Shown here one piece after another: positions 1 to 64,000 of a DNA stretch of 64,000 bases (position 1 is the first letter of the stretch; each line of letters opens with the position of its first letter). Below the pieces are notes generated by a model. It was not told the origin of the DNA, ran no database searches, and saw only the letters and a list, made by a program, of their open reading frames with translations. The DNA comes from Actinophytocola algeriensis (GTDB lineage: Bacteria > Actinomycetota > Actinomycetes > Mycobacteriales > Pseudonocardiaceae). Location of the stretch: assembly GCF_014203735.1 (NCBI RefSeq), contig NZ_JACHJQ010000011.1, positions 124,001-188,000 on the forward strand, given 5' to 3'. The position numbers and the translations under genes are program-made.

Positions 1-656
1 GTCACCGGCGTGATCTCCCGCGCCCAGAAACCGTCCTTGATGGCCTGCTCGGCGAGATTCTGCGACCGGACGCCGAACTCGTCCATCTCCTGGCGGGTCA
101 CGCCCTTCGTCAGCGCCAGGTTCTCCGCGGTCTGGCCCATCGCGATGTAGACGTCCGGGACGGTGCCGTCACCGCGCGGGTCGTGCCACTCGTCCGCGCC
201 TTTCTCGGCGGTGGCCGCGGTGCGCGCGACGGCGTCGCCGAACACCGGGTTGTGCGTGTCCGGCCAGCTGTCCGAGCTGCCCTTCGCGAACCGCGACACG
301 GTCTCCACGCCGGCGCTGATGAACACGTCACCCTCGCCCGCCTTGATCGCGTGGAACGCCATCCGCGTGGTCTGCAGGCTCGACGCGCAGTACCGCGTGA
401 CCGTGCAGCCGGGCAGGTGGTCGTAGCCGAGCAGGACCGCGAGCACGCGGCCCATGTTGAAGCCCTGTTCGCCACCTGGCAGCCCGCAGCCGAGCATCAG
501 GTCGTCGATGTCCGCCGGGTCGAGGGCCGGGACCTTGTCCAGCGCCGCGCGCACCATCTGCGCGGCCAGGTCGTCCGGCCGGATGTCGATCAGGGAACCT
601 TTCCCGGCCCGCCCGATCGGCGAACGGACCGCGGAAACGATGACGGCCTCTGGCAT
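1..656 (-). CDS. Thiolase / acetyl-CoA C-acyltransferase, N-terminal part (cut by window edge)
   Basis: The protein starts at the ATG at 656 and reads MPEAVIVSAVRSPIG, a standard thiolase N-terminus; about 218 residues are visible and the gene runs off the left edge. The nucleophilic cysteine lies in TRYCASSLQ at about residue 90, and ISAGVETVS follows as in family members. Thiolases cleave or condense acyl-CoAs in beta-oxidation or acetoacetyl-CoA metabolism. The C-terminal His and second Cys are outside the window. The gene sits next to an SGNH hydrolase as fadA3 (Rv1074c) does in mycobacteria, so a FadA3-like acyl-CoA thiolase is the best reading. The substrate chain length cannot be told. 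Confidence 0.9.
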   Translation of the reverse strand, partial: MPEAVIVSAVRSPIGRAGKGSLIDIRPDDLAAQMVRAALDKVPALDPADIDDLMLGCGLPGGEQGFNMGRVLAVLLGYDHLPGCTVTRYCASSLQTTRMAFHAIKAGEGDVFISAGVETVSRFAKGSSDSWPDTHNPVFGDAVARTAATAEKGADEWHDPRGDGTVPDVYIAMGQTAENLALTKGVTRQEMDEFGVRSQNLAEQAIKDGFWAREITPV

Positions 657-669
657 GCCAACTCCTTCG

Positions 670-1515
670 TCAGGTACCTGACGAGGAGGCTACGCGGCCT
701 GCCCCGGTGAAGCCTTGTGCTTGCCGCACAGCATCACACAACGGGGCGAGCAGGACGTTCGCCGCGAGCTCGTAGCCCGCGCCGTTGGGGTGGAAGCGGT
801 CGTCGGAGAACAGGTCGTGCGGGCGGGCGAGGAACTCCGGCGACAGCAGCGCGGCGATCGACACCGCACGCGCGCCGATCCGGTCCAGCTCGCGGCGCTG
901 CGCACGGGCCAGCGACAGCCCGTACCGGCTCGCGATCGTCCGCAGCGGCTGCGGGATCGGCACGATGATGCTCAGGTCGGGGCAGGTGCCCACGACCACC
1001 GTCGTGCCGGCCGCCATCAGCCGCTCGACCTGCCTGGCGAGCAGCGCGGCGGAGGCGCCGATGGACAGGCGCGTGGTCACGTCGTTGCCGCCGATGATCA
1101 CCAGCGCCAGGTCCGGCGGGTCGATCAGCGCGCGGTCCACCTGCGGCTCGAGCTCCGGCGTGCGGGAGCCGCTGATCGCGTGGGTCACCAGCCGCACCGG
1201 CCGCTCGAGCTCGTCGGCCAGCGCCGTGGCGAGCCGCACACCGGGGAGGCGGTCCGGCGCCTCCGCCCCGAGGCCGGCGGCCAGCGAGTCACCCAACATG
1301 GCGAATGACAGAGCGTCACCACGTGTGGGATCCAGGGGCCCGGTGCCGTCCGGCAGATAGCGCCCGTCGGCGTTCAGCGGCAGGTCCCGTGGCGCGCCGA
1401 TGATCGTCCGCGCACGCTTCGACTGGCCCGTGAGCAGGCCATACGCCGCGCCTGACAGCCCGCCGATCGAGCCGGCGGCGAAGATCAGCGCCTTGAGTGC
1501 TCGCGCTCCAGCCAT
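670..1515 (-). CDS. SGNH/GDSL-family hydrolase, N-terminally anchored
   Basis: A 281-residue protein. A hydrophobic N-terminus (ALIFAAGSIGGLSGAAYGLL, about residues 10-28) suggests a signal anchor or secretion. The GDSL block is MLGDSLAAG with nucleophile Ser at about 77, block III is GGND with Asn at about 144, and the catalytic Asp-x-x-His lies in DRFHPN at about 239-242, so all catalytic residues are present. The family hydrolyses esters of lipids or acetylated sugars; the substrate is unknown. The start is supported by GGGAGGA just upstream. It lies 13 bp upstream of the thiolase on the same strand, matching the Rv1074c/Rv1075c pair and suggesting an operon. Confidence 0.88.
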   Translation of the reverse strand: MAGARALKALIFAAGSIGGLSGAAYGLLTGQSKRARTIIGAPRDLPLNADGRYLPDGTGPLDPTRGDALSFAMLGDSLAAGLGAEAPDRLPGVRLATALADELERPVRLVTHAISGSRTPELEPQVDRALIDPPDLALVIIGGNDVTTRLSIGASAALLARQVERLMAAGTTVVVGTCPDLSIIVPIPQPLRTIASRYGLSLARAQRRELDRIGARAVSIAALLSPEFLARPHDLFSDDRFHPNGAGYELAANVLLAPLCDAVRQAQGFTGAGRVASSSGT

Positions 1516-1711
1516 CGCCGTCCTCCCATCTACCAGTGTCGCAGCCAGTGACCGCTTCTGCGATGAATATCGCTCGGTCGTTATCGAGTGTGTGCCCGGT
1601 CACTCGGGGGTAACTCGAAGAAGGCTCGATTCCGCTAGGTGAAGAGATGGGCCCGTGGTAATGCGGGCTAGGCTCGCGGGCCGGGGGGACGAGTTCTCAC
1701 GAGGAGCGCAG

Positions 1712-3097
1712 GTGGAGTACGTCGAGCATGTGACCGATCTGGTGGGCAACACGCCCCTGGTCAAACTGGGATCGCTGGCGGAGGGGGTGTCGGCGACCGT
1801 GCTCGCGAAGGTCGAGTACTTCAATCCGGGCGGCAGCGTCAAGGACCGCATCGCGCTGCGGATGATCGACGCGGCCGAGGCGTCCGGCGAGCTGAAGCCG
1901 GGCGGCACGATCGTCGAGCCGACCTCCGGCAACACGGGTGTCGGTCTCGCCATGATCGCGCAGCGCAGGGGCTACAAGTGCGTGTTCGTGTGCCCGGACA
2001 AGGTGTCCGAGGACAAGCGGAACGCGCTGAAGGCCTACGGCGCGGAGGTCGTGGTGTGCCCGACCGCGGTCGCACCGGAGCACCCCGACTCCTACTACAA
2101 CGTGTCCGACCGGCTCGTGAAGGAGATCGAGGGCGCCTGGAAGCCCGACCAGTACTCCAACCCGGAGAACCCGGAGAGCCACTACCGGCAGACCGGCCCC
2201 GAGATCTGGAAGCAGACGGCCGGGCGGATCACGCACTTCGTCGCCGGTGTCGGCACGGGCGGCACGATCTCCGGCACCGGCCGCTACCTCAAGGAGATCT
2301 CCGAGGGCCGCGTGCAGATCATCGGCGCGGACCCGGAGGGCTCGGTGTACTCCGGCGGCACCGGTCGCCCGTACCTGGTCGAGGGTGTCGGCGAGGACTT
2401 CTGGCCGACCACCTACGACCGGGACATCGCCGACGAGATCATCCCGGTCTCCGACGCCGAGTCCTTCGACGTGACCCGCCGCCTCGCCCGTGAGGAGGGC
2501 CTGCTGGTCGGCGGCTCGTGCGGGATGGCGGCCGCCGCCGCGATCCGGCTGGCGCGGCGCCTCGGCCCCGACGCCAAGGACGCCGTGGTCGTCGTGCTGC
2601 TGCCCGACGGCGGCCGCGGCTACCTGTCGAAGGTCTTCAACGACGACTGGATGGCCTCCTACGGCTTCCTGCCACCGGAGCACTCCGGCGCGACCGTGGG
2701 CGACGTGCTGCGGCGCAAGGGAATCGGTGGCGCGATGCCGGACCTGGTGCACGCGCACCCCGGGGAGACCGTGGCGGACGCGGTGGCGATCCTGCGCGAG
2801 TTCGGGGTGTCCCAGATGCCGGTCGTCAACGCGGAGCCGCCGGTGATGGCGGCCGAGGTCGTCGGCGCCGTCAACGAGCGGGACCTCCTGGAGGCGCTGT
2901 TCACCGGCAAGGCCGCGCTCGCGGACCGGCTCGACCTGCACATGTCGCCGCCGCTGCCCACCATCGGCGCAGGTGAGCAGGTCAACGCGGCCATGGACGC
3001 GCTGTCCGCGGCGGACGGTGCGCTGGTGCTGGTCGACGGCAAGCCCGCCGGGGTGGTGACCAGGCAGGACCTGCTGGGCTTCCTTGCGGGCCGCTAG
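1712..3097 (+). CDS. cbs: Cystathionine beta-synthase
   Basis: PLP enzyme joining serine and homocysteine to form cystathionine (reverse transsulfuration). The 461-residue product has the fold-type II core MEYVEHVTDLVGNTPLVKLG, the PLP lysine in GGSVKDRIA (Lys44) and the cofactor loop PTSGNTGVGLA. Two CBS domains follow at about residues 340-460, as in mycobacterial Cbs (about 464 residues). I chose GTG 1712 because GAGGAG lies 5 bp upstream and the protein begins where family members do; the frame stays open back to 1655. The neighbouring metB gives the opposite-direction transsulfuration enzyme, and the cbs-pra-metB order is the mycobacterial one. Confidence 0.93.
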   Translation: MEYVEHVTDLVGNTPLVKLGSLAEGVSATVLAKVEYFNPGGSVKDRIALRMIDAAEASGELKPGGTIVEPTSGNTGVGLAMIAQRRGYKCVFVCPDKVSEDKRNALKAYGAEVVVCPTAVAPEHPDSYYNVSDRLVKEIEGAWKPDQYSNPENPESHYRQTGPEIWKQTAGRITHFVAGVGTGGTISGTGRYLKEISEGRVQIIGADPEGSVYSGGTGRPYLVEGVGEDFWPTTYDRDIADEIIPVSDAESFDVTRRLAREEGLLVGGSCGMAAAAAIRLARRLGPDAKDAVVVVLLPDGGRGYLSKVFNDDWMASYGFLPPEHSGATVGDVLRRKGIGGAMPDLVHAHPGETVADAVAILREFGVSQMPVVNAEPPVMAAEVVGAVNERDLLEALFTGKAALADRLDLHMSPPLPTIGAGEQVNAAMDALSAADGALVLVDGKPAGVVTRQDLLGFLAGR

Positions 3098-3100
3098 CTC

Positions 3101-3154
3101 GCGGAGCGAAGAATCGTACTGAGCGCAGGTTGCGGAGCGAGGAATCGTTACTGA
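3101..3154. repeat. Short direct repeat of the GCGGAGCGA family
   Basis: Two near-identical copies of GCGGAGCGA[AG]GAATCGT[T]ACTGA lie at 3101-3122 and 3132-3154, just after the cbs stop. Related GCGGAGCxTGCGGAGCG sequences occur near 38355, 56838 and 58721, always between genes. I read it as a dispersed intergenic repeat. The rest of 3098-3271 must hold the promoter for the next gene, but I see no clear -35/-10. Confidence 0.6.
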
Positions 3155-3271
3155 ATCGTCCGTGTCATTCCGGGCGTTACAGGCAAAGCCTCGGACCATG
3201 CACTAGCGTTGGCGCCCACGCAAGTCGACATCCGGTTGATGTGAAGTTGAAGTGAAGAGGGGTTGTACCCG

Positions 3272-4567
3272 ATGAGCGCTCCGCAGCCGCCGAACCAACC
3301 GTGGCAGGGCGGCCAGCCACCGCAGCAGGGGGAGGGTGGGGAGTCGCCGGACTCCGGCCAGAACCCGGCACTGACCAACGCGGGCCCGACGCAGGCGATT
3401 CAGCCTGGCCAGCCGTTGCCGCCCCCGGGCGGCCAGACCGGCGCTGACGGTGTGGAGCGCACGCAGCACATCCAGCCCGGCCAGCCGCTGCCCGGCGACC
3501 AGGGCGACTCCGGTGCGACGCAGGTCGTGTCGCCCGGTGCGTTCGGGCAGCAGACGCAGCCGGGGCAGACCCCGGACGCGACGCAGATGGTGCCGCCGGG
3601 GTCGCTTCCTCCCCAGCAGCCGCCGTACGCCCCGCCGCCCGGTGCCGACGCGTCGCCTCCCGGTGGCTTCCCGGGGCAGCAGCCCCCGCCCGGGTACGGC
3701 CAGCAGCAGCCGCCGCAGGGGTACCCCGGGCAGCCGCAGCAGGGCTTCGGCCAGCAGTCACCGCCGCAGGGCTTCGGCCAGCAGCAGCAGGGTTTCCCCG
3801 GGCAGCCGCCCCAGCAGCAGGGCTACCCGCCGCAGGGCGGGTTCGCGCAGCAGCAGGGTCTCGGCCAGGGCCCGTCATTCGGTGGCCAGGGCTTCAACAC
3901 CCAGTTCATCGCGTGGGGCCTCGCCGGCCTGGTGGCGATCCTCGGCCTGATCTCGGCGATCATCACGCTGACCGACTTCGGTGACATCAGCGACATCTCC
4001 GACTTGCTCGAAGGCATCTCCGACGAGCAGATCAAGGCGATGGAGGAGGCGAACGACGTCACGGCGCCGTCGGTCGGTCTCCTGTGGATCGGCGCGATCG
4101 TCATGCTGATCGCGGCGGTCGGGGCCATCGGGGGCGGCGTCCTGATCTACCTGAAGCACAAGCTGGCGGCCATGGTCGTCGTGGGTGCGGCGGGCCTGCT
4201 GCTGATCGCGTCGATCCTGACGATGATCGGTGAGGGTTCCGAGGACGCCGACATCAACAGCCCGGTGTTCGGCATCATCGCCGCGATCCTGATCGGCGCG
4301 GTCGGTGCGATGGCGTTCATCCCGCAGACGAAGAGCTTCTTCACCGGTGGTCCCGGGCTGGGTGGTCCCGGTGGCGGTGGCGGCTTCGGCCCGCCGCCCG
4401 GCGGTGGCTTCGGCCAGCCGCAGCAGGGTTTCGGCCAGCCCCAGCAGGGTTTCGGTCAGCCCCCGCAGCAGGGCTTCGGTCAGCCGCCGCAGCAGGGCTA
4501 CGGACAGCAGCCGCCCCAGGGTGGTTTCGGTCAGCCGCCGCAGGGTGGGCAGCCACCGCAGTGGTGA
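3272..4567 (+). CDS. Proline/glutamine/glycine-rich multi-pass membrane protein (Pra-like)
   Basis: A 431-residue protein in three parts. The cytoplasm-type N-terminus of about 210 residues is almost entirely Pro, Gln and Gly (repeats of GFGQQ, PPQGYPGQ). A membrane core follows with about four hydrophobic segments: FIAWGLAGLVAILGLISAI, VGLLWIGAIVMLIAAVGAI, MVVVGAAGLLLIASIL and FGIIAAILIGAVGAMAFI. The tail again repeats GFGQPPQQ. Four TQxI/V motifs, at Thr40, 64, 83 and 104, are spaced through the N-terminus. The position between cbs and metB matches the mycobacterial proline-rich antigen homologue (Rv1078). Function unknown. The ATG at 3272 is chosen; a TTG at 3263 is possible but sits only 2 bp from GAAGAGG. 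Confidence 0.85.
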   Translation: MSAPQPPNQPWQGGQPPQQGEGGESPDSGQNPALTNAGPTQAIQPGQPLPPPGGQTGADGVERTQHIQPGQPLPGDQGDSGATQVVSPGAFGQQTQPGQTPDATQMVPPGSLPPQQPPYAPPPGADASPPGGFPGQQPPPGYGQQQPPQGYPGQPQQGFGQQSPPQGFGQQQQGFPGQPPQQQGYPPQGGFAQQQGLGQGPSFGGQGFNTQFIAWGLAGLVAILGLISAIITLTDFGDISDISDLLEGISDEQIKAMEEANDVTAPSVGLLWIGAIVMLIAAVGAIGGGVLIYLKHKLAAMVVVGAAGLLLIASILTMIGEGSEDADINSPVFGIIAAILIGAVGAMAFIPQTKSFFTGGPGLGGPGGGGGFGPPPGGGFGQPQQGFGQPQQGFGQPPQQGFGQPPQQGYGQQPPQGGFGQPPQGGQPPQW

Positions 4568-4589
4568 CGCGGCACTGATCATCGAATTT

Positions 4590-4617
4590 CGCCGGTCGGC
4601 CCTCGGGCCGGCCGGCG
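4590..4617 (+). terminator. Intrinsic terminator after the Pra-like gene
   Basis: Two 13-base arms (CGCCGGTCGGCCC and GGGCCGGCCGGCG, one G-U pair) around a 2-base gap, followed by TTCTGCTTT. It separates the two Pro/Gln-rich membrane protein genes. Confidence 0.75.
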
Positions 4618-4662
4618 TTCTGCTTTGATGGGGGCCTGTTATTTCGGGGAGGGAGTAACGGG

Positions 4663-5253
4663 ATGGGCTATCCGGGGTATCAGCAGCAGAACTGGCAGGG
4701 CGGTGGCTACCAGCCGCAGCCCGGCTACCAGGGGCCGGTCCCCAACCGGTCGGGGCCGGGTCTCGCGGTCACGTCCGGCATCGTCGGTCTCGGGGCGGCG
4801 GGGGTGCTGCTCACGCAGACGATCATGCTGCTGTCCGACATCCCGGACGGGGCGGACCTGCCGACGGGCTGGACCGTCATGAACATCGCGCACTTCGTGG
4901 TCGTCGGCGTCACGTTGCTCGGCGCGGTCCTGGTGTTCGCGCGGCAGGTCGCCGGTGCGTTCCTGCTCGTGTTCGGCGGGCTGCTGACGGCGGCGGCGAT
5001 CCTGCTGGACCCGATGCTCGCGGACAGCGTGTGGATGTCGATGCTCGGCGCGCTGCCCGACTTCGAACCGTCCGGCGACTACGGCAACTACTTCACGGCG
5101 ATGTTCGAGTTCGGCAACGAGCAGGCCGTGCTGCGGTTCATCGCGCTCGTGCTCGGCGTCCTGTTGCTGATCATGTCCGCGCTGCCGCCGTCACTCAACT
5201 GGCTGCGTGGCTCGAGCCGCGACAACTACAACCCGTATAACCAGGGCTGGTAG
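4663..5253 (+). CDS. Small Gln/Gly-rich four-pass membrane protein
   Basis: A 196-residue relative of the preceding protein by architecture. A short N-terminus rich in Gly, Tyr and Gln (MGYPGYQQQNWQGGGYQPQP) is followed by four hydrophobic stretches: LAVTSGIVGLGAAGVLLTQT, IAHFVVVGVTLLGAVLVFA, GAFLLVFGGLLTAAAILL and FIALVLGVLLLIMSALPP. It ends in a hydrophilic NYNPYNQGW tail. No enzymatic motif is visible. It may be a duplicate of the Pra-like gene, but the membrane cores are too different to be sure by eye. GGGGAGGGAG ends about 10 bases before the ATG. Confidence 0.78.
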   Translation: MGYPGYQQQNWQGGGYQPQPGYQGPVPNRSGPGLAVTSGIVGLGAAGVLLTQTIMLLSDIPDGADLPTGWTVMNIAHFVVVGVTLLGAVLVFARQVAGAFLLVFGGLLTAAAILLDPMLADSVWMSMLGALPDFEPSGDYGNYFTAMFEFGNEQAVLRFIALVLGVLLLIMSALPPSLNWLRGSSRDNYNPYNQGW

Positions 5254-5320
5254 GTATTCCCTCGTTCGGGCTCCAGTCCCAGATGGTGGGCGGGTGACCG
5301 GGGAACCGTAGGCTTGGGTC

Positions 5321-6478
5321 ATGGCAGAGGACACGAGTCGATGGGGATTCGAGACGCGCGCTATCCACGCTGGTCAGCGCCCTGATCCGCGGACCGGATC
5401 GGTGATCGTCCCGATCTACGCCACGTCCACGTTCGCCCAGGACGGCGTCGGTGGGCTGCGGGAGGGCGGGTACGAGTACTCGCGCACCGCGAACCCCACC
5501 CGCACCGCGCTCGAGGAGGCACTGGCCTCGCTCGAGGGCGGCAGGCACGCGCTCGCGTTCGCCTCCGGCATGGCCGCCGCCGACACGGCGCTGCGCGCCG
5601 TGACCCGTCCCGGCGACCACATCATCCTCGGCGGCGACGCCTACGGCGGCACGTTCCGCCTGCTCGACAAGGTCCTCACGCTGTGGGGTGTCGAGTACAC
5701 GAGCGTCGACCTCGCCGACATCGAGGCCACGCGCAACGCGGTCCGCCCCAACACCAAGGTCATCTGGACCGAGACGCCCACCAACCCGCTGCTGGGCATC
5801 GCCGACATCGCCGCGCTCGCGCAGGTCGCGGCAGGCGCGGGCGCGCGGCTGGTCGTCGACAACACGTTCGCGACCCCGTACCTGCAGTCGCCGCTGGGCC
5901 TCGGCGCCGACGTGGTGCTGCACTCGACCACCAAGTACCTGGGCGGCCACTCCGACGTCGTCGGCGGCGCGCTCATCACGTCCGACGACACGCTGCACGA
6001 GCAGTTCGCCTTCCTGCGCAACGCGGTCGGCGCGGTGCCCGGCCCGTTCGACGCGTTCCTGACGCTGCGCGGTGCGAAGACCCTCGCCCTGCGCATGGAG
6101 CGGCACAGCGACAACGCGGAGCGGGTCGTCGAGGCGCTGCTGGGGCACCGGAGGGTCACGAAGGTCTACTACCCGGGCCTCGCCGACCACCCTGGGCACG
6201 AGATCGCGGCGAAGCAGATGCGCCGGTTCGGCGGCATGGTGTCGTTCGAGGTCGCGGGCGGTGAGGAGGCCGCGCTGGCGGTCGCGGCCCGCACGAAGCT
6301 GTTCATCCTCGGTGAGTCGCTCGGCGGTGTCGAGTCGCTGATCGAGCACCCAGGCAAGATGACGCACGCCAGCACCGCCGGCTCCCCGCTGCAGGTGCCG
6401 GACGACCTGCTGCGCCTGTCGGTCGGCATCGAGGAGGCCACCGACCTGGTGCAGGACCTCCTGACCGCCCTCGGCTGA
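5321..6478 (+). CDS. metB: Cystathionine gamma-synthase (Cys/Met metabolism PLP enzyme)
   Basis: A 385-residue fold-type I PLP enzyme that makes cystathionine from an activated homoserine and cysteine. Family marks are FETRAIHAGQ at the start, YSRTANPTR, the PLP contact ASGMAA, VVDNTFATP, and the Schiff-base lysine in HSTTKYLGGHSD (Lys205). Length is normal. The context (cbs, pra, then metB, as in Rv1077-Rv1079) supports MetB rather than cystathionine gamma-lyase or O-acetylhomoserine sulfhydrylase. Sequence alone cannot exclude lyase activity, since the families overlap. Confidence 0.9.
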   Translation: MAEDTSRWGFETRAIHAGQRPDPRTGSVIVPIYATSTFAQDGVGGLREGGYEYSRTANPTRTALEEALASLEGGRHALAFASGMAAADTALRAVTRPGDHIILGGDAYGGTFRLLDKVLTLWGVEYTSVDLADIEATRNAVRPNTKVIWTETPTNPLLGIADIAALAQVAAGAGARLVVDNTFATPYLQSPLGLGADVVLHSTTKYLGGHSDVVGGALITSDDTLHEQFAFLRNAVGAVPGPFDAFLTLRGAKTLALRMERHSDNAERVVEALLGHRRVTKVYYPGLADHPGHEIAAKQMRRFGGMVSFEVAGGEEAALAVAARTKLFILGESLGGVESLIEHPGKMTHASTAGSPLQVPDDLLRLSVGIEEATDLVQDLLTALG

Positions 6479-6557
6479 TCGGGCACCACGGCTGTTCGAA
6501 GGCCGGGTATTCTCGATTGCAACAACAGAGCTGGGATCGCGGACGCAGGAGACGAGC

Positions 6558-6827
6558 ATGGCGGTCGGGGCACGGGTCGCGGGTGCGCTTCCGTTGGCGG
6601 GGGCGACGCTGGCCGCCGTCACGCTGGCCGGGGTCGCGGTGTTCACCGTTCAGCAGGCGGGCTGCGCCGACCCGGGCCGCTACGTCCAGCGCGACGACGG
6701 TCAGGTGGAGCTGGTCGGCAGCTGTGTCGATCCCGAGCACCTGCCGCCCGCCCCGCCCGGCCCGGACAGCGACGAGGTCGCACCCGCGCTGAACAACCTC
6801 GGCAAGAAGGTGGACCAGGCTCCGTGA
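6558..6827 (+). CDS. Small exported or membrane-anchored protein
   Basis: An 89-residue protein beginning MAVGARVAGALPLAGATLAA. One hydrophobic stretch to about residue 31 reads as an uncleaved anchor or signal peptide, and a Pro- and Asp-rich extracellular tail follows with two cysteines (QAGCADPG and VGSCVDPE) that could form a disulfide. ACGCAGGAGACGAGC precedes the ATG, giving a usable Shine-Dalgarno. A terminator follows 21 bp after the stop. No family is recognised. It is a monocistronic gene between metB and hppD. Confidence 0.72.
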   Translation: MAVGARVAGALPLAGATLAAVTLAGVAVFTVQQAGCADPGRYVQRDDGQVELVGSCVDPEHLPPAPPGPDSDEVAPALNNLGKKVDQAP

Positions 6828-6848
6828 GACGAACGGTGTGAGACGAAA

Positions 6849-6880
6849 AGTGGCGGCGACCGTTTCCGGTCGCCGCCACT
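6849..6880. terminator. Bidirectional terminator between convergent genes
   Basis: Perfect 14-bp stem AGTGGCGGCGACCG with loop TTTC, lying between the mini-protein gene (+) and hppD (-). Confidence 0.8.
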
Positions 6881-6895
6881 GTCGTCCTGCCGTCC

Positions 6896-8728
<1,833 letters not shown>

Positions 8729-9217
8729 TCAGCCGGCGTACGGGACGGCCTTGACGAGGGTCACCTTCTGGGTGGACCCGTTCGGCAGCTCGTAGGAGCG
8801 GGTCTCGCCCTCCTTGGCGCCGAGAAGAGCCTTCCCCAGGGGTGACTCCGGCGAGTACACCTCCAGCTCTCCTTCCGCACCCTCCTCGCGAGTGGCGAGC
8901 AGGAACTTCTCGTCCTCGTCGTCGCCCTCGTACCGGATGGTGAGCACCTTGCCGGGCTCGGCCAGACCGTCGTTCCGGGGCGCTTCGCCGACCTTGGCGT
9001 TGCGCAGCAGCTCCTGCAGGTGGCGGATCCGCGCCTCTTTCTGCCCCTGCTCCTCACGGGCCGCGTGGTACCCGCCGTTCTCCTTGAGGTCACCCTCTTC
9101 GCGGCTCGTGTTGATCTTCTCGGCGAGAACCGGGCGATTCGCGATCAGCTCGTCGAGCTCCTGCTTGAGCCGACCGTAGGCCTCCTGGGTCAGCCAGGTC
9201 ACCTGGGTGTCGCTCAC
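8729..9217 (-). CDS. greA: Transcription elongation factor GreA
   Basis: A 162-residue RNA polymerase secondary-channel factor that stimulates cleavage of backtracked RNA. The N-terminal coiled coil carries the conserved tip [19 protein letters not shown] with the acidic Asp/Glu pair, and the C-terminal globular domain includes [16 protein letters not shown]. The start [18 protein letters not shown] (GTG 9217, with GAGGAG upstream) matches mycobacterial GreA closely. The longer frame from 9307 is not needed. The place in the order (before DUF4307 and mca) is that of Rv1080c. Confidence 0.96.
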
Positions 9218-9304
9218 GGTCACCAACTCCTCATGAATACTTCCGGATCCCGGGGATTCGGGGCGGTAGTCCCGGGTGGGCGGCGGACACCCGGAATGGA
9301 AAAA

Positions 9305-9327
9305 CACGGCCCGCCAAGGGGGCCGTG
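9305..9327 (-). terminator. Intrinsic terminator between the DUF4307 gene and greA
   Basis: On the minus strand, arms CACGGCCC and GGGCCGTG are followed by TTTTT. It separates the upstream DUF4307 gene from greA, so greA should have its own promoter between 9300 and 9225. Confidence 0.72.
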
Positions 9328-9403
9328 CAGGTACGCCACAATACCACGGATGCCGCTGCAGGCTTGTCCGTTATGTCCGATTGGCCGTGGGAGTTGGTCT
9401 AGT

Positions 9404-9844
9404 TCACCCTGATGGCGGCATGTGCGTGGACAGATAGGCCGGTACCTGATAGGAGCACCCGAAAACATCGGCGGTGACCGGTTCGCCCCTGCTCGTGACA
9501 ACCGTGGAGACGGTCGTGGTGCCCGCACCAGGCGGGATGTACACCTCCTTGCGACCACCTTCGCTGCCGTCGAGCACCCGTACGCGCACGATGCACACCG
9601 CGGGCCGCCCGGGCGTGTCCCTGGTGACGTCGAACGTCATCTTCATGCGGTCGTCCGGCAGGTTCGAAAAGGTGGTGGTCTGCGTTTCGATGGCGGCGGA
9701 CCCGATGTTCTGGTAGCCGATCCAGGCCACCACGCCGCCCACGACCAGCGCGATCGCGCCGATGACCCAATAGCTCCGCTTCGAGGCGCGCCGCGGCTTC
9801 GTGCCGTAGCGGTCCTCGAGCATCGTGCTACCGGGGGCGGTCAT
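9404..9844 (-). CDS. DUF4307-type membrane-anchored protein
   Basis: A 146-residue protein with a short basic N-terminus ([15 protein letters not shown]), one transmembrane helix ([18 protein letters not shown]) and an extracytoplasmic beta-rich domain with Cys in [13 protein letters not shown] and [10 protein letters not shown]. It matches the Rv1081c position between greA and mca. Function is unknown. ATG 9844 is preferred because GGAGG lies 7 bases upstream; an in-frame start at 9886 would add a non-conserved segment. Confidence 0.82.
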
Positions 9845-9984
9845 CCTCAGACCTCCGCGACAAAATGTCGGTCCCGGCGGGAACAATGCACCCCGCCGGA
9901 GTGGTTCGTATGTCCGAGCCGAGTATGAGCGCCCCGCCGACGGCGGGTGACTCCGGGGGACGTTCAGGGAGGAACCGAAGGGTC

Positions 9985-10866
9985 ATGGCTGAGAAGCTGC
10001 GTCTGATGACGGTGCACGCACACCCCGACGACGAGTCGAGCAAGGGCGCCGCCACGTTGATCAAGTACGGCGTCGACGGGCACGAGGTCATGGTCGTGAC
10101 CTGCACGGGCGGTGAGCGGGGCGACATCCTCAACCCCGCCATGGAGCGGCCGGACGTGCTCGAGAACATGACCGAGTACCGGCGCAAGGAGATGGCCCGC
10201 GCGGCCGAGATCCTGGGCGTCGAGCACCGCTGGCTGGGTTTCGTCGACTCCGGGCTGCCGGAGGGCGACCCGAAGCCGCCGCTGCCGGAGGGCTGCTTCG
10301 CGCTGGTGCCGCTCGAGGAGTCCGTGCCGCCGCTGGTGAAGCTCATGCGTGAGTTCAAGCCGCACGTCGTCATCACCTACGACGAGAACGGCGGCTACCC
10401 GCACCCGGACCACATCCGCTGCCACGAGGTGTCGGTCGCGGCGTTCGACGCGGCGGGCGACCCGGACCTCCACCCGGAGGCGGGCGAGCCGTGGACGCCG
10501 CTGAAGCTGTACTACTCGCACGGCTTCTCGCGGAAGCGGATGCAGCTCCTCCACGACGCGCTGCTGGAACGCGGCATGGAGTCGCCGTACGCCGAGTGGC
10601 TGGAGAAATGGGACGAAACCCGCGGTGATGTCACCGACCGGGTGACGACGCGTGTCGAGTGTGGGGAATACTTCGAGAAGAGGGACGCCGCGCTGCTCGC
10701 CCACGCGACGCAGATCGACCCCAACAGCCGCTGGTTCTTCGTGCCGCTCGAGGTCCAGCGGGAGGTCTGGCCGTACGAGGAGTACGAGCTGGTGCGGTCC
10801 CTGGTGGACACCACGCTGCCTGAGGACGACCTGTTCTCGGGGATTACGGAGAAGGTAAGCGCATGA
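9985..10866 (+). CDS. mca: Mycothiol S-conjugate amidase
   Basis: Zinc amidase that cleaves mycothiol S-conjugates, releasing a mercapturic acid for export during detoxification. At 293 residues it starts [20 protein letters not shown] with the metal-binding AHPDDE, and the second metal/catalytic segment is [18 protein letters not shown]. The stretch [17 protein letters not shown] is typical of Mca rather than MshB. AGGGAGGA precedes ATG 9985; the frame is open upstream to 9865 without support. The last codons overlap the next gene. MshB at 48767-49609 is the paralogue making the precursor, so the organism makes mycothiol. Confidence 0.95.
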
Positions 10867-11267
10867 CTTCAGGTTCCGGCCCATCGTTCTTCGGGCCGGA
10901 CTCGGTTTACCAGCAGGCCGACTGGCAGGCGACCACCGAGGTCGTCGCCCAGCCCTCCGAGCCGAACGAGCCGGGTGGGCGGGGCGAGGACTTCGGCAAG
11001 TCGTCGCCCGTCGGCCTGCTGGTGCTGCTGCTGTTCTTCATCGCGGTCGCGTTCCTGGTCCGCTCGATGACCAAGCACCTCAAGCGGGTGCCGGAGTCGT
11101 TCGACAAGGAGCCCGGCGACACCAAGGACGGCCACGCCAAGGACGGCGACACCAAGGACGGCGACACCAAGGACGGCGACACCAAGGACGGCGACACCGC
11201 CGAAGCCGACGCGGAGCCGAAGCCCGATCAGGTCGCCGAGGCACCCGCCGACGACAAGAGGAGCTAG
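10863..11267 (+). CDS. Single-pass membrane protein with GDTKD repeats, coupled to mca
   Basis: A 134-residue protein. A hydrophilic N-terminus is followed by a transmembrane helix at about residues 49-66 ([20 protein letters not shown]), a basic stretch [10 protein letters not shown], and then a charged tail with four or five consecutive GDTKD-type repeats encoded by 15-bp tandem repeats. The ATG overlaps the mca stop (ATGA), indicating translational coupling, as for Rv1083 after Rv1082. Function unknown. The repeat tract is probably length-variable between strains. Confidence 0.82.
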
Positions 11268-11299
11268 CGCCTGGTGGCCCTGGGTCGGGACCCACACTC

Positions 11300-11956
11300 T
11301 CAAATCCGGGGAGGCGGGCTGGCCATCCCCGCCTCGTACGCGGTGATGGCCGCCTGGACGCGGTTCTGCACGTCCAGGTTCCGCAGGATCGACGTCAGGT
11401 GGGCCTTCACGGTCCCCTCCGCGAGGTGCAGCTCCCGCCCGATCTCCTGGTTCGACAGCCCGCGCCCGACGAGCGCGAGCACGTCCCGCTCCCGCGGCGT
11501 GAGCGAGCTGACCTTCTTCCGCGCGGTGGCCGGCCTGGTCAGCTCGTTCGTGCGCAACCCGGCGATGACCCGGTGCGCGACCCTCGGTGACAGGTAGGCG
11601 GCCCCGTCGGCCACCGCACGCACCGCGATCAGCAGCTCCCGGGGGTCGGCTGCCTTGAGCAGGAACCCGCTGGCCCCGTCGGCGAGGGCCCTGGCGACGT
11701 AGGCGTCCTCGTCGAACGTCGTCAGCATCACGACCGGCACCACCCCGGCCAGCTCCGCCGCGGCGGCGAGCCCGTCGAGCCGCGGCATGCGGATGTCCAT
11801 GAGCACGACGTCGGGCCGGTGGGCGTGGGCGAGTTCGACGGCCTCGCGCCCGTCGGCCGCCTCCGCGACCACCGTGATGCCGGGGTCGGTGGCGAGCACG
11901 GCCGTGAGCCCGGCACGGATCATGGCCTCGTCGTCGGCGAGCAGGACACGGATCAC
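11300..11956 (-). CDS. NarL/LuxR-family response regulator
   Basis: A 218-residue regulator. The receiver domain (residues 1-120) has the acidic pocket LADDE, phospho-acceptor Asp54 in VVLMDIRMP, and Lys in FLLKAADP. The C-terminal LuxR-type helix-turn-helix reads LTPRERDVLALVGRGLSNQE then GTVKAHLTSILRNL. Its GTG start overlaps the kinase stop (GTGA), so kinase and regulator are co-translated. An inverted repeat GAGGCGGG/CCCGCCTC at 11311-11335 overlaps the stop and may terminate the operon. The regulated genes are unknown. Confidence 0.92.
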   Translation of the reverse strand: MIRVLLADDEAMIRAGLTAVLATDPGITVVAEAADGREAVELAHAHRPDVVLMDIRMPRLDGLAAAAELAGVVPVVMLTTFDEDAYVARALADGASGFLLKAADPRELLIAVRAVADGAAYLSPRVAHRVIAGLRTNELTRPATARKKVSSLTPRERDVLALVGRGLSNQEIGRELHLAEGTVKAHLTSILRNLDVQNRVQAAITAYEAGMASPPPRI

Positions 11957-12873
11957 GTGAGCGGCACCTCGGCGGTCAGGTCGAAGCGGCCGTCGCCGAG
12001 GGTGGTGTCGAGACGGCCGCCGAGCAGCCGAAGCCGTTCCCGCAGCCCGACGAGCCCACTGCCGGCCAGTCCTGGCGGCCCGTCGGCCGTGTTCGACACG
12101 ATGAGCCGGGCGACCCGGTCCCGCACCGCGAGCGTGATGGTGACGGGCGCCCCTGGCGCGTGCCGGGCGGCGTTGGTGAGCGCCTCCCGGACAACGCGGC
12201 GGACGGCCTGGTCGACGAGGTCGGGCAGGGGTGCGAACTCCTCGACGTGCACGGTCATGCCTGCGGCACGGGCTCGTTCGACGGTGTCGGCGACGGGTGG
12301 CGCGTCGTCCCGGTCGCGCAGCATCGCGATGGTCTGCCGGAGCCGGTCGGTGGCCGAGACGGCGAGCGCCCGCAGCTCACCGGCGGTGCGCTGGTGCGTG
12401 ACTCGGAGATCGGGCGACAACTCCATCGCCCCGGCCCGCAGGGCGATGAGCGCGAGCTCGTGCCCGAGCGAGTCGTGCAGGTCGGCGGCGACCCGGCCGC
12501 GTTCGGCGAGCCGAGCCCGCTCGGCGACGTGCTCCTGCTCGCGCTCCAGCTGGCGCACCCGCTCCCGCTCGGTCTCGACGAGGAGCGCCTGCTGCCGCCG
12601 GTACCGCCCGGCAAGCCACGGCAGCACCACGACGACGCCGAGGAGCAGCAACGTGGAAAAACCTTCGGGGAAGCTCACGCGGACGACGACCCCGCCCCCG
12701 CCGAGGACCGCGACGCCACCGAGGATCCGCCAGGCGTACCGCTCTTCGACACGGCGTCCGTGCAGGTAGGCGAGGACGCCGAGCAGGAGGTAGGCGGCGG
12801 CCCGCCAGACGGGCATGCTTTCGACGTCCAGCCCGCCGACCAGCCCGAGGACGGCGAGCACCCCGAGGCTCAC
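11953..12873 (-). CDS. Two-component sensor histidine kinase (HisKA_3 type)
   Basis: A 306-residue kinase. About four short transmembrane segments in the first 120 residues (VLAVLGLVGGL, AAAYLLLGVLAYL, GGVAVLGGGGVVV, TLLLLGVVVVLPWL) lead to a coiled linker rich in Arg and Glu. The dimerisation motif ADLHDSLGHELALIALRAG carries the phospho-His, and the ATPase domain has the N box ALTNAARHAPG and G box GSGLVGLRERL. I chose GTG 12873 because it overlaps the stop of the upstream serine hydrolase (GTGA); the open frame continues to 13083. No extracellular sensor domain is present, so the sensed signal is probably at the membrane or from its coupled hydrolase. Confidence 0.88.
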   Translation of the reverse strand: MSLGVLAVLGLVGGLDVESMPVWRAAAYLLLGVLAYLHGRRVEERYAWRILGGVAVLGGGGVVVRVSFPEGFSTLLLLGVVVVLPWLAGRYRRQQALLVETERERVRQLEREQEHVAERARLAERGRVAADLHDSLGHELALIALRAGAMELSPDLRVTHQRTAGELRALAVSATDRLRQTIAMLRDRDDAPPVADTVERARAAGMTVHVEEFAPLPDLVDQAVRRVVREALTNAARHAPGAPVTITLAVRDRVARLIVSNTADGPPGLAGSGLVGLRERLRLLGGRLDTTLGDGRFDLTAEVPLT

Positions 12874-14333
12874 GAGGCCGACCTTAACCGCACGACCCGC
12901 GCGACGAAGACCGCGAGCCCGGACACGGCCGCGGCACCGAGCACCACGGTCAACGGCAACGCGAAGTAGAACAGCTGCGCCCACAACACCGCGCGTCCGG
13001 CGCTGATGAACGAGACGACCTGCGGGTAGAGGACGAACAGCAGCGCGGGCACCAGACAAGGCACCAACCGCAGGCAGATCCACCCCCAGCGCCGAAGTTG
13101 TCCACAGCCCACCGAGTTATCCACAGCTGAGCCCTGCCCCATGGCGTTCACCCCCACCACCTGATAGACTGGCAAGGCGGGACGCCCCCGGGACAGGGTG
13201 GGGGTCGGGGTGTTTGCGGTCGTGATCTTCATGCGGCGGGTTGCCCACCTGTTTGCCCTGGTCACGCCTAGTGTGCCCAGTGTCAGCGCCGCCACGCCGA
13301 TCGCCGCCAGCACCCACTCGAACAGTTGTCTCGAGCCGCCCGGTGTCCCCGGGGCCTCGCCTCTCGTGAGCGCCACCAGCCCGGCCAGGATGTCGCCCGT
13401 CTCGTCGGTCAGGCCCGCCCCGTTGGTCATCACCGCGTACCCGTGACCCGTCGCCGGGTCGATGGCCTGCATCGCGTTGTACGTCCACAGGTTCCCGCTG
13501 TGCACCAGCAGCCCGTTCTCGCCGGGCGACCAGCCCATGCCGTACTCGTCCACCTCCGACGGCTCGTGCATCGCCGTCAGCATCGAGCCGGGGAACGGGC
13601 CGTGGCCGTTCTGCGCCACGAGCCACCTGCCCATGTCGGCCGCTGTCGTCACGACCGCGCCGGAACCGTTCACCTCGGGCCCGCCGTCCAGTTCCGGCCG
13701 CGAGAACCACAGGCCGAACAGCGAGTTGTAGCCGTCCGCCGCCGGTCCGCCGACCGTGGAGTCACGCATGTCCAGCGGCTCGAACACCGCCTCCCGCACG
13801 TACTCGTCGAACGGCAGGCCCGACACGACCTCCACGAGCCGTGCCGCCAGGTCGTAGTTCGCGTTGCTGTACGACCAGGCCGTGCCGGGCGGCGCCGCCA
13901 GGGTCGCGTCGAAGAGGTCCGCGTACTCGGCGAGCGTCCGCGCCGACTCCAGCTCGCCGATGTTCACCGATGGGTCCGCGAGCCCGGACGTCTGGTTCAG
14001 CAGCTGCCGCACGGTCACCCCGCCGGGCACGTTCGGCAGCCGCACCGGGTCGTCCAGGCCGAGCCGCCCGTCCTCGACGAGCGTCATGACCGCCGCCGAG
14101 GTGAACGACTTGCTCACCGACGCCACCCGCATCGGCGTGTCCGCGGTGACCGGCCGCCCGGTCGAGTCGTGCCCGGCACCGGTCGCGTGCACGACCCGGT
14201 CGCCGTGGGTGACGGCCACGGACACGCCGGGCAGCCCCGTGTCGTCCAGGGCCTGGGCGAGAAAGTTGTCGATCGACGTCGGCGCCGGTGCGGGCGAAAC
14301 CGCCAACACCAGCCCGACCACCAGTGACCTCAT
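12870..14333 (-). CDS. Serine hydrolase (class C beta-lactamase / D-Ala-D-Ala carboxypeptidase fold) with C-terminal membrane segments
   Basis: A 487-residue protein with a short N-terminal signal (MRSLVVGLVLAVSPAPA). The catalytic domain has Ser-x-x-Lys in ASVSKSF, Tyr-x-Asn in WSYSNANYD and the His-x-Gly triad equivalent in LVHSGN. A C-terminal part follows with three hydrophobic helices. Between the first helix and the other two lies a stretch of about 45 residues of odd composition (from TTANTPTPTLSRGRP to GCGQLRRWG), encoded by DNA carrying two DnaA-box-like sequences; it looks like an in-frame insertion. The gene is translationally coupled to the kinase and regulator that follow. Likely an extracytoplasmic peptidase or esterase; antibiotic hydrolysis is possible but not shown. 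Confidence 0.82.
   Translation of the reverse strand: MRSLVVGLVLAVSPAPAPTSIDNFLAQALDDTGLPGVSVAVTHGDRVVHATGAGHDSTGRPVTADTPMRVASVSKSFTSAAVMTLVEDGRLGLDDPVRLPNVPGGVTVRQLLNQTSGLADPSVNIGELESARTLAEYADLFDATLAAPPGTAWSYSNANYDLAARLVEVVSGLPFDEYVREAVFEPLDMRDSTVGGPAADGYNSLFGLWFSRPELDGGPEVNGSGAVVTTAADMGRWLVAQNGHGPFPGSMLTAMHEPSEVDEYGMGWSPGENGLLVHSGNLWTYNAMQAIDPATGHGYAVMTNGAGLTDETGDILAGLVALTRGEAPGTPGGSRQLFEWVLAAIGVAALTLGTLGVTRANRWATRRMKITTANTPTPTLSRGRPALPVYQVVGVNAMGQGSAVDNSVGCGQLRRWGWICLRLVPCLVPALLFVLYPQVVSFISAGRAVLWAQLFYFALPLTVVLGAAAVSGLAVFVARVVRLRSAS
13098..13125. promoter_or_regulatory. Pair of DnaA-box-like 9-mers inside the serine hydrolase gene
   Basis: TTGTCCACA (13098-13106) and TTATCCACA (13117-13125) lie in the same orientation 19 bp apart. 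Both match strong DnaA boxes. A further TTATCCACA is at 14421-14429, with a weaker TCGTCCACA at 14378-14386. Binding is inferred from sequence only. Confidence 0.45.
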
Positions 14334-14339
14334 GCCGCC

Positions 14340-14805
14340 GACGGTACGAACCCGCAGGTCAGCGCCGGATCCGCCATTCGTCCACAGCCACCCCTGACGA
14401 TCGTCGGGGGTGGCGCCGAGTTATCCACAGGCAAGATCGACACCGTCACCCCGTTGACCGTCAACCACGCCAGCCGCGACCCCCGCGTACGCAGGCGTCA
14501 CCCCGCCCGGCGCGGCCCCACACGTGGCCGTCATCGCGACGACCCTGATGCCGTTGGCGAGCAAGGAGAGCGGGGGCCCCGGAACACGCGCGGCCCGTCC
14601 CGCTGCTCCTTGTCCTCGGCGATCCCGAACCGCGTGTTCGGTTGCGCCGCACGGACTTCCGCCATGGTTGTTGCGCACGTTCGCGAGCGCGGGGTCCATG
14701 CGGCGGGCATGGACGAGACGGCGGCACGGCCACTGCCCTGATCGCACCAATCGGCGCCCGACGGGGCGCGCGGCGGCACCGGCAGGCAAGTGGCAGGCTG
14801 GTGGT
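14340..14805. other. Intergenic stretch with DnaA-box-like sites and possible gene remnant
   Basis: No intact gene is visible. Near the left end lie TCGTCCACA (14378) and TTATCCACA (14421), separated by a small inverted repeat around CGATCGTCGGGGGTGG. On the minus strand about 14430-14680 reads, with one frame change, [20 protein letters not shown] and then [20 protein letters not shown], ending at a stop near 14415. This may be the decayed 3' part of a secreted-protein gene; it weakly resembles a trypsin C-terminus but lacks GDSGG. The right end must carry the promoter for the DUF255 gene. Confidence 0.3.
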
Positions 14806-16812
<2,007 letters not shown>

Positions 16813-16900
16813 GCTTCCTCTCTACCGAGTCGGCGGGTTCCGTCCGCCGACAGTGAACCTGTGCCCACTCTCAGCACGCCTTCCGTAACCTCGGTATCGG

Positions 16901-16916
16901 TGTAATCATGTAAACA
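16901..16916. promoter_or_regulatory. Imperfect palindrome upstream of the RG-rich protein gene
   Basis: TGTAATCATGTAAACA, symmetric around CATG, lies directly before the AAGGAGG ribosome site of the gene at 16929. It could be an operator; no regulator is assigned. Confidence 0.35.
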
Positions 16917-16928
16917 AGGAGGTGCGAC

Positions 16929-17531
16929 ATGGGACCGAGAGGACACCGCTGGGGTCCGGGGCGCGGCTGGGGCGGTCCTGGTGGCCGGGGTAGCGGCCGG
17001 GGCGGCTGGCAGCAGGCCGACCTGCCGTCGGCGGACGACGCGTCCGCCTGGTTCTCCGGCAGGCTGCCGGACCGCTGGTTCACCGAGTCGCCCGTCGTGG
17101 TCGTCGACCGGGAAGAGATCACCGTGGTCGGCACGCTGCCGCCACTGGAGGGCGAGTTCGCCGACGACGCGGCCCGCGCGGCCGCCGAGTCCGGCCGCAT
17201 CAGCAGGTTCCGCGAGGACACCCGCGAGGAGCGCATCGAGATCGCGCGCCAGGCCGAGCACCGCTACGGCCGCAAGGTCGCGTGGGGCGCGAAGCTCGGC
17301 AGCACGGAGGAACTGTTCACGACCCTGTCCGTGCCGGTGATGACCCGGCTGCGGCAGGAGGAGCGGCTCGTGCTCGACATCCTGGTGGACGCGGGCGTCG
17401 CGCGATCCCGGTCCGAGGCCCTGGCCTGGGCGGTCCGCCTCGTCGGCGAACACGCGGACGAGTGGCTGTCAGAACTGCGCGAGGCGATGTCGAAGGTCGA
17501 CGACCTACGCGCGAAGGGCCCGGAGCTGTAG
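16929..17531 (+). CDS. Conserved actinobacterial protein with RG-rich N-terminus
   Basis: A 200-residue protein. The first 28 residues are Gly, Arg and Trp-rich (MGPRGHRWGPGRGWGGPGGR), as in nucleic-acid-binding tails. The middle has SPVVVVDREEITVVGTLPP, and the C-terminal half is helical, with RQEERLVLDILVDAGVARSR then SEALAWAVRLVGEHADEWL, which looks like a ribbon-helix-helix or small helical domain. AAGGAGG lies 6 bases before the ATG. I do not know a characterised member. The 3' end overlaps the convergent MFS gene by 27 bp. Confidence 0.75.
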   Translation: MGPRGHRWGPGRGWGGPGGRGSGRGGWQQADLPSADDASAWFSGRLPDRWFTESPVVVVDREEITVVGTLPPLEGEFADDAARAAAESGRISRFREDTREERIEIARQAEHRYGRKVAWGAKLGSTEELFTTLSVPVMTRLRQEERLVLDILVDAGVARSRSEALAWAVRLVGEHADEWLSELREAMSKVDDLRAKGPEL

Positions 17532-18653
17532 CCCGACCCCGGTCAGCACGACCAGGATCACCAGGCAGAACGCGGTCAGCCCGGTGGTGAGCGACACCCA
17601 CCGGGCGGCCGCGCCGAGCCCGAGGACCGGCAGGGTCAGCCCGACGTACCCGGCGAGGAAGATGCCCGCCGCCGCCTCACCACGCGCGGTCGGCTCGGCC
17701 ATCCGGGCCGCCGATCCCATGGCGCCCTTGAACAACAGGCCCGCGCCCGCCCCGGCGAGCGCCCCGGCCACGACGAACAACACGAGCGATCCGGCGACCC
17801 CGGCGAGCAGCAGCGCCACCACACCGGCCACGAGCGCGGCGACCCCGGCGGTGAGCTGCCTGCCGAGGTCCAGCCGCCCGGACCAGAGCTGTGCGAGCAC
17901 TCCGGCGAGGAACACGACCGCGGTCACCGCCCCGGCCAGCGCGGCCGACGTGGTGCCGACGCTCGCGGAGAGGATCTTCGGCGTCAGCGACGTGAACAGC
18001 CCGAACAGGGCGAACGCGGTGAACGCCCCGGCCGCGGTCACGGCGTAGCGCCGCCGGTGTGGCCGCGGCACGGACACCCGCTGTGGCCGGTAGCGCCGCG
18101 ATGTCGCGGTCACGGTTTCGGGCACCAGCCCGATCGCCAGTGCGCTCGACACCAGCAGCACGAGGAAGACGACGTACACGGTGGTCAGCGGCCCGCTGAC
18201 GTACTGCGCGAGGAACCCGGACACCAGCGGCCCGAGCCCGAGCCCGCCGAGGTTCGCGGCGGTGGCGACGTGCCCGGCCCGCCGCGTGCCGGGCGCCAGC
18301 TCGGCGAGGTGCGCGGTGGCGGTCGCGGTGATGAGCCCGATGCCGAACCCGCAGACGACCCGGGCGACGATCAGCAGCGGCAGCGCGTGCCCGGAGAGGA
18401 ACAGTGTTGCGGAGAGCACTTCGAGCAGCACGCCCGGCAGCAGCACCCGGCGGCGGCCGACCCAGTCGGACACGTGCCCGGCGAGGAAGAGGCTGATCAG
18501 CACGCCGATCGCGTAGGCGGAGAACGCGACGGTGACCATCGAGGTGGGGAACCCGTCGACGGCCTGGTAGAGCGGCCAGAGCGGCGTCGGCACGGTGGAG
18601 AACGCCATCGCGACGAGGAACGTGGCCGCGACGATCCAGAACCCGGATTTCAT
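17505..18653 (-). CDS. Major facilitator superfamily transporter
   Basis: A 382-residue, 12-helix transporter. The MFS motif between helices 2 and 3 reads AGHVSDWVGRRRVLLPG, and GFGIGLITATATAHLAELAP lies in helices 4-5. The N-terminus FWIVAATFLVAMAFSTVPTP is typical of drug/sugar-efflux MFS proteins. I chose ATG 18653 (MKSGFWIVAATF), although GGAGG sits only one base upstream; ATG 18680 would add nine residues. It is divergent from a LysR gene, which probably controls it. The substrate is unknown. Confidence 0.88.
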   Translation of the reverse strand: MKSGFWIVAATFLVAMAFSTVPTPLWPLYQAVDGFPTSMVTVAFSAYAIGVLISLFLAGHVSDWVGRRRVLLPGVLLEVLSATLFLSGHALPLLIVARVVCGFGIGLITATATAHLAELAPGTRRAGHVATAANLGGLGLGPLVSGFLAQYVSGPLTTVYVVFLVLLVSSALAIGLVPETVTATSRRYRPQRVSVPRPHRRRYAVTAAGAFTAFALFGLFTSLTPKILSASVGTTSAALAGAVTAVVFLAGVLAQLWSGRLDLGRQLTAGVAALVAGVVALLLAGVAGSLVLFVVAGALAGAGAGLLFKGAMGSAARMAEPTARGEAAAGIFLAGYVGLTLPVLGLGAAARWVSLTTGLTAFCLVILVVLTGVGLQLRALRA

Positions 18654-18723
18654 GCCTCCAGCGTGTGCTCGCGGAGCCATCCTGAAAAGCGATGATTTCC
18701 GATGATTACCATCTAGAATTGAG

Positions 18724-19578
18724 ATGGTGGAGCTGAGACAGCTGGAGTGCTTCCTGGCGGTGGTCGACGAGGGCACGTTCACGGCGGCCGCGGCCCGGCT
18801 GCGGGTGGTGCAGTCGGCGGTGAGCAGCACGATCAAGGCGCTGGAGCGGTCGCTGGGCGTGTCCCTGTTCGACCGCGGCCCGGGCCGCCCGGCACTGACC
18901 GACGCAGGCCACCGCCTGGTCCCCGAGGCCCGCCGCATGCTCGACCTGGCGGCGACCGCGGCCGAGGCCGTCCGGACCGAGCTGACGGGTGAGCTGCGTG
19001 TGGGCGTCATGTCGTCGGTGGGCCCGGTCGACCTGCCCGGGGTGCTGGCGCGCTATCGGGCGGTCCATCCTCGGGTCAGGGTCCACGTGAAGGTGATGCC
19101 GAGGGGCTCGGCGGACCTGTCCGGGGCACTGCGGACCGGACGCCTGGACGTCGCGTTCATCTCGGCCCCGGCCACCCCGGACCTGGCACTGACGCTGATC
19201 GCCCGCGACCCGATGTTCCTGCTGTTCCCGCCCGGCCACCCACTGGCCGACGCGCCACTGTCCCTGGCCGACCTGGCACACGAGACGTGGATCGACGGCC
19301 CGGAAGGCTTCGGAAACCGCACGATCGTGGACGCCGCGTTCACCGCGGCCGGCTTCACGAGGGAGGTCGCCCTGGAGGTGGCGGACTCGAGCTGGGTCCC
19401 GGGCTTCGTCGCGGCCGGTCTGGGGATCGGCTTCGTACCAACGGGAATCGCGATCCCCGAGACCGTCCACAAGCGACAACTGGCGGAGCTGCGCTGGCCC
19501 CTTTACGTGGCCACCACGAAAGACCGCGCCGACCGCCCGTCAGTGCGGGCGTTCACGGAACTGGTCAGGGCCGGCTAG
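18724..19578 (+). CDS. LysR-family transcriptional regulator
   Basis: A 284-residue regulator. The N-terminal winged helix reads MVELRQLECFLAVVDEGTFT, then RVVQSAVSSTIKALERSLG and LFDRGPGRPALTDAG. A periplasmic-binding-like effector domain follows from about residue 88 (GELRVGVMSSVGPVDLPGVL). It diverges from the MFS gene across about 70 bp that hold the near-repeats GATGATTTCC and GATGATTACC, a likely operator region. Local control of the transporter is inferred from this arrangement. No clear Shine-Dalgarno precedes the ATG. Confidence 0.9.
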   Translation: MVELRQLECFLAVVDEGTFTAAAARLRVVQSAVSSTIKALERSLGVSLFDRGPGRPALTDAGHRLVPEARRMLDLAATAAEAVRTELTGELRVGVMSSVGPVDLPGVLARYRAVHPRVRVHVKVMPRGSADLSGALRTGRLDVAFISAPATPDLALTLIARDPMFLLFPPGHPLADAPLSLADLAHETWIDGPEGFGNRTIVDAAFTAAGFTREVALEVADSSWVPGFVAAGLGIGFVPTGIAIPETVHKRQLAELRWPLYVATTKDRADRPSVRAFTELVRAG

Positions 19579-19592
19579 CGAGGGCGGGCGCC

Positions 19593-20123
19593 TCAGTGCG
19601 CGAACTCCCAGCGAGTCGCCCCGTGCGGGTCGGCACTGGCCACCCCGAACGCGGTGTGCAGGACGAGGCGGTGCAGGTGCCACGGCGGCGGCCCGGCACT
19701 GGGCGCGGTGAAGGGCGCGGTCAGGGCGTCGCCCTCAACCGTGGCTGGCCAGCCCCCTCCCCGGTAGGCAGCGGCCACCAGCTCGAGCGTCTCGGAGTCG
19801 GTGACCCGGAACGCCTCGCCTTCGAGCACGAGATCGATACCCCGCAACCGGGTCGACACGGTGCAGGCGGGGTTCTTCTCGAGGTTCCGCGCCCGCCGGG
19901 TACCGGGCCCACTGACGAAGTGCAGCGCGTCATCCACCCAGACGGCCCCCACCCCAGCGGAATGCGGCCGCCCGTCAGGCCGCACGGTCCCGACGAAGAA
20001 CGTGAGGTCGACGTTGGCCGAATCGGCGACAAGGATGTCCCGCGGCCTGCTCCAGGGCAGTGCAGCGGACCCGTACTGATCGAGACTGGTGGAGGAGATG
20101 GGCTCGTTCGTGGTGTGAGTCAT
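19593..20123 (-). CDS. Pyridoxamine 5'-phosphate oxidase-fold (FMN/F420-binding) protein
   Basis: A 176-residue split-barrel protein. Family features are TFFVGTVRPDGRPHSAGVGA, VWVDDALHFVSGPGTRRARN, LEKNPACTVSTRL and a C-terminal HRLVLHTAFGVA. Such proteins bind FMN, F420 or haem and include many reductases of unknown substrate. ATG 20123 (MTHTTNEPISSTSLDQYG) is preferred over the upstream 20159 start. It lies between the LysR gene and hemolysin III and shows no operon link beyond a 42-bp gap. Confidence 0.8.
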   Translation of the reverse strand: MTHTTNEPISSTSLDQYGSAALPWSRPRDILVADSANVDLTFFVGTVRPDGRPHSAGVGAVWVDDALHFVSGPGTRRARNLEKNPACTVSTRLRGIDLVLEGEAFRVTDSETLELVAAAYRGGGWPATVEGDALTAPFTAPSAGPPPWHLHRLVLHTAFGVASADPHGATRWEFAH

Positions 20124-20165
20124 GCCAACGCGTCGAACGACCCCAACCGGAATCGACACCCGGTT

Positions 20166-20843
20166 TTACGGATACATGGCGAGCCAGATCGCGATGTAGT
20201 GCGACGCCGCGGCGAGGACGGTCGCCGCGTGGAAGAACTCGTGGTGGCCGAAGATCGTGGGCCACGGGTTGGGCCAGCGGGTCGCGTAGAAGACCGCGCC
20301 CAGCGTGTAGAACGCGCCGCCGACCAGCAGGAGCACCAGTGCCGCCACGCCCGCGTGTGCCAGCAGCTCCGGCAGCACGAAGACCGCCACGTAGCCGAGC
20401 GCGATGTAGATCGGTGTGCCGAGCCAGCGGGGCGCGTGCGGCCAGAGCATCTTCAGCGCCACGCCGAGCACCGCGCCGCCCCACACGACGCCCAGCACGA
20501 TGTAGCCCGTGGGCTGGGGCATCGCCAGCAGGGAGAACGGCGTGTACGTGCCCGCGATGAAGATGAAGATCATCGAGTGGTCGAGGCGTTTCATCCACGC
20601 GCGTACGCGCAGGCTCACCCACCACCGCCGGTGGTACAGCGCGCTCACGCCGAACAGGCCGAGCACGGTCACGCCGTAGACCGACGTGGCGACCGCCGCG
20701 GTGGCGGACACGGTGGATGCCGACACCGAGATCAGGGTGGCGCCCAGCACCAGGGACACCCAGAACGACCAGTAGTGGATGACGCCCCGCATGCGGGGCT
20801 TCACATGCTTGGCTGGAGGCTGGTTCATCGTCGTGGCTGGCAC
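20166..20843 (-). CDS. trhA: Hemolysin III / PAQR-type membrane protein (TrhA)
   Basis: A 225-residue, seven-helix protein of the bacterial hemolysin III family. It retains SALYHRRWW, LDHSMIFIFIAGTYTPF and FGHHEFFHAATVLAAASHY; the Ser and the His residues of these motifs bind zinc in the PAQR fold. In bacteria the family affects membrane lipid homeostasis. The GTG at 20843 lies 7 bp after a TAACCT -10-like element, so the message may be leaderless; ATG 20828 is the alternative. It corresponds to Rv1085c in the conserved order. Confidence 0.9.
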   Translation of the reverse strand: MPATTMNQPPAKHVKPRMRGVIHYWSFWVSLVLGATLISVSASTVSATAAVATSVYGVTVLGLFGVSALYHRRWWVSLRVRAWMKRLDHSMIFIFIAGTYTPFSLLAMPQPTGYIVLGVVWGGAVLGVALKMLWPHAPRWLGTPIYIALGYVAVFVLPELLAHAGVAALVLLLVGGAFYTLGAVFYATRWPNPWPTIFGHHEFFHAATVLAAASHYIAIWLAMYP

Positions 20844-20895
20844 ACAACCCAGGTTACGGGACCGTAGGTAGACCTTCAGAACGCTGTGAAACGGC

Positions 20896-21333
20896 TCACG
20901 ACCAACCCACGACCTCGCGGTGCTCGACCGCGAGGCAGCGGTCCATGACCACGTCCAGGCCGCCGTCGGCGGCGATCACGGCGGCTTCCGGGGAGATCAC
21001 GCCGAGTTGCAGCCACAGCGCGCCAGCGCCGACGTCCACCGCGTCCTTCGCGATCCCCGGCGCGTGCTCCGGGCGGCGGAACACGTCCACGACGTCGATG
21101 TGCTCCGGCACGTCCGCGAGCGAGGAGTACGCGGTCAGGCCCTGCCACGACGTCAGCGCCGGGTTCACCGGGAACACCGTCAGGCCTGCGCTCACCAGGT
21201 ACCTGGCGATGCCGAAGCTGGGGCGTGCGGGGTTGGCGCTGAGCCCCACGACGGCCACGGTGCGTGACTCGTGCACGAGTCGTTCGATCACCGCGAGGTC
21301 CTGCCAGCGCTCGTCGATCTCGGTTCGCCGCAT
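20896..21333 (-). CDS. CoA-binding (YccU/Rossmann) domain protein
   Basis: A 145-residue single-domain protein with a CoA-binding Rossmann fold: AVVGLSANPARPSFGIARYL, FPVNPALTSWQG, DVVDVFRRPEHAPGIAKDAV and ALWLQLGVISPEAAVIAADG. It resembles the N-terminal domain of succinyl-CoA synthetase alpha. Stand-alone members have no firm biochemical role. ATG 21333 gives the typical N-terminus; a GTG 18 bases earlier is possible. It is divergent from the prenyl synthase gene across about 48 bp. Confidence 0.85.
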   Translation of the reverse strand: MRRTEIDERWQDLAVIERLVHESRTVAVVGLSANPARPSFGIARYLVSAGLTVFPVNPALTSWQGLTAYSSLADVPEHIDVVDVFRRPEHAPGIAKDAVDVGAGALWLQLGVISPEAAVIAADGGLDVVMDRCLAVEHREVVGWS

Positions 21334-21381
21334 GCTTCCAGTGTGCTCCACCCACAGCGGACCGGCGTACTCTGCGGGGAC

Positions 21382-22173
21382 GTGACACCAGCCTGGCGGA
21401 GATTCCGCAAGAAAGCGGCGAAGCTCGTCTACGGCCTCTACGACAAGCGTCTGTCCCAGCAGGCCGCGGGCCGCCATCCGCGGCATGTCGGGGTCGTGCT
21501 CGACGGCAACAGACGATGGGCGCGGGAGGCCGGCTTCACCGACGTGAAGCACGGGCACATCGCGGGCGCGAACCGCATCGCCGACCTGCTCGGCTGGTGC
21601 GTCGAGGCCGAGGTCGAGCTGGTCACCCTGTGGCTGCTGTCGACCGACAACGTCCTGCGGCCCGAGGCGGAACTGAAGCCGTTGTTGCAGGTCATCGAGG
21701 GTGTGGCCGACGAGCTGGCCGAGCCGGGCCGCAACTGGCGGCTGCGCGTCATCGGCGCGCTGGACGTGCTCCCGGAGGAGACCGCGTCCCGCCTGTCCGC
21801 CGCCGCGCGACGGACCGAGGACCGCACCGGCATGGAGGTCAACATCGCGGTCGGCTACGGCGGCCGTCGCGAGATCGCCGACGCCGTGCGCAAGCTGCTG
21901 CAGAGCCACGCCGAGTCCGGGAAGACCATCGAGGAGCTGGTCGAGGTCCTGGACGTTGACCACATCGCCGAGCACCTGTACACGTCCGGGCAGCCGGACC
22001 CCGACCTGGTGATCAGGACGTCCGGGGAACAGCGGCTGTCCGGATTCCTGCTGTGGCAGTCGGCGCACTCGGAGTTCTGGTTCTGCGAGGCGTACTGGCC
22101 GGACTTCCGGCGCACCGACTTCCTGCGTGCGTTGCGCGACTACGCCATTCGCCATCGACGCTTCGGCTCATAA
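21382..22173 (+). CDS. Short-chain cis-prenyltransferase (Z,E-farnesyl diphosphate synthase type)
   Basis: A 263-residue undecaprenyl-synthase-family enzyme. Motifs are HVGVVLDGNRRWARE with catalytic Asp41, AVGYGGRREIADAVR, and a C-terminal block that includes DPDLVIRTSGEQRLSGFLLW. It matches Rv1086, which makes omega,E,Z-farnesyl diphosphate, the primer for decaprenyl phosphate in mycobacteria. The GTG at 21382 (MTPAWRRFRKKAAKLVYGLY) is chosen because it begins at the family N-terminus; the frame is open to 21271. A strong terminator follows 2 bp after the stop. Confidence 0.9.
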   Translation: MTPAWRRFRKKAAKLVYGLYDKRLSQQAAGRHPRHVGVVLDGNRRWAREAGFTDVKHGHIAGANRIADLLGWCVEAEVELVTLWLLSTDNVLRPEAELKPLLQVIEGVADELAEPGRNWRLRVIGALDVLPEETASRLSAAARRTEDRTGMEVNIAVGYGGRREIADAVRKLLQSHAESGKTIEELVEVLDVDHIAEHLYTSGQPDPDLVIRTSGEQRLSGFLLWQSAHSEFWFCEAYWPDFRRTDFLRALRDYAIRHRRFGS

Positions 22174-22175
22174 CA

Positions 22176-22215
22176 CAACAACGCGGGCTCCGGAAAACCG
22201 GGGTCCGCGTTGTTG
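22176..22215. terminator. Strong terminator after the prenyl synthase
   Basis: Outer stem CAACAACGCGG/CCGCGTTGTTG and inner stem CCGG-AAAA-CCGG form one long hairpin just after the stop codon. It is symmetric enough to act in both directions. Confidence 0.85.
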
Positions 22216-22911
22216 ATTGCCGCGGAAATGGGCACCGACCACGAGGGAGGCGGCACCGCAGCACGTCACGCTGCTCGGCCGGGCTCGCGCTGGCGACCGC
22301 CGGGGCGAGCATCGAGAGGCCGACACGCTCCATCTCCTTCAACATCAGGGGTATCGGGAAACGTCACGGGTCCGTTTCTTTGCACTCCGTCGGGCATGAA
22401 GCAATCGACGTTCCGCCGTTCGCCTTGTCAATACTCCATCGTGCGACAAAGCTCCGAAATATTCACTATTTCTGGGTTTGAAGTCATTGCTTCTCGATCA
22501 CTGCGTGATCAAGTCCTCTCGTCTTTTCGCAGGTAGACGGCATGTGGCCGCCAGGTGTCGCCCAGTTGACGGATGATCCGAACTGGCAAGTTGATCACTC
22601 CGGGTAGTCGGGTCGGTGCGCGCAAGCGGCATTAGCGTGGATCTGGTGTCTCGGTCACGAAACGAAAATCACCTGCGTGGCTGCCTGTCCGAGAAGCCGA
22701 TCCACGGGTAGCGTCCAAAGTGACGGGTCGTGCCCACGCGGTCCGTCCCGGGAGGCCCTGGTCGTGACGGCAACGATCGCGAGGGGGCCGGCACCCGGCC
22801 CTCGTGGGCGGTGCGGCTGACGCTTCGGCGCAGACGGATCGCCTGCTCAGGGAGGTGCCTGGCCCTTCGAGGAACACGCGGACGTCGGTGCGCGTTCGCC
22901 GAGGAGTTGCC
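22216..22911. other. Long, partly AT-rich region upstream of phoH2
   Basis: About 700 bp without a convincing gene. 22386-22540 is clearly more AT-rich than its surroundings and holds TTGACA on the minus strand (near 22428-22433) and the small palindrome GATCAC-TGC-GTGATC (22496-22510). A minus-strand frame from 22345 (MLKEMERVGLSMLAPAVASA) runs into the terminator and then antisense through the prenyl synthase gene. A G+C-rich hairpin, CGAGGG...CCCTCG, lies at 22780-22804, perhaps in the phoH2 5' leader. I see no known riboswitch. Confidence 0.4.
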
Positions 22912-24255
22912 GTGACTGCTTCGCATTCCTCTTCTCCCGATCCTGGCGACCAGCGCCGGACGTACGTGTTGGACACCTCTGTCCTGCTGTCGGACCCATG
23001 GGCGATGTCCCGATTCGACGAGCACGCGGTTGTCCTGCCGCTGGTGGTCATCAACGAGTTGGAGGGCAAACGTCATCACCCGGAGCTTGGCTGGTTCGCC
23101 AGAGAGGCCCTTCGGATACTGGATGACCTGCGGAAACGCCACGGGCGACTCGACGCGCCCGTCCCGGTGGGCACGGCAGGCGGCACGCTGCACGTCGAGC
23201 TGAACCACTCCGACCCGGCGGTCCTGCCGTCCGGGTTCCGCACCGACACGAACGACTCCCGGATCCTCGCGTGCGCGCTCAACATGGCCGCGCACACGCA
23301 GGGGGTCGCGCTCATCACCAAGGACATGCCGCTGCGGATCAAGGCGGCGTCGGTGGGCCTGGACGTCGACGAGTACCGCGCGCACGAGGTCACGCCGTCC
23401 GGGTGGACCGGCATGGTGGACCTCGACGTCGCGGCGGAGACGCTGGACGTGCTCTACCGCGAGGGCACCGCCGAGCTGTCCGACTTCGGCGTCACGTCCC
23501 CGGTCGACTTCCCGACGAACACGGGTCTGCGGCTGCTGTCCGGGTCGCAGAGCGCGCTGGGCCGGGTCACCAACAACAAGCAGGTGCAGCTGGTCCGCGG
23601 CGACCGGGAGGCGTTCGGCCTGCACGGCCGCTCCGCGGAGCAGCGGATCGCGCTGGACCTGCTGCTCGACCCGGAGGTCGGCATCATCTCGCTCGGCGGC
23701 CGCGCGGGCACCGGCAAGTCGGCGCTCGCGCTGTGCGCGGGCCTCGAGGCGGTGATGGAGCGCAACCTGCACCGCAAGGTCGTGGTGTTCCGTCCGGTGT
23801 ACGCGGTCGGTGGCCAGGACCTCGGTTACCTGCCGGGTTCCGAGACCGAGAAGATGCAGCCATGGGCGCAGGCGGTGTTCGACACCCTCGGCGCGCTCGT
23901 CAGCCAGCCCGTGATCGACGAGGTGCTCGACCGCGGGATGCTCGAGGTACTGCCGCTGACCCACATCCGCGGCCGCTCCCTTCACGACTCGTTCGTCATC
24001 GTCGACGAGGCGCAGTCACTGGAACGCAACGTGCTCCTGACCGTGTTGTCGCGACTCGGTTCCGGCTCGCGGGTGGTGCTCACGCACGACGTCGCCCAGC
24101 GCGACAACCTGCGCGTCGGCCGGTACGACGGCGTGGCGGCGGTGATCGAGAAACTCAAGGGTCATCCGCTGTTCGCGCACGTGACGTTGACGAGGTCCGA
24201 ACGGTCGCCGATCGCCGCGCTGGTGACGGAGATGCTGGAGGACCACGGGGCATAG
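22912..24255 (+). CDS. phoH2: PhoH2: PIN-domain RNase fused to PhoH ATPase/helicase
   Basis: A 447-residue protein. The N-terminal PIN nuclease domain has [14 protein letters not shown], a conserved Glu in INELEGK, and [12 protein letters not shown] giving the acidic site. The C-terminal PhoH domain has Walker [13 protein letters not shown] and Walker [13 protein letters not shown]. In mycobacteria this fusion acts as a sequence-specific RNA helicase and RNase, with a small antitoxin-like ORF upstream; no such ORF is evident here. GTG 22912 is chosen, with GAGGAG 5 bases upstream. It matches Rv1095. Confidence 0.93.
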
Positions 24256-24329
24256 GTAGGGGTAACCCCCGGTCTGATTCGGGAGTTTCCCTGATGGTTT
24301 GACGGTCGTCGGAACGAGACCGTTGAGCC

Positions 24330-25010
24330 ATGGCAAACCTGGCTCTCACCTCCCGTTCGCTGCCGGTCCGCGGCGTGGTCCTCACCGCGCCGCGGCCGGC
24401 GCCCGTCGGTGTCTTCCTTGGTGTGGCCGGGCTGGTTTTCGCCGGACTGCTGATGGGCGGCCTCAACGTTGTCGCCGCCAACCACATGAACCCCCTGAAC
24501 ACGACGATGTCCGACTACGTGTTCGTCCCGGGCGCGGGCTGGATGTTCCCGGCCGCCCTGCTGGCGATGTGCGTCGCGGGCGCCGGTGTCGGCATTGGAC
24601 TGTCGGCTCGCGGACTGCTGAGCGGGGTGCTGCCGAAACTGACGCTCGGCCTGGCGATGCTGGCTTTGGTGCTGGCAGCGGCGTTCGAGACGGACCTGGG
24701 TGACCAGTCGGTGACGCTGTCCGCACAGATCCACCGCTACGCGGCCGGAGTCGTGTTCTTCTGCGTACCGATCACGGCGGTACTGGTGGCACGACGGATG
24801 GCCGGGCGACGCGCGCTCTACCTGGGTGCCGCGGTCGCGACGGTGCTGTTGGCACTGTTCCTGACCTGCCACCTCGGCCCGATGCCGGACGCACTGGGCG
24901 AGCTGAGCGGCTTGCTGCAGCGGCTGCTGTTCGTGGCGGAGCTGGCGGTGCTGGGGCAGTTGGTGTGGGTCGCGTCCCGCGCGCCGGTCGAGTACGCACT
25001 GGCCGCATGA
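24330..25010 (+). CDS. DUF998 multi-pass membrane protein
   Basis: A 226-residue protein with about six transmembrane helices: GVFLGVAGLVFAGLLMGGL, GWMFPAALLAMCVAGAGVG, LTLGLAMLALVLAAAF, VVFFCVPITAVLVA, LYLGAAVATVLLALFLTCHL and LLFVAELAVLGQLVWVA. The conserved MSDYVFVPGAGW after helix 1 is the DUF998 signature. Function unknown. It is transcribed towards, and is convergent with, the small-RNA-like array that begins 31 bp after its stop. Confidence 0.82.
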   Translation: MANLALTSRSLPVRGVVLTAPRPAPVGVFLGVAGLVFAGLLMGGLNVVAANHMNPLNTTMSDYVFVPGAGWMFPAALLAMCVAGAGVGIGLSARGLLSGVLPKLTLGLAMLALVLAAAFETDLGDQSVTLSAQIHRYAAGVVFFCVPITAVLVARRMAGRRALYLGAAVATVLLALFLTCHLGPMPDALGELSGLLQRLLFVAELAVLGQLVWVASRAPVEYALAA

Positions 25011-25040
25011 CCGCCGACACGGTCTCGCGGACTCGCCGGA

Positions 25041-25110
25041 CCGATTGAACGGTCCATTCAATCGACCCGGGGGTCCCCCGTTCTTCAACACTACCGGAGG
25101 GCACCGACAT
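25041..25110 (-). ncRNA. Array unit 1: PafBC-like promoter and candidate double-hairpin RNA
   Basis: On the minus strand ATGTCGGTG (25110-25102), 8 bases, then TAGTGT (25093-25088) fits TTGTCRGTG-N8-TAnnnT with one mismatch. A start about 7 bases later would begin an RNA at about 25081 that folds CGGGG-GAC-CCCCG and then the GATTGAA/TTCAATC hairpin (25064-25042). Transcription is inferred. Confidence 0.5.
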
Positions 25111-25162
25111 TTCCGGCCCACTCAGGTCGGGAACGTCGGAACACCGTCCGATGGTGTGATCT

Positions 25163-25230
25163 CCGATTGAAAGTCCCATTCAATCGCCCAGGGGGACCCC
25201 TGATTTCACGGTACCATCGGCCACCGATGT
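25163..25230 (-). ncRNA. Array unit 2: PafBC-like promoter and candidate double-hairpin RNA
   Basis: On the minus strand ACATCGGTG (25230-25222), 8 bases, then TACCGT (25213-25208). The -35 is the weakest of the three; the -10 and spacing are exact. The predicted RNA starts near 25201 with CAGGG/CCCUG, then the GATTGAA/TTCAATC hairpin (25186-25164), one base closer than in unit 3. Confidence 0.48.
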
Positions 25231-25282
25231 TTTTGGCTCTGTTGAGCCGTTGTGGGGCGATGTGTGCCTGATCGTGTGGTCA

Positions 25283-25351
25283 CCGATTGAATGGACCGTT
25301 CAATCGGCACGGGGGTCCCCGTACTTTCATGGTAGCGGCGAGCACCGACAA
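25283..25351 (-). ncRNA. Array unit 3: PafBC-like promoter and candidate double-hairpin RNA
   Basis: On the minus strand TTGTCGGTG (25351-25343), 8 bases, then TACCAT (25334-25329) is a full match to TTGTCRGTG-N8-TAnnnT. The 15 bases CGGAAATTGTCGGTG are identical to those upstream of the ligase gene at 28773-28759. The predicted RNA begins near 25322 with ACGGG/CCCGU, then the GATTGAA/TTCAATC hairpin (25307-25283). Confidence 0.55.
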
Positions 25352-25428
25352 TTTCCGCTCGTGTGGGCCTTGTCGTCGGAAACATTGCTCGATGGTGTGT
25401 ACTCCGATTGAAAGGTCCTTTCAATCGG

Positions 25429-25739
25429 TCAGCGGGGGTCGTTCGCATCACTCGGTGATCGGTCAGTTGGGGGTTCGTGGGTGGTCATGACGTCCGTTCG
25501 CGGAACCAAGTGCGGTCGTCAGGCTTACCCCGGCGGTCCTGTGTGACCAGATCAGACAGTTGTGGGATGCGCAGTGGTTGAGGATGCGTTCTCACGGCTG
25601 ATCTCCAGCCACTCGGTAGCGAAACCGTTGATGTGCGTTGGTCTCGACGCCGAAGGACTGGATTCTGCCAGGCCACTCGGCAGGTTTCCTCGCCCGTGGC
25701 TTCCACCACCAGCGGTGGTCGGGTGGCGGACTTCGTCGG
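25429..25739. other. Spacer between the array and guaB1
   Basis: No convincing gene on either strand. On the minus strand, just after the guaB1 stop, the stem-loop around CCACCGCTGGTGG (near 25708-25725) could terminate guaB1 transcription. A minus-strand open frame at 25485-25709 has no recognisable features. Confidence 0.4.
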
Positions 25740-28737
<2,998 letters not shown>

Positions 28738-28744
28738 GTCAGCC

Positions 28745-28767
28745 ATCATGCACCGCGGCACCGACAA
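28745..28767 (-). promoter_or_regulatory. PafBC-type (RecA-NDp) DNA-damage promoter of ligB
   Basis: TTGTCGGTG (28767-28759), 8 bases, then CATGAT (28750-28745): a full match to the -35-like part of TTGTCRGTG-N8-TAnnnT and one mismatch in the -10. The start point would fall at about 28737, exactly the GTG start codon. The same 15-base block occurs in unit 3 of the array at 25357-25343. A TGTGGACAA (DnaA-box complement) lies at 28790-28798. Confidence 0.6.
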
Positions 28768-28866
28768 TTTCCGGGGAGCGGATCCGGCCTGTGGACAACC
28801 GGGCCGCGCGTTGACCTTGACCAAGGGGCAAGGCGCAGGCTGGCGACGTCCAAACGAGGAGGGGTC

Positions 28867-29886
28867 GTGGAGCTGCTCACCATCGGCGAGTTCGCCAGGG
28901 CGTCCCGTCTGTCCGCCAAGGCCTTGCGGCTCTACGACGAGCTCGGGCTGCTGCGGCCCGCCGTCGTCGACCCGTTCAACGGGTACCGGCGGTACTCGCC
29001 CGACCAGCTGGAGACCGCGCGCGTCGTGGCCTGGCTGCGCCGGATCGGGATGCCGCTCGCCGAGATCCGGGCCGTGGTCGCCATGCCGGGGGACCAGGCC
29101 GCGGAGGCCGTCGCGGGGTACTGGCGGCAGGTCGAGGCCGACACCGACGACAAGCGCCAGCTCGCGGCCGTCCTCGTCGAGTATCTGTCCGGGAAGGGCG
29201 TTGCCGTGTCCACATCTCTTGCTGTCAAGTACGCCGTACGCACCGATCGCGGCCTGGTCCGGTCCGCCAACCAGGACTTCGCGTTCGCCGGGGAGAAGGT
29301 CTTCGCCGTCGCCGACGGGTTCGGGCACCACGGGACCCGGGCCTCCCGGGCCGCGGTCGAAGCCGTGCGGCAGGTCGCGGTCGGCGACCTCCTCAACGCC
29401 ATGGACGACGCCGCGCGGAGCGCGAGCGAGGCCGTGCAAGGGCTCGACGACAGCGGCACCACGCTCACGGCCCTCATCTGGGAGGGGTCACAGCTCGGGC
29501 TCGTCCACATCGGTGACTCGCGCGCCTACCTCCTGCGCGACGGCGAGCTCTTCCAGATCACGCACGACGACACGGTCGTCCAGTCCATGGTGGACGAGGG
29601 GAAGCTGATGCCGGAAGAGGTCGCTTCGCACCCGCGGCGGGCCATCCTGCTCAAGGCGCTCACCGGTGGTGTGAGCCCCGGCGTGCAGGTGCGGGACGTC
29701 CAGGCGGGGGACCGCTACCTGCTCTCGTCCGACGGGTTGCACACCGTGCTGGACCTCGGCACCATCCGGCGCGTGCTCGCCGACGAGGAACCGCAGGAGG
29801 CCGTCGACCGGCTGGTGCGGCTCGCCAACGAGGCGGGCGGGCCCGACAACATCAGCTGCGTCGTCGCTCACCTCATCGCACAGTGA
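28867..29886 (+). CDS. MerR-type DNA-binding domain fused to a PP2C-family Ser/Thr phosphatase
   Basis: A 339-residue fusion. Residues 1-70 are a MerR winged helix (LLTIGEFARASRLSAKALRL, DPFNGYRRYSPDQLETAR) and residues 70-110 the dimerisation helix. From about residue 118 a PP2C phosphatase follows with TDRGLVRSANQDFAF, AVADGFGHHGTR (Gly-His-His instead of the usual Gly-Gly-His), DSGTTLTAL, GLVHIGDSRAYLL, LLSSDGLHTVL and GGPDNISCVVA, so the metal-binding aspartates are kept. GAGGAGGGG precedes GTG 28867. It probably links protein phosphorylation to transcription; target genes and phosphoproteins are unknown. Its last 14 bases overlap the convergent MocR gene. Confidence 0.88.
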   Translation: MELLTIGEFARASRLSAKALRLYDELGLLRPAVVDPFNGYRRYSPDQLETARVVAWLRRIGMPLAEIRAVVAMPGDQAAEAVAGYWRQVEADTDDKRQLAAVLVEYLSGKGVAVSTSLAVKYAVRTDRGLVRSANQDFAFAGEKVFAVADGFGHHGTRASRAAVEAVRQVAVGDLLNAMDDAARSASEAVQGLDDSGTTLTALIWEGSQLGLVHIGDSRAYLLRDGELFQITHDDTVVQSMVDEGKLMPEEVASHPRRAILLKALTGGVSPGVQVRDVQAGDRYLLSSDGLHTVLDLGTIRRVLADEEPQEAVDRLVRLANEAGGPDNISCVVAHLIAQ

Positions 29887-31273
29887 CCGCGATTTCCCTT
29901 ACTGCTTCCCGTAATCGATCGGGTGAGGTGGCGGCGTACCCGATCACCAGTCCGGGGTACGTGCCCAACTGCGTGTAGCTGGAAAGGGCGGGTGCGTGGA
30001 TGCCCGCATCATCCAATCGTTGCGACACAACGGAATCGTCGGTCCCCGCAGGTAGCCTGAGCACAACATGAAGGCCGGCTGCGACGCCGACCGGTTGCCA
30101 CGCGGGCAAGTGCTCGGCCACCGCCGTCAACAACGCATCTCGACGGCGGCGGTAGGCGGCACGTGTGCGGCGCAGATGGCGGTCGTAACCACCGCCACGC
30201 AGCAGCCTCGCGAACGCGGCCTGAGGGAGAGGAGAACAACCGAGGTCAGTCAATTGCTTGCGGGACACGATGTTCGCGCGCAACGCGGCGGGCAGCACCA
30301 GCCAGCCGAGTCGCAGAGCGGGTGCGAGCGTCTTGCTCACGCTTCCCAGGTACGCCACGTGGTTCGGGTCCATGGCCTGCATCGCGCGTAGCGCGGGGCG
30401 GTCGTAGCGGTGTTCGGCGTCGTAGTCGTCCTCGATGATCACGCCGTCGTGCTCGCGAGCCCAGGCCAGCAGCGCGTGCCTGCGTGCCGGGTGGAGCGTC
30501 GTGCCGAGCGGGAACTGGTGTGCGGCCGTTACCACGACCGCCCGGACCGAGGCGTGGACAGAGGCGTGGACAGACGATGGCAGCGCGGACACCACCAGTC
30601 CGTCGCGGTCCACCGGCACCGGGACCGGGCGCAGGCCGTGCTCGCGCAGCAGGTTCGCCTGCCCGGGGTGGCCGGGGTCCTCCATGCCGATCGCGTCGTG
30701 GCCATGAGTGCGCAGCACGGCCGTGAGCATCGACAGGGCCTCCGCGCCGCCGTGGGTGATCACCACGTCGTCCGCGGTCGCGGTGACCGCGCGGACCCGG
30801 CCCAGGTACGCGGCCAGTTCCGTGCGCAGCTCCGGCAGACCTGCCGGGTCGGGGTAGCCCAGCGCCTCGTCCGGTAGCTCGGCCAGGGCGGCGCGGGTGG
30901 CCGCCACCCACTCGGCGCGGGGGAACTCGCTCAGCGCGGGCAGGCCTGGACGCAGGTCGTAGCGCCACTGCCTGGCCGTGGGCGCCGGGGGTGGGGCCGG
31001 CGCAGGCGCGGCCAGCGTGGCCGCGACCGCTGTGCCCGAGCCACGCTTGGCGGTCAGGTAGCCCTCGGCCGTGAGCTGGCCGTACGCGGCGGTCACGGTG
31101 CCGCGAGCCACGCCGAGCTGGGCGGCGAGGTCGCGGCTCGACGGGAGGCGCAGGCCGGGCGCGAGCTGTCCGTCGCGGATGGCCCCGCGCAGGGCGGACT
31201 CGACGGCGCGGCCCCGGCCGGACGTGCCGTCGGGGAGCAGCAGTTCCCGCAAAGTGGTCCAGTTAGCACTCAT
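29873..31273 (-). CDS. MocR/PdxR-family regulator (GntR domain plus aminotransferase-like domain)
   Basis: A 466-residue protein. The N-terminal GntR winged helix ([35 protein letters not shown]) is joined by an Ala/Pro linker to a fold-type I aminotransferase domain with IIEDDYDAEHRYD and the PLP lysine in YLGSVSKTLAPALRLGW. Such regulators sense PLP or an amino acid adduct. A 12-bp tandem repeat encodes SSVHASVHASVR within the aminotransferase part. It diverges from an EamA transporter, a common MocR target, across about 40 bp that contain TTACGTATGTACCAATAATT. The target is inferred from position. Confidence 0.9.
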   Translation of the reverse strand: MSANWTTLRELLLPDGTSGRGRAVESALRGAIRDGQLAPGLRLPSSRDLAAQLGVARGTVTAAYGQLTAEGYLTAKRGSGTAVAATLAAPAPAPPPAPTARQWRYDLRPGLPALSEFPRAEWVAATRAALAELPDEALGYPDPAGLPELRTELAAYLGRVRAVTATADDVVITHGGAEALSMLTAVLRTHGHDAIGMEDPGHPGQANLLREHGLRPVPVPVDRDGLVVSALPSSVHASVHASVRAVVVTAAHQFPLGTTLHPARRHALLAWAREHDGVIIEDDYDAEHRYDRPALRAMQAMDPNHVAYLGSVSKTLAPALRLGWLVLPAALRANIVSRKQLTDLGCSPLPQAAFARLLRGGGYDRHLRRTRAAYRRRRDALLTAVAEHLPAWQPVGVAAGLHVVLRLPAGTDDSVVSQRLDDAGIHAPALSSYTQLGTYPGLVIGYAATSPDRLREAVREIAVTVR

Positions 31274-31314
31274 CGAAGTGGAGCTTACGTATGTACCAAT
31301 AATTCGGCGAGGGT

Positions 31315-32235
31315 GTGGTCGTGCAACTCGAGACCACTCCCCGGGCCGGGCGTGCCGTGGGGCTCGCCGCGTCCGCCTGCGTGCTCGTCGGGGCCGCCGT
31401 GCCGGTCACCGGTCTGCTCGACGGTTATCCCGTGCTGTCCGCGCAGGCCCTTCGCTACGGCATCGGTGCCGTGCTGCTGCTGGGCTGGTTGCTCGCGACC
31501 GGTCGGCGCGTGCCGGTGCCGACCGCGAAGGACCTGGTCGGGCTGACCGTGATGGTCGGGTTCGGCATGCTCGGGTTCAACGCGGCGATCCTCGTGGGGC
31601 AGCGGTACGCGACGCCCGGGTTCATCGCGGCCATGCTCGGCGCGTCGCCGCTGGTGCTCGCGGTGGTCGCGCCCGCGCTGCGTGGCAGGCGGCCGTCGTC
31701 GTACGCCGTCGGCGGGGCGGTGGTCGTGGGGCTCGGTGTGGTCGTGCTGAGCGGCGGTGGGTCGTGGCACGGGCCGGGGCTGGCGCTCGCGTTGCTCGTG
31801 ATGGCGTGCGAGGTGGCGTTCACGCTCGGCGGCGTGGGCGTGGTGGCCCGGCTGGGCGCGGTCGCCGCGTCGATGTGGTCGTGCGTGCTCGCCGCGGTCG
31901 GCGGGGCCGTGGTCGCGACGTTCCTGGACGGCACCTCGGCGTGGCGGACGCCCACCGCGACCGAGGCGACCGCGATCGTCGTGCTCGGGTCGCTGGTCAC
32001 CGCGGTCGCGTTCGGGTGCTGGTACACCGGGGTGGCGGTGCTCGGCGCCGACCGGGCCGGGGTGCTGGTCGGGCTGATGCCGGTCGCGGGGCTGGTGGCT
32101 GCCGTGGTGCTGGGGCGGCAGCCACTGACCGTGGTCGCGGCGGGCGGCGCGCTGCTGGTCGCCGCCGGCTGTGCGCTCGGGCTCGCGCGTCCGCCGCGTG
32201 CCGTGCGCGATCCGGTGGTGGCCTCGGTGGGCTGA
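31315..32235 (+). CDS. EamA/DMT-family ten-helix transporter
   Basis: A 306-residue membrane protein with two EamA repeats (about residues 10-140 and 150-290). Examples are VGLAASACVLVGAAVPVTG, ALRYGIGAVLLLGWLLA, GFIAAMLGASPLVLAVVAP and GVLVGLMPVAGLVAAVVLG. The family exports or imports amino acids and small metabolites; the substrate is unknown. GTG 31315 is used, with GGCGAGGG just upstream; GTG 31321 is also possible. It is probably controlled by the divergent MocR regulator. Confidence 0.87.
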   Translation: MVVQLETTPRAGRAVGLAASACVLVGAAVPVTGLLDGYPVLSAQALRYGIGAVLLLGWLLATGRRVPVPTAKDLVGLTVMVGFGMLGFNAAILVGQRYATPGFIAAMLGASPLVLAVVAPALRGRRPSSYAVGGAVVVGLGVVVLSGGGSWHGPGLALALLVMACEVAFTLGGVGVVARLGAVAASMWSCVLAAVGGAVVATFLDGTSAWRTPTATEATAIVVLGSLVTAVAFGCWYTGVAVLGADRAGVLVGLMPVAGLVAAVVLGRQPLTVVAAGGALLVAAGCALGLARPPRAVRDPVVASVG

Positions 32236-32246
32236 GCGTGGTTCGG

Positions 32247-33641
32247 TCAGCCGCCGCGTGCCATGCGGAGCACGTCGAGTGCCTCGTCGAGCTGGGCCTC
32301 GGTCAGCTTGCCGTTCTCGACGTGGCCGCGTTCCAGCACGACCTCGCGGATGGTCCTGCGTTCCTTGAGCGACTGCTTCGCGATGGCCGCAGCTTCCTCG
32401 TAGCCGAGGTAGCGGTTCAGCGGGGTGACGATCGACGGGGACGATTCGGCCAGCTCACGCATGCGCTCGACGTTGGCCTCGACACCGGCGAACACCTTGT
32501 CCGCCAGCAGCCGCGCGACCGCGGACAGCAGGCGGGCCGACTCCAGCACGTTGCGCGCGATGACCGGGAGCATCACGTTGAGCTGGAAGTTGCCCTGCGA
32601 GCCTGCGAACGCGACTGCCGCGTCGTTGCCGATGACCTGCGCGACCACCATCATCGTGGCCTCGGAGATCACCGGGTTCACCTTGCCCGGCATGATCGAG
32701 CTGCCCGGCTGCAGGTCCGGCAGGGCCAGCTCGCCGAGGCCGGTGCGCGGGCCGGAGCCGAGCCACCGCACGTCGTTGGCGATCTTGAACAGCGCCACCG
32801 CGACGGCCCGGAGCTGGCCGGACACCTCGACGACGCTGTCCTGCGACGCCTGCGCCTCGAAGTGGTCGCGCGCCTCGGTCAGCGGCAGGTCGGTCAGCCG
32901 CGCCAGCTCCTCGGCGACCGCCGCGCCGAAGCCGTCCGGCGCGTTCAGGCCGCTGCCGACCGCGGTGCCGCCGATGGGCAGCTCGCCGAGCCTGGGCAGC
33001 GTGTCCGTGAGGCGTTCGATGCCGTAGCGGACCTGCGCGGCCCACGCGCCCGCCTCCTGACCGAGCGTCACCGGCACGGCGTCCATCAGGTGCGTGCGAC
33101 CGGACTTCACGAGGTCGGCCCACTCGGCGGCGCGGCCCTCGACGACCTCCGCGAGGTGGGTCAGGGCGGGGACGAGGTCGCGGACGACGGCCTCGGTCGC
33201 GGCGACGTGGATGGTCGTCGGGAACGTGTCGTTCGACGACTGCGACGCGTTGACGTGGTCGTTCGGGTGCACGTCGCGGCCGAGGGTGCGCGTGGCGATG
33301 GTGGCGATGACCTCGTTGGCGTTCATGTTCGACGACGTGCCGGAGCCGGTCTGGAACACGTCGATCGGGAAGTGGTCGTCGTGGCGGCCCTCGGCGACCT
33401 CGTCCGCCGCGGCGGCGATGGCCTTCGCGACGTCGGCGTCCAGCACCCCGAGGCGTTCGTTGACGCGCGCGGTGGCGCCCTTGAGCAGGCCGAGCGCGCG
33501 GATCTGTGCGCGCTCCAGGCCGCGGCCCGAGATGGGGAAGTTCTCGACGGCGCGCTGGGTCTGGGCCCGCCAGAGCGCGTCGGCCGGAACCCGGACCTCG
33601 CCCATCGTGTCGTGCTCGATCCTGAACTGATTCTCGGTCAT
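32247..33641 (-). CDS. fumC: Fumarate hydratase, class II
   Basis: A 464-residue TCA-cycle enzyme interconverting fumarate and malate. Motifs include [16 protein letters not shown], the [10 protein letters not shown] region, [17 protein letters not shown] and the superfamily signature [14 protein letters not shown] 33641 ([20 protein letters not shown]) begins as class II fumarases do; the frame is open to 33662. It matches Rv1098c and sits near glpX as in mycobacteria, but here five accessory genes separate the two. Confidence 0.96.
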
Positions 33642-33730
33642 GTAACCAGTTTGATCGCCCAACCCGGCGTGCGCCCGGGTAGCTTGTGGTGTTGCCGGAC
33701 ACGTTCTCCCACCACGCCGGGTAGGTGCGC

Positions 33731-34726
33731 ATGAGTTCCGTAGAGACCCCGTCCGAGGTTGACCTGCTGATCGTGGGAGCGGGTCCGACCGGCCTGTACG
33801 CGGCCTACTACGCGGGCTTCCGCGAACTGTCCACGGCGATCGTCGACTCGCTGCCGGAGGCGGGTGGTCAGGTGACCGCCATGTACCCGGAGAAGCAGAT
33901 CTTCGACGTGGCCGGGTTCCCGTCGATCATCGGCCGCGACCTGGTGTCGGCGCTCGTGGAGCAGGCGAACCAGTTCAAGCCCGCCTACCTGCTGGGGCGC
34001 AAGGCACGGACCGTCACCGAACTGGACGACGGCGGGTACCTCGTCGGGCTCGACGACGGCGCCGAGCTGCGGGCCGGTGCGATCCTGATCACCGCGGGCA
34101 TGGGCGAGTTCTCGCCGCGCCCGCTGCCCGCGGGCGACGGGTGGCTCGGCCGCGGCATGGTGCACTTCGTGCCGGCGCTGGAGGAGCACCGCGACCAGCA
34201 CGTGGTGGTGGTCGGCGGTGGCGACTCGGCGTTCGACTGGGCGCTGTCGCTGCACCCGATCGCGAAGTCGGTGACGATCGTCCACCGCCGCAACAAGTTC
34301 CGTGCGTTCGCGGCGACCGTGCGCCAGGTGCGGGAGCTGGGCGTGCCGATCATCACCGACGCTCAGGTCACCGCACTGCGGGGCGACGATGCCGGCCTGG
34401 TCGAGGTCGAGCTGGCGGTCGCGTCCGATCCGGCGCCGGTGGTGCTGCCCGCGCAGACCGTGGTGGCGGCGCTGGGGTTCACCGCCGACCTCGGCCCGAT
34501 CGAGTCGTGGGGCCTGGAGATCACGCGGCGCGCGGTCACCGTCGACACCACGATGAAGACGGCGCGGGAGCGGATCTACGCGGCGGGTGACATCGCCGCG
34601 TACCCGGGCAAGGTGAAGCTGATCGCGACCGGTTTCGGCGAGGCGGCGACGGCGGTGAACAACATCGCGGTGGCGCTCAACCCGGACGCGCACCTGTTCC
34701 CTGGCCATTCGAGCGACGTGAGTTAG
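33731..34726 (+). CDS. FNR-like NAD(P)H flavoprotein (thioredoxin-reductase fold, no redox cysteines)
   Basis: A 331-residue FAD protein. FAD binding is at [20 protein letters not shown] and NAD(P)H binding at [19 protein letters not shown], with a C-terminal FAD contact [20 protein letters not shown]. The CxxC of thioredoxin reductases is missing. This is the pattern of YumC-type ferredoxin-NADP reductases. The 7Fe ferredoxin encoded at 47962-48288 is a possible partner (inference). ATG 33731 is preferred over GTG 33725. Confidence 0.85.
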
Positions 34727-34775
34727 GACCTGCGGGTATCGCTGGGTCGGGACCACATGCGGGGAGGAGGACTCA

Positions 34776-35153
34776 GTGCTCGCCACGGCGGTGATGGCCG
34801 TGCACTTCCTGGTGCTGGCCTACATCGTCCTGGGTGCGTTCCTCGCGTGGCGGTGGCCGCGCGCGTTGGTCGTGCACGTGCCGTTTCTGTTGTGGGGCAT
34901 GGGCATCGCGTTCCTCGGGTTCGTCTGCCCGTTGACGGAGCTGGAGAACTGGCTGCGCGGGCGCGACGGCGACCCGGACGGGTTCATCGCGGAGTACCTG
35001 GACGGGGTGCTGTACCCGGACGAGTACCTGGTGGCGTCGCGGGTGCTCGCGGCCGTCGTGGTGGTCGCGTCCTACACGGGAGCGGTCGTGCTGTGGCGTC
35101 GCCGCCGGGCTACGGCACCACCTGAACCACTGCGCCCACCGGCAGGGCGGTGA
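34776..35153 (+). CDS. DUF2784 membrane protein
   Basis: A 125-residue protein with three or four helices: TAVMAVHFLVLAYIVLGAFL, LLWGMGIAFLGFVCPLTELE and VLAAVVVVASYTGAVVLW. The central FVCPLTELENWLR followed by a YLDGVLYP-type segment is the DUF2784 pattern. Function unknown. GTG 34776 follows GGGGAGGAGG. Its last 44 bases overlap the convergent L,D-transpeptidase gene. Confidence 0.82.
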   Translation: MLATAVMAVHFLVLAYIVLGAFLAWRWPRALVVHVPFLLWGMGIAFLGFVCPLTELENWLRGRDGDPDGFIAEYLDGVLYPDEYLVASRVLAAVVVVASYTGAVVLWRRRRATAPPEPLRPPAGR

Positions 35154-35622
35154 AGAACGCCTGGGCGTTGGCCATCTCGAGGCGGATGCAGCCGTGGGAG
35201 TCCTCGTCCAACCGGCCCTCGTGGAAGGCGATGCCGTCCGGGGCGAAGAACACCGAGTACGGCATCGGGTCGCCGTAGATGCTGCTCGTGTGTTCCTGGT
35301 CCTTCCACGCCACCGGCCAGGTGCCGGTCGGGGTCGGGTTCGTCGTGCCGCCGTGGGTGATGCGCACCGGGCCCAGCGTCACGGCGCCGTTTGCCAGCAA
35401 CCACGCCTGTCTCGTCGACAGGCTCACGCAGGCGCTCACGTTCGGGGCGCACGGCGGCGGGGGCGGCGGGGTGACCGTGGTCGTCGTGGTGACGGGCGCG
35501 GTCGTGGTCGTCGTCGTGGTGGGCTTGGGGTCGGTCGGCACTGGGCCTGCCGCTGCCTGGGTCGCGCAGCCCGACAGCAGCGCGACCGCCAGTAGCGCCA
35601 GGCCGGCCAGTCCTCGTCTCAT
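35110..35622 (-). CDS. Lipoprotein L,D-transpeptidase (YkuD), copy 1
   Basis: A 170-residue exported lipoprotein. The lipobox LLSGC is at about residues 15-19, a Thr/Pro-rich linker with Thr runs follows, then a YkuD domain with ITHGGTTNPTPTGTWPV and the catalytic motif DSHGCIRLE. Such enzymes make 3-3 cross-links in peptidoglycan or attach proteins to it. A single short YkuD domain without Ig-like domains differs from mycobacterial LdtMt2. The upstream GTG at 35664 is less likely because the signal peptide starts at MRRGLAGLALLAVALL. It is followed by a paralogue. Confidence 0.86.
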   Translation of the reverse strand: MRRGLAGLALLAVALLSGCATQAAAGPVPTDPKPTTTTTTTAPVTTTTTVTPPPPPPCAPNVSACVSLSTRQAWLLANGAVTLGPVRITHGGTTNPTPTGTWPVAWKDQEHTSSIYGDPMPYSVFFAPDGIAFHEGRLDEDSHGCIRLEMANAQAFFTALPVGAVVQVVP

Positions 35623-35691
35623 GTCCACCTTCCGCGGCGTGTGTGGGAACCACCTCTTACCCACGACCCGCCACGGAAAATGGTTGCACGG

Positions 35692-36258
35692 CTACGGCAC
35701 CACCTGCACGGTGTCGCCCACGGCCAGCCCGTTGTAGTACGCCTCGGCGGCCGCCCACGACAGGTGGATGCAGCCGTGCGACGGATCGCTCAGGCTGCCC
35801 TGGTGGAAGGCGATCCCGCCGTTGAAGAACACCGAGAACGGCATCGGTGCGTCGTCGAATAGGCTCGACTTGTGGTCGATGTCCTTCCAGCCCACGTGGA
35901 ACGTGCCCGGCGGGGTTTCCCAGCCGGGGCGGCCGTGGGTGATCTGGGCCGGGCCGAAGGTCACGACACCGTCGGCGAGCAGCCACGACTTGTTGGCCGA
36001 CAGGTCGATGCACGCGTCGACGCCCGCGTCACACGGGACGCCGGCGGGCGGCGGAGGTGCTTCCTTCACGATCGTCTCGTTCGCCGCCGCCACCTTCGGC
36101 AGTGGTGGCATCGGGACGGACGGCACCGTCGACAACGTAGTCGGCGTCGTCGTCACCGGTGGGGTGGTCGGTGCGGGTGCGGCGGTCGGGGTGCTCGCAC
36201 ACGCCGACACCAGCCCTAAGCTCGCGATCGCGAGGCCTGCCAACACTCTCGTGCGCAT
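35692..36258 (-). CDS. Lipoprotein L,D-transpeptidase (YkuD), copy 2
   Basis: A 188-residue paralogue of the neighbouring gene. The signal peptide MRTRVLAGLAIASLGLVSAC ends in a lipobox, a Thr/Pro/Val linker follows, and the YkuD domain has ITHGRPGWETPPGTFHVGWK and the active site DPSHGCIHLSWA. The two share the C-terminal pattern VGDTVQVVP/VGAVVQVVP and a Cys pair before the domain (PCDAGVDAC versus PCAPNVSAC), so they arose by tandem duplication. It is the upstream gene of the pair; the 69-bp gap suggests co-transcription. Confidence 0.86.
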   Translation of the reverse strand: MRTRVLAGLAIASLGLVSACASTPTAAPAPTTPPVTTTPTTLSTVPSVPMPPLPKVAAANETIVKEAPPPPAGVPCDAGVDACIDLSANKSWLLADGVVTFGPAQITHGRPGWETPPGTFHVGWKDIDHKSSLFDDAPMPFSVFFNGGIAFHQGSLSDPSHGCIHLSWAAAEAYYNGLAVGDTVQVVP

Positions 36259-36318
36259 GTGGTGAAGACGTCACAGGACACGGGCACGTTGTCGTGGTGA
36301 TCCAACCGTGACACACGA

Positions 36319-36352
36319 AAATGCCGCGTTCGCCTGGGCGAACGCGGCATTT
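36319..36352. terminator. Bidirectional-type terminator, 16-bp perfect stem
   Basis: AAATGCCGCGTTCGCC and its exact complement around TG, flanked by A and T runs, lies just after the protease gene (minus strand) and before the transpeptidase pair. Confidence 0.85.
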
Positions 36353-36364
36353 CGGGACAAATGG

Positions 36365-37132
36365 TCAGCCGGTGTGCTGGGCGATCCAGTCGGCGTAGGC
36401 GGTCGCGTCCGTGTAGATCGACGGGCCCGTCGCGCACGTGGGGTCGTTGTTGCCGCTGCGGCTGGTCACGCCGATCAGCTGCCAGCTGCTGCCGTCACCC
36501 ACGATCTGCGGGCCGCCGGAGTCGCCGTAGCAGGCGCCCGCGTTGCCGCCCGGGTTGCTGGTGCACAGCTCCAGCGCACCGTCGATGCCGGTGCAGTCAC
36601 CCGCGTCGAGCACGGACACGTCCAGCTGCTGCAGGAAGTCCGGGGCGCCGCAGCCGCCCGGCTCCGGGCAGGTCTGGCCCCATCCGAGCAGGCGCGACGC
36701 GGTGCCGGCCGGTGCGTCGCCCGCCAGCGAGACCGGCGCGGAGGTGGCCGGTGCGGCCAGCCTGACCAGTGCGATGTCGTTGCCCGCGGAGACGCCGTCG
36801 TAGCCCTCGTGGACGATGATCTCGGCGGCCTGCGCCTCCTCGCCACCCGATGCGTACTCGTTGCTGCCGATGCGCAGACCGACGCTTTCCGCCGACGTGC
36901 CCTCGACGCAGTGCGCCGCGGTCAGCACCCAGTCGGCGCTGATCAGCGAACCGCCGCAGAAGTGACTTCCGCCGTCCTGCAGGGAAACCATGAACGAGTA
37001 GGTCTGGTCGGCGTCGCCGCCGCCAACGATCATCGGCGTCACGCCGGGTTCGTCGGCTGCCGCCGTCCCCATCCCCGCCAGTACCGTCGCCGCGCCGGTG
37101 AGAAGGCCCACGACCAGAGAACGTGCCCGCAT
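36365..37132 (-). CDS. Secreted trypsin-like serine protease (S1A)
   Basis: A 255-residue secreted protease. Signal peptide MRARSLVVGLLTGAATVLAG to about residue 30, short propeptide, mature start IVGGGDADQTYSF. The triad is His in LTAAHC, Asp in GNDIALVRL and Ser in CYGDSGGPQIVG, with an acidic primary-specificity region. Six cysteines fit three disulfides. Actinomycete trypsins of this kind are extracellular and cleave after Arg/Lys. ATG 37132 is preferred to 37147 because the signal peptide then has the normal form. It is monocistronic, with a terminator after it. Confidence 0.93.
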   Translation of the reverse strand: MRARSLVVGLLTGAATVLAGMGTAAADEPGVTPMIVGGGDADQTYSFMVSLQDGGSHFCGGSLISADWVLTAAHCVEGTSAESVGLRIGSNEYASGGEEAQAAEIIVHEGYDGVSAGNDIALVRLAAPATSAPVSLAGDAPAGTASRLLGWGQTCPEPGGCGAPDFLQQLDVSVLDAGDCTGIDGALELCTSNPGGNAGACYGDSGGPQIVGDGSSWQLIGVTSRSGNNDPTCATGPSIYTDATAYADWIAQHTG

Positions 37133-37219
37133 TCTCTCTCCTTCCACTGCCCCGTGCCCGATCTGGGCACTCAGCGGAAGGTAGTTGGCCTACGCGGACG
37201 TCAGGCACCGTCGAAAGTA

Positions 37220-37257
37220 GGACCGGCCCGAATTCCCTACCATCGTCGGGTCGGTCC
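37220..37257 (-). terminator. Terminator after glpX
   Basis: Arms GGACCGGCCCG and CGGGTCGGTCC (one G-U pair) with a 16-base loop lie just beyond the glpX stop; T-rich bases follow on the minus strand. The protease promoter must lie between here and 37150. Confidence 0.6.
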
Positions 37258-37269
37258 TTTATAGACGTT

Positions 37270-38337
37270 CTAGGGCAATGGCGGAATGGGATGCTCCGTC
37301 GTGGTCTCCGACAACCGGTCGAAGTCCACTGTGGAGTACTTGCGGAGCTTTTCCAGGCGGTGGAAGCCATCGATCATCCGTACGGTGCCGGACTTCGAGC
37401 GCATCACGATCGACTGGGTGGTGCAGCCGCCGCTGCGGTAGTGCACCCCGCGCAGCAGGTCGCCGTCGGTGATGCCGGTCGCGCAGAAGAACGCGTTGTC
37501 ACCACTTACCAGATCCTCGGTCCGCAGCACGCGGTCGAGGTCGTGACCCGCGCCGATCGCCTTCTCGCGCTCCGCGTCGTCCTTGGGCCACAGGCGGCCC
37601 TGGATCTCGCCGCCCATGCACTTGAGCGCGCACGCCGTGATGATGCCCTCCGGGGTGCCGCCGATGCCGATCAGCATGTCGACACCGGTGTTGGGACGGG
37701 CGGCGGAGATGGCGCCCGCGACGTCGCCGTCGGAGATGAAGTGGATCCGGGCGCCCGCCTCGCGGACCGCCCTGACCAGGTCGGCGTGCCGGGCGCGGTC
37801 GAGGATGCACACGGTCACGTCGGACACGTCGGTGTGCTTGGCCTTCGCGACGCGGCGGATGTTCTCCGCCACCGGGGCGGTGATGTCGATGACCTCGGCG
37901 GCCTCCGGGCCGACCGCGAGCTTCTCCATGTAGAACACGGCCGACGGGTCGAACATGGCGCCGCGCTCGGTGGCCGCGAGGACCGCGATCGCGTTCGGCA
38001 TGCCCTTCGCCATGAGCGTGGTGCCGTCGATCGGGTCGACCGCGACGTCGCACTCGGGGCCTTCGCCGTTGCCGACGTGCTCGCCGTTGTAGAGCATCGG
38101 CGCCTCGTCCTTCTCGCCCTCGCCGATGACCACGACGCCGCGCATCGAGACGGTGCCGACGAGCTTGCGCATGGCGTCCACCGCCGCGCCGTCGCCACCG
38201 TTCTTGTCACCGCGGCCGACCCAGCGGCCCGCGGCCATCGCGGCGGCCTCCGTGACCCGGACCAGCTCCAGTGCGAGGTTGCGGTCCGGCTCCTCCGGCC
38301 TGCGTTCCTGGCTTCTGGGCTCGGTCGTGGTAGTCAT
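37270..38337 (-). CDS. glpX: Fructose-1,6-bisphosphatase class II
   Basis: A 355-residue gluconeogenic phosphatase. The metal-binding signature [20 protein letters not shown] and [15 protein letters not shown] mark the lithium-sensitive GlpX family, the main FBPase of actinobacteria. ATG 38337 ([20 protein letters not shown]) is preceded by GGGAGGACGGC. It equals Rv1099c, and the next gene (DUF4245, divergent) equals Rv1100, as in mycobacteria. Confidence 0.95.
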
Positions 38338-38354
38338 GCCGTCCTCCCGGAATC

Positions 38355-38372
38355 GCGGAGCTTGCGGAGCGA
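38355..38372. repeat. Dispersed repeat GCGGAGCTTGCGGAGCGA
   Basis: An 18-base element between glpX and the DUF4245 gene. Near-copies occur at 56838-56855 (one change), 58721-58779 (two diverged copies) and 3101-3154. Confidence 0.5.
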
Positions 38373-38514
38373 TCAGTAGACGCAGTCGCGCACGTCACGG
38401 ACCCCTCGATCCTCCCAGACTTCGGGATGCCGTGGTCGGTGAGCGCGCGTGAGGGTTGTCTCGCGGGGTTTGCGACGATGGGGCCGTGCCAGGAGAGCAG
38501 TGGAGGCGGTTCCG

Positions 38515-39108
38515 GTGAGTGACCTACCCCAGAAGCCGGATCGGGCCAGCCTGCGGATGCGCGACATGATCGGCGCCGTCGTCGTGCTGCTCCTGATCAT
38601 CGGGGCCGTGCTCGCGTTCTACGGGGGCTGTGAGTTCAGTCCCGGTGGGCCGACCGTCGACCCGGACACCGCTCCCAGCGCGGACGCCTCCGGGGAACTG
38701 GAGCGGGCGGCGCGGTCGGCGGCGTTCGCGGTGCGGGAGCCGGACGTGCCCGACGGGTGGCGGCCCAACTCGACGTCCACCACCGCCGTCGGGGCCGGGG
38801 CCACCGCCAGCGTCGTCGTGCGGGTCGGGTACGTGACCACCGCGGGGGCGTTTCTGCAGCTCAGCCAGTCCGGTGGGGACGCGGGTGAGGTTGTCGCCAA
38901 GGAGACCGGGCAGGCAGAACCGCCCGCGGCCACCGGGACCGTCGACGTTGGTGGCGTGACCTGGACCACCTACCCGGGGCGTCGGGACGAGGACGCCTGG
39001 GTCGCCGATCTCGACGGTGTGGTCATGCTCGTCACCGGCAGTGCGCGGGAAGCCGAGTTCCGGCAGCTCGCCACCGCAGCCCAGGAAGCGGCGCCGCTAC
39101 CGCGTTGA
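38515..39108 (+). CDS. DUF4245 membrane-anchored protein
   Basis: A 197-residue protein. One transmembrane helix at about residues 19-40 (GAVVVLLLIIGAVLAFYG) is followed by an extracytoplasmic domain with AAFAVREPDVPDGWRPNSTS and GGVTWTTYPGRRDEDAWVAD. It matches Rv1100 in position and architecture. Function unknown. GTG 38515 follows GGAGG by 8 bases; an earlier ATG at 38449 would add a non-conserved basic stretch. Its 3' end overlaps the convergent tag gene by 12 bp. Confidence 0.85.
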   Translation: MSDLPQKPDRASLRMRDMIGAVVVLLLIIGAVLAFYGGCEFSPGGPTVDPDTAPSADASGELERAARSAAFAVREPDVPDGWRPNSTSTTAVGAGATASVVVRVGYVTTAGAFLQLSQSGGDAGEVVAKETGQAEPPAATGTVDVGGVTWTTYPGRRDEDAWVADLDGVVMLVTGSAREAEFRQLATAAQEAAPLPR

Positions 39109-39672
39109 CGCTCGCCAGCAGCTCGCCAGGTGGTCGTCCACCATGCCCGTGGCCTGCATCAGCGCGTACGCCGTCGTCGGGCCCACGAACGCGAAGCCGC
39201 GCTTCTTCAGCGCCTTCGCCATGGCCTTCGACTCGTCGGTGATCGCCGGGATCTCCGAGGTCAGCTTGGGGCGGCGGCGCCTGCGGGGCGGGGCGAAGGA
39301 CCACAGCAGCTCGTCCAGCGGCACGTCCAGTTCGGCGATGGCCCGCGCGTTGCGGATCGTCGCGTCGATCTTGGCCCGGTTGCGGACTATCGAGACGTCG
39401 TTCATCAGGCGCTCGACGTCGGCCGGGCCGTACTCGGCGACCTTCTTCGGTTCGAAGCCCGCGAACGCGCGGCGGAAGCCCTCCCGCTTGCGCAGGATCG
39501 TCAGCCACGACAGCCCCGACTGGAACGCCTCAAGCGACAGCCGCTCGTACAGCGCGGTCTCGCCGTGCAGCTCGACGCCCCACTCCTCGTCGTGGTAGGC
39601 CGCGTAGTCCTCCGTCGAGTTGCCCCACGGGCAGCGGGCCACGCCGTCCGCACCGGGCAGTGCGGCGGTCAC
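39097..39672 (-). CDS. tag: DNA-3-methyladenine glycosylase I
   Basis: A 191-residue base-excision repair glycosylase that removes 3-methyladenine. The zinc site is formed by Cys and His in CPWGNSTEDYAAYHDEEWG together with His and Cys in VDDHLASCWR, and SGLSWLTILRKREGFRRAF carries conserved active-site residues. Its GTG start overlaps the stop of the upstream DivIVA-like gene (GTGA), so the two are translationally coupled, as for Rv1209-Rv1210 (TagA). Confidence 0.95.
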   Translation of the reverse strand: MTAALPGADGVARCPWGNSTEDYAAYHDEEWGVELHGETALYERLSLEAFQSGLSWLTILRKREGFRRAFAGFEPKKVAEYGPADVERLMNDVSIVRNRAKIDATIRNARAIAELDVPLDELLWSFAPPRRRRRPKLTSEIPAITDESKAMAKALKKRGFAFVGPTTAYALMQATGMVDDHLASCWRASTR

Positions 39673-39983
39673 GGTGCGTCCACGTCGCCGCGGGCCGCGC
39701 GTTCGCGCAGCTCGGCGTTCTCGGCGCGCAAGTCCTCCAGCTCACCGGACAGGCGGCGCAGGACCCAGTCGACCTCGGTCATCTTGTAGCCGCGGAGCAC
39801 GAGCTGGAACCGTACGTTCCGCACGTCCTCGGCCGTCACCCCCGACGAGGGCAGCCGGGTGGGTGAGGCGCCCGGCGGCAGCGCGGGCAGCTCCTCTCCC
39901 CGCCCGAAGACGACCGAGGCCAGCAGGAACACCACGGCCGCCACGAGCATCATGACGACCAGGTAGATCAGTGCCGTTGTCAC
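39669..39983 (-). CDS. Small membrane protein with DivIVA-type domain
   Basis: A 104-residue protein. An N-terminal helix, ALIYLVVMMLVAAVVFLLAS, is followed by VVFGRGEELPALPPG and a DivIVA-like motif (VRNVRFQLVLRGYKMTEVDW, VLRRL) ending in a coiled coil (LSGELEDLRAENAELRERAA). It resembles Rv1209. The RGYxxxEVD motif is shared with Wag31 and suggests a role near curved membranes or cell growth sites (inference). GTG 39983 is chosen; no Shine-Dalgarno is seen, and TATGAC about 15 bases upstream may be the -10. Confidence 0.82.
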   Translation of the reverse strand: MTTALIYLVVMMLVAAVVFLLASVVFGRGEELPALPPGASPTRLPSSGVTAEDVRNVRFQLVLRGYKMTEVDWVLRRLSGELEDLRAENAELRERAARGDVDAP

Positions 39984-40006
39984 GCGAGGGATGGTGTCAT
40001 ACGTGC

Positions 40007-40085
40007 CGAGGACAATTCCCAGCATTGCCGGCGACGGCAACGCGACAGGTGCGTCGGGTAGCCGGCTCGCTGCAAATTGTCCTCG
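40007..40085. promoter_or_regulatory. Large inverted repeat between gpgS and the DivIVA-like gene
   Basis: CGAGGACAATT (40007-40017) and AATTGTCCTCG (40075-40085) are perfect 11-bp arms, with an inner hairpin TTGCCG-GCGA-CGGCAA (40025-40040). It may be a gpgS terminator or a regulator site. Confidence 0.4.
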
Positions 40086-40094
40086 TCCCGACAA

Positions 40095-41015
40095 TCAGCG
40101 CACGAGCAGCGAACGCATGGGCGGCCGGTCCGCGACCACCACACCGGACGTGTCCGGCAGCCACTCGTCGGCCACCTGCACGAACTGCGTCAGCTCACCC
40201 GCGTGCGACGGGAGCATGCCGCAGCGCGCCAGTGCCGTGCCCAGGATCTGCCGCGCCATCAGGCCCAGCGCGCGCAGCGGCTGGTTGCGGTGCCTGCGCA
40301 CACCCAGGTTGACCTGCGCGATCCCGTTCAGCCCGACGATGCCGTGCGCGTCGAGCAGCAGGCCGATCTCCACGCCGTAGCCGGACGCGAACGGCACCGA
40401 CTCCAGCAGCTGCCGCGTCCCCGCGTACTCGCCGCCGAGCGGCTGGATCACGCCGGTCAGCTCGGGCCGCAGCGTCGACAGCAGCGGCCGCGCCATCAGC
40501 TCGGTCACCCGGCCGCCGCCGGAGCCCGAGGCACCTTCCGAGGTCAGCGGCCGCCGGTAGAAGCCCTTGACCAGGTGGATGTCCGGCTCCAGCAGCATCG
40601 GGCCGAGCAGCCTCGGCACGAACTCCGGGTCCGGGTCCACGAGGTCGGAGTCGAGGAACACCAGCAGGTCACCGGTGGTCGCGGCCAGGGAACGCCACAG
40701 GACCTCGCCCTTGCCGGGCACGGGTTCCAGCTCCGGCAGGACATCGGAGCGGCGCACCACGCGCGCGCCCGCCGCGAGCGACACCTCGACCGTGCGGTCC
40801 GTCGACCCGGAGTCGACCACGACCAGCTCGTCGACCAGGGAGCCGAGCAGCGGCCGGACCGACGCGATCACGTCGGCGACCGTCGCCTCCTCGTCCAGTG
40901 CCGGCAACACGACGCTGACGGTGCGGGAACCCTTGGCCGCCACCAGTTCCTCGACCGTCCATGATGGACTCTGCCAGGTCCGCTCCGCGAACCACGTGCG
41001 CGCGTCGGTGTGCAT
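40095..41015 (-). CDS. gpgS: Glucosyl-3-phosphoglycerate synthase
   Basis: A 306-residue GT-A glycosyltransferase (GT81) that transfers glucose to 3-phosphoglycerate, the first step towards glucosylglycerate and methylglucose lipopolysaccharides. Nucleotide-sugar binding is in SVVLPALDEEATVADVIAS and VVDSGSTDRTVE, the metal motif is VFLDSDLVDPDPEF, and GEYAGTRQLLESVPFASGYG matches family members. The ATG overlaps the folP2 stop by one base (TGATG). It equals Rv1208. Confidence 0.93.
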   Translation of the reverse strand: MHTDARTWFAERTWQSPSWTVEELVAAKGSRTVSVVLPALDEEATVADVIASVRPLLGSLVDELVVVDSGSTDRTVEVSLAAGARVVRRSDVLPELEPVPGKGEVLWRSLAATTGDLLVFLDSDLVDPDPEFVPRLLGPMLLEPDIHLVKGFYRRPLTSEGASGSGGGRVTELMARPLLSTLRPELTGVIQPLGGEYAGTRQLLESVPFASGYGVEIGLLLDAHGIVGLNGIAQVNLGVRRHRNQPLRALGLMARQILGTALARCGMLPSHAGELTQFVQVADEWLPDTSGVVVADRPPMRSLLVR

Positions 41016-41884
41016 CACGCCAGTGCCCGCAGGCATCGGGCGGGCGGGCGGGTGCCCCGGATACTCGCCACCATCTCGATTACCTTCCTGGTCCTGGCCA
41101 CCTCGTGCGCGCGGAACACGCGTGCGCCGGCCATTGCCGCGACGGAGGTCGCCGCGAGCGTGCCGTCCACCCGGTCGGTCACGTCCGCCCCGAGCGTCTC
41201 TCCGATGAAGTCCTTGTTGGACAACGCCATCAGCACCGGCCAGCCGGTGCCCACCAGCTCGTCGAGCCGCCGCAGCAGCTCGAGGCCGTGCCAGGTGTTC
41301 TTGCCGAAGTCGTGCGTCGGGTCGATCAGCACCCCTTCCCGTGGTACGCCGATGGCGACCATCCGCTCCGCGCGGGCGACGAGTTCCGCGGTCACCTCCG
41401 CCACCACGTCCAGGTACCGGACGCGGTGCGGGTCGGTGCGCGGGGTGGCGCCGCCGGTGTGGGAGCACACGATGCCGGCGCCGAACTCGGCCGCCACCTC
41501 GGCGAGCCGGGGGTCGGCGCCGGCCCACGTGTCGTTGACGATGTCCGCGCCGGCGGCGCACGCGGCGCGGCCGACCTCGTGCCGCCAGGTGTCGACGCTG
41601 ATCACGAGCCGCGGGTGGCGCTCGCGGACCTGCTCGACGAACGGCACGACCCGGCGGATCTCCTCGTCGGCGTCGACGTGCTCGCCGTGCGCGCCCGCCC
41701 GGACGCCGCCGACGTCGACGATGTCGGCGCCCTCGGCGACCACCCGGTCCACCGCGGCGAGTGCCTCGCGGTCACCGAAGGTGGCGCCCCGGTCGTAGAA
41801 GGAGTCCCTGGTGCGGTTGACGATCGCCATCACCAGTGCGCGGTCCTGGCTGACTTCCCGGCCACCGAAGCGAAGAGTGCTCAC
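41015..41884 (-). CDS. folP2: Dihydropteroate synthase homologue (FolP2)
   Basis: A 289-residue TIM-barrel protein of the pterin-binding family. It has MAIVNRTRDSFYDRGATFGD (the usual Asn-x-Thr-x-Asp-Ser-Phe), ADIVDVGGVRAG, ISVDTWRHEVGRAACAAGAD and DPTHDFGKNTWHG. These differ from true DHPS mainly in the Gly-Gly-Glu-Ser-x-Arg loop, here VGGVRAG. The mycobacterial FolP2 (Rv1207) lacks dihydropteroate synthase activity in reports I recall, so a related but different function is likely. It is co-translated with gpgS. Confidence 0.9.
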   Translation of the reverse strand: MSTLRFGGREVSQDRALVMAIVNRTRDSFYDRGATFGDREALAAVDRVVAEGADIVDVGGVRAGAHGEHVDADEEIRRVVPFVEQVRERHPRLVISVDTWRHEVGRAACAAGADIVNDTWAGADPRLAEVAAEFGAGIVCSHTGGATPRTDPHRVRYLDVVAEVTAELVARAERMVAIGVPREGVLIDPTHDFGKNTWHGLELLRRLDELVGTGWPVLMALSNKDFIGETLGADVTDRVDGTLAATSVAAMAGARVFRAHEVARTRKVIEMVASIRGTRPPARCLRALA

Positions 41885-41930
41885 GTCGCAAGGGTGCCAC
41901 GGGGCGCGGGGGAAAACCGGACGCGATACA

Positions 41931-41955
41931 CCGAGGTCACAATTGGTGACCTCGG
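41931..41955 (-). terminator. Terminator between the LOG gene and folP2
   Basis: A 10-bp perfect stem CCGAGGTCAC/GTGACCTCGG with loop AATTG. Confidence 0.7.
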
Positions 41956-41965
41956 GGAAACACCC

Positions 41966-42742
41966 TCAGTGCGTCTCTTCCCAGGCCTGGTAGGCCTCCT
42001 CGACCACCCGCACGGCGTCGTCGACGTCGTCGGTGAGGTGCAGCAGCGCGAGGTCCTTCTCGCCGATCTTGCCCTCGGTCAGGAGGCTGTCGCGCAGCCA
42101 GTTGTACAGCCCCTCCCAGTAGGACTGTCCGAAGAGGACGACCGGGAACTTGGTGACCTTCTTGGTCTGCACCAGGGTCAGCGCCTCGAAGAGCTCGTCG
42201 AGCGTGCCGAACCCGCCGGGCAGGCAGATGAACGCCTGCGAGTACTTGATGAACATCGTCTTGCGGGCGAAGAAGTACCGGAAGTTGACGCCGAGGTCCA
42301 CCCACGGGTTGAGGCCCTGCTCGAAGGGCAGTTCGATGCCGAGGCCGATCGACAGCCCGCCCGCCTCCGAGCAGCCGCGGTTGACCGCTTCCATCGCACC
42401 GGGCCCACCGCCGGTGATCGCGGCGTAACCGGCCTTGGCGAGCGCGGAGCCGATGTCCATACCGAGCTTGTACTCCGCGTGGTCCCGCTGGGTGCGGGCG
42501 GACCCGAACACGGTCACCGCGCGCGGTACCTCCGCCAGCGCGCCGAACCCCTCCACGAACTCGGCCTGGATGCGCAGGACCCGCCACGGGTCGGTGTGCA
42601 CCCAGTCGCCCTTGCCCCGGGAGTCGAGCAGCCGCTGGTCGGTCGTCGACGCCTCGTCGCGCCGTGACCTGCGCAGCACCACCGGTCCGCGCTGCTTCTC
42701 CGCCGGGTGCTCGTTGTCCTCGTCCTCGTGCTCGATGCTCAT
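41966..42742 (-). CDS. LOG-family nucleoside monophosphate phosphoribohydrolase
   Basis: A 258-residue lysine-decarboxylase-like (TIGR00730) protein. Signature segments are AITGGGPGAMEAVNRG and the catalytic FICLPGGFGTLDELFEALT. LOG proteins release bases from nucleoside 5'-monophosphates, including cytokinin precursors; Rv1205 is the mycobacterial homologue and makes cytokinins. The N-terminus (about 60 residues, charged) is longer than in short LOGs. ATG 42742 (MSIEHEDEDNEH) is chosen over 42790. A NADAR N-glycosidase gene lies 10 bp upstream on the same strand. Confidence 0.9.
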   Translation of the reverse strand: MSIEHEDEDNEHPAEKQRGPVVLRRSRRDEASTTDQRLLDSRGKGDWVHTDPWRVLRIQAEFVEGFGALAEVPRAVTVFGSARTQRDHAEYKLGMDIGSALAKAGYAAITGGGPGAMEAVNRGCSEAGGLSIGLGIELPFEQGLNPWVDLGVNFRYFFARKTMFIKYSQAFICLPGGFGTLDELFEALTLVQTKKVTKFPVVLFGQSYWEGLYNWLRDSLLTEGKIGEKDLALLHLTDDVDDAVRVVEEAYQAWEETH

Positions 42743-42752
42743 CCGCGCGATT

Positions 42753-43319
42753 CTATGCGTTGTCCCCGACGAGAACGTTGCGCACTTCACCCAGTGCGAA
42801 GCCGAGCAGGTTAAGACCGCGCCACTTCGCGGGATCCCCGGCGCGTGGGTCGTCCGCCTTCAGGCCGATGCCCCAGACGCGGTCGAGCGGGCTGGCCTCG
42901 ACGAGCACGCGTTCTCCGGTGCCGAGCAGGAACGCGCGCATCTCGTGGTGCTGGGAGAACTTGAGGGTGTTGCCGTCGACGACGATGTCGGAGCGCTGGG
43001 CTTCCCAGGTGGCCTGGTCGAAGTTCCTGACCTGGCGGCCGAGGTCCTTGGCCTGCTTCGGGTGGCCGGCGGTGAGGATCCGCGCCGCGGTGCGCTGGTC
43101 GTCGAACATGACCGCCTTGCGCCACATCATGTAGTGCTCCGCGGTCGCGAAGGTGTGCTCGTCCTCGGTGAACGGCGAGGGGAACCACTGGCTGAGACAG
43201 CCCTTGCCGGAGGCGGGACCCTGGTGGCCCCAGAAGAACAGGAAACGGACCTGTTCACCGGCGGCGATGGCCTTCTCCACGTCGGCCGCGGAACGAGCGG
43301 TGGCACGCATGCGGCACAT
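42753..43319 (-). CDS. NADAR-family (YbiA-like) N-glycosidase
   Basis: A 188-residue protein. Conserved segments are LFFWGHQGPASGKGCLSQWF, FATAEHYMMWRKAVMF, AGHPKQAKDLGRQVRNFDQA and SPLDRVWGIGLKADDP, all typical of the family. Members cleave N-glycosidic bonds: YbiA/RibX types act on riboflavin intermediates, and others remove ADP-ribose from guanine in nucleic acids. Which applies here is unknown. The ATG at 43310 is an alternative start. Only 10 bp separate it from the LOG gene, so co-expression is likely. Confidence 0.87.
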   Translation of the reverse strand: MCRMRATARSAADVEKAIAAGEQVRFLFFWGHQGPASGKGCLSQWFPSPFTEDEHTFATAEHYMMWRKAVMFDDQRTAARILTAGHPKQAKDLGRQVRNFDQATWEAQRSDIVVDGNTLKFSQHHEMRAFLLGTGERVLVEASPLDRVWGIGLKADDPRAGDPAKWRGLNLLGFALGEVRNVLVGDNA

Positions 43320-43331
43320 GGTGGCCCACGG

Positions 43332-43697
43332 TCACGGCCGGGGGCGAACGAATTCGAAACCGGGCGCCTGCTCCCACTCGCCGACGTAGATGACGTCGAA
43401 CGAGTCGAAGCTGTTGATGCGGACCTTGAGCACGAGGTCGTCCTTGATGGAGACGAAGAGCTCGGCAGGCCGCCAGTAGTCGTCGACGAGCTGGTGCGTG
43501 CGGAACAGGGTCCGGTCGACCATCGAGAAGAGCGCGGCGTAGACGGCGTTGCGGCGGGTCGGGGTGGCGGTCTCGCTCCACTCGGCGAGGATCTCGGCGC
43601 CGGAGTGCATCTGGAACGGGGTGCTGGCGACGGCGTCAGCAGCGTCGTTTTCGGAGGCTTCGGGCTGGTTCTGGAAGTCGCTCATCTCGGTACCCAT
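43332..43697 (-). CDS. Small conserved hypothetical protein (DUF6235-like)
   Basis: A 121-residue soluble protein. An acidic N-terminus (MSDFQNQPEASENDAAD) is followed by a compact domain: AEILAEWSETATPTRRNAVY, AALFSMVDRTLF, ELFVSIKDDLVLKVRINSFD and FDVIYVGEWEQAPGFE. It resembles small proteins I associate with Pseudonocardiales genomes, without known function. ATG 43697 has GGAAG a few bases upstream; ATG 43685 is the alternative. It ends 12 bp before the NADAR start, and may form an operon with NADAR and LOG. Confidence 0.7.
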   Translation of the reverse strand: MGTEMSDFQNQPEASENDAADAVASTPFQMHSGAEILAEWSETATPTRRNAVYAALFSMVDRTLFRTHQLVDDYWRPAELFVSIKDDLVLKVRINSFDSFDVIYVGEWEQAPGFEFVRPRP

Positions 43698-43811
43698 TTT
43701 CTTCCGGAGGTGCTCGCTGCCTGACACTTCTAAAGATAACGGCGTTGCATAACACCGTCAACGAAAGGCAGCGCGAAAACGCGGGGACCGCACGATCGAA
43801 GAAATCCGAGG

Positions 43812-44876
43812 TCAGGACAGGAAGCTGACCAGCACCTCCGTGCAGCGGGTGATGTCCGCGACCGGCACGAACTCCTGCTGCGTGTGGGCCAGCGTCGGGT
43901 CGCCGGGGCCGAAGTTCACCGCGGGCATGCCCAGCGCGGCGAAGCGGGCCACGTCCGTCCAGCCCAGCTTCGCGACCGGCTCACCACCGGCGGCGGCCAC
44001 CAGCTCCGCCGCGGCGGGCGCCGACAGACCGGGCAGCGCACCGGGCGCCACGTCGGTCACGTGCACGTCGTAGCCCGCGAACACCTCGCGCAGGTGGGCC
44101 TCCGCCTGCGCCGGGCCGCGGTCCGGCGCGAACCGGTGGTTGACGGTCAGCACCGCCGCGTCCGGGACCACGTTGCCGCTCACGCCGCCGCCGACGCGCA
44201 CCGCCTGCAGGCCCTCCCGGTAGACGCAACCGTCGATGTCGACCGTGCGGGCCTCGTAGGCGGTCAGTGTCGCCAGGGCGCCGGACAGCGCGTGGATCGC
44301 GTTGTCGCCCATCCACCCGCGCGCGGTGTGCGCCCGCCTGCCGGTCGTGCGGACCTCGATCCGCATCGTGCCCTGGCAGCCCGCCTCCACCACGGCGTTC
44401 GACGGCTCGCCCACGATCGCCAGGTCGCCGGACAGCCACTCCGGCAGGTCGCGCTCGATGCGGCCGAGACCGTTGCGGTCGGCCTCGATCTCCTCGCAGT
44501 CGTAGAACACGAACGTGACGTCGTGGCGCGGGTCCGGCAGCGTCGCGGCGGCGTGCAGCAGGACCGCGTCACCGCTCTTCATGTCCACTGTGCCGAGGCC
44601 GTGCAGGAACCCGTCGGTCCGCGTCAGCGGCAGGTTGTCGTTGACCGGCACGGTGTCCAGGTGGCCGGCCAGGACCACCCGCGACGGGCGGCCGAGCGTG
44701 GTTCGGGCCAGCACCGAGTTGCCGGATCGGATCACCTCGAGGTGCTTCGCCTGGGTGCGCAGCGCGGTCTCGACGGACTCCGCGATCAGCGCCTCGTCCT
44801 CGGACACGCTGGGGATGTCCACCAGTGCGGCGGTCAGCTCGACAGGGTCACCGGCAAGATCGAGTTCAACGGGCAC
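43812..44876 (-). CDS. dapE: Succinyl-diaminopimelate desuccinylase
   Basis: A 354-residue M20 metallopeptidase-fold enzyme of the lysine/diaminopimelate pathway. Zinc ligands are His in [11 protein letters not shown], Asp in GTVDMKSGD, Glu in CEEIE (catalytic base and ligand), Glu in VGEPSNAV and His in [15 protein letters not shown] 44876 ([20 protein letters not shown]) gives the exact length I recall for the mycobacterial enzyme; the frame is open upstream to 45152, antisense to dapD. It diverges from dapD across 43 bp, so the promoters must nearly touch. Confidence 0.94.
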
Positions 44877-44919
44877 GCCCGAGACGCTACCGCGCACGCC
44901 TGCGGCTACCGTTGCGGCC

Positions 44920-45891
44920 GTGACTAGTGCAGACACCACCGGAGCGATCGGCGTCGGCCTCGCGACGGTCACCGACGACGGCACCGTGCTCGACACCTGG
45001 TTCCCGAACCCCAAGCTGGACGACAACGCCGTGCCCGGCACCCAGCGCCTCTCCGAGCAGCAGGCGGCGGACGAGCTCGGCGCCGGGGTTTCGGCGCTGC
45101 TCGGCCCGGACGACGACCGGGCCGTCGAGGTGGTCGCGGTGCGCACCGGCACGACCGACCTGTCCGCGCCGCCCGCCGACGCCTACGACGTCTACCTGCG
45201 CCTGCACCTGCTGTCGGCGCGCCTGGTCCAGCCGCACGGGTGCAACCTCGACGGCGTCTTCGGGCTGCTGTCCAACGTCGTGTGGACCAACCACGGGCCG
45301 TGCCGCGTCGACGGCTTCTCCGCCACCCGCCTGCGGCTGCGGGCCCGAGGGCCGGTCACCGTGTACGGGGTCGACAAGTTCCCCAGGATGGTCGACTACG
45401 TGATCCCGGCCGGGGTGCGGATCGGCGACGCGGACCGGGTCCGGCTCGGCGCGCACCTCGCCACCGGCACGACCGTCATGCACGAGGGCTTCGTCAACTA
45501 CAACGCGGGCACGCTGGGCGCGTCCATGGTCGAGGGCCGGATCTCGGCTGGCGTCGTGGTCGGTGACGGGTCCGACGTCGGCGGTGGCGCGTCGATCATG
45601 GGCACGCTGTCCGGCGGCGGCAAGGAGACCATCGCGCTCGGCGCGGGCTGCCTCATCGGCGCGAACGCGGGCATCGGGATCTCGCTCGGCGACAACTGCA
45701 TCGTCGAGGCCGGGCTGTACGTCACGGCCGGGACGAAGGTGACGCGGCCGGACGGGACGCTCGTGAAGGCCAGAGAGCTGTCCGGAATGGACAACCTGCT
45801 GTTCCGCCGCAACTCCTCGACCGGTGCTGTCGAGGTCGTGGAGCGGACCGGGGCCGGCGTCGAACTCAACGCCGCGTTGCACGCGAACTAA
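44920..45891 (+). CDS. dapD: Tetrahydrodipicolinate N-succinyltransferase
   Basis: A 323-residue left-handed beta-helix acyltransferase. [19 protein letters not shown] begins the N-terminal domain, and the beta-helix contains [20 protein letters not shown] and [20 protein letters not shown], almost identical to mycobacterial DapD (Rv1201c). It works with DapC and DapE, both in this window. GTG 44920 is chosen as the family start. The next gene follows after 14 bp. Confidence 0.95.
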
Positions 45892-45905
45892 CTAGCATCG
45901 GGTGC

Positions 45906-46712
45906 ATGCCCGTTGACCTGCTGCGTGCCCGGCTGGACGAGCAACTGACCGAACTGCGCGTCCACGCCGAGGTCGCCCTGGCCGACACCGACCCGGAAGG
46001 CGTGCACCAGCTGCGGGTCGCCGTCCGGCGGGCCCGGGCCGTGCTGAAGACGTCCGGCGGGTTCGACGAGCTGCGTGCCGGGCTGCGCTGGTTCTTCGGG
46101 CGGCTCGGCACGCTGCGTGACCTGGACGTGCTGCTGATGCGGTTCCGCGGCGACACGTCCGGGTTCTCGCCGGACGAGCTGGCGGCGTTCGAGCGGCTGC
46201 TCCACGGGCTGGTGGAGGACCGGGAGAAGGCGCTGCGGCGCGTGACCAGGACCCTGCGGGGGAAGCGGTACGCGAAGCTCCTCGATGAGCTGGCCGCGGT
46301 CGCGCCGTCCGGTGGTGGCGAGGCCGGTGCGGACCTGGTCGCGGAGATCGCGAAGCCGCACGACCGGCTGCGCGCCGAGATCGCGGCCATCGGCACCGAC
46401 CCCTCCGACGAGCAGCTGCACGACCTGCGGATCCTCGGGAAGAAGCTGCGGTACGTCGCGGAGATGGCGACCGGCAGGCAGGCGCGGGCGCTCGTGAAGG
46501 CCACCAGGAGGTTCCAGGACGTGCTGGGTGAGTTCCACGACGCCTGTGTCGCCGAGGAACGGCTGCGGGCACTGACTCCTGGCGACCTGGACGAGGCGTT
46601 CGTGGCGGGCCGGCTCGTCGAGCGGGAACGCGTCAAGCAGCTGGAGATGCGCGCGGCCTGGTACAGCGCGTGGCTGGCTGTGGACCGGCGGGCGCTGGCG
46701 CTACGCGAGTAG
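45906..46712 (+). CDS. CHAD-domain protein
   Basis: A 268-residue all-helical protein. The two CHAD repeats carry HQLRVAVRRARAVLKTSGGF, LGTLRDLDVLL and HDLRILGKKLRYVAEMA, with the conserved His, Arg and Lys that bind polyphosphate. CHAD proteins associate with polyphosphate granules. No CYTH partner is nearby. It follows dapD by 14 bp and probably shares its transcript; its 3' end overlaps the convergent dapC by 12 bp. Confidence 0.9.
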   Translation: MPVDLLRARLDEQLTELRVHAEVALADTDPEGVHQLRVAVRRARAVLKTSGGFDELRAGLRWFFGRLGTLRDLDVLLMRFRGDTSGFSPDELAAFERLLHGLVEDREKALRRVTRTLRGKRYAKLLDELAAVAPSGGGEAGADLVAEIAKPHDRLRAEIAAIGTDPSDEQLHDLRILGKKLRYVAEMATGRQARALVKATRRFQDVLGEFHDACVAEERLRALTPGDLDEAFVAGRLVERERVKQLEMRAAWYSAWLAVDRRALALRE

Positions 46713-47798
46713 GCGCGCCGCGGCGGTCTCGACGCGTTCGTCGGTCGCCGTGAGCGCGACGCGGACGTGCCGGTCGCCGGCCGGGCCGTAGAACGTGCCG
46801 GGCGCGGCCAGGATGCCGCGTGCCGCGAGCCAGTCCACGGTGGTCCACGCGTCCTCGCCGCGGGTCGACCACAGGTACAGGCCCGCCTCGGAGTGGTCGA
46901 CGGTGAACCCGGCCGACTCCAGCGCGGGCCGCAGCACCGCCCTGCGCGCCGCGTAGGCGGCCTTCTGCGTGGCCACGTGCTCGTCGTCGGTGAGCGCGGC
47001 CGTCATCGCCGCCTGCACCGGGTGCGGGACGATCATGCCCGCGTGCTTGCGGACCGCGAGCAACCGCTCTACCAGAGCCGGGTCGCCGGTCACGTACCCC
47101 GCCCGGTACCCGGCGAGGTTCGAGGACTTCGACAGCGAGTGCACCGCCAGCAGGCCGTCGTGCGAGCCGCCGGACACCGACTCGTGCAGCACCGACACCG
47201 GCTCTGACTCCCAGCCCAGCGCCAGGTAGCACTCGTCGGACACCACGACGGTGCCGCGCTCACGGGCCCAGTCGACGACCTTGCGCAGGTGCTCGGGCGG
47301 CAGGACCCGGCCGGTCGGGTTGGACGGGGAGTTCAGCCACAGCAGCTTCGGTCTGGCGGGCCCGGCGGCGACCGTGCTGTCGGTCCGCAGGATGTCCGCG
47401 CCGGCCAGGCGTGCCCCGACCTCGTACGTCGGGTACGCCAGCGACGGGAGCACCACCAGGTCGCCCGCGCCGACGCCGAGCAGCGTCGGCAGCCACGCGA
47501 CCAGCTCCTTCGAGCCGATCGTGGGCAGCACCGAGACCGGATCGACCAGCACCCCGTACCGCCGCGCGAGCGCGTCGGCTGCGGCCTGGCGCAGGGCGGG
47601 GGTGCCGTGGGTGGTCGGGTAGCCGGGGATCCACGCGGCGCCGGTCAGCGCCTCCTGGATGACCGGGGGCACCGGGTCGACCGGCGTGCCCACGGACAGG
47701 TCCACGAGGCCGTCCGGATGCGCGCCTGCCTTCGCGCCGGCCTCGGCCAGCGTGTCCCACGGAAAGTCCGGGAGCCGGGCTTCGAGGGCACCGCTCAT
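46701..47798 (-). CDS. dapC: Succinyldiaminopimelate transaminase
   Basis: A 365-residue fold-type I aminotransferase. Features are VDLSVGTPVDPVPP at the N-terminus, NSPSNPTGRVLPPEHL, the PLP Asp in VVSDECYLALG and the Schiff-base lysine in AVHSLSKSSNLAGYRAGYV. It equals Rv1178 and follows the ferredoxin gene as in mycobacteria. It converts N-succinyl-2-amino-6-ketopimelate to the diamino form, the step between DapD and DapE. The identification rests on sequence and context together. Confidence 0.92.
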   Translation of the reverse strand: MSGALEARLPDFPWDTLAEAGAKAGAHPDGLVDLSVGTPVDPVPPVIQEALTGAAWIPGYPTTHGTPALRQAAADALARRYGVLVDPVSVLPTIGSKELVAWLPTLLGVGAGDLVVLPSLAYPTYEVGARLAGADILRTDSTVAAGPARPKLLWLNSPSNPTGRVLPPEHLRKVVDWARERGTVVVSDECYLALGWESEPVSVLHESVSGGSHDGLLAVHSLSKSSNLAGYRAGYVTGDPALVERLLAVRKHAGMIVPHPVQAAMTAALTDDEHVATQKAAYAARRAVLRPALESAGFTVDHSEAGLYLWSTRGEDAWTTVDWLAARGILAAPGTFYGPAGDRHVRVALTATDERVETAAARLLA

Positions 47799-47961
47799 CG
47801 CGAACCAGTCCGGCGCCGGTCACACCCCGGCGTGCCCACGCCGGGGAGGCGAGGAGCACGCACCGTCGCGTCCGGGGTCCGCCCCGCGACACGACGGCGG
47901 ACCGATCCGGCGAACGTGGCGGAGCCACCGAGCAGGCCGGGCCCAGAGGGCAGCGTCCTGC

Positions 47962-48288
47962 TCACTCGTCGTGCTGGACGGGTGCCAGGTCCTTGATCCA
48001 CTGCGGGTCGTTGGGCGTCTTGCCCACCTTGGCCGCGCCGCCCGGCGAGCCGAGCTCGTCGAAGAAGTCGACGTTGGCCTTGGTGTAGTCCTTCCACTGG
48101 TCGGGGACGTCGTCCTCGTAGTAGATGGCCTCCACCGGGCACACCGGCTCACACGCGCCGCAGTCCACGCACTCGTCGGGGTGGATGTAGAGCATCCGGT
48201 CACCCTCGTAGATGCAGTCGACCGGGCACTCCTCGATGCATGCCTTGTCGAGCAGGTCGACGCACGGCTCAGCGATCACGTAGGTCAC
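47962..48288 (-). CDS. fdxC: 7Fe (3Fe-4S/4Fe-4S) ferredoxin
   Basis: A 108-residue ferredoxin. The N-terminal cluster motif is in [20 protein letters not shown] and the second in [20 protein letters not shown]; the C-terminal extension [10 protein letters not shown] is usual for actinobacterial FdxC. It equals Rv1177. Electron donors could include the FNR-like protein at 33731-34726 (inference). No promoter motif is obvious in the 86 bp upstream. Confidence 0.95.
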
Positions 48289-48374
48289 TGCTTCTCCTGT
48301 TTGATGTCCAGCGTGTCCAGCAAGGCACGAGGTTACCGGCCGCCGCTAGTATCCCTCTCAGCGATCGCCTCGCA

Positions 48375-48770
48375 TCACTGTGGGGCGGTGAGTGTGGTGG
48401 CGAGCACTCTGCCCAGCACGATCGCCGACGGCAGAGCCCCGCACGCGAACAGCAGCAGCGACCGCCAGTCCGAGATCAGCACCATGTCACCGCCGGGGCC
48501 GAACATGCCGAAGATCGCCACCACGACGATCCACGCGAGCAGCGGAGCGGCCGCGACCAGCAGCTTCGGCGACAGCCTACCCGCCACCGACACGAGCCAC
48601 GGCGTCGTCAGCGCGGCCACGAGCGCGCTCAGGGGCACGGGCACGCCGCCCAGCGCGTTGGGCAGCACGTAGCCGTCGAACCGCAGCGGCAGGAACAGCA
48701 GCTCCACCACCGCGAGCACCGCGGCGTCCACCACGAGGACGGCGAGGGTCAGCCAGTTCCGCACCGTCAC
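48375..48770 (-). CDS. Small membrane protein coupled to mshB
   Basis: A 131-residue protein with four helices: WLTLAVLVVDAAVLAVVELL, PVPLSALVAALTTPWLVSVA, LLVAAAPLLAWIVVVAIFGM and LLLFACGALPSAIVLGRVLA. GTG 48770 overlaps the mshB stop (GTGA), so translation is coupled. It corresponds in position to Rv1171, a conserved membrane protein of unknown function. The frame is open upstream within mshB, which is not a likely start. Confidence 0.82.
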   Translation of the reverse strand: MTVRNWLTLAVLVVDAAVLAVVELLFLPLRFDGYVLPNALGGVPVPLSALVAALTTPWLVSVAGRLSPKLLVAAAPLLAWIVVVAIFGMFGPGGDMVLISDWRSLLLFACGALPSAIVLGRVLATTLTAPQ

Positions 48771-49609
48771 TGGAGCCCGCCGAACAGGTCGGTCCCCGCG
48801 CCGTCCCCCGCGCCGCGGCCGAGGAGGTAGAACTCGGCCGGCGGCAGCGGCTGCGCGATGCCGTTGGACAGCGCGTACGCCTGCGCGCCGTCCTGGCCCT
48901 GCCACACGCTGACCTGCGTCGAGTGCGCAGCGAGCGCCGCGAGCTTCACCGACAGCACGTCGGCGGTGTCGATGGTGGTGGTGATCGCCGCGTCGTCGGT
49001 GACCGGCAGCTCGCCGGGCCCCGGTAACCGGAACGGCAGCCCGTCACGGCCGGCGAGCGCGGCGACGCCCTCCTCGGTGGCGCGCCGCGACGTGACCGCG
49101 AAGAACACCCGGTCCACCTCGGCACCGCACGCGGCCATCGTGACCTCGTGGGCGCGGATGTGGTCGGGGTGGCCGTAGCCGCCGTCCGGGCCGTAGGTGA
49201 CCACGACCTGCGGCCGCACGTCCGCGATCACCTCGGCCAGCGCGGCGGCCTGTTCCGCCAGGTCACCACCCGCGAAGGCCCTCGGGTGGGCGTTGGCGCC
49301 GACACCGGCCATGCCGGAGTCGCGCCAGCGGCCCACCCCGCCGAGCCAGCGGTGGTCGGAGACGCCGAGTGCGGCGCACGCGGCCCGCAGCTCGCCGATG
49401 CGGTACCCGCCGAGCTGGTCGGCGGCGTCGGTGGCCAGCCCTCTCAGGCTGTCCGGGATGACCTCGCCCTCCTCACCCAGCGTGCACGTGACCAGCGTGA
49501 CCTGCACACCGGCGGCCGCGTACCGGGCGATGGTGCCGCCGGTCCACAGGCTCTCGTCGTCGGGGTGCGCGTGCACGAGCAGGAGTCGTGGCGCTGTGGA
49601 GAGGGTCAT
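48767..49609 (-). CDS. mshB: N-acetyl-glucosaminyl-inositol deacetylase (mycothiol synthesis)
   Basis: A 280-residue zinc deacetylase that removes acetate from GlcNAc-inositol in mycothiol biosynthesis. Metal binding is by AHPDDE near residue 14 and by PDGGYGHPDHIRAHEVT; TLVTCTLGEEGEVIPDSL is typical of MshB and distinguishes it from Mca. The ATG overlaps the stop of the upstream permease by one base (TGATG), and its stop overlaps the next start, so three genes are coupled. It equals Rv1170. Confidence 0.94.
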   Translation of the reverse strand: MTLSTAPRLLLVHAHPDDESLWTGGTIARYAAAGVQVTLVTCTLGEEGEVIPDSLRGLATDAADQLGGYRIGELRAACAALGVSDHRWLGGVGRWRDSGMAGVGANAHPRAFAGGDLAEQAAALAEVIADVRPQVVVTYGPDGGYGHPDHIRAHEVTMAACGAEVDRVFFAVTSRRATEEGVAALAGRDGLPFRLPGPGELPVTDDAAITTTIDTADVLSVKLAALAAHSTQVSVWQGQDGAQAYALSNGIAQPLPPAEFYLLGRGAGDGAGTDLFGGLQ

Positions 49610-50559
49610 CAGTCAAAGATCCGTATCCGTGGGTCCAGCCAGGCGGTCAGGATATCGGCGAGCATCAGGACGATCACGAACAAGGCGACCGAGTACACGG
49701 CGACGGCCAGCATCACCGGGTGGTTGTTCTCGGTCATGGACCGCACGAACAGGTAGCCGAGGCCGTTGTACTGGAACACCGCCTCGACGAGGACCGTGCC
49801 GCCCATCAGCGCGCCGAGTTGCACCGCCGACAGTTCGGCGACCGGGATCAGCGCGTTGCGGGCGGCGTGTTTGAACACGACCTTCCGCTCGGAGAGGCCC
49901 TTGGCCCGCGCGGTGCGGATGTAGTCGGCGTCGAGGACCTCGATCATCGCGCCGCGGGCCAGCACCACCGTGAACGCGAGTGCGCCGACCCCGAGCGTGA
50001 ACGCGGGCAGGATCAGCTCCTGCAACCAGGTCGTCTCCACGCCGATGGACCGCGGTATCAGCGGGAAGGCGTCCCACCCGAAGATCGACTTGCCGGAGAA
50101 GGCGTTGCGGACCCACACGCCGATCACGAACAGCGGGATCACCGTGACCGTGATGGACGTGAACGTGATCACGGTGTCGACGAACGTGCGCCGCATGCGC
50201 GCGGCGACGATCCCCAGCACCACGCCGAGGACCACCTGGATCGCGAGCGCGGTGAGCGCGAGGCGGAACGAGTTCGGCGCCGCCTCGGCGAGCAGGTCGA
50301 CCACCGGGCGCCTGCGCTCGTAGTCCACGCCGAGGTCGCCGGTGAACAGGTTGCCGATGTAGACGAGGTACCGGACGAACAGGGGCTTGTCGAGACCGAA
50401 CGTCTCGTTCAGCATCGCCCTGGCCTCGGGCGTCTGCACCCGCGGTCCGATCATCCGGAACGGGTCGCCCCACTCCGTCACGGCCACCAGCGACCCGAAC
50501 GTGGTGACCAGCAGCACGAGGATCGCCTGCGCGGCCCTGCGGACCAGGAACTTGCCCAT
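49609..50559 (-). CDS. ABC transporter permease, DppB/OppB type (orphan copy)
   Basis: A 316-residue, six-helix permease. It is a clear paralogue of the permease at 53724-54656: both begin MGKF-(I/L)VRR and share the LFTGDLGV/LVTGDLGI segment, the FVIGVW stretch and the EAA loop with AKGLSERKVVFKHAARNALI. No ATPase or second permease accompanies it; a strong terminator separates it from the five-gene operon upstream. It is co-translated with mshB. It may pair with the LpqW-like lipoprotein or be a leftover of duplication. Confidence 0.87.
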   Translation of the reverse strand: MGKFLVRRAAQAILVLLVTTFGSLVAVTEWGDPFRMIGPRVQTPEARAMLNETFGLDKPLFVRYLVYIGNLFTGDLGVDYERRRPVVDLLAEAAPNSFRLALTALAIQVVLGVVLGIVAARMRRTFVDTVITFTSITVTVIPLFVIGVWVRNAFSGKSIFGWDAFPLIPRSIGVETTWLQELILPAFTLGVGALAFTVVLARGAMIEVLDADYIRTARAKGLSERKVVFKHAARNALIPVAELSAVQLGALMGGTVLVEAVFQYNGLGYLFVRSMTENNHPVMLAVAVYSVALFVIVLMLADILTAWLDPRIRIFD

Positions 50560-50574
50560 CTCGCCCCCTCATGC

Positions 50575-50618
50575 CCGGGAAAGGCGCGCCCGGGAACGCC
50601 CGGACGCGCCTTTCCCGG
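50575..50618 (-). terminator. Strong hairpin after dppF
   Basis: A 14-bp perfect stem CCGGGAAAGGCGCG/CGCGCCTTTCCCGG with a partly self-pairing loop lies 6 bp after the dppF stop and 16 bp before the orphan permease start. Confidence 0.8.
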
Positions 50619-50623
50619 ACCGG

Positions 50624-51685
50624 TCAGGCGCGCACGACCTCGCGGAGAGACGCGAAGTGGCACGACGCCTGGTGCCCAGGGTTGTCGCCGACGTCGTACA
50701 GCGGCGGCGGCTCCTCGATGCAGCGCCGCTGGTCGGACTCGGACAACTGCTCGAACTTCCAGCAGCGGGTGCGGAACCGGCAGCCCGACGGCGGGTTGGC
50801 CGGGTTCGGCACGTCGCCGCGCAGCACGATGCGTTCGCGCCGCCGCTCCAGCCTCGGGTCCGGGATCGGCACCGCGGAGATCAGGGCCTGGGTGTACGGG
50901 TGGTACGGCCGGTCGAACAGGTCGTCCCGGTCCGCGATCTCCACCACGCTGCCGAGGTACATCACCGCGACGCGGTCGGCGATGTGCCGGACCACGGACA
51001 GGTCGTGCGCGATGAACAGGTACGTCAGCCCCAGCTCGTCCTGCAGGTCCTCCAGCAGGTTCACGATCTGGGCCTGGATCGACACGTCCAGCGCCGACAC
51101 CGGCTCGTCCAGCACGATGAACTTCGGGTTCATCGCGATCGCGCGGGCGATGCCGACGCGCTGGCGCTGACCGCCGGAGAACTCGTGCGGGTAGCGGTCC
51201 GCGTACTCCTCGGCGAGGCCGACCGTGTCCAGCAGGTCGCTGATGGTCTTGCGGTTCACCTCCTGTCCGAGCAGCTGGAACTTCTCGGAGAGGATCTGCC
51301 GGATCGTCATGCGCGGGTTCAGCGACGCGTACGGGTCCTGGAACACGATCTGCATGTCCCGGCGCGCCTTGCGCAGGTCCTGCTTGCCGAGCCCGGTCAC
51401 GTTGACACCGTCGAGCACGACCTCGCCCGCCGTCGGCTCCAGCAGGCGCAGGATCGCCCGCGCGGTCGTCGACTTGCCGCAGCCGGACTCGCCGACCAGC
51501 GCGACCGTCTGCCCGCGGTAGACGTTCAGGTCGACGCCGTCGACCGCCTTGACCTGGCCGATCGTGCGCTTGAAGAACACGCCGGAGCGGATCGGGAAGT
51601 GCTTGACGAGGTTGCGCACCTCGAGCATCGGCTGCCGGGCCGCGTCGGCCGTCCCAAGCCCGCCCTGCGGAGCTGCCGCGGTCAT
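50624..51685 (-). CDS. Oligopeptide/dipeptide ABC transporter ATPase (DppF type)
   Basis: A 353-residue ATPase. Walker A is GESGCGKSTTARAIL, the signature is HEFSGGQRQRVGIARAIA, Walker B is FIVLDEPVSALD and the switch His is in FIAHDLSVV. The C-terminal oligopeptide-type extension with cysteines (CRFRTRCWKF) may bind an Fe-S cluster. Its start overlaps the upstream DppD stop (ATGA). It is the last gene of the five-gene import operon. Confidence 0.93.
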   Translation of the reverse strand: MTAAAPQGGLGTADAARQPMLEVRNLVKHFPIRSGVFFKRTIGQVKAVDGVDLNVYRGQTVALVGESGCGKSTTARAILRLLEPTAGEVVLDGVNVTGLGKQDLRKARRDMQIVFQDPYASLNPRMTIRQILSEKFQLLGQEVNRKTISDLLDTVGLAEEYADRYPHEFSGGQRQRVGIARAIAMNPKFIVLDEPVSALDVSIQAQIVNLLEDLQDELGLTYLFIAHDLSVVRHIADRVAVMYLGSVVEIADRDDLFDRPYHPYTQALISAVPIPDPRLERRRERIVLRGDVPNPANPPSGCRFRTRCWKFEQLSESDQRRCIEEPPPLYDVGDNPGHQASCHFASLREVVRA

Positions 51686-52725
51686 TGGGTCACCCTCTCG
51701 TCATAGGCGATCGCCACTCGATCACTGTGCACGCACGCCGCGCTGTGCCCGGCCCCGTCCACCGGCATCAGCTCGGGCACCTGCGGCAGGCAGGCGTCCG
51801 TCGCGAACGTGCAGCGCGGGTGGAACGGGCAGCCCTGCGGCACCCTCGCCAGTGACGGCGGGATGCCCTTGATCGGCTGCAGCCTCGCCTGCCGCGACTG
51901 GTCCATCCTCGGCAGGGAGGACAGCAGACCGTAGGTGTAGGCGTGCCGGGGCGAGTAGAAGATCTCGTCCGCCGTGCCCGACTCGACGATCCGGCCCGCG
52001 TACATGACGTTGATCCGGTCCGCGTAGGACGCCACCACGCCGAGGTCGTGCGTGATCAGCACGATCGCGGTGTTGCGGTCCTCCTGCAGCTTCTCCAGCA
52101 GCGCCATGATCTGCGCCTGCACGGTCACGTCGAGCGCGGTGGTCGGCTCGTCGGCCAGCAGCACGTGCGGGTCGTTGGCGAGCGCCATCGCGATCATCGC
52201 GCGCTGGCGCATGCCGCCGGAGAACTCGTGCGGGTACTGGTTGATCCGCACCGCCGGGTTCGGGATGCCGACCTCGCCGAGCAGGTCCAGCGCCCGCTTC
52301 TTGGCGGTGTGCTTGGAGACGTCCTGGTGTGTGCGCACCATCTCCGCGATCTGGTCGCCGACCTTGAACACCGGGTTCAGCGCGGTCAGCGGGTCCTGGA
52401 AGATCATCGCGATCTGGCTGCCCCGCAGCTTGCGCTGCTGGCGCTCCGGCATCTTCAGCAGCGATCGGCCGCGCAGGAAGATGTCGCCGGACGGGAACGT
52501 CGCAGGCGGCGACGGCACCAGGCCGAGGATCGTCATCGCGGACACCGACTTGCCGGAGCCGGACTCGCCGACGATCGCGAGGGTTTCGCCCTCGTTGACG
52601 CTCCACGAGACGCCGTCGACGGCCTTGACGGTGCCGTAGTCGGTCTTGAAGTGGACCCGCAGGTCACGTACCTCGAGCAGTGGGGCTGGTGGCCCGTCGA
52701 GGTCGATGTCGGCAGAGCCGGTCAT
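51682..52725 (-). CDS. Oligopeptide/dipeptide ABC transporter ATPase (DppD type)
   Basis: A 347-residue ATPase partner of DppF. Walker A is GESGSGKSVSAMTIL, the signature HEFSGGMRQRAMIAMALA, Walker B VLLADEPTTALD, and the C-terminal GCPFHPRCTFATDAC carries the family cysteines. It lies 28 bp after the DppC stop. The two ATPases form the usual heterodimer of peptide importers. Confidence 0.93.
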   Translation of the reverse strand: MTGSADIDLDGPPAPLLEVRDLRVHFKTDYGTVKAVDGVSWSVNEGETLAIVGESGSGKSVSAMTILGLVPSPPATFPSGDIFLRGRSLLKMPERQQRKLRGSQIAMIFQDPLTALNPVFKVGDQIAEMVRTHQDVSKHTAKKRALDLLGEVGIPNPAVRINQYPHEFSGGMRQRAMIAMALANDPHVLLADEPTTALDVTVQAQIMALLEKLQEDRNTAIVLITHDLGVVASYADRINVMYAGRIVESGTADEIFYSPRHAYTYGLLSSLPRMDQSRQARLQPIKGIPPSLARVPQGCPFHPRCTFATDACLPQVPELMPVDGAGHSAACVHSDRVAIAYDERVTQ

Positions 52726-52753
52726 CTGGGTGGTTCTCCTTGCGTGTGGCTGG

Positions 52754-53710
52754 CTATCGCAGCTTCGGGTCCAGCGAGTCGCGCAGGCCGTCGGCCACGA
52801 ACGCGAACACCAGGGTGGTCAGGCAGATCGCGGCGCTGGGGAACATCCACAGGAAGTCCTTGCCTGCCACCTGAACCTGCTCGATGCCCATGTTGATCAT
52901 CCGGCCCCACTCCGGGGTGTCCGGCGGGACGCCGACGCCGAGGTACGCGAGCGACGCCATGGCGACCACCGCGACACCGATGCTGGTGAACGAGTAGATG
53001 AACACCGGCTGGATGGCGTTCGGCAGGATGTGCCGGGTCACGATCCGCCAGTCGGACGCGCCGATCGAGCGCGCCGCCTCGACGTACTCCGACTCTCGCA
53101 GCGCGAGGATCTGGCCGCGCATCAGCCGGGCCGCGGTCGGCCAGCCCAGGATCACCAGCGCGATGATCACCTGGAAGACACCGGTGCCGAAGGTGCGGAC
53201 CACGAGGATCGCACCGATCAGGAACGGGAACGCCAGGAAGATGTCGGTGGTCCGCATGACGAGCCCGTCCGCGATCTTGCCGCGGTAACCGGCCAGCGCG
53301 CCGAGCGTGACGCCGAGGGTCATCGAGCCGAGCATCGTGAGCAGGCCGACGAGCAGCGCGAGCCGCAGGCCGTACAGCAACCCGGAGAACAGGTCGCGGC
53401 CGAGCGCGTCGGTGCCCATGAGGTGGTCGCCACCGGGGGACGCCAGCGTGTTCAGCAGGTTCTGGTCGTACGGGTCGTACGGCGAGATGACCGGCTGCAG
53501 CAGCGCCAGGACGATCAGGATGACGACGACGACAAGACCCGCCATGGCGAGCCTGTTGCGCCGGAACCGCCGCCACATGTCGGCGAACTGGCCGTGCGAC
53601 TTCTGCTTGCCCTGCTGCTGCGGTTCCGGTGCCTCGCCGGGGCCGGCGTGCTCGGCCGACTCGACGAACACCGCCTGTGCCGCCGTGGCCGGGTCGGGTG
53701 TGGTGGTCAT
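52754..53710 (-). CDS. Oligopeptide/dipeptide ABC transporter permease (DppC type)
   Basis: A 318-residue permease. The Gln/Lys-rich N-terminus is followed by a first helix (LAMAGLVVVVILIVLALLQP) and the family's HLMGTDALGRDLFSGLLYGL segment. The EAA loop is EYVEAARSIGASDWRIVTRH. It pairs with the DppB protein encoded just upstream; the two genes are 13 bp apart. Confidence 0.92.
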   Translation of the reverse strand: MTTTPDPATAAQAVFVESAEHAGPGEAPEPQQQGKQKSHGQFADMWRRFRRNRLAMAGLVVVVILIVLALLQPVISPYDPYDQNLLNTLASPGGDHLMGTDALGRDLFSGLLYGLRLALLVGLLTMLGSMTLGVTLGALAGYRGKIADGLVMRTTDIFLAFPFLIGAILVVRTFGTGVFQVIIALVILGWPTAARLMRGQILALRESEYVEAARSIGASDWRIVTRHILPNAIQPVFIYSFTSIGVAVVAMASLAYLGVGVPPDTPEWGRMINMGIEQVQVAGKDFLWMFPSAAICLTTLVFAFVADGLRDSLDPKLR

Positions 53711-53723
53711 GTCAGTTCCTCGC

Positions 53724-54656
<933 letters not shown>

Positions 54657-54729
54657 TGGTTAGCGCCGGCTTTCTGAGCGTAGCGTTCCGAAACCTCATC
54701 CCCGGTCGGGATCGAGGTCCCAACCCGAT

Positions 54730-54765
54730 GGTGGCCGTGGTCTGAGTACTCAGACCACGGCCACC
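54730..54765. terminator. Perfect 36-base palindrome between the binding-protein and permease genes
   Basis: GGTGGCCGTGGTCTGA, then GTAC, then the exact complement: an 18-bp perfect inverted repeat 12 bp after the binding-protein stop. Partial termination here would give more binding protein than permease. No T run is present. Confidence 0.7.
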
Positions 54766-54777
54766 CAGGTTATTCAG

Positions 54778-56484
54778 TTACTTGATGCTGATCTCGTAGA
54801 GGTCCGGGTTCTCGCTGAAGTCCATACGAAGGTTGATGAACTTCTCCGTGTTCGCCAGACGGTGCTGGGTGCGGTACCACAGCGGGATCAGTGCCTGGTC
54901 GTCACCGATGGCGATCTTCTCGGCCTCCTGGAACTTCTTGATCCGCTCGGCCTCGTCCTTGGTGGCGAAACCATCCTTGAGGAGCTGGTCGAACTTCTCG
55001 TTGCTGTAGCGGCCGCGGTTGTCACCGGTGGTCGGCTCGCTCGGGCCGGCGCCGATGGCCTCGGTCGAGAGCAGCGGCTGCAGGAAGTTCGACGGCGTCG
55101 GGTAGTCGGCGCCCCACGCCGCGCGGTAGATGCCGCTGGCGCCCGGCTGCTGCTCGTTGTTCAGCAGGTCGGGGAACTGGACACCGGACAGGTTGACCTT
55201 GAGGCCCAGGTTGGTCTCGAGCTGGTCCTTGATCGCCGCGGTCCACTCCTCGTGACCCGCGTCGACGTTGAACTGGAAGTTCAGCTCGGTGCCCTCGGCC
55301 AGACCGGCTTCCTTGGCGAGCTTCTTGGCCTCGTCGAGGTTGAAGGTGCACGCCTCGCAGAGGCCCTCCTGGAAGGCATCCGGGAACACCGGCGGCACGA
55401 ACGCCGTCGCCGGGGTCATCGAGCCCTTGAACACACCGTTGATGATCGCGTCGCGGTCGATCGCCATCGAGAGGGCCTTGCGGGCCTTCACGTCGTCGAG
55501 CGGCTTCTGCGTCCCCATGACCAGCAGGTAGTTCATGCCGTTGGTGTTACGGGTGATCCACTGGTTCTGCGGCTCGTAGGTCGCGCGCGCCTGCTCCAGG
55601 ACCGGCGTCGGCATGCGAGCCCAGTCGAAGGTGCCGTTCTGGTAGCCGGCGTACTCGTCCTGTGAGCCGTTCGCCGTGATCGTGATCTCGACGGAGTCCA
55701 GGTACGCCTTGTGACCGATCGAGTAGTCCTCGAAACGCTTGAGCTTGATGCCCACGTCGTGCTGCCACGGGCCGTCCATCATGAACGGGCCGTTGCCGAT
55801 CGGGGCCTCGACGTACGCGGTGTTGGTCGCGGGCGCGCCCGCGGTCGACGGCACCGGGCTGAACACCGGGTGAACCGTGCGGACGTACCACTCGCAGTTC
55901 GGGTCGGTCAGCTTGACGACCAGCTTGGCCGGGTCGGAGGCGTCCACGCCGGACAGCGCGTTCGCGGTGCCGGCCTGCATCTCGTCGAAGCCCTCGATGC
56001 CGGTCAGGTGGTAGGCGACCTCGGAGGCCGACGCCTTGGCGGAGACTCGCTCCCAGCCGCGCTTGAACGACTCGGAGTTGACCTCTTCACCGTTGTGGAA
56101 CTTCGTGCCCGTCTTCAGGTCGAAGGTCCACTGGCTGCAGTCGTCGTTCGCTTCCCACTTGTCGGCGACACCGGGCTCGATGTTGCCGTCGGGGTCAGCC
56201 TGCACCAAGCCTGTGAACAGCTGCTTGGTGACCAGCAGGCCCTCGGACTCCTGACCGTTGTAGGGGTCGATCGCGGTCGGCTCGGTGATGCCGAAGCGGA
56301 AGGTGCCGCCCGGCTTGCCGTCCTTGATCTCCACATCCGGCGTCTCCGGCCAGCCGGCGGACGGGGCGGAGTCGCCGCCGTCCGAGTCGCCGGAGCCCTC
56401 GTTCGACTTCTGGGAGCACGCCGTGAGCACCAGCGCGGCAGCCGTGAGGCCGGCCGCGGCCCGGAGCCACGCTTGTTTCCTCAT
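54778..56484 (-). CDS. Peptide ABC transporter substrate-binding lipoprotein (SBP family 5)
   Basis: A 568-residue exported lipoprotein. Signal peptide MRKQAWLRAAAGLTAAALVL ends in lipobox LTAC, followed by a Ser/Gly/Asp linker. The class C binding fold includes GGTFRFGITEPTAIDPYN, EVNSESFKRGWERVS and ALSMAIDRDAIINGVFKG. ATG 56484 is chosen: GGAGG lies about 10 bases upstream and the signal peptide begins there; the frame is open to 56550. It is the first gene of the import operon. Confidence 0.92.
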   Translation of the reverse strand: MRKQAWLRAAAGLTAAALVLTACSQKSNEGSGDSDGGDSAPSAGWPETPDVEIKDGKPGGTFRFGITEPTAIDPYNGQESEGLLVTKQLFTGLVQADPDGNIEPGVADKWEANDDCSQWTFDLKTGTKFHNGEEVNSESFKRGWERVSAKASASEVAYHLTGIEGFDEMQAGTANALSGVDASDPAKLVVKLTDPNCEWYVRTVHPVFSPVPSTAGAPATNTAYVEAPIGNGPFMMDGPWQHDVGIKLKRFEDYSIGHKAYLDSVEITITANGSQDEYAGYQNGTFDWARMPTPVLEQARATYEPQNQWITRNTNGMNYLLVMGTQKPLDDVKARKALSMAIDRDAIINGVFKGSMTPATAFVPPVFPDAFQEGLCEACTFNLDEAKKLAKEAGLAEGTELNFQFNVDAGHEEWTAAIKDQLETNLGLKVNLSGVQFPDLLNNEQQPGASGIYRAAWGADYPTPSNFLQPLLSTEAIGAGPSEPTTGDNRGRYSNEKFDQLLKDGFATKDEAERIKKFQEAEKIAIGDDQALIPLWYRTQHRLANTEKFINLRMDFSENPDLYEISIK

Positions 56485-57004
56485 CAAGATAGTTCCTCCA
56501 TGAGCGAGCACGCACTCGACGAGCGTGCGCCCGGTGTTGTCGTGACACATCGTGCACGGAGCCGGTGGGTACCGCGCGGCGGGGGCCAGTCGGGGGAAGC
56601 ACCGTGCCGCCGCGTGATCGTCTCCCTGTTAGGTGCGGACCACGTGTCATGTCGATCTTGTGACGCGTCGGAGTCCTGTCGCTGACGCACCGTTGCAGGA
56701 CGGTAGGAACTCCGCCTGGTCCCGTCACGGGATTGGCCTTGATCGTGACCAAAGGGTGACACGGTGGTGGCGGCGGGCGATGCCGTGATTACGGCGCGCT
56801 GAAAACCGTCACCGGCAACCAACGAACGGGGGGTTGAGCGGAGCTTGCGAAGCGAACATTTGACGTGGTGACTCAAAAGGGCGGTTACACATGGATGTCC
56901 ACCTGGGAACGTCCGCCCGGCCGTGAAACGGGAACGTGAAAGTGGTAAATCCGGGAATAGCGTGTGCGGCAAATGTGACAGCGCCGTAACCGCGCCGCTT
57001 TCCG
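56485..57004. other. 520-bp promoter region of the peptide import operon
   Basis: No gene is visible on either strand. It carries a dispersed repeat, GCGGAGCTTGCGAAGCGA (56838-56855), and near the operon a G+C-rich hairpin around GCACGCTCG/CGAGTGCGTGC (about 56500-56522) in the likely 5' leader. The length suggests complex control, but I recognise no operator. Confidence 0.4.
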
Positions 57005-58651
57005 TTAACTCGTCGAACGCACCCAGAATGCCGCGCCGGCAAACGGCCCCGCGAACCCGGCGCCCGCGGTGACCCCCGACAGTTCGCCGCGCACGGCGAG
57101 CACATCCGCCTCCTGGTACAGCGGGATCGCGACCGCCGCGCGCCACAGCGCGGGCTCCACGGAGGTCAACGCCTCGGTCACGGACAGTGAGCCGGTGAGT
57201 GCGGCGTCGATGGTCGGCTGGACGGCGGGGTCGCAGTAGCCCACCGGGTTGACCGGCTCCGGCGGGGTGGCGTCGGTGACGCAGCCGAAGTCGGTGGCCA
57301 GCGTGGTGGCCGGGTCGCCGCCCGCGGGCCGGGAGGTGACCGCGATGTCGATGGCGTCGGCGGTGTCGGTCGAGTACAGGCGCTCGTAGAGCTCCTGCCC
57401 TGGCATCTCCGCGACCTCGGCGACCACACCGCCCGCCGCGAGCTGGCGCTGCACGTCCTTCGCGATCCGCACGTCGGCCGGCCGTTCCTCGGCGGCGCCG
57501 ATGACCAGCTCGAGCGGCCTGTCGTCGCGGGCCCAGCCCGCGCTGGTCCTGGTGTACCCGGCGCCGGTCAGCAGGGTCTGCGCCGCCGGTGTGTTGAAGC
57601 CGACGGCGCCGGGCCTGGTCGGCTGGTAGCCGGGTGCGGTCGGCGCGAGCACCTGCGCGTCGGCGCGCAGCTGGGCGGCGGGGCCGTTGCCGGTGCCGAC
57701 GGTGACCAGCTGGTCGCGGTCGATCATCGCGACCAGCGCCTGGCGCACCGGCAGGTCGGCGAGCCGCTGCGAGGGTCGCAGGTAGACGGTGGTCACGGAC
57801 GGGCGCGCGACCGTGGAGGTGGTGACGGCGGGCGCGAGCTCGCCGATGGTGTCGGCGCCGACGGAGTCGGTGCGCACCAGCGCCATCTGGTCGTGGCCCT
57901 GTTCGAGCGCGTCGACCAGCGTGTCCTGTTCGGTGCGGCGCAGCACGATCCGGTCGAGCTTCGCGGGGCCCGCCCAGTACCGGTCGTTTCGCTCCAGCAC
58001 GACCTCGCCGCGGTCGTTGTCGAGTGTCTTGACCGTGAACGGGCCGCCGGTGGCCGGGAAGTTGGTCTGCAGCGCGCCGGTCCAGCCGCCGGGCGCGTCC
58101 TTGAGGATGTGCGCGGGCAGCAGGTTGTCGAACAGCGTCCGCCAGCCGGGGTAGGGCTTGCCGAAGACGACCTCGACGACCTTGCCGCCGTCGCGGGCGG
58201 TGATGTCGGAGATCAGCCGGTAGCCCGCCGAGTCCACCACGCCGGGCTGGCTCGTCATCTGCTCGCGCAGGTACACGAAGTCCTCCGCGGCGATCGGCGC
58301 CGCGTCGGACCAGGACGCGTCGGCGCGGATCTGGTAGGTGACGGTGTAGGGCTCGGTGCGGGTGACCGCGGCGGACGTCATCAGCGTGCGGTCCAGCCGC
58401 GGCGTGCCGTCGGGGCCCGGCCGGAACACCGACGGCAGCAGCAGCGTCGAGAGCGCGGTCGTGATGGCGGACTGGTCGGCGAAGTTGTGCGGGTTGTAGC
58501 CACCCGCGATCGTGTCGACCCCGACCACGACCTCACCCGTGTCCACCGGAGTGTTCGCAGGTGAGGAGATCGGCGCGTTGCTCAGGCGGGGCGCCGGGGT
58601 GCAGCCTGCGATGGCGACCAGCACGACGAACGCGGCCAGCAGCTTCCGCAA
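57005..58651 (-). CDS. LpqW-like lipoprotein (SBP family 5)
   Basis: A 548-residue exported lipoprotein of the peptide-binding fold. The signal peptide RKLLAAFVVLVAIAGC ends in a lipobox. Family segments include GVDTIAGGYNPHNFADQSAI, SWSDAAPIAAEDFVYLREQM and VRQALVAMIDRDQLVTVGTG. Its place next to typA matches LpqW (Rv1166), which in mycobacteria affects phosphatidylinositol mannoside/lipoarabinomannan synthesis rather than import. I chose TTG 58651 because GGAGG lies about 8 bases upstream; GTG 58660 overlaps that site. Confidence 0.85.
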   Translation of the reverse strand: MRKLLAAFVVLVAIAGCTPAPRLSNAPISSPANTPVDTGEVVVGVDTIAGGYNPHNFADQSAITTALSTLLLPSVFRPGPDGTPRLDRTLMTSAAVTRTEPYTVTYQIRADASWSDAAPIAAEDFVYLREQMTSQPGVVDSAGYRLISDITARDGGKVVEVVFGKPYPGWRTLFDNLLPAHILKDAPGGWTGALQTNFPATGGPFTVKTLDNDRGEVVLERNDRYWAGPAKLDRIVLRRTEQDTLVDALEQGHDQMALVRTDSVGADTIGELAPAVTTSTVARPSVTTVYLRPSQRLADLPVRQALVAMIDRDQLVTVGTGNGPAAQLRADAQVLAPTAPGYQPTRPGAVGFNTPAAQTLLTGAGYTRTSAGWARDDRPLELVIGAAEERPADVRIAKDVQRQLAAGGVVAEVAEMPGQELYERLYSTDTADAIDIAVTSRPAGGDPATTLATDFGCVTDATPPEPVNPVGYCDPAVQPTIDAALTGSLSVTEALTSVEPALWRAAVAIPLYQEADVLAVRGELSGVTAGAGFAGPFAGAAFWVRSTS

Positions 58652-58720
58652 CAGCCTCACCTCCCCACCCCGAGACCCTGCCATCCTTCCGGATCGACGT
58701 GTCAGTGGGCCAGTGGGTTC

Positions 58721-58779
58721 CACCGGCGCGGAGCATGCGGAGCGCCATTCCGGCACCGGCGCGGAGCATGCGGAGCGCC
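58721..58779. repeat. 26-bp direct repeat upstream of the lpqW-like gene
   Basis: Two identical copies at 58721-58746 and 58754-58779, each beginning CACCGGCGCGGAGCATGCGG. They lie between typA and the lpqW-like gene and belong to the same GCGGAGC family as the repeats near 3101, 38355 and 56838. Confidence 0.7.
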
Positions 58780-58792
58780 CATCGGGTGTCTG

Positions 58793-60697
58793 TCAGGCAT
58801 CCCGTGACTTCTCGCGGGCCCGTGCCCGGCCGCGCTGTGTGCTGTCGAGGATGACCTTGCGGATCCGCACCACGTCGGGCGCGACCTCGACGCACTCGTC
58901 GGTGGCGCAGAACTCGAGCGCCTCCTCGAGCACCAGCTTGCGCGGCCTGGCGAGGCGCTCAAGCTCGTCACCGGTGGAGGAGCGCATGTTGGTGAGCTTC
59001 TTCTCCCTGGTGACGTTGACGTCCAGGTCCTCGGCGCGCGGGTTCTCGCCGACGACCATGCCCTGGTACACGTCCGCGCCGGGCTCGACGAAGAACGTGC
59101 CGCGGTCGGCCAGCTGGATCATGGCGTAGCTGGTGACCGAGCCGGTCCGGTCCGCGACCAGCGACCCGGAGTGGCGGCCGCGGATCTGGCCCGCCCACGG
59201 GAAGTAGCCCTCGAAGATCGCGTTCGCGATGCCGGTGCCCCTGGTCTCGGTGAGGAAGTCGGTGCGGAAGCCGATCAGGCCGCGCGACGGGACGACGTAC
59301 TCGACCTTGACGCGCCCGGTGCCGTGCCCGCCCATGTGCTCCAGGCGGCCCTTGCGGGCGGCGAGCAGCTGGGTGATCGCACCGAGGTGCTCCTCCGGCG
59401 CGTCCACGGTGAGCCGCTCGAACGGCTCGCACAGCTGCCCGTCGACGTGCCGGGTGACGACCTCGGGGCGGCCGACGGTCAGCTCGAAACCCTCGCGGCG
59501 CATGGTCTCCACGAGGATCGCGAGTGCCAGCTCGCCTCGGCCCTGGACCTCCCAGGCGTCGGGGCGCTCGGTCGGCAGGACGCGGACCGACACGTTGCCG
59601 ACCAGCTCGGAGTCGAGCCGGTTCTTCAGCATCCGCGCGGTCAGCTTGGTGCCGCCGCCGCGGCCGGCGAGCGGGGAGGTGTTGACGCCGATGGTGACCG
59701 AGATGGCCGGCTCGTCGACGTGGATGCGCTCCAGCGGCTGCGGGTTGGCCGGGTCGGCGAGCGTGTCACCGATGGTGATCTCGGGGATGCCCGCGATCGC
59801 GACGATGTCGCCTGCCTCCGCCTGGGTGGCGGGGATCCGCTCGAGGTTCTGCGTGATCAGCAGCTCGGTGATCTTGACGTTGGTGATGCTGCCGTCCGCG
59901 CGGCACCACGCGACCTGCTGGCCCTTGCTGATGGTGCCCGCGTGCACGCGGCACAGCGCGATGCGGCCGAGGAAGCTGGACGCGTCGAGGTTCGTGACCA
60001 GTGCGCGCAGCGGCGCCTCCGGGTCGCCCGACGGCGGCGGCACGTGCTGGAGCAGCACGTCGAACAGCGGGTCGAGGTTCTCGCTGTCGGGCAGGTCGCC
60101 GTCGGCGGGCGCGGTCAGCGACGCGCGGCCTGCGCGGGCCGAGGCGTACACGACCGGCAGGTCGAGGATGTTGGTGTCGATCGTGTCCAGTTCGGTGGCG
60201 AGGTCGAGCAGCAGGTCGTGCGTCTCGGCGACGACCTCCTCGATGCGCGCGTCCGGCCGGTCGACCTTGTTCACCACGAGCAGGACGGGCAGGCCGGCGG
60301 CGAGCGTCTTGCGGAGCACGAAGCGGGTCTGGGGCAGCGGGCCCTCGCTCGCGTCGACGAGCAGCACCACGCCGTCCACCATGGACAGCCCGCGCTCGAC
60401 CTCGCCGCCGAAGTCCGCGTGACCAGGGGTGTCGATCACGTTGATGGTGACCGGCCCGTCGGGCGTCTCGCGGTGCACGGCGGTGTTCTTCGCGAGGATC
60501 GTGATGCCCTTCTCACGTTCCAGGTCGCCGGAGTCCATGATCCGGTCCACGGGTTCGGCGCGGGCCGAGAAGGCGCCGGTCTGGCGGAGCATCGCGTCGA
60601 CGAGCGTGGTCTTGCCGTGGTCGACGTGCGCGACGATCGCGACGTTGCGGAGGTCGGTCCTGGCGATCGCGGGCGTGATCGTGTCGGTGGCGGGCAC
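58793..60697 (-). CDS. typA: Ribosome-associated GTPase TypA/BipA
   Basis: A 634-residue translational GTPase. G1 is [14 protein letters not shown]3 [20 protein letters not shown] and G4 VNKVDRPDA. Domains II, III and V follow, with the BipA-specific C-terminal domain ([36 protein letters not shown]). The protein binds the ribosome and helps 50S assembly and stress adaptation. GTG 60697 is the start. It equals Rv1165 and is the last gene of the inverted block. Confidence 0.95.
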
Positions 60698-60793
60698 GCG
60701 CGTGCTCCTGATTCATGGTCTGGCGTCATTGGCTGCGCACGAGAGAAGGCGCGCGCGATGTCGAGGATAGCTGGCCGGAGTGGCGGCCCGGTC

Positions 60794-60812
60794 AAAGGTT
60801 AGCTTAACCTTA
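60794..60812. promoter_or_regulatory. Iron-box-like palindrome (DtxR/IdeR type)
   Basis: AAAGGTTAGCTTAACCTTA matches the 19-bp consensus TTAGGTTAGSCTAACCTAA at 15 positions, with the core AGGTTAG/TAACCT intact. It lies 28 bp before the TTG of a Cys-rich mini-gene and about 100 bp upstream of typA on the other strand. Binding is inferred. Confidence 0.55.
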
Positions 60813-60840
60813 GTCGGTTCCCCTCGAGTTGGAGTCGACT

Positions 60841-61008
60841 TTGGGCAAGCGGAAGACGCCCGCGGACTACGTGCGGAAGTGGACGAAGGCGGGCAAGGTC
60901 AAGAAGAAGTGCTGCCGGTCGAAGTCCCGCTGCAAGAAGTGCCCGGTGCTGGCGCTCAAGCGGGCCAAGGTGAAGGTCGCGAAGCGCGAGCTGAAGCACG
61001 CCGCCTAG
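60841..61008 (+). CDS. Small basic Cys-rich protein
   Basis: A 55-residue protein from TTG 60841, with GGAG 6 bases upstream. It is strongly basic (MGKRKTPADYVRKWTKAGKV, many Lys and Arg) with four cysteines in KKKCCRSKSRCKKCPVLALK, a compact zinc- or iron-binding pattern. The iron-box-like palindrome just upstream suggests expression under iron limitation. I do not recognise a named family. Its stop overlaps the 3' end of the convergent membrane gene by 4 bp, which supports a real gene boundary. Confidence 0.7.
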   Translation: MGKRKTPADYVRKWTKAGKVKKKCCRSKSRCKKCPVLALKRAKVKVAKRELKHAA

Positions 61009-61319
61009 TGCGGCTGGTGCGGGTACGCACCGGACGGCTGCTGCGGGTACTGCGGGGCCTGGACCTGCGTCTTCGGCCGGACCATCCCGTTCAGCGCCAC
61101 CACCACGAGCGCCGCCGCCACCCCCGAGGAGCCGATCGCGAACGCCGCGGAGGCCTGCGCCTCGTACTGGCCGCACGATTCGTGGTCGCCGTCCTCGGGC
61201 GTCAGCACACAGGTGTCGACGTCCTCGACGACGCCGGCGCCCACCAGGAAGGCCGTCACCGCCGCGCCGACCGCGAGGAGCAGCAGCACCTGCTGGAGGA
61301 GGCGGATCACGATGGTCAT
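61005..61319 (-). CDS. Two-helix membrane protein with Pro/Gln tail
   Basis: A 104-residue protein. Helix 1 is IRLLQQVLLLLAVGAAVTAF and helix 2 AFAIGSSGVAAALVVVALNG. Between them is an extracytoplasmic loop with two Cys (VDTCVLTPEDGDHESCGQY) that may form a disulfide. The short cytoplasmic tail APQYPQQPSGAYPHQPH recalls the Pro/Gln-rich proteins at 3272-5253. Function unknown. ATG 61319 begins the first helix and is preferred over 61424, which would run through the trpS leader region. Confidence 0.72.
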   Translation of the reverse strand: MTIVIRLLQQVLLLLAVGAAVTAFLVGAGVVEDVDTCVLTPEDGDHESCGQYEAQASAAFAIGSSGVAAALVVVALNGMVRPKTQVQAPQYPQQPSGAYPHQPH

Positions 61320-61342
61320 GGCCGCGGACAGTAGCGGGCCCG

Positions 61343-61348
61343 TATAGT
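61343..61348 (+). promoter_or_regulatory. -10 element of the trpS leader transcript
   Basis: TATAGT lies 7 bases before the leader ATG at 61356, so the transcript probably starts on the AUG itself (leaderless). No good -35 is seen. Confidence 0.55.
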
Positions 61349-61355
61349 CGGGAGC

Positions 61356-61394
61356 ATGCGCAACGTCACAACATCCATGTGGTGGGCCGCCTGA
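61356..61394 (+). CDS. Trp leader peptide MRNVTTSMWWAA
   Basis: A 12-codon frame with two consecutive Trp codons (TGG TGG) followed by GCC GCC TGA. It lies 108 bp before trpS and directly before competing hairpins, the classic form of a ribosome-stalling attenuator. The peptide itself should have no function. Confidence 0.8.
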   Translation: MRNVTTSMWWAA

Positions 61395-61456
61395 CGGCGG
61401 CCGAATTCCTGTTGCGTTGACCACAGGCCGCCCGACCGGGCGGCCTTCTGCTTTTC
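61385..61456 (+). promoter_or_regulatory. trpS transcription attenuator
   Basis: Four segments can pair. 1: GGCCGCC (61385-61391). 2: GGCGGCC (about 61396-61402). 3: GGCCGCCCG (61426-61434). 4: CGGGCGGCC (61437-61445), followed by TTCTGCTTTT. 3:4 is an intrinsic terminator, 2:3 an antiterminator, 1:2 frees the terminator. Ribosomes stalled at the Trp codons would cover segment 1 and allow 2:3, so trpS is read when charged tRNA-Trp is scarce. Confidence 0.8.
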
Positions 61457-61501
61457 CAGGGGTCCCGGCGGGTGGCCGCGAACTCGAGGAGCGTTCGAGC
61501 G

Positions 61502-62479
61502 ATGACCCGCCTCTCCGGCATCACCCCGTCCGGGCCCACCCACGTCGGCAACTACCTGGGGGCCGTGCGCCGCTGGACGCGGGAGGGCGGTCCGGACGAC
61601 CTGTACTTCGTGTCCGACCTGCACGGCATGACCACGCCCTACCACCCGCAGAAGCTGCGGTCGCGCACCCGTGAGCTGCTCGCCATCCTCATCGCGGCCG
61701 GGATCGAGCCGGACACCGTGTTCGTCCAGTCCGACCTGCTGCACCAGCTGGGGCCGCTGACGTGGGTGCTGGAGTGCTCGTGCGCGTTCGGGGAGGCGGC
61801 GCGGATGACGCAGTTCAAGGAGAAGAGCGCCGACCGCACGCACGAGGGCACGCCGGTCCGGGTCGGCCTGTTCACCTACCCGGTGCTGATGGCCGCCGAC
61901 ATCCTCCTGCAGGGCGCCGACGAGGTGCCCGTCGGCGACGACCAGGCCCAGCACGTCGAGCTGGCGCGGGTGCTGGCCCGCCGGTTCAACAGCACGTACG
62001 GGGACGCGTTGGTGGTGCCCAGGGCCGTCACCCCGCCCGCGGGCGCGCGGATCAAGGACCTGACCGACCCGACGCGCAAGATGGACAAGTCGGCCCGCGA
62101 CGCCGCGGGGGTGCTGTTCGTGCTGGATGAGCCGGACCTGTTGCGCCGCAAGGTGAAACGCGCGGTGACCGACAGTCTCGGGCGGCTGGAGTACCGGCCG
62201 GACCACCAGCCGGGTCTCGCGAACCTGCTGGAGATCCTGGCCGCGTGCCAGGGCAAGTCCCCGCGCGAGGTGGTGGCCGGGTACTCGTCGTACGGCGAGG
62301 TGAAGGACGCCGTCGCGGAGGCGGTGGTCGAGGAGCTGCGGCCACTGCGGGAACGCACCAGTGAGCTGCTGGCCGATCCGGCGGAGCTGGACCGGATCCG
62401 CGCGCTCGGCGGCGAACGGGCGGCGGAACGCGGCGGCCACCGGCTGAGCACGGTCCTGCGCCTGGCGGGGGTGGGCTGA
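61502..62479 (+). CDS. trpS: Tryptophanyl-tRNA synthetase
   Basis: A 325-residue class Ic synthetase charging tRNA-Trp. The HIGH-type motif is SGPTHVGNYLGAV and the KMSKS-type motif is KMDKSARD; GDDQAQHVELARVLARRFN is also conserved. ATG 61502 follows GAGGAG by about 9 bases; the frame is open to 61472. Length is normal. It is controlled by the Trp-codon attenuator just upstream. If a second trpS exists elsewhere, this could be the inducible or indolmycin-resistant type; that cannot be decided here. Confidence 0.94.
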   Translation: MTRLSGITPSGPTHVGNYLGAVRRWTREGGPDDLYFVSDLHGMTTPYHPQKLRSRTRELLAILIAAGIEPDTVFVQSDLLHQLGPLTWVLECSCAFGEAARMTQFKEKSADRTHEGTPVRVGLFTYPVLMAADILLQGADEVPVGDDQAQHVELARVLARRFNSTYGDALVVPRAVTPPAGARIKDLTDPTRKMDKSARDAAGVLFVLDEPDLLRRKVKRAVTDSLGRLEYRPDHQPGLANLLEILAACQGKSPREVVAGYSSYGEVKDAVAEAVVEELRPLRERTSELLADPAELDRIRALGGERAAERGGHRLSTVLRLAGVG

Positions 62480-62526
62480 CGCGAACCGCTCAAGAAGCGG
62501 GTCCGTCTCACCTAGAGTGTCGGCGC

Positions 62527-63126
62527 ATGAGCCCAGCGGAGGCAGCGCAGCCCGATCAGGGTCCGGTACTCGACACCAGGCTGCGGGGCAAACAGCTCCA
62601 CGCAGACCCTCGGGTGATCACCTACGGCCGACACTCGATGGCGCTCGACGAGGTGGAGTGGGTCGCCTTCTGGGCGGCCCACACCGCCACGAAGCGGATG
62701 CTGACCCCGACGTCCCACCACAGCGAGTACAGCTTCGAGGTGGGCAAGGACCCGTACCCGGTCGGGCGCAGGATCATCGTGCACGAGTACGTCCCCGGCA
62801 AGAGCGAGGACCCGCCCGAGGTCTGGACGTTCCTCGTGAACCTGGCCGAGCGGTACCTGGTGCCGCGGCTGCTCGCCGACCTCGTCGACCGGGTCCGCCG
62901 CGGCGAGACCGTCACGGTCGGCGGCAGCGTGAAGGTGAACCAGGACGGCATCGTGTGCCGCAAGCCGACGGTTTCCGCGTCCTGGCAGTCGATCACCCGT
63001 GTCGTGCCGTACCAGGGCATGGTGTGGATCTACCAGGCCGGCATCGAGAAGCCGGTGCTGACCGTGCCGTTGCGCCACCCCAACGCCGGGTTGATGCCCG
63101 CCCTGTTCGCCGCGTTCATGCCGTGA
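62527..63126 (+). CDS. Conserved hypothetical protein
   Basis: A 199-residue soluble protein starting MSPAEAAQPDQGPVLDTRLR. It has RVITYGRHSMALDEVEWVAF, a central FEVGKDPYPVGRRIIVHEYV, VNLAERYLVPRLLADLVDRV and SVKVNQDGIVCRKPTVSASW. The pattern of short strands and one long helix resembles a PH-like domain, but I cannot place it in a family. No signal peptide or membrane segment. It is followed by a GNAT gene after 6 bp, so the two probably form one transcript. Confidence 0.75.
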   Translation: MSPAEAAQPDQGPVLDTRLRGKQLHADPRVITYGRHSMALDEVEWVAFWAAHTATKRMLTPTSHHSEYSFEVGKDPYPVGRRIIVHEYVPGKSEDPPEVWTFLVNLAERYLVPRLLADLVDRVRRGETVTVGGSVKVNQDGIVCRKPTVSASWQSITRVVPYQGMVWIYQAGIEKPVLTVPLRHPNAGLMPALFAAFMP

Positions 63127-63132
63127 CGGCCG

Positions 63133-63648
63133 ATGGCCATCCTCGCCCGTCCGGAGGCGCTGTCCGGCGACGTGCTGATCCGGCCCGCCCGGCCCGGCGA
63201 GGAGGACGTCGTGCTGGACCTGCTGGCGGCGGCCGCGGCCTGGCTGCGTGGTCGGGGCGTCGAGCAGTGGCCCGAGCTGTTCCCCGCGGGGTCCGTCCGG
63301 GCGCGGATCGACGCGGGTGAAGCGCTCCTGGCCGAGGAGGCCGGGCAGCCGGTCGCGACGCTCGTCGTCGCGGAGGAGGACCGCGAGCTCTGGGGCGCGG
63401 ACGCGGCACCGGCCTACTACGTCTCCCGGCTCGCGGTCGTACGGCACGGCGTCCGCCTCGGTCACCGCGTCATCGACTGGGTCGCCGCGAAGGCCGCCGC
63501 GCGCGGCGTTCGCCACGTCCGGCTCGCCACCGCCGCCGACAACCCGGCGCTACGGCGGTACTACGAACGCGCGGGGTTCGTCCACGTCGCCGATCCGCCG
63601 CACGCGCGGTGGCCGACGAGCCTCTACGAGCGGACAGCCGTGCTCTGA
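63133..63648 (+). CDS. GNAT-family N-acetyltransferase
   Basis: A 171-residue acetyltransferase. Core segments are LIRPARPGEEDVVLDLLAAA, YYVSRLAVVRHGVRLGHRVI (acetyl-CoA binding, with VRHGVRLG in the place of the usual Q/R-x-x-G-x-G/A) and RLATAADNPALRRYYERAGF. The substrate is unknown. The ATG is used; GTG 63171 is an alternative that would start at the core domain. The 3' end overlaps the convergent NUDIX gene by 25 bp. Confidence 0.86.
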   Translation: MAILARPEALSGDVLIRPARPGEEDVVLDLLAAAAAWLRGRGVEQWPELFPAGSVRARIDAGEALLAEEAGQPVATLVVAEEDRELWGADAAPAYYVSRLAVVRHGVRLGHRVIDWVAAKAAARGVRHVRLATAADNPALRRYYERAGFVHVADPPHARWPTSLYERTAVL

Positions 63649-64000
63649 CGCAGCAGCTGCCGCAGGGCGGGGATGAGCACCCGGTCCGCGGGCAGCCACG
63701 GCACCGAACCCAGCTGCCCGGCCGTGAGCCACCGCAGGTCGGCGTGGTCGTGCGGGTGCGGCTCGGCGTCGCCGACGAGGGTGGCGCGGTAGATCCGCAG
63801 CAGCTTTCCCTTCGGCAGCGCCACATCCGGGCCGACCGCCGCACCGACCGCGACCGTGACGCCCAGCTCCTCGGCGCACTCCCGCGCGACGGCGTCCACA
63901 TCGGACTCACCGGGCTCGACCCGCCCGCCGGGCAGCTCCCACAGCCCGGCCGCGTCCGCCGGGTATGACCGCTGCTGCGCCAGCAGGCACCGGCCGCGCA
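63624..64000 (-). CDS. NUDIX hydrolase (cut by window edge)
   Basis: The 3' part of a MutT-like gene, about 125 residues, running off the right edge. The complete Nudix box GGRVEPGESDVDAVARECAE followed by ELGV fits G-x5-E-x7-REUXEExGU. Upstream are RGRCLLAQQRSYPADAAGLW and ELP. The family hydrolyses nucleoside diphosphate derivatives such as oxidised dNTPs; the substrate is unknown. The start codon lies outside the window. Confidence 0.9.
   Translation of the reverse strand, partial: RGRCLLAQQRSYPADAAGLWELPGGRVEPGESDVDAVARECAEELGVTVAVGAAVGPDVALPKGKLLRIYRATLVGDAEPHPHDHADLRWLTAGQLGSVPWLPADRVLIPALRQLLRQSTAVRS

Follow-up and report, generated by a model that had tools for sequence, protein, structure and literature searches.

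A dispersed hairpin repeat with a PafBC-type promoter in Actinophytocola algeriensis and its relatives

A tandem array of four short units in Actinophytocola algeriensis is best accounted for, with a probability that we put at about 0.57, as an insertion-prone, tandem-amplifying repeat whose DNA damage promoter is aimed at its own hairpins. The array lies in the stretch of 64,000 nucleotides that we analysed (hereafter the window) and is, by sequence comparison, one of many copies of a dispersed, insertion-prone family. In this account a unit represents a single copy of a non-coding repeat, about 75-120 bp long and known so far from one bacterial family, which would colonise new sites and be amplified there in tandem. 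Copies that are intact carry a PafBC-type promoter from which transcription would be expected to begin at the G-run within a G/C hairpin, and in the subtype found in the window the first hairpin is followed by a second, covarying one. Single-stranded DNA arising from damage would activate PafBC, which would recruit RNA polymerase to many copies at once; each copy would then yield a short RNA that opens with a 5′ hairpin and stops at hairpin 2 or shortly beyond it. Selection on promoter and hairpins would explain why the element persists, whether what is selected is its own spread or an advantage that the RNAs give the host.

Array anatomy and promoter type

The palindrome GATTGAA-N7-TTCAATC occurs four times in the window, starting at 25043, 25165, 25285 and 25406, with unit-to-unit spacings of 122, 120 and 121 bp. 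This bears out an earlier note on this DNA, which had counted four units about 121 bp apart and had placed each start one base low, at the preceding C. With its flanking letters the palindrome reads CGATTGAA-N7-TTCAATCG, once per unit; with up to two mismatches allowed, the pattern was found 4 times in the 64 kb, and 100 dinucleotide shuffles gave 0.01 matches on average. The minus-strand arrangement that had been described for three units is present in units A, B and C: a -35 element, exactly 8 bases, a -10 element, 7-8 bases, a G/C hairpin (hairpin 1, G4-5/C5) and then the palindrome (hairpin 2). Unit A (25042-25110, minus strand, by direct sequence reading; 82.0 bits with model R1) has its -35 element ATGTCGGTG at 25110-25102, the spacer at 25101-25094, the -10 element TAGTGT at 25093-25088, hairpin 1 at 25080-25068 and hairpin 2 at 25064-25042. 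The corresponding parts of unit B (25164-25230, minus strand, by direct reading; 73.8 bits with R1) are ACATCGGTG at 25230-25222, TACCGT at 25213-25208, hairpin 1 at about 25201-25190 and hairpin 2 at 25186-25164, and those of unit C (25284-25351, minus strand, by direct reading; 77.2 bits with R1) are TTGTCGGTG at 25351-25343, TACCAT at 25334-25329, hairpin 1 at about 25320-25311 and hairpin 2 at 25306-25284. Units A and C hold the only two matches in the window to the full motif WTGTCRGTG-N8-TAnnnT, which none of 100 shuffles contained; in unit B, ACATCGGTG-N8-TACCGT is off the consensus at two core bases of the -35. Unit D (25405-25427, minus strand) is a remnant in which hairpin 2 alone is left, the promoter and hairpin 1 having decayed, and R1 aligns there at positions 43-68 only (20.9 bits).

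The array sits in a 729-bp gap (25011-25739) between the stop codons of a DUF998 protein gene (24330-25010, plus strand; gene call, Pfam PF06197) and a gene of the guaB1 family, GMP reductase/IMPDH-related (25740-27233, minus strand; NCBIfam NF005869 and NF052358, Pfam PF00478). The guaB1 gene shares the strand of the units and lies upstream of them. It had been stated that no gene lies ahead on the transcribed strand and that the next gene is convergent, and this holds: the next gene is the DUF998 gene, and 31 bp separate its stop codon from the second hairpin of unit A. Rfam 15 gave no match in the window at the gathering score, a sigma-70 scan found no sigma-70 promoter at the array, and no U-tract follows hairpin 2. 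On the plus strand, at 25215-25229, the -35 region of unit B forms a small hairpin followed by T5 that is terminator-like for the convergent DUF998 gene.

Mycobacterial promoters of the P1 (RecA-NDp, PafBC) type have the motif tTGTCRgtg-8 nt-TannnT (PMC5656591) and PafBC is triggered by single-stranded DNA (PMC11804915), as given in the accessible parts of these two papers; the -35, the 8-nt spacer and the -10 of the repeats are the same. Genome-wide, WTGTCRGTG-N8-TAnnnT has 92 matches, versus 1 for the reversed control. By a rule of our own, based on the bases after the -10, we sorted the 91 sites with distinct 60-mers into 48 with a G-run after the -10 (class 2), 32 with a start codon nearby, as in leaderless genes (class 1), and 11 that are neither. 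Twenty-nine class-1 sites are followed by an open reading frame of more than 60 aa; the distance from the -10 to the start codon is 7 nt in 16 of them and 6 nt in 10, and the other 3 differ. Pfam was run on 26 of these 29 leaderless products, and the domains of 12 of the 26 mark them as proteins of repair, recombination or replication: RecA, NAD ligase, RecO, UvrC, SbcD, RecQ, a DEDD/GIY-YIG exonuclease, a PD-(D/E)XK nuclease, a beta clamp, a SNF2 helicase, a RecN/SMC-like protein and a RadA-like protein (the names RecN and RadA are our assumption, from domain make-up). Two adjacent genes (L374) encode WYL and WCX domains, one of them with HTH_PafC; NCBIfam gave no family for either, and we take them to be pafB and pafC. 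The earlier assignment of the array's promoters to the PafBC type is sound, given that the motif stands upstream of leaderless recA, ligA, uvrC, recQ, recO and sbcD in this genome and that pafB/pafC are present; together with the 12 repair-type products, the latter also indicates that the motif marks the damage regulon here. Elsewhere in the genome, a WYL-domain regulator (L209) lies behind its own leaderless PafBC-type promoter, with an HTH_PafC match under the curated cut-off, and a DNA polymerase III beta-clamp gene (L035) has a PafBC-type promoter ahead of it.

The start-codon spacing of the leaderless genes can be used as a ruler for the repeats. In class 2, the GGGG begins 7 nt after the -10 at 40 of the 48 sites, 8 nt at 5 and 6 nt at 3, under a sorting rule that itself admitted G-runs about 4-11 nt after the -10. 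Measured in this way, repeat transcripts would be expected to begin on the G-run, in agreement with the start at the G/C hairpin that had been predicted for the array, and hairpin 1 would come to lie at the 5′ end of the predicted RNA. RNA folds of single units were not clearly better than those of shuffles (z from -2.2 to +0.5), and with z no better than -2.2 we rejected single-strand folding by itself as support for an RNA.

A repeat family of the Pseudonocardiaceae

Although the units had been presented as a local array, they belong to a genome-wide repeat family. The core GTCGGTG-N8-TAnnnT-N6-CGGGGG, which combines the promoter with five Gs (G5), has 69 exact copies in this genome. It was found in 83 of 386 Pseudonocardiaceae genomes and 10 of 46 genera, with the reversed control at 0 among the matches listed. 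In an order-wide draw of 397 genomes, the core was present in 11, all of them among the 79 Pseudonocardiaceae, and in 0 of the 318 genomes from other families of the order; judged by these searches, the repeat would so far be seen in one bacterial family. Copy numbers are uneven: in a single genus (g10), certain genomes hold more than 40 copies and others lack the core. The core pattern also matched 6 stretches in a viral collection.

Among the matches listed for a covariance model built from nine copies, every one of the six genomes of the genus is represented at E <= 1 (150 candidates per genome being scored), and 74 places in 46 sequence sources were matched by the model. The earlier note had suggested looking for the pairing of promoter and hairpins in relatives, and the pairing was found in congeners: a composite copy also stands ahead of murF in G003. 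Tandem arrays have spacings near 93, 113 or 121 bp, and the largest one found comprises five units (G002, L276). A fifth copy of the palindrome elsewhere in this genome (L001) has the -35 element CTGTCGGTG and CAGCGT instead of a -10, and the arms GATTGAA/TTCAATC are identical in the window, L001, L037 and L043. Among 20 loci in other genera, which were picked by the core pattern, a hairpin-1-like G/C palindrome is present at 6 of 21 sites, and the hairpins are therefore not fixed parts of the repeat; promoter and G5 at these sites are given by the search pattern and hence are no evidence of sharing. In a further genus, G180 has the palindrome with a G-run ahead of it and no TCGGTG within 90 nt. 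An exact scan of genome contigs for the palindrome returned at least 118 stretches, nearly all from unrelated bacteria.

Some other repeated words came up in these searches. The pattern GAANGGNMCNTTC, tried and abandoned, mostly retrieved a different repeat, GAAGGGGCCCTTC. Among the matches listed, this is a separate dispersed repeat of GAAGGGGCCCTTC palindromes, often 30 bp apart in small arrays, for example at C1:106168-106270 of this genome (G000) and at L220-L228. The word GATGATCTT lies about 20 nt past the start of the G-run in 8 loci (L357-L364, in G013, G015 and G021), and a TTGATC-like word occurs within 55 nt in 10 of the 48 class-2 copies of this genome.

The sites TGTGGACAA and TTGTCCACA, which we take to be DnaA-box-like, accompany many class-2 copies: one or the other lies 10-75 bp upstream of the -35 at 33 of 48 class-2 sites versus 4 of 32 class-1 sites. 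At the class-2 loci L006-L035 and L162-L212 these sites are often paired, near -30 and -49 from the -35, steady in position and variable in orientation. The window array, which is of the double-hairpin subtype, has no such site, and the window's only two lie at 13098 and 28790.

Conservation, covariation and site differences

Comparison of the units within nine arrays gave identities of 75% for the -35, 79% for the -10, 79% for hairpin 1 and 81% for hairpin 2, versus 54% for the promoter spacer, 68-69% for the discriminator and linker and 45-52% for the flanks, a contrast that is inflated by a search model that rewards boxes and hairpins. The claim that the elements are kept while the spacers vary is in agreement with these figures. 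Within the window array taken by itself, the -35 is 78% identical, the -10 67% and the hairpins 88 and 86%, and the spacer is 50%, the upstream flank 40% and the downstream flank 50% identical.

The earlier note had proposed a covariance check of the hairpins, and hairpin 2 does covary, as judged from alignments of its copies. Among nine copies, 7 cells are changed on both sides of a pair, versus 3.4 in shuffles (0 of 500 reach 7); two of five measures were not above shuffles in this small set, namely double-changed pairs (2 versus 2.2) and pair types (4 versus 3.7). Among 54 copies, the number of double-changed cells rises to 58, versus 23.8 in shuffles (0 of 1000 reach 58), and 40 such cells fall among the 41 non-seed copies. 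The 54 are what is left of the 74 model matches once 20 are set aside in which no core forms 4 or more of the 8 pairs; this filter is itself biased towards pairing, and the shuffles leave relatedness in. At least 6 of the 8 hairpin-2 pairs are present in 44 of the 54 copies, hairpin 1 in 46, the -35 core in 35 and the -10 in 43. Retention of the palindrome without its promoter had been named as an observation that would speak against the proposed pairing; it is seen in part, at G180, at murF in G002 and at the murF copy of this genome, and both boxes are intact in 32 of the 54.

Three sites are filled in some relatives and empty in others, a difference that would reflect gain rather than loss: one beside guaB1, one between murE and murF and one in an oxidoreductase linker. 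At the first, the guaB1 and DUF998 orthologues abut tail to tail in the congeners G002 and G003 (L327, L329), which have no counterpart of the 729-bp gap; we read the gap as an insertion. G001, G004 and G005 are uninformative at this site, as the convergent neighbour was not found in their loci, and in a model scan of the loci of all five relatives the sole unit match was one of 14 bits (E 0.05) in G001. The murE and murF genes overlap by 4 bp in G001, G004 and G005 and have a unit between them in G003, where it lies about 20 nt upstream of murF, and in this genome, where the copy has lost its -10 and one -35 core base and has kept hairpin 2 with arms that are altered yet complementary. The gap there in G002 is 169 bp long; it contains two cores that resemble hairpin 2, lacks TCGGTG and is not matched by the model. 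The interdomain linker of the oxidoreductase gene holds three in-frame 93-bp units in this genome and one in G002, and the model found no unit there in G001, G003, G004 or G005; hairpin 2 persists in this coding linker where the promoter is lost. At L268 (this genome) and L271 (G002) the units are translated in frame, as three 31-codon copies versus one.

Arrays also differ in length at a common site, with five units in G002 versus two in G003. Some copies lie inside or directly ahead of coding genes, and 5 of 31 double-hairpin loci fall within genes called by a home-made gene caller. Flanking direct repeats would be no more than suggestive of target-site duplication, given one clear case among the 25 loci tested (L282, 16 bp with 1 mismatch) and a 9-bp repeat at the G003 murF copy that was spotted by eye; five others of the 25 have repeats of 9-13 letters that resemble chance or neighbouring copies.

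Alternative readings and biological meaning

Rickettsia palindromic elements are palindromic repeats that can sit in frame within protein genes. The in-frame copies described here can be likened to them, although in another taxon, and to our knowledge those elements carry no damage promoter. Correia repeat enclosed elements of Neisseria, according to the accessible part of PMC2649163, are short and dispersed, can give a promoter and meet RNase III, vary in position between genomes and disrupt coding genes. The present repeats resemble them as short, dispersed, promoter-bearing elements that vary in position and occur within coding genes; unlike them, they have a PafBC stress-type promoter, form head-to-tail arrays and belong to another taxon. 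REP/REPIN sequences with their RAYT transposases are similar in that they, too, form hairpins, number in the tens and pass on mostly by vertical inheritance, but REPINs are inverted REP pairs (PMC8049555, as far as accessible), whereas the window units are direct tandem repeats with a promoter. The PafBC targets described in the accessible part of PMC5656591 are protein genes, whereas our repeats bear hairpins instead of a gene. By analogy, the repeat may work like a promoter-bearing dispersed element such as Correia, and its membership in a named mobile family is putative. Among the literature matches listed (titles and the beginnings of abstracts, with few subscription journals), we found no dispersed PafBC-promoter repeat, which is no proof of absence.

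Hairpin 2 persists where the promoter is lost, in G180, in the coding linker and at the murF sites of G002 and this genome, and this could mean that the repeats are simply selfish palindromic DNA, with hairpins that serve REP/REPIN-like DNA copying and a promoter that is an inherited, rarely used passenger. In-frame copies within a coding gene and the patchy copy number within one genus point the same way. We nevertheless find this reading unlikely, since the promoter boxes are about as conserved between units as the hairpins are, while the spacer between the boxes is not, and since the start expected from the leaderless genes lands on the G-run. Host small-RNA genes dedicated to this locus, induced by damage and with targets of their own, would fit the promoter and hairpin anatomy and the covariation, and tandem copies would raise the dose. 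Such a self-contained RNA locus, as the earlier note had envisaged, is not supported by the wider comparison: the array's site is empty in G002 and G003, which makes a dedicated locus of four units unlikely, and copies lie at many unrelated sites, some in or before coding genes. We therefore give this reading little credence.

The single-hairpin copies might instead act on their convergent neighbour, as damage-induced antisense promoters or 3′ terminators. Class-2 copies do face a convergent gene far more often than class-1 sites with a called gene (34 of 48 versus 2 of 31; Fisher p 7e-9, with the home-made caller), 13 of these 34 have the stop codon at a distance of 10-27 nt from the expected start, and unit B holds one terminator-like plus-strand site. 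Double-hairpin loci, however, show little orientation bias, with the next gene opposite in 16 of 31 and on the same strand in 14, and a terminator scan gave 1 site versus 0.7 expected by chance; a 3′-end role is improbable. The identical arms in the window and at three other loci, the unit about 20 nt ahead of murF in G003 and the 14 double-hairpin loci followed by a same-strand gene would suit a palindrome that is the operator of a repressor or activator, with the units as ordinary regulated promoters or leaders. That is very improbable, as the arms change in other copies with pairing kept and no gene follows the window array on its strand.

Many copies carry a damage-type switch aimed at small folded sequences rather than at a gene, and they may therefore release folded RNAs when the genome is injured. 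A bolder version, which we hold only tentatively, is that mobile elements captured the damage switch: PafBC would fire tens of copies, and the 5′-hairpin RNAs would aid copying at breaks or form a bulk non-coding arm of the host damage response. By our sorting rule, hairpin repeats (48) outnumber leaderless genes (32) among the exact PafBC motif sites of this genome. Should the copies fire, a large and so far unannotated RNA output would belong to the damage response, and the expression of a repeat family would be tied to DNA damage. The copies are also natural promoter variants with which the requirements of PafBC could be probed, and their positions, which differ between species, can reveal how such elements move.
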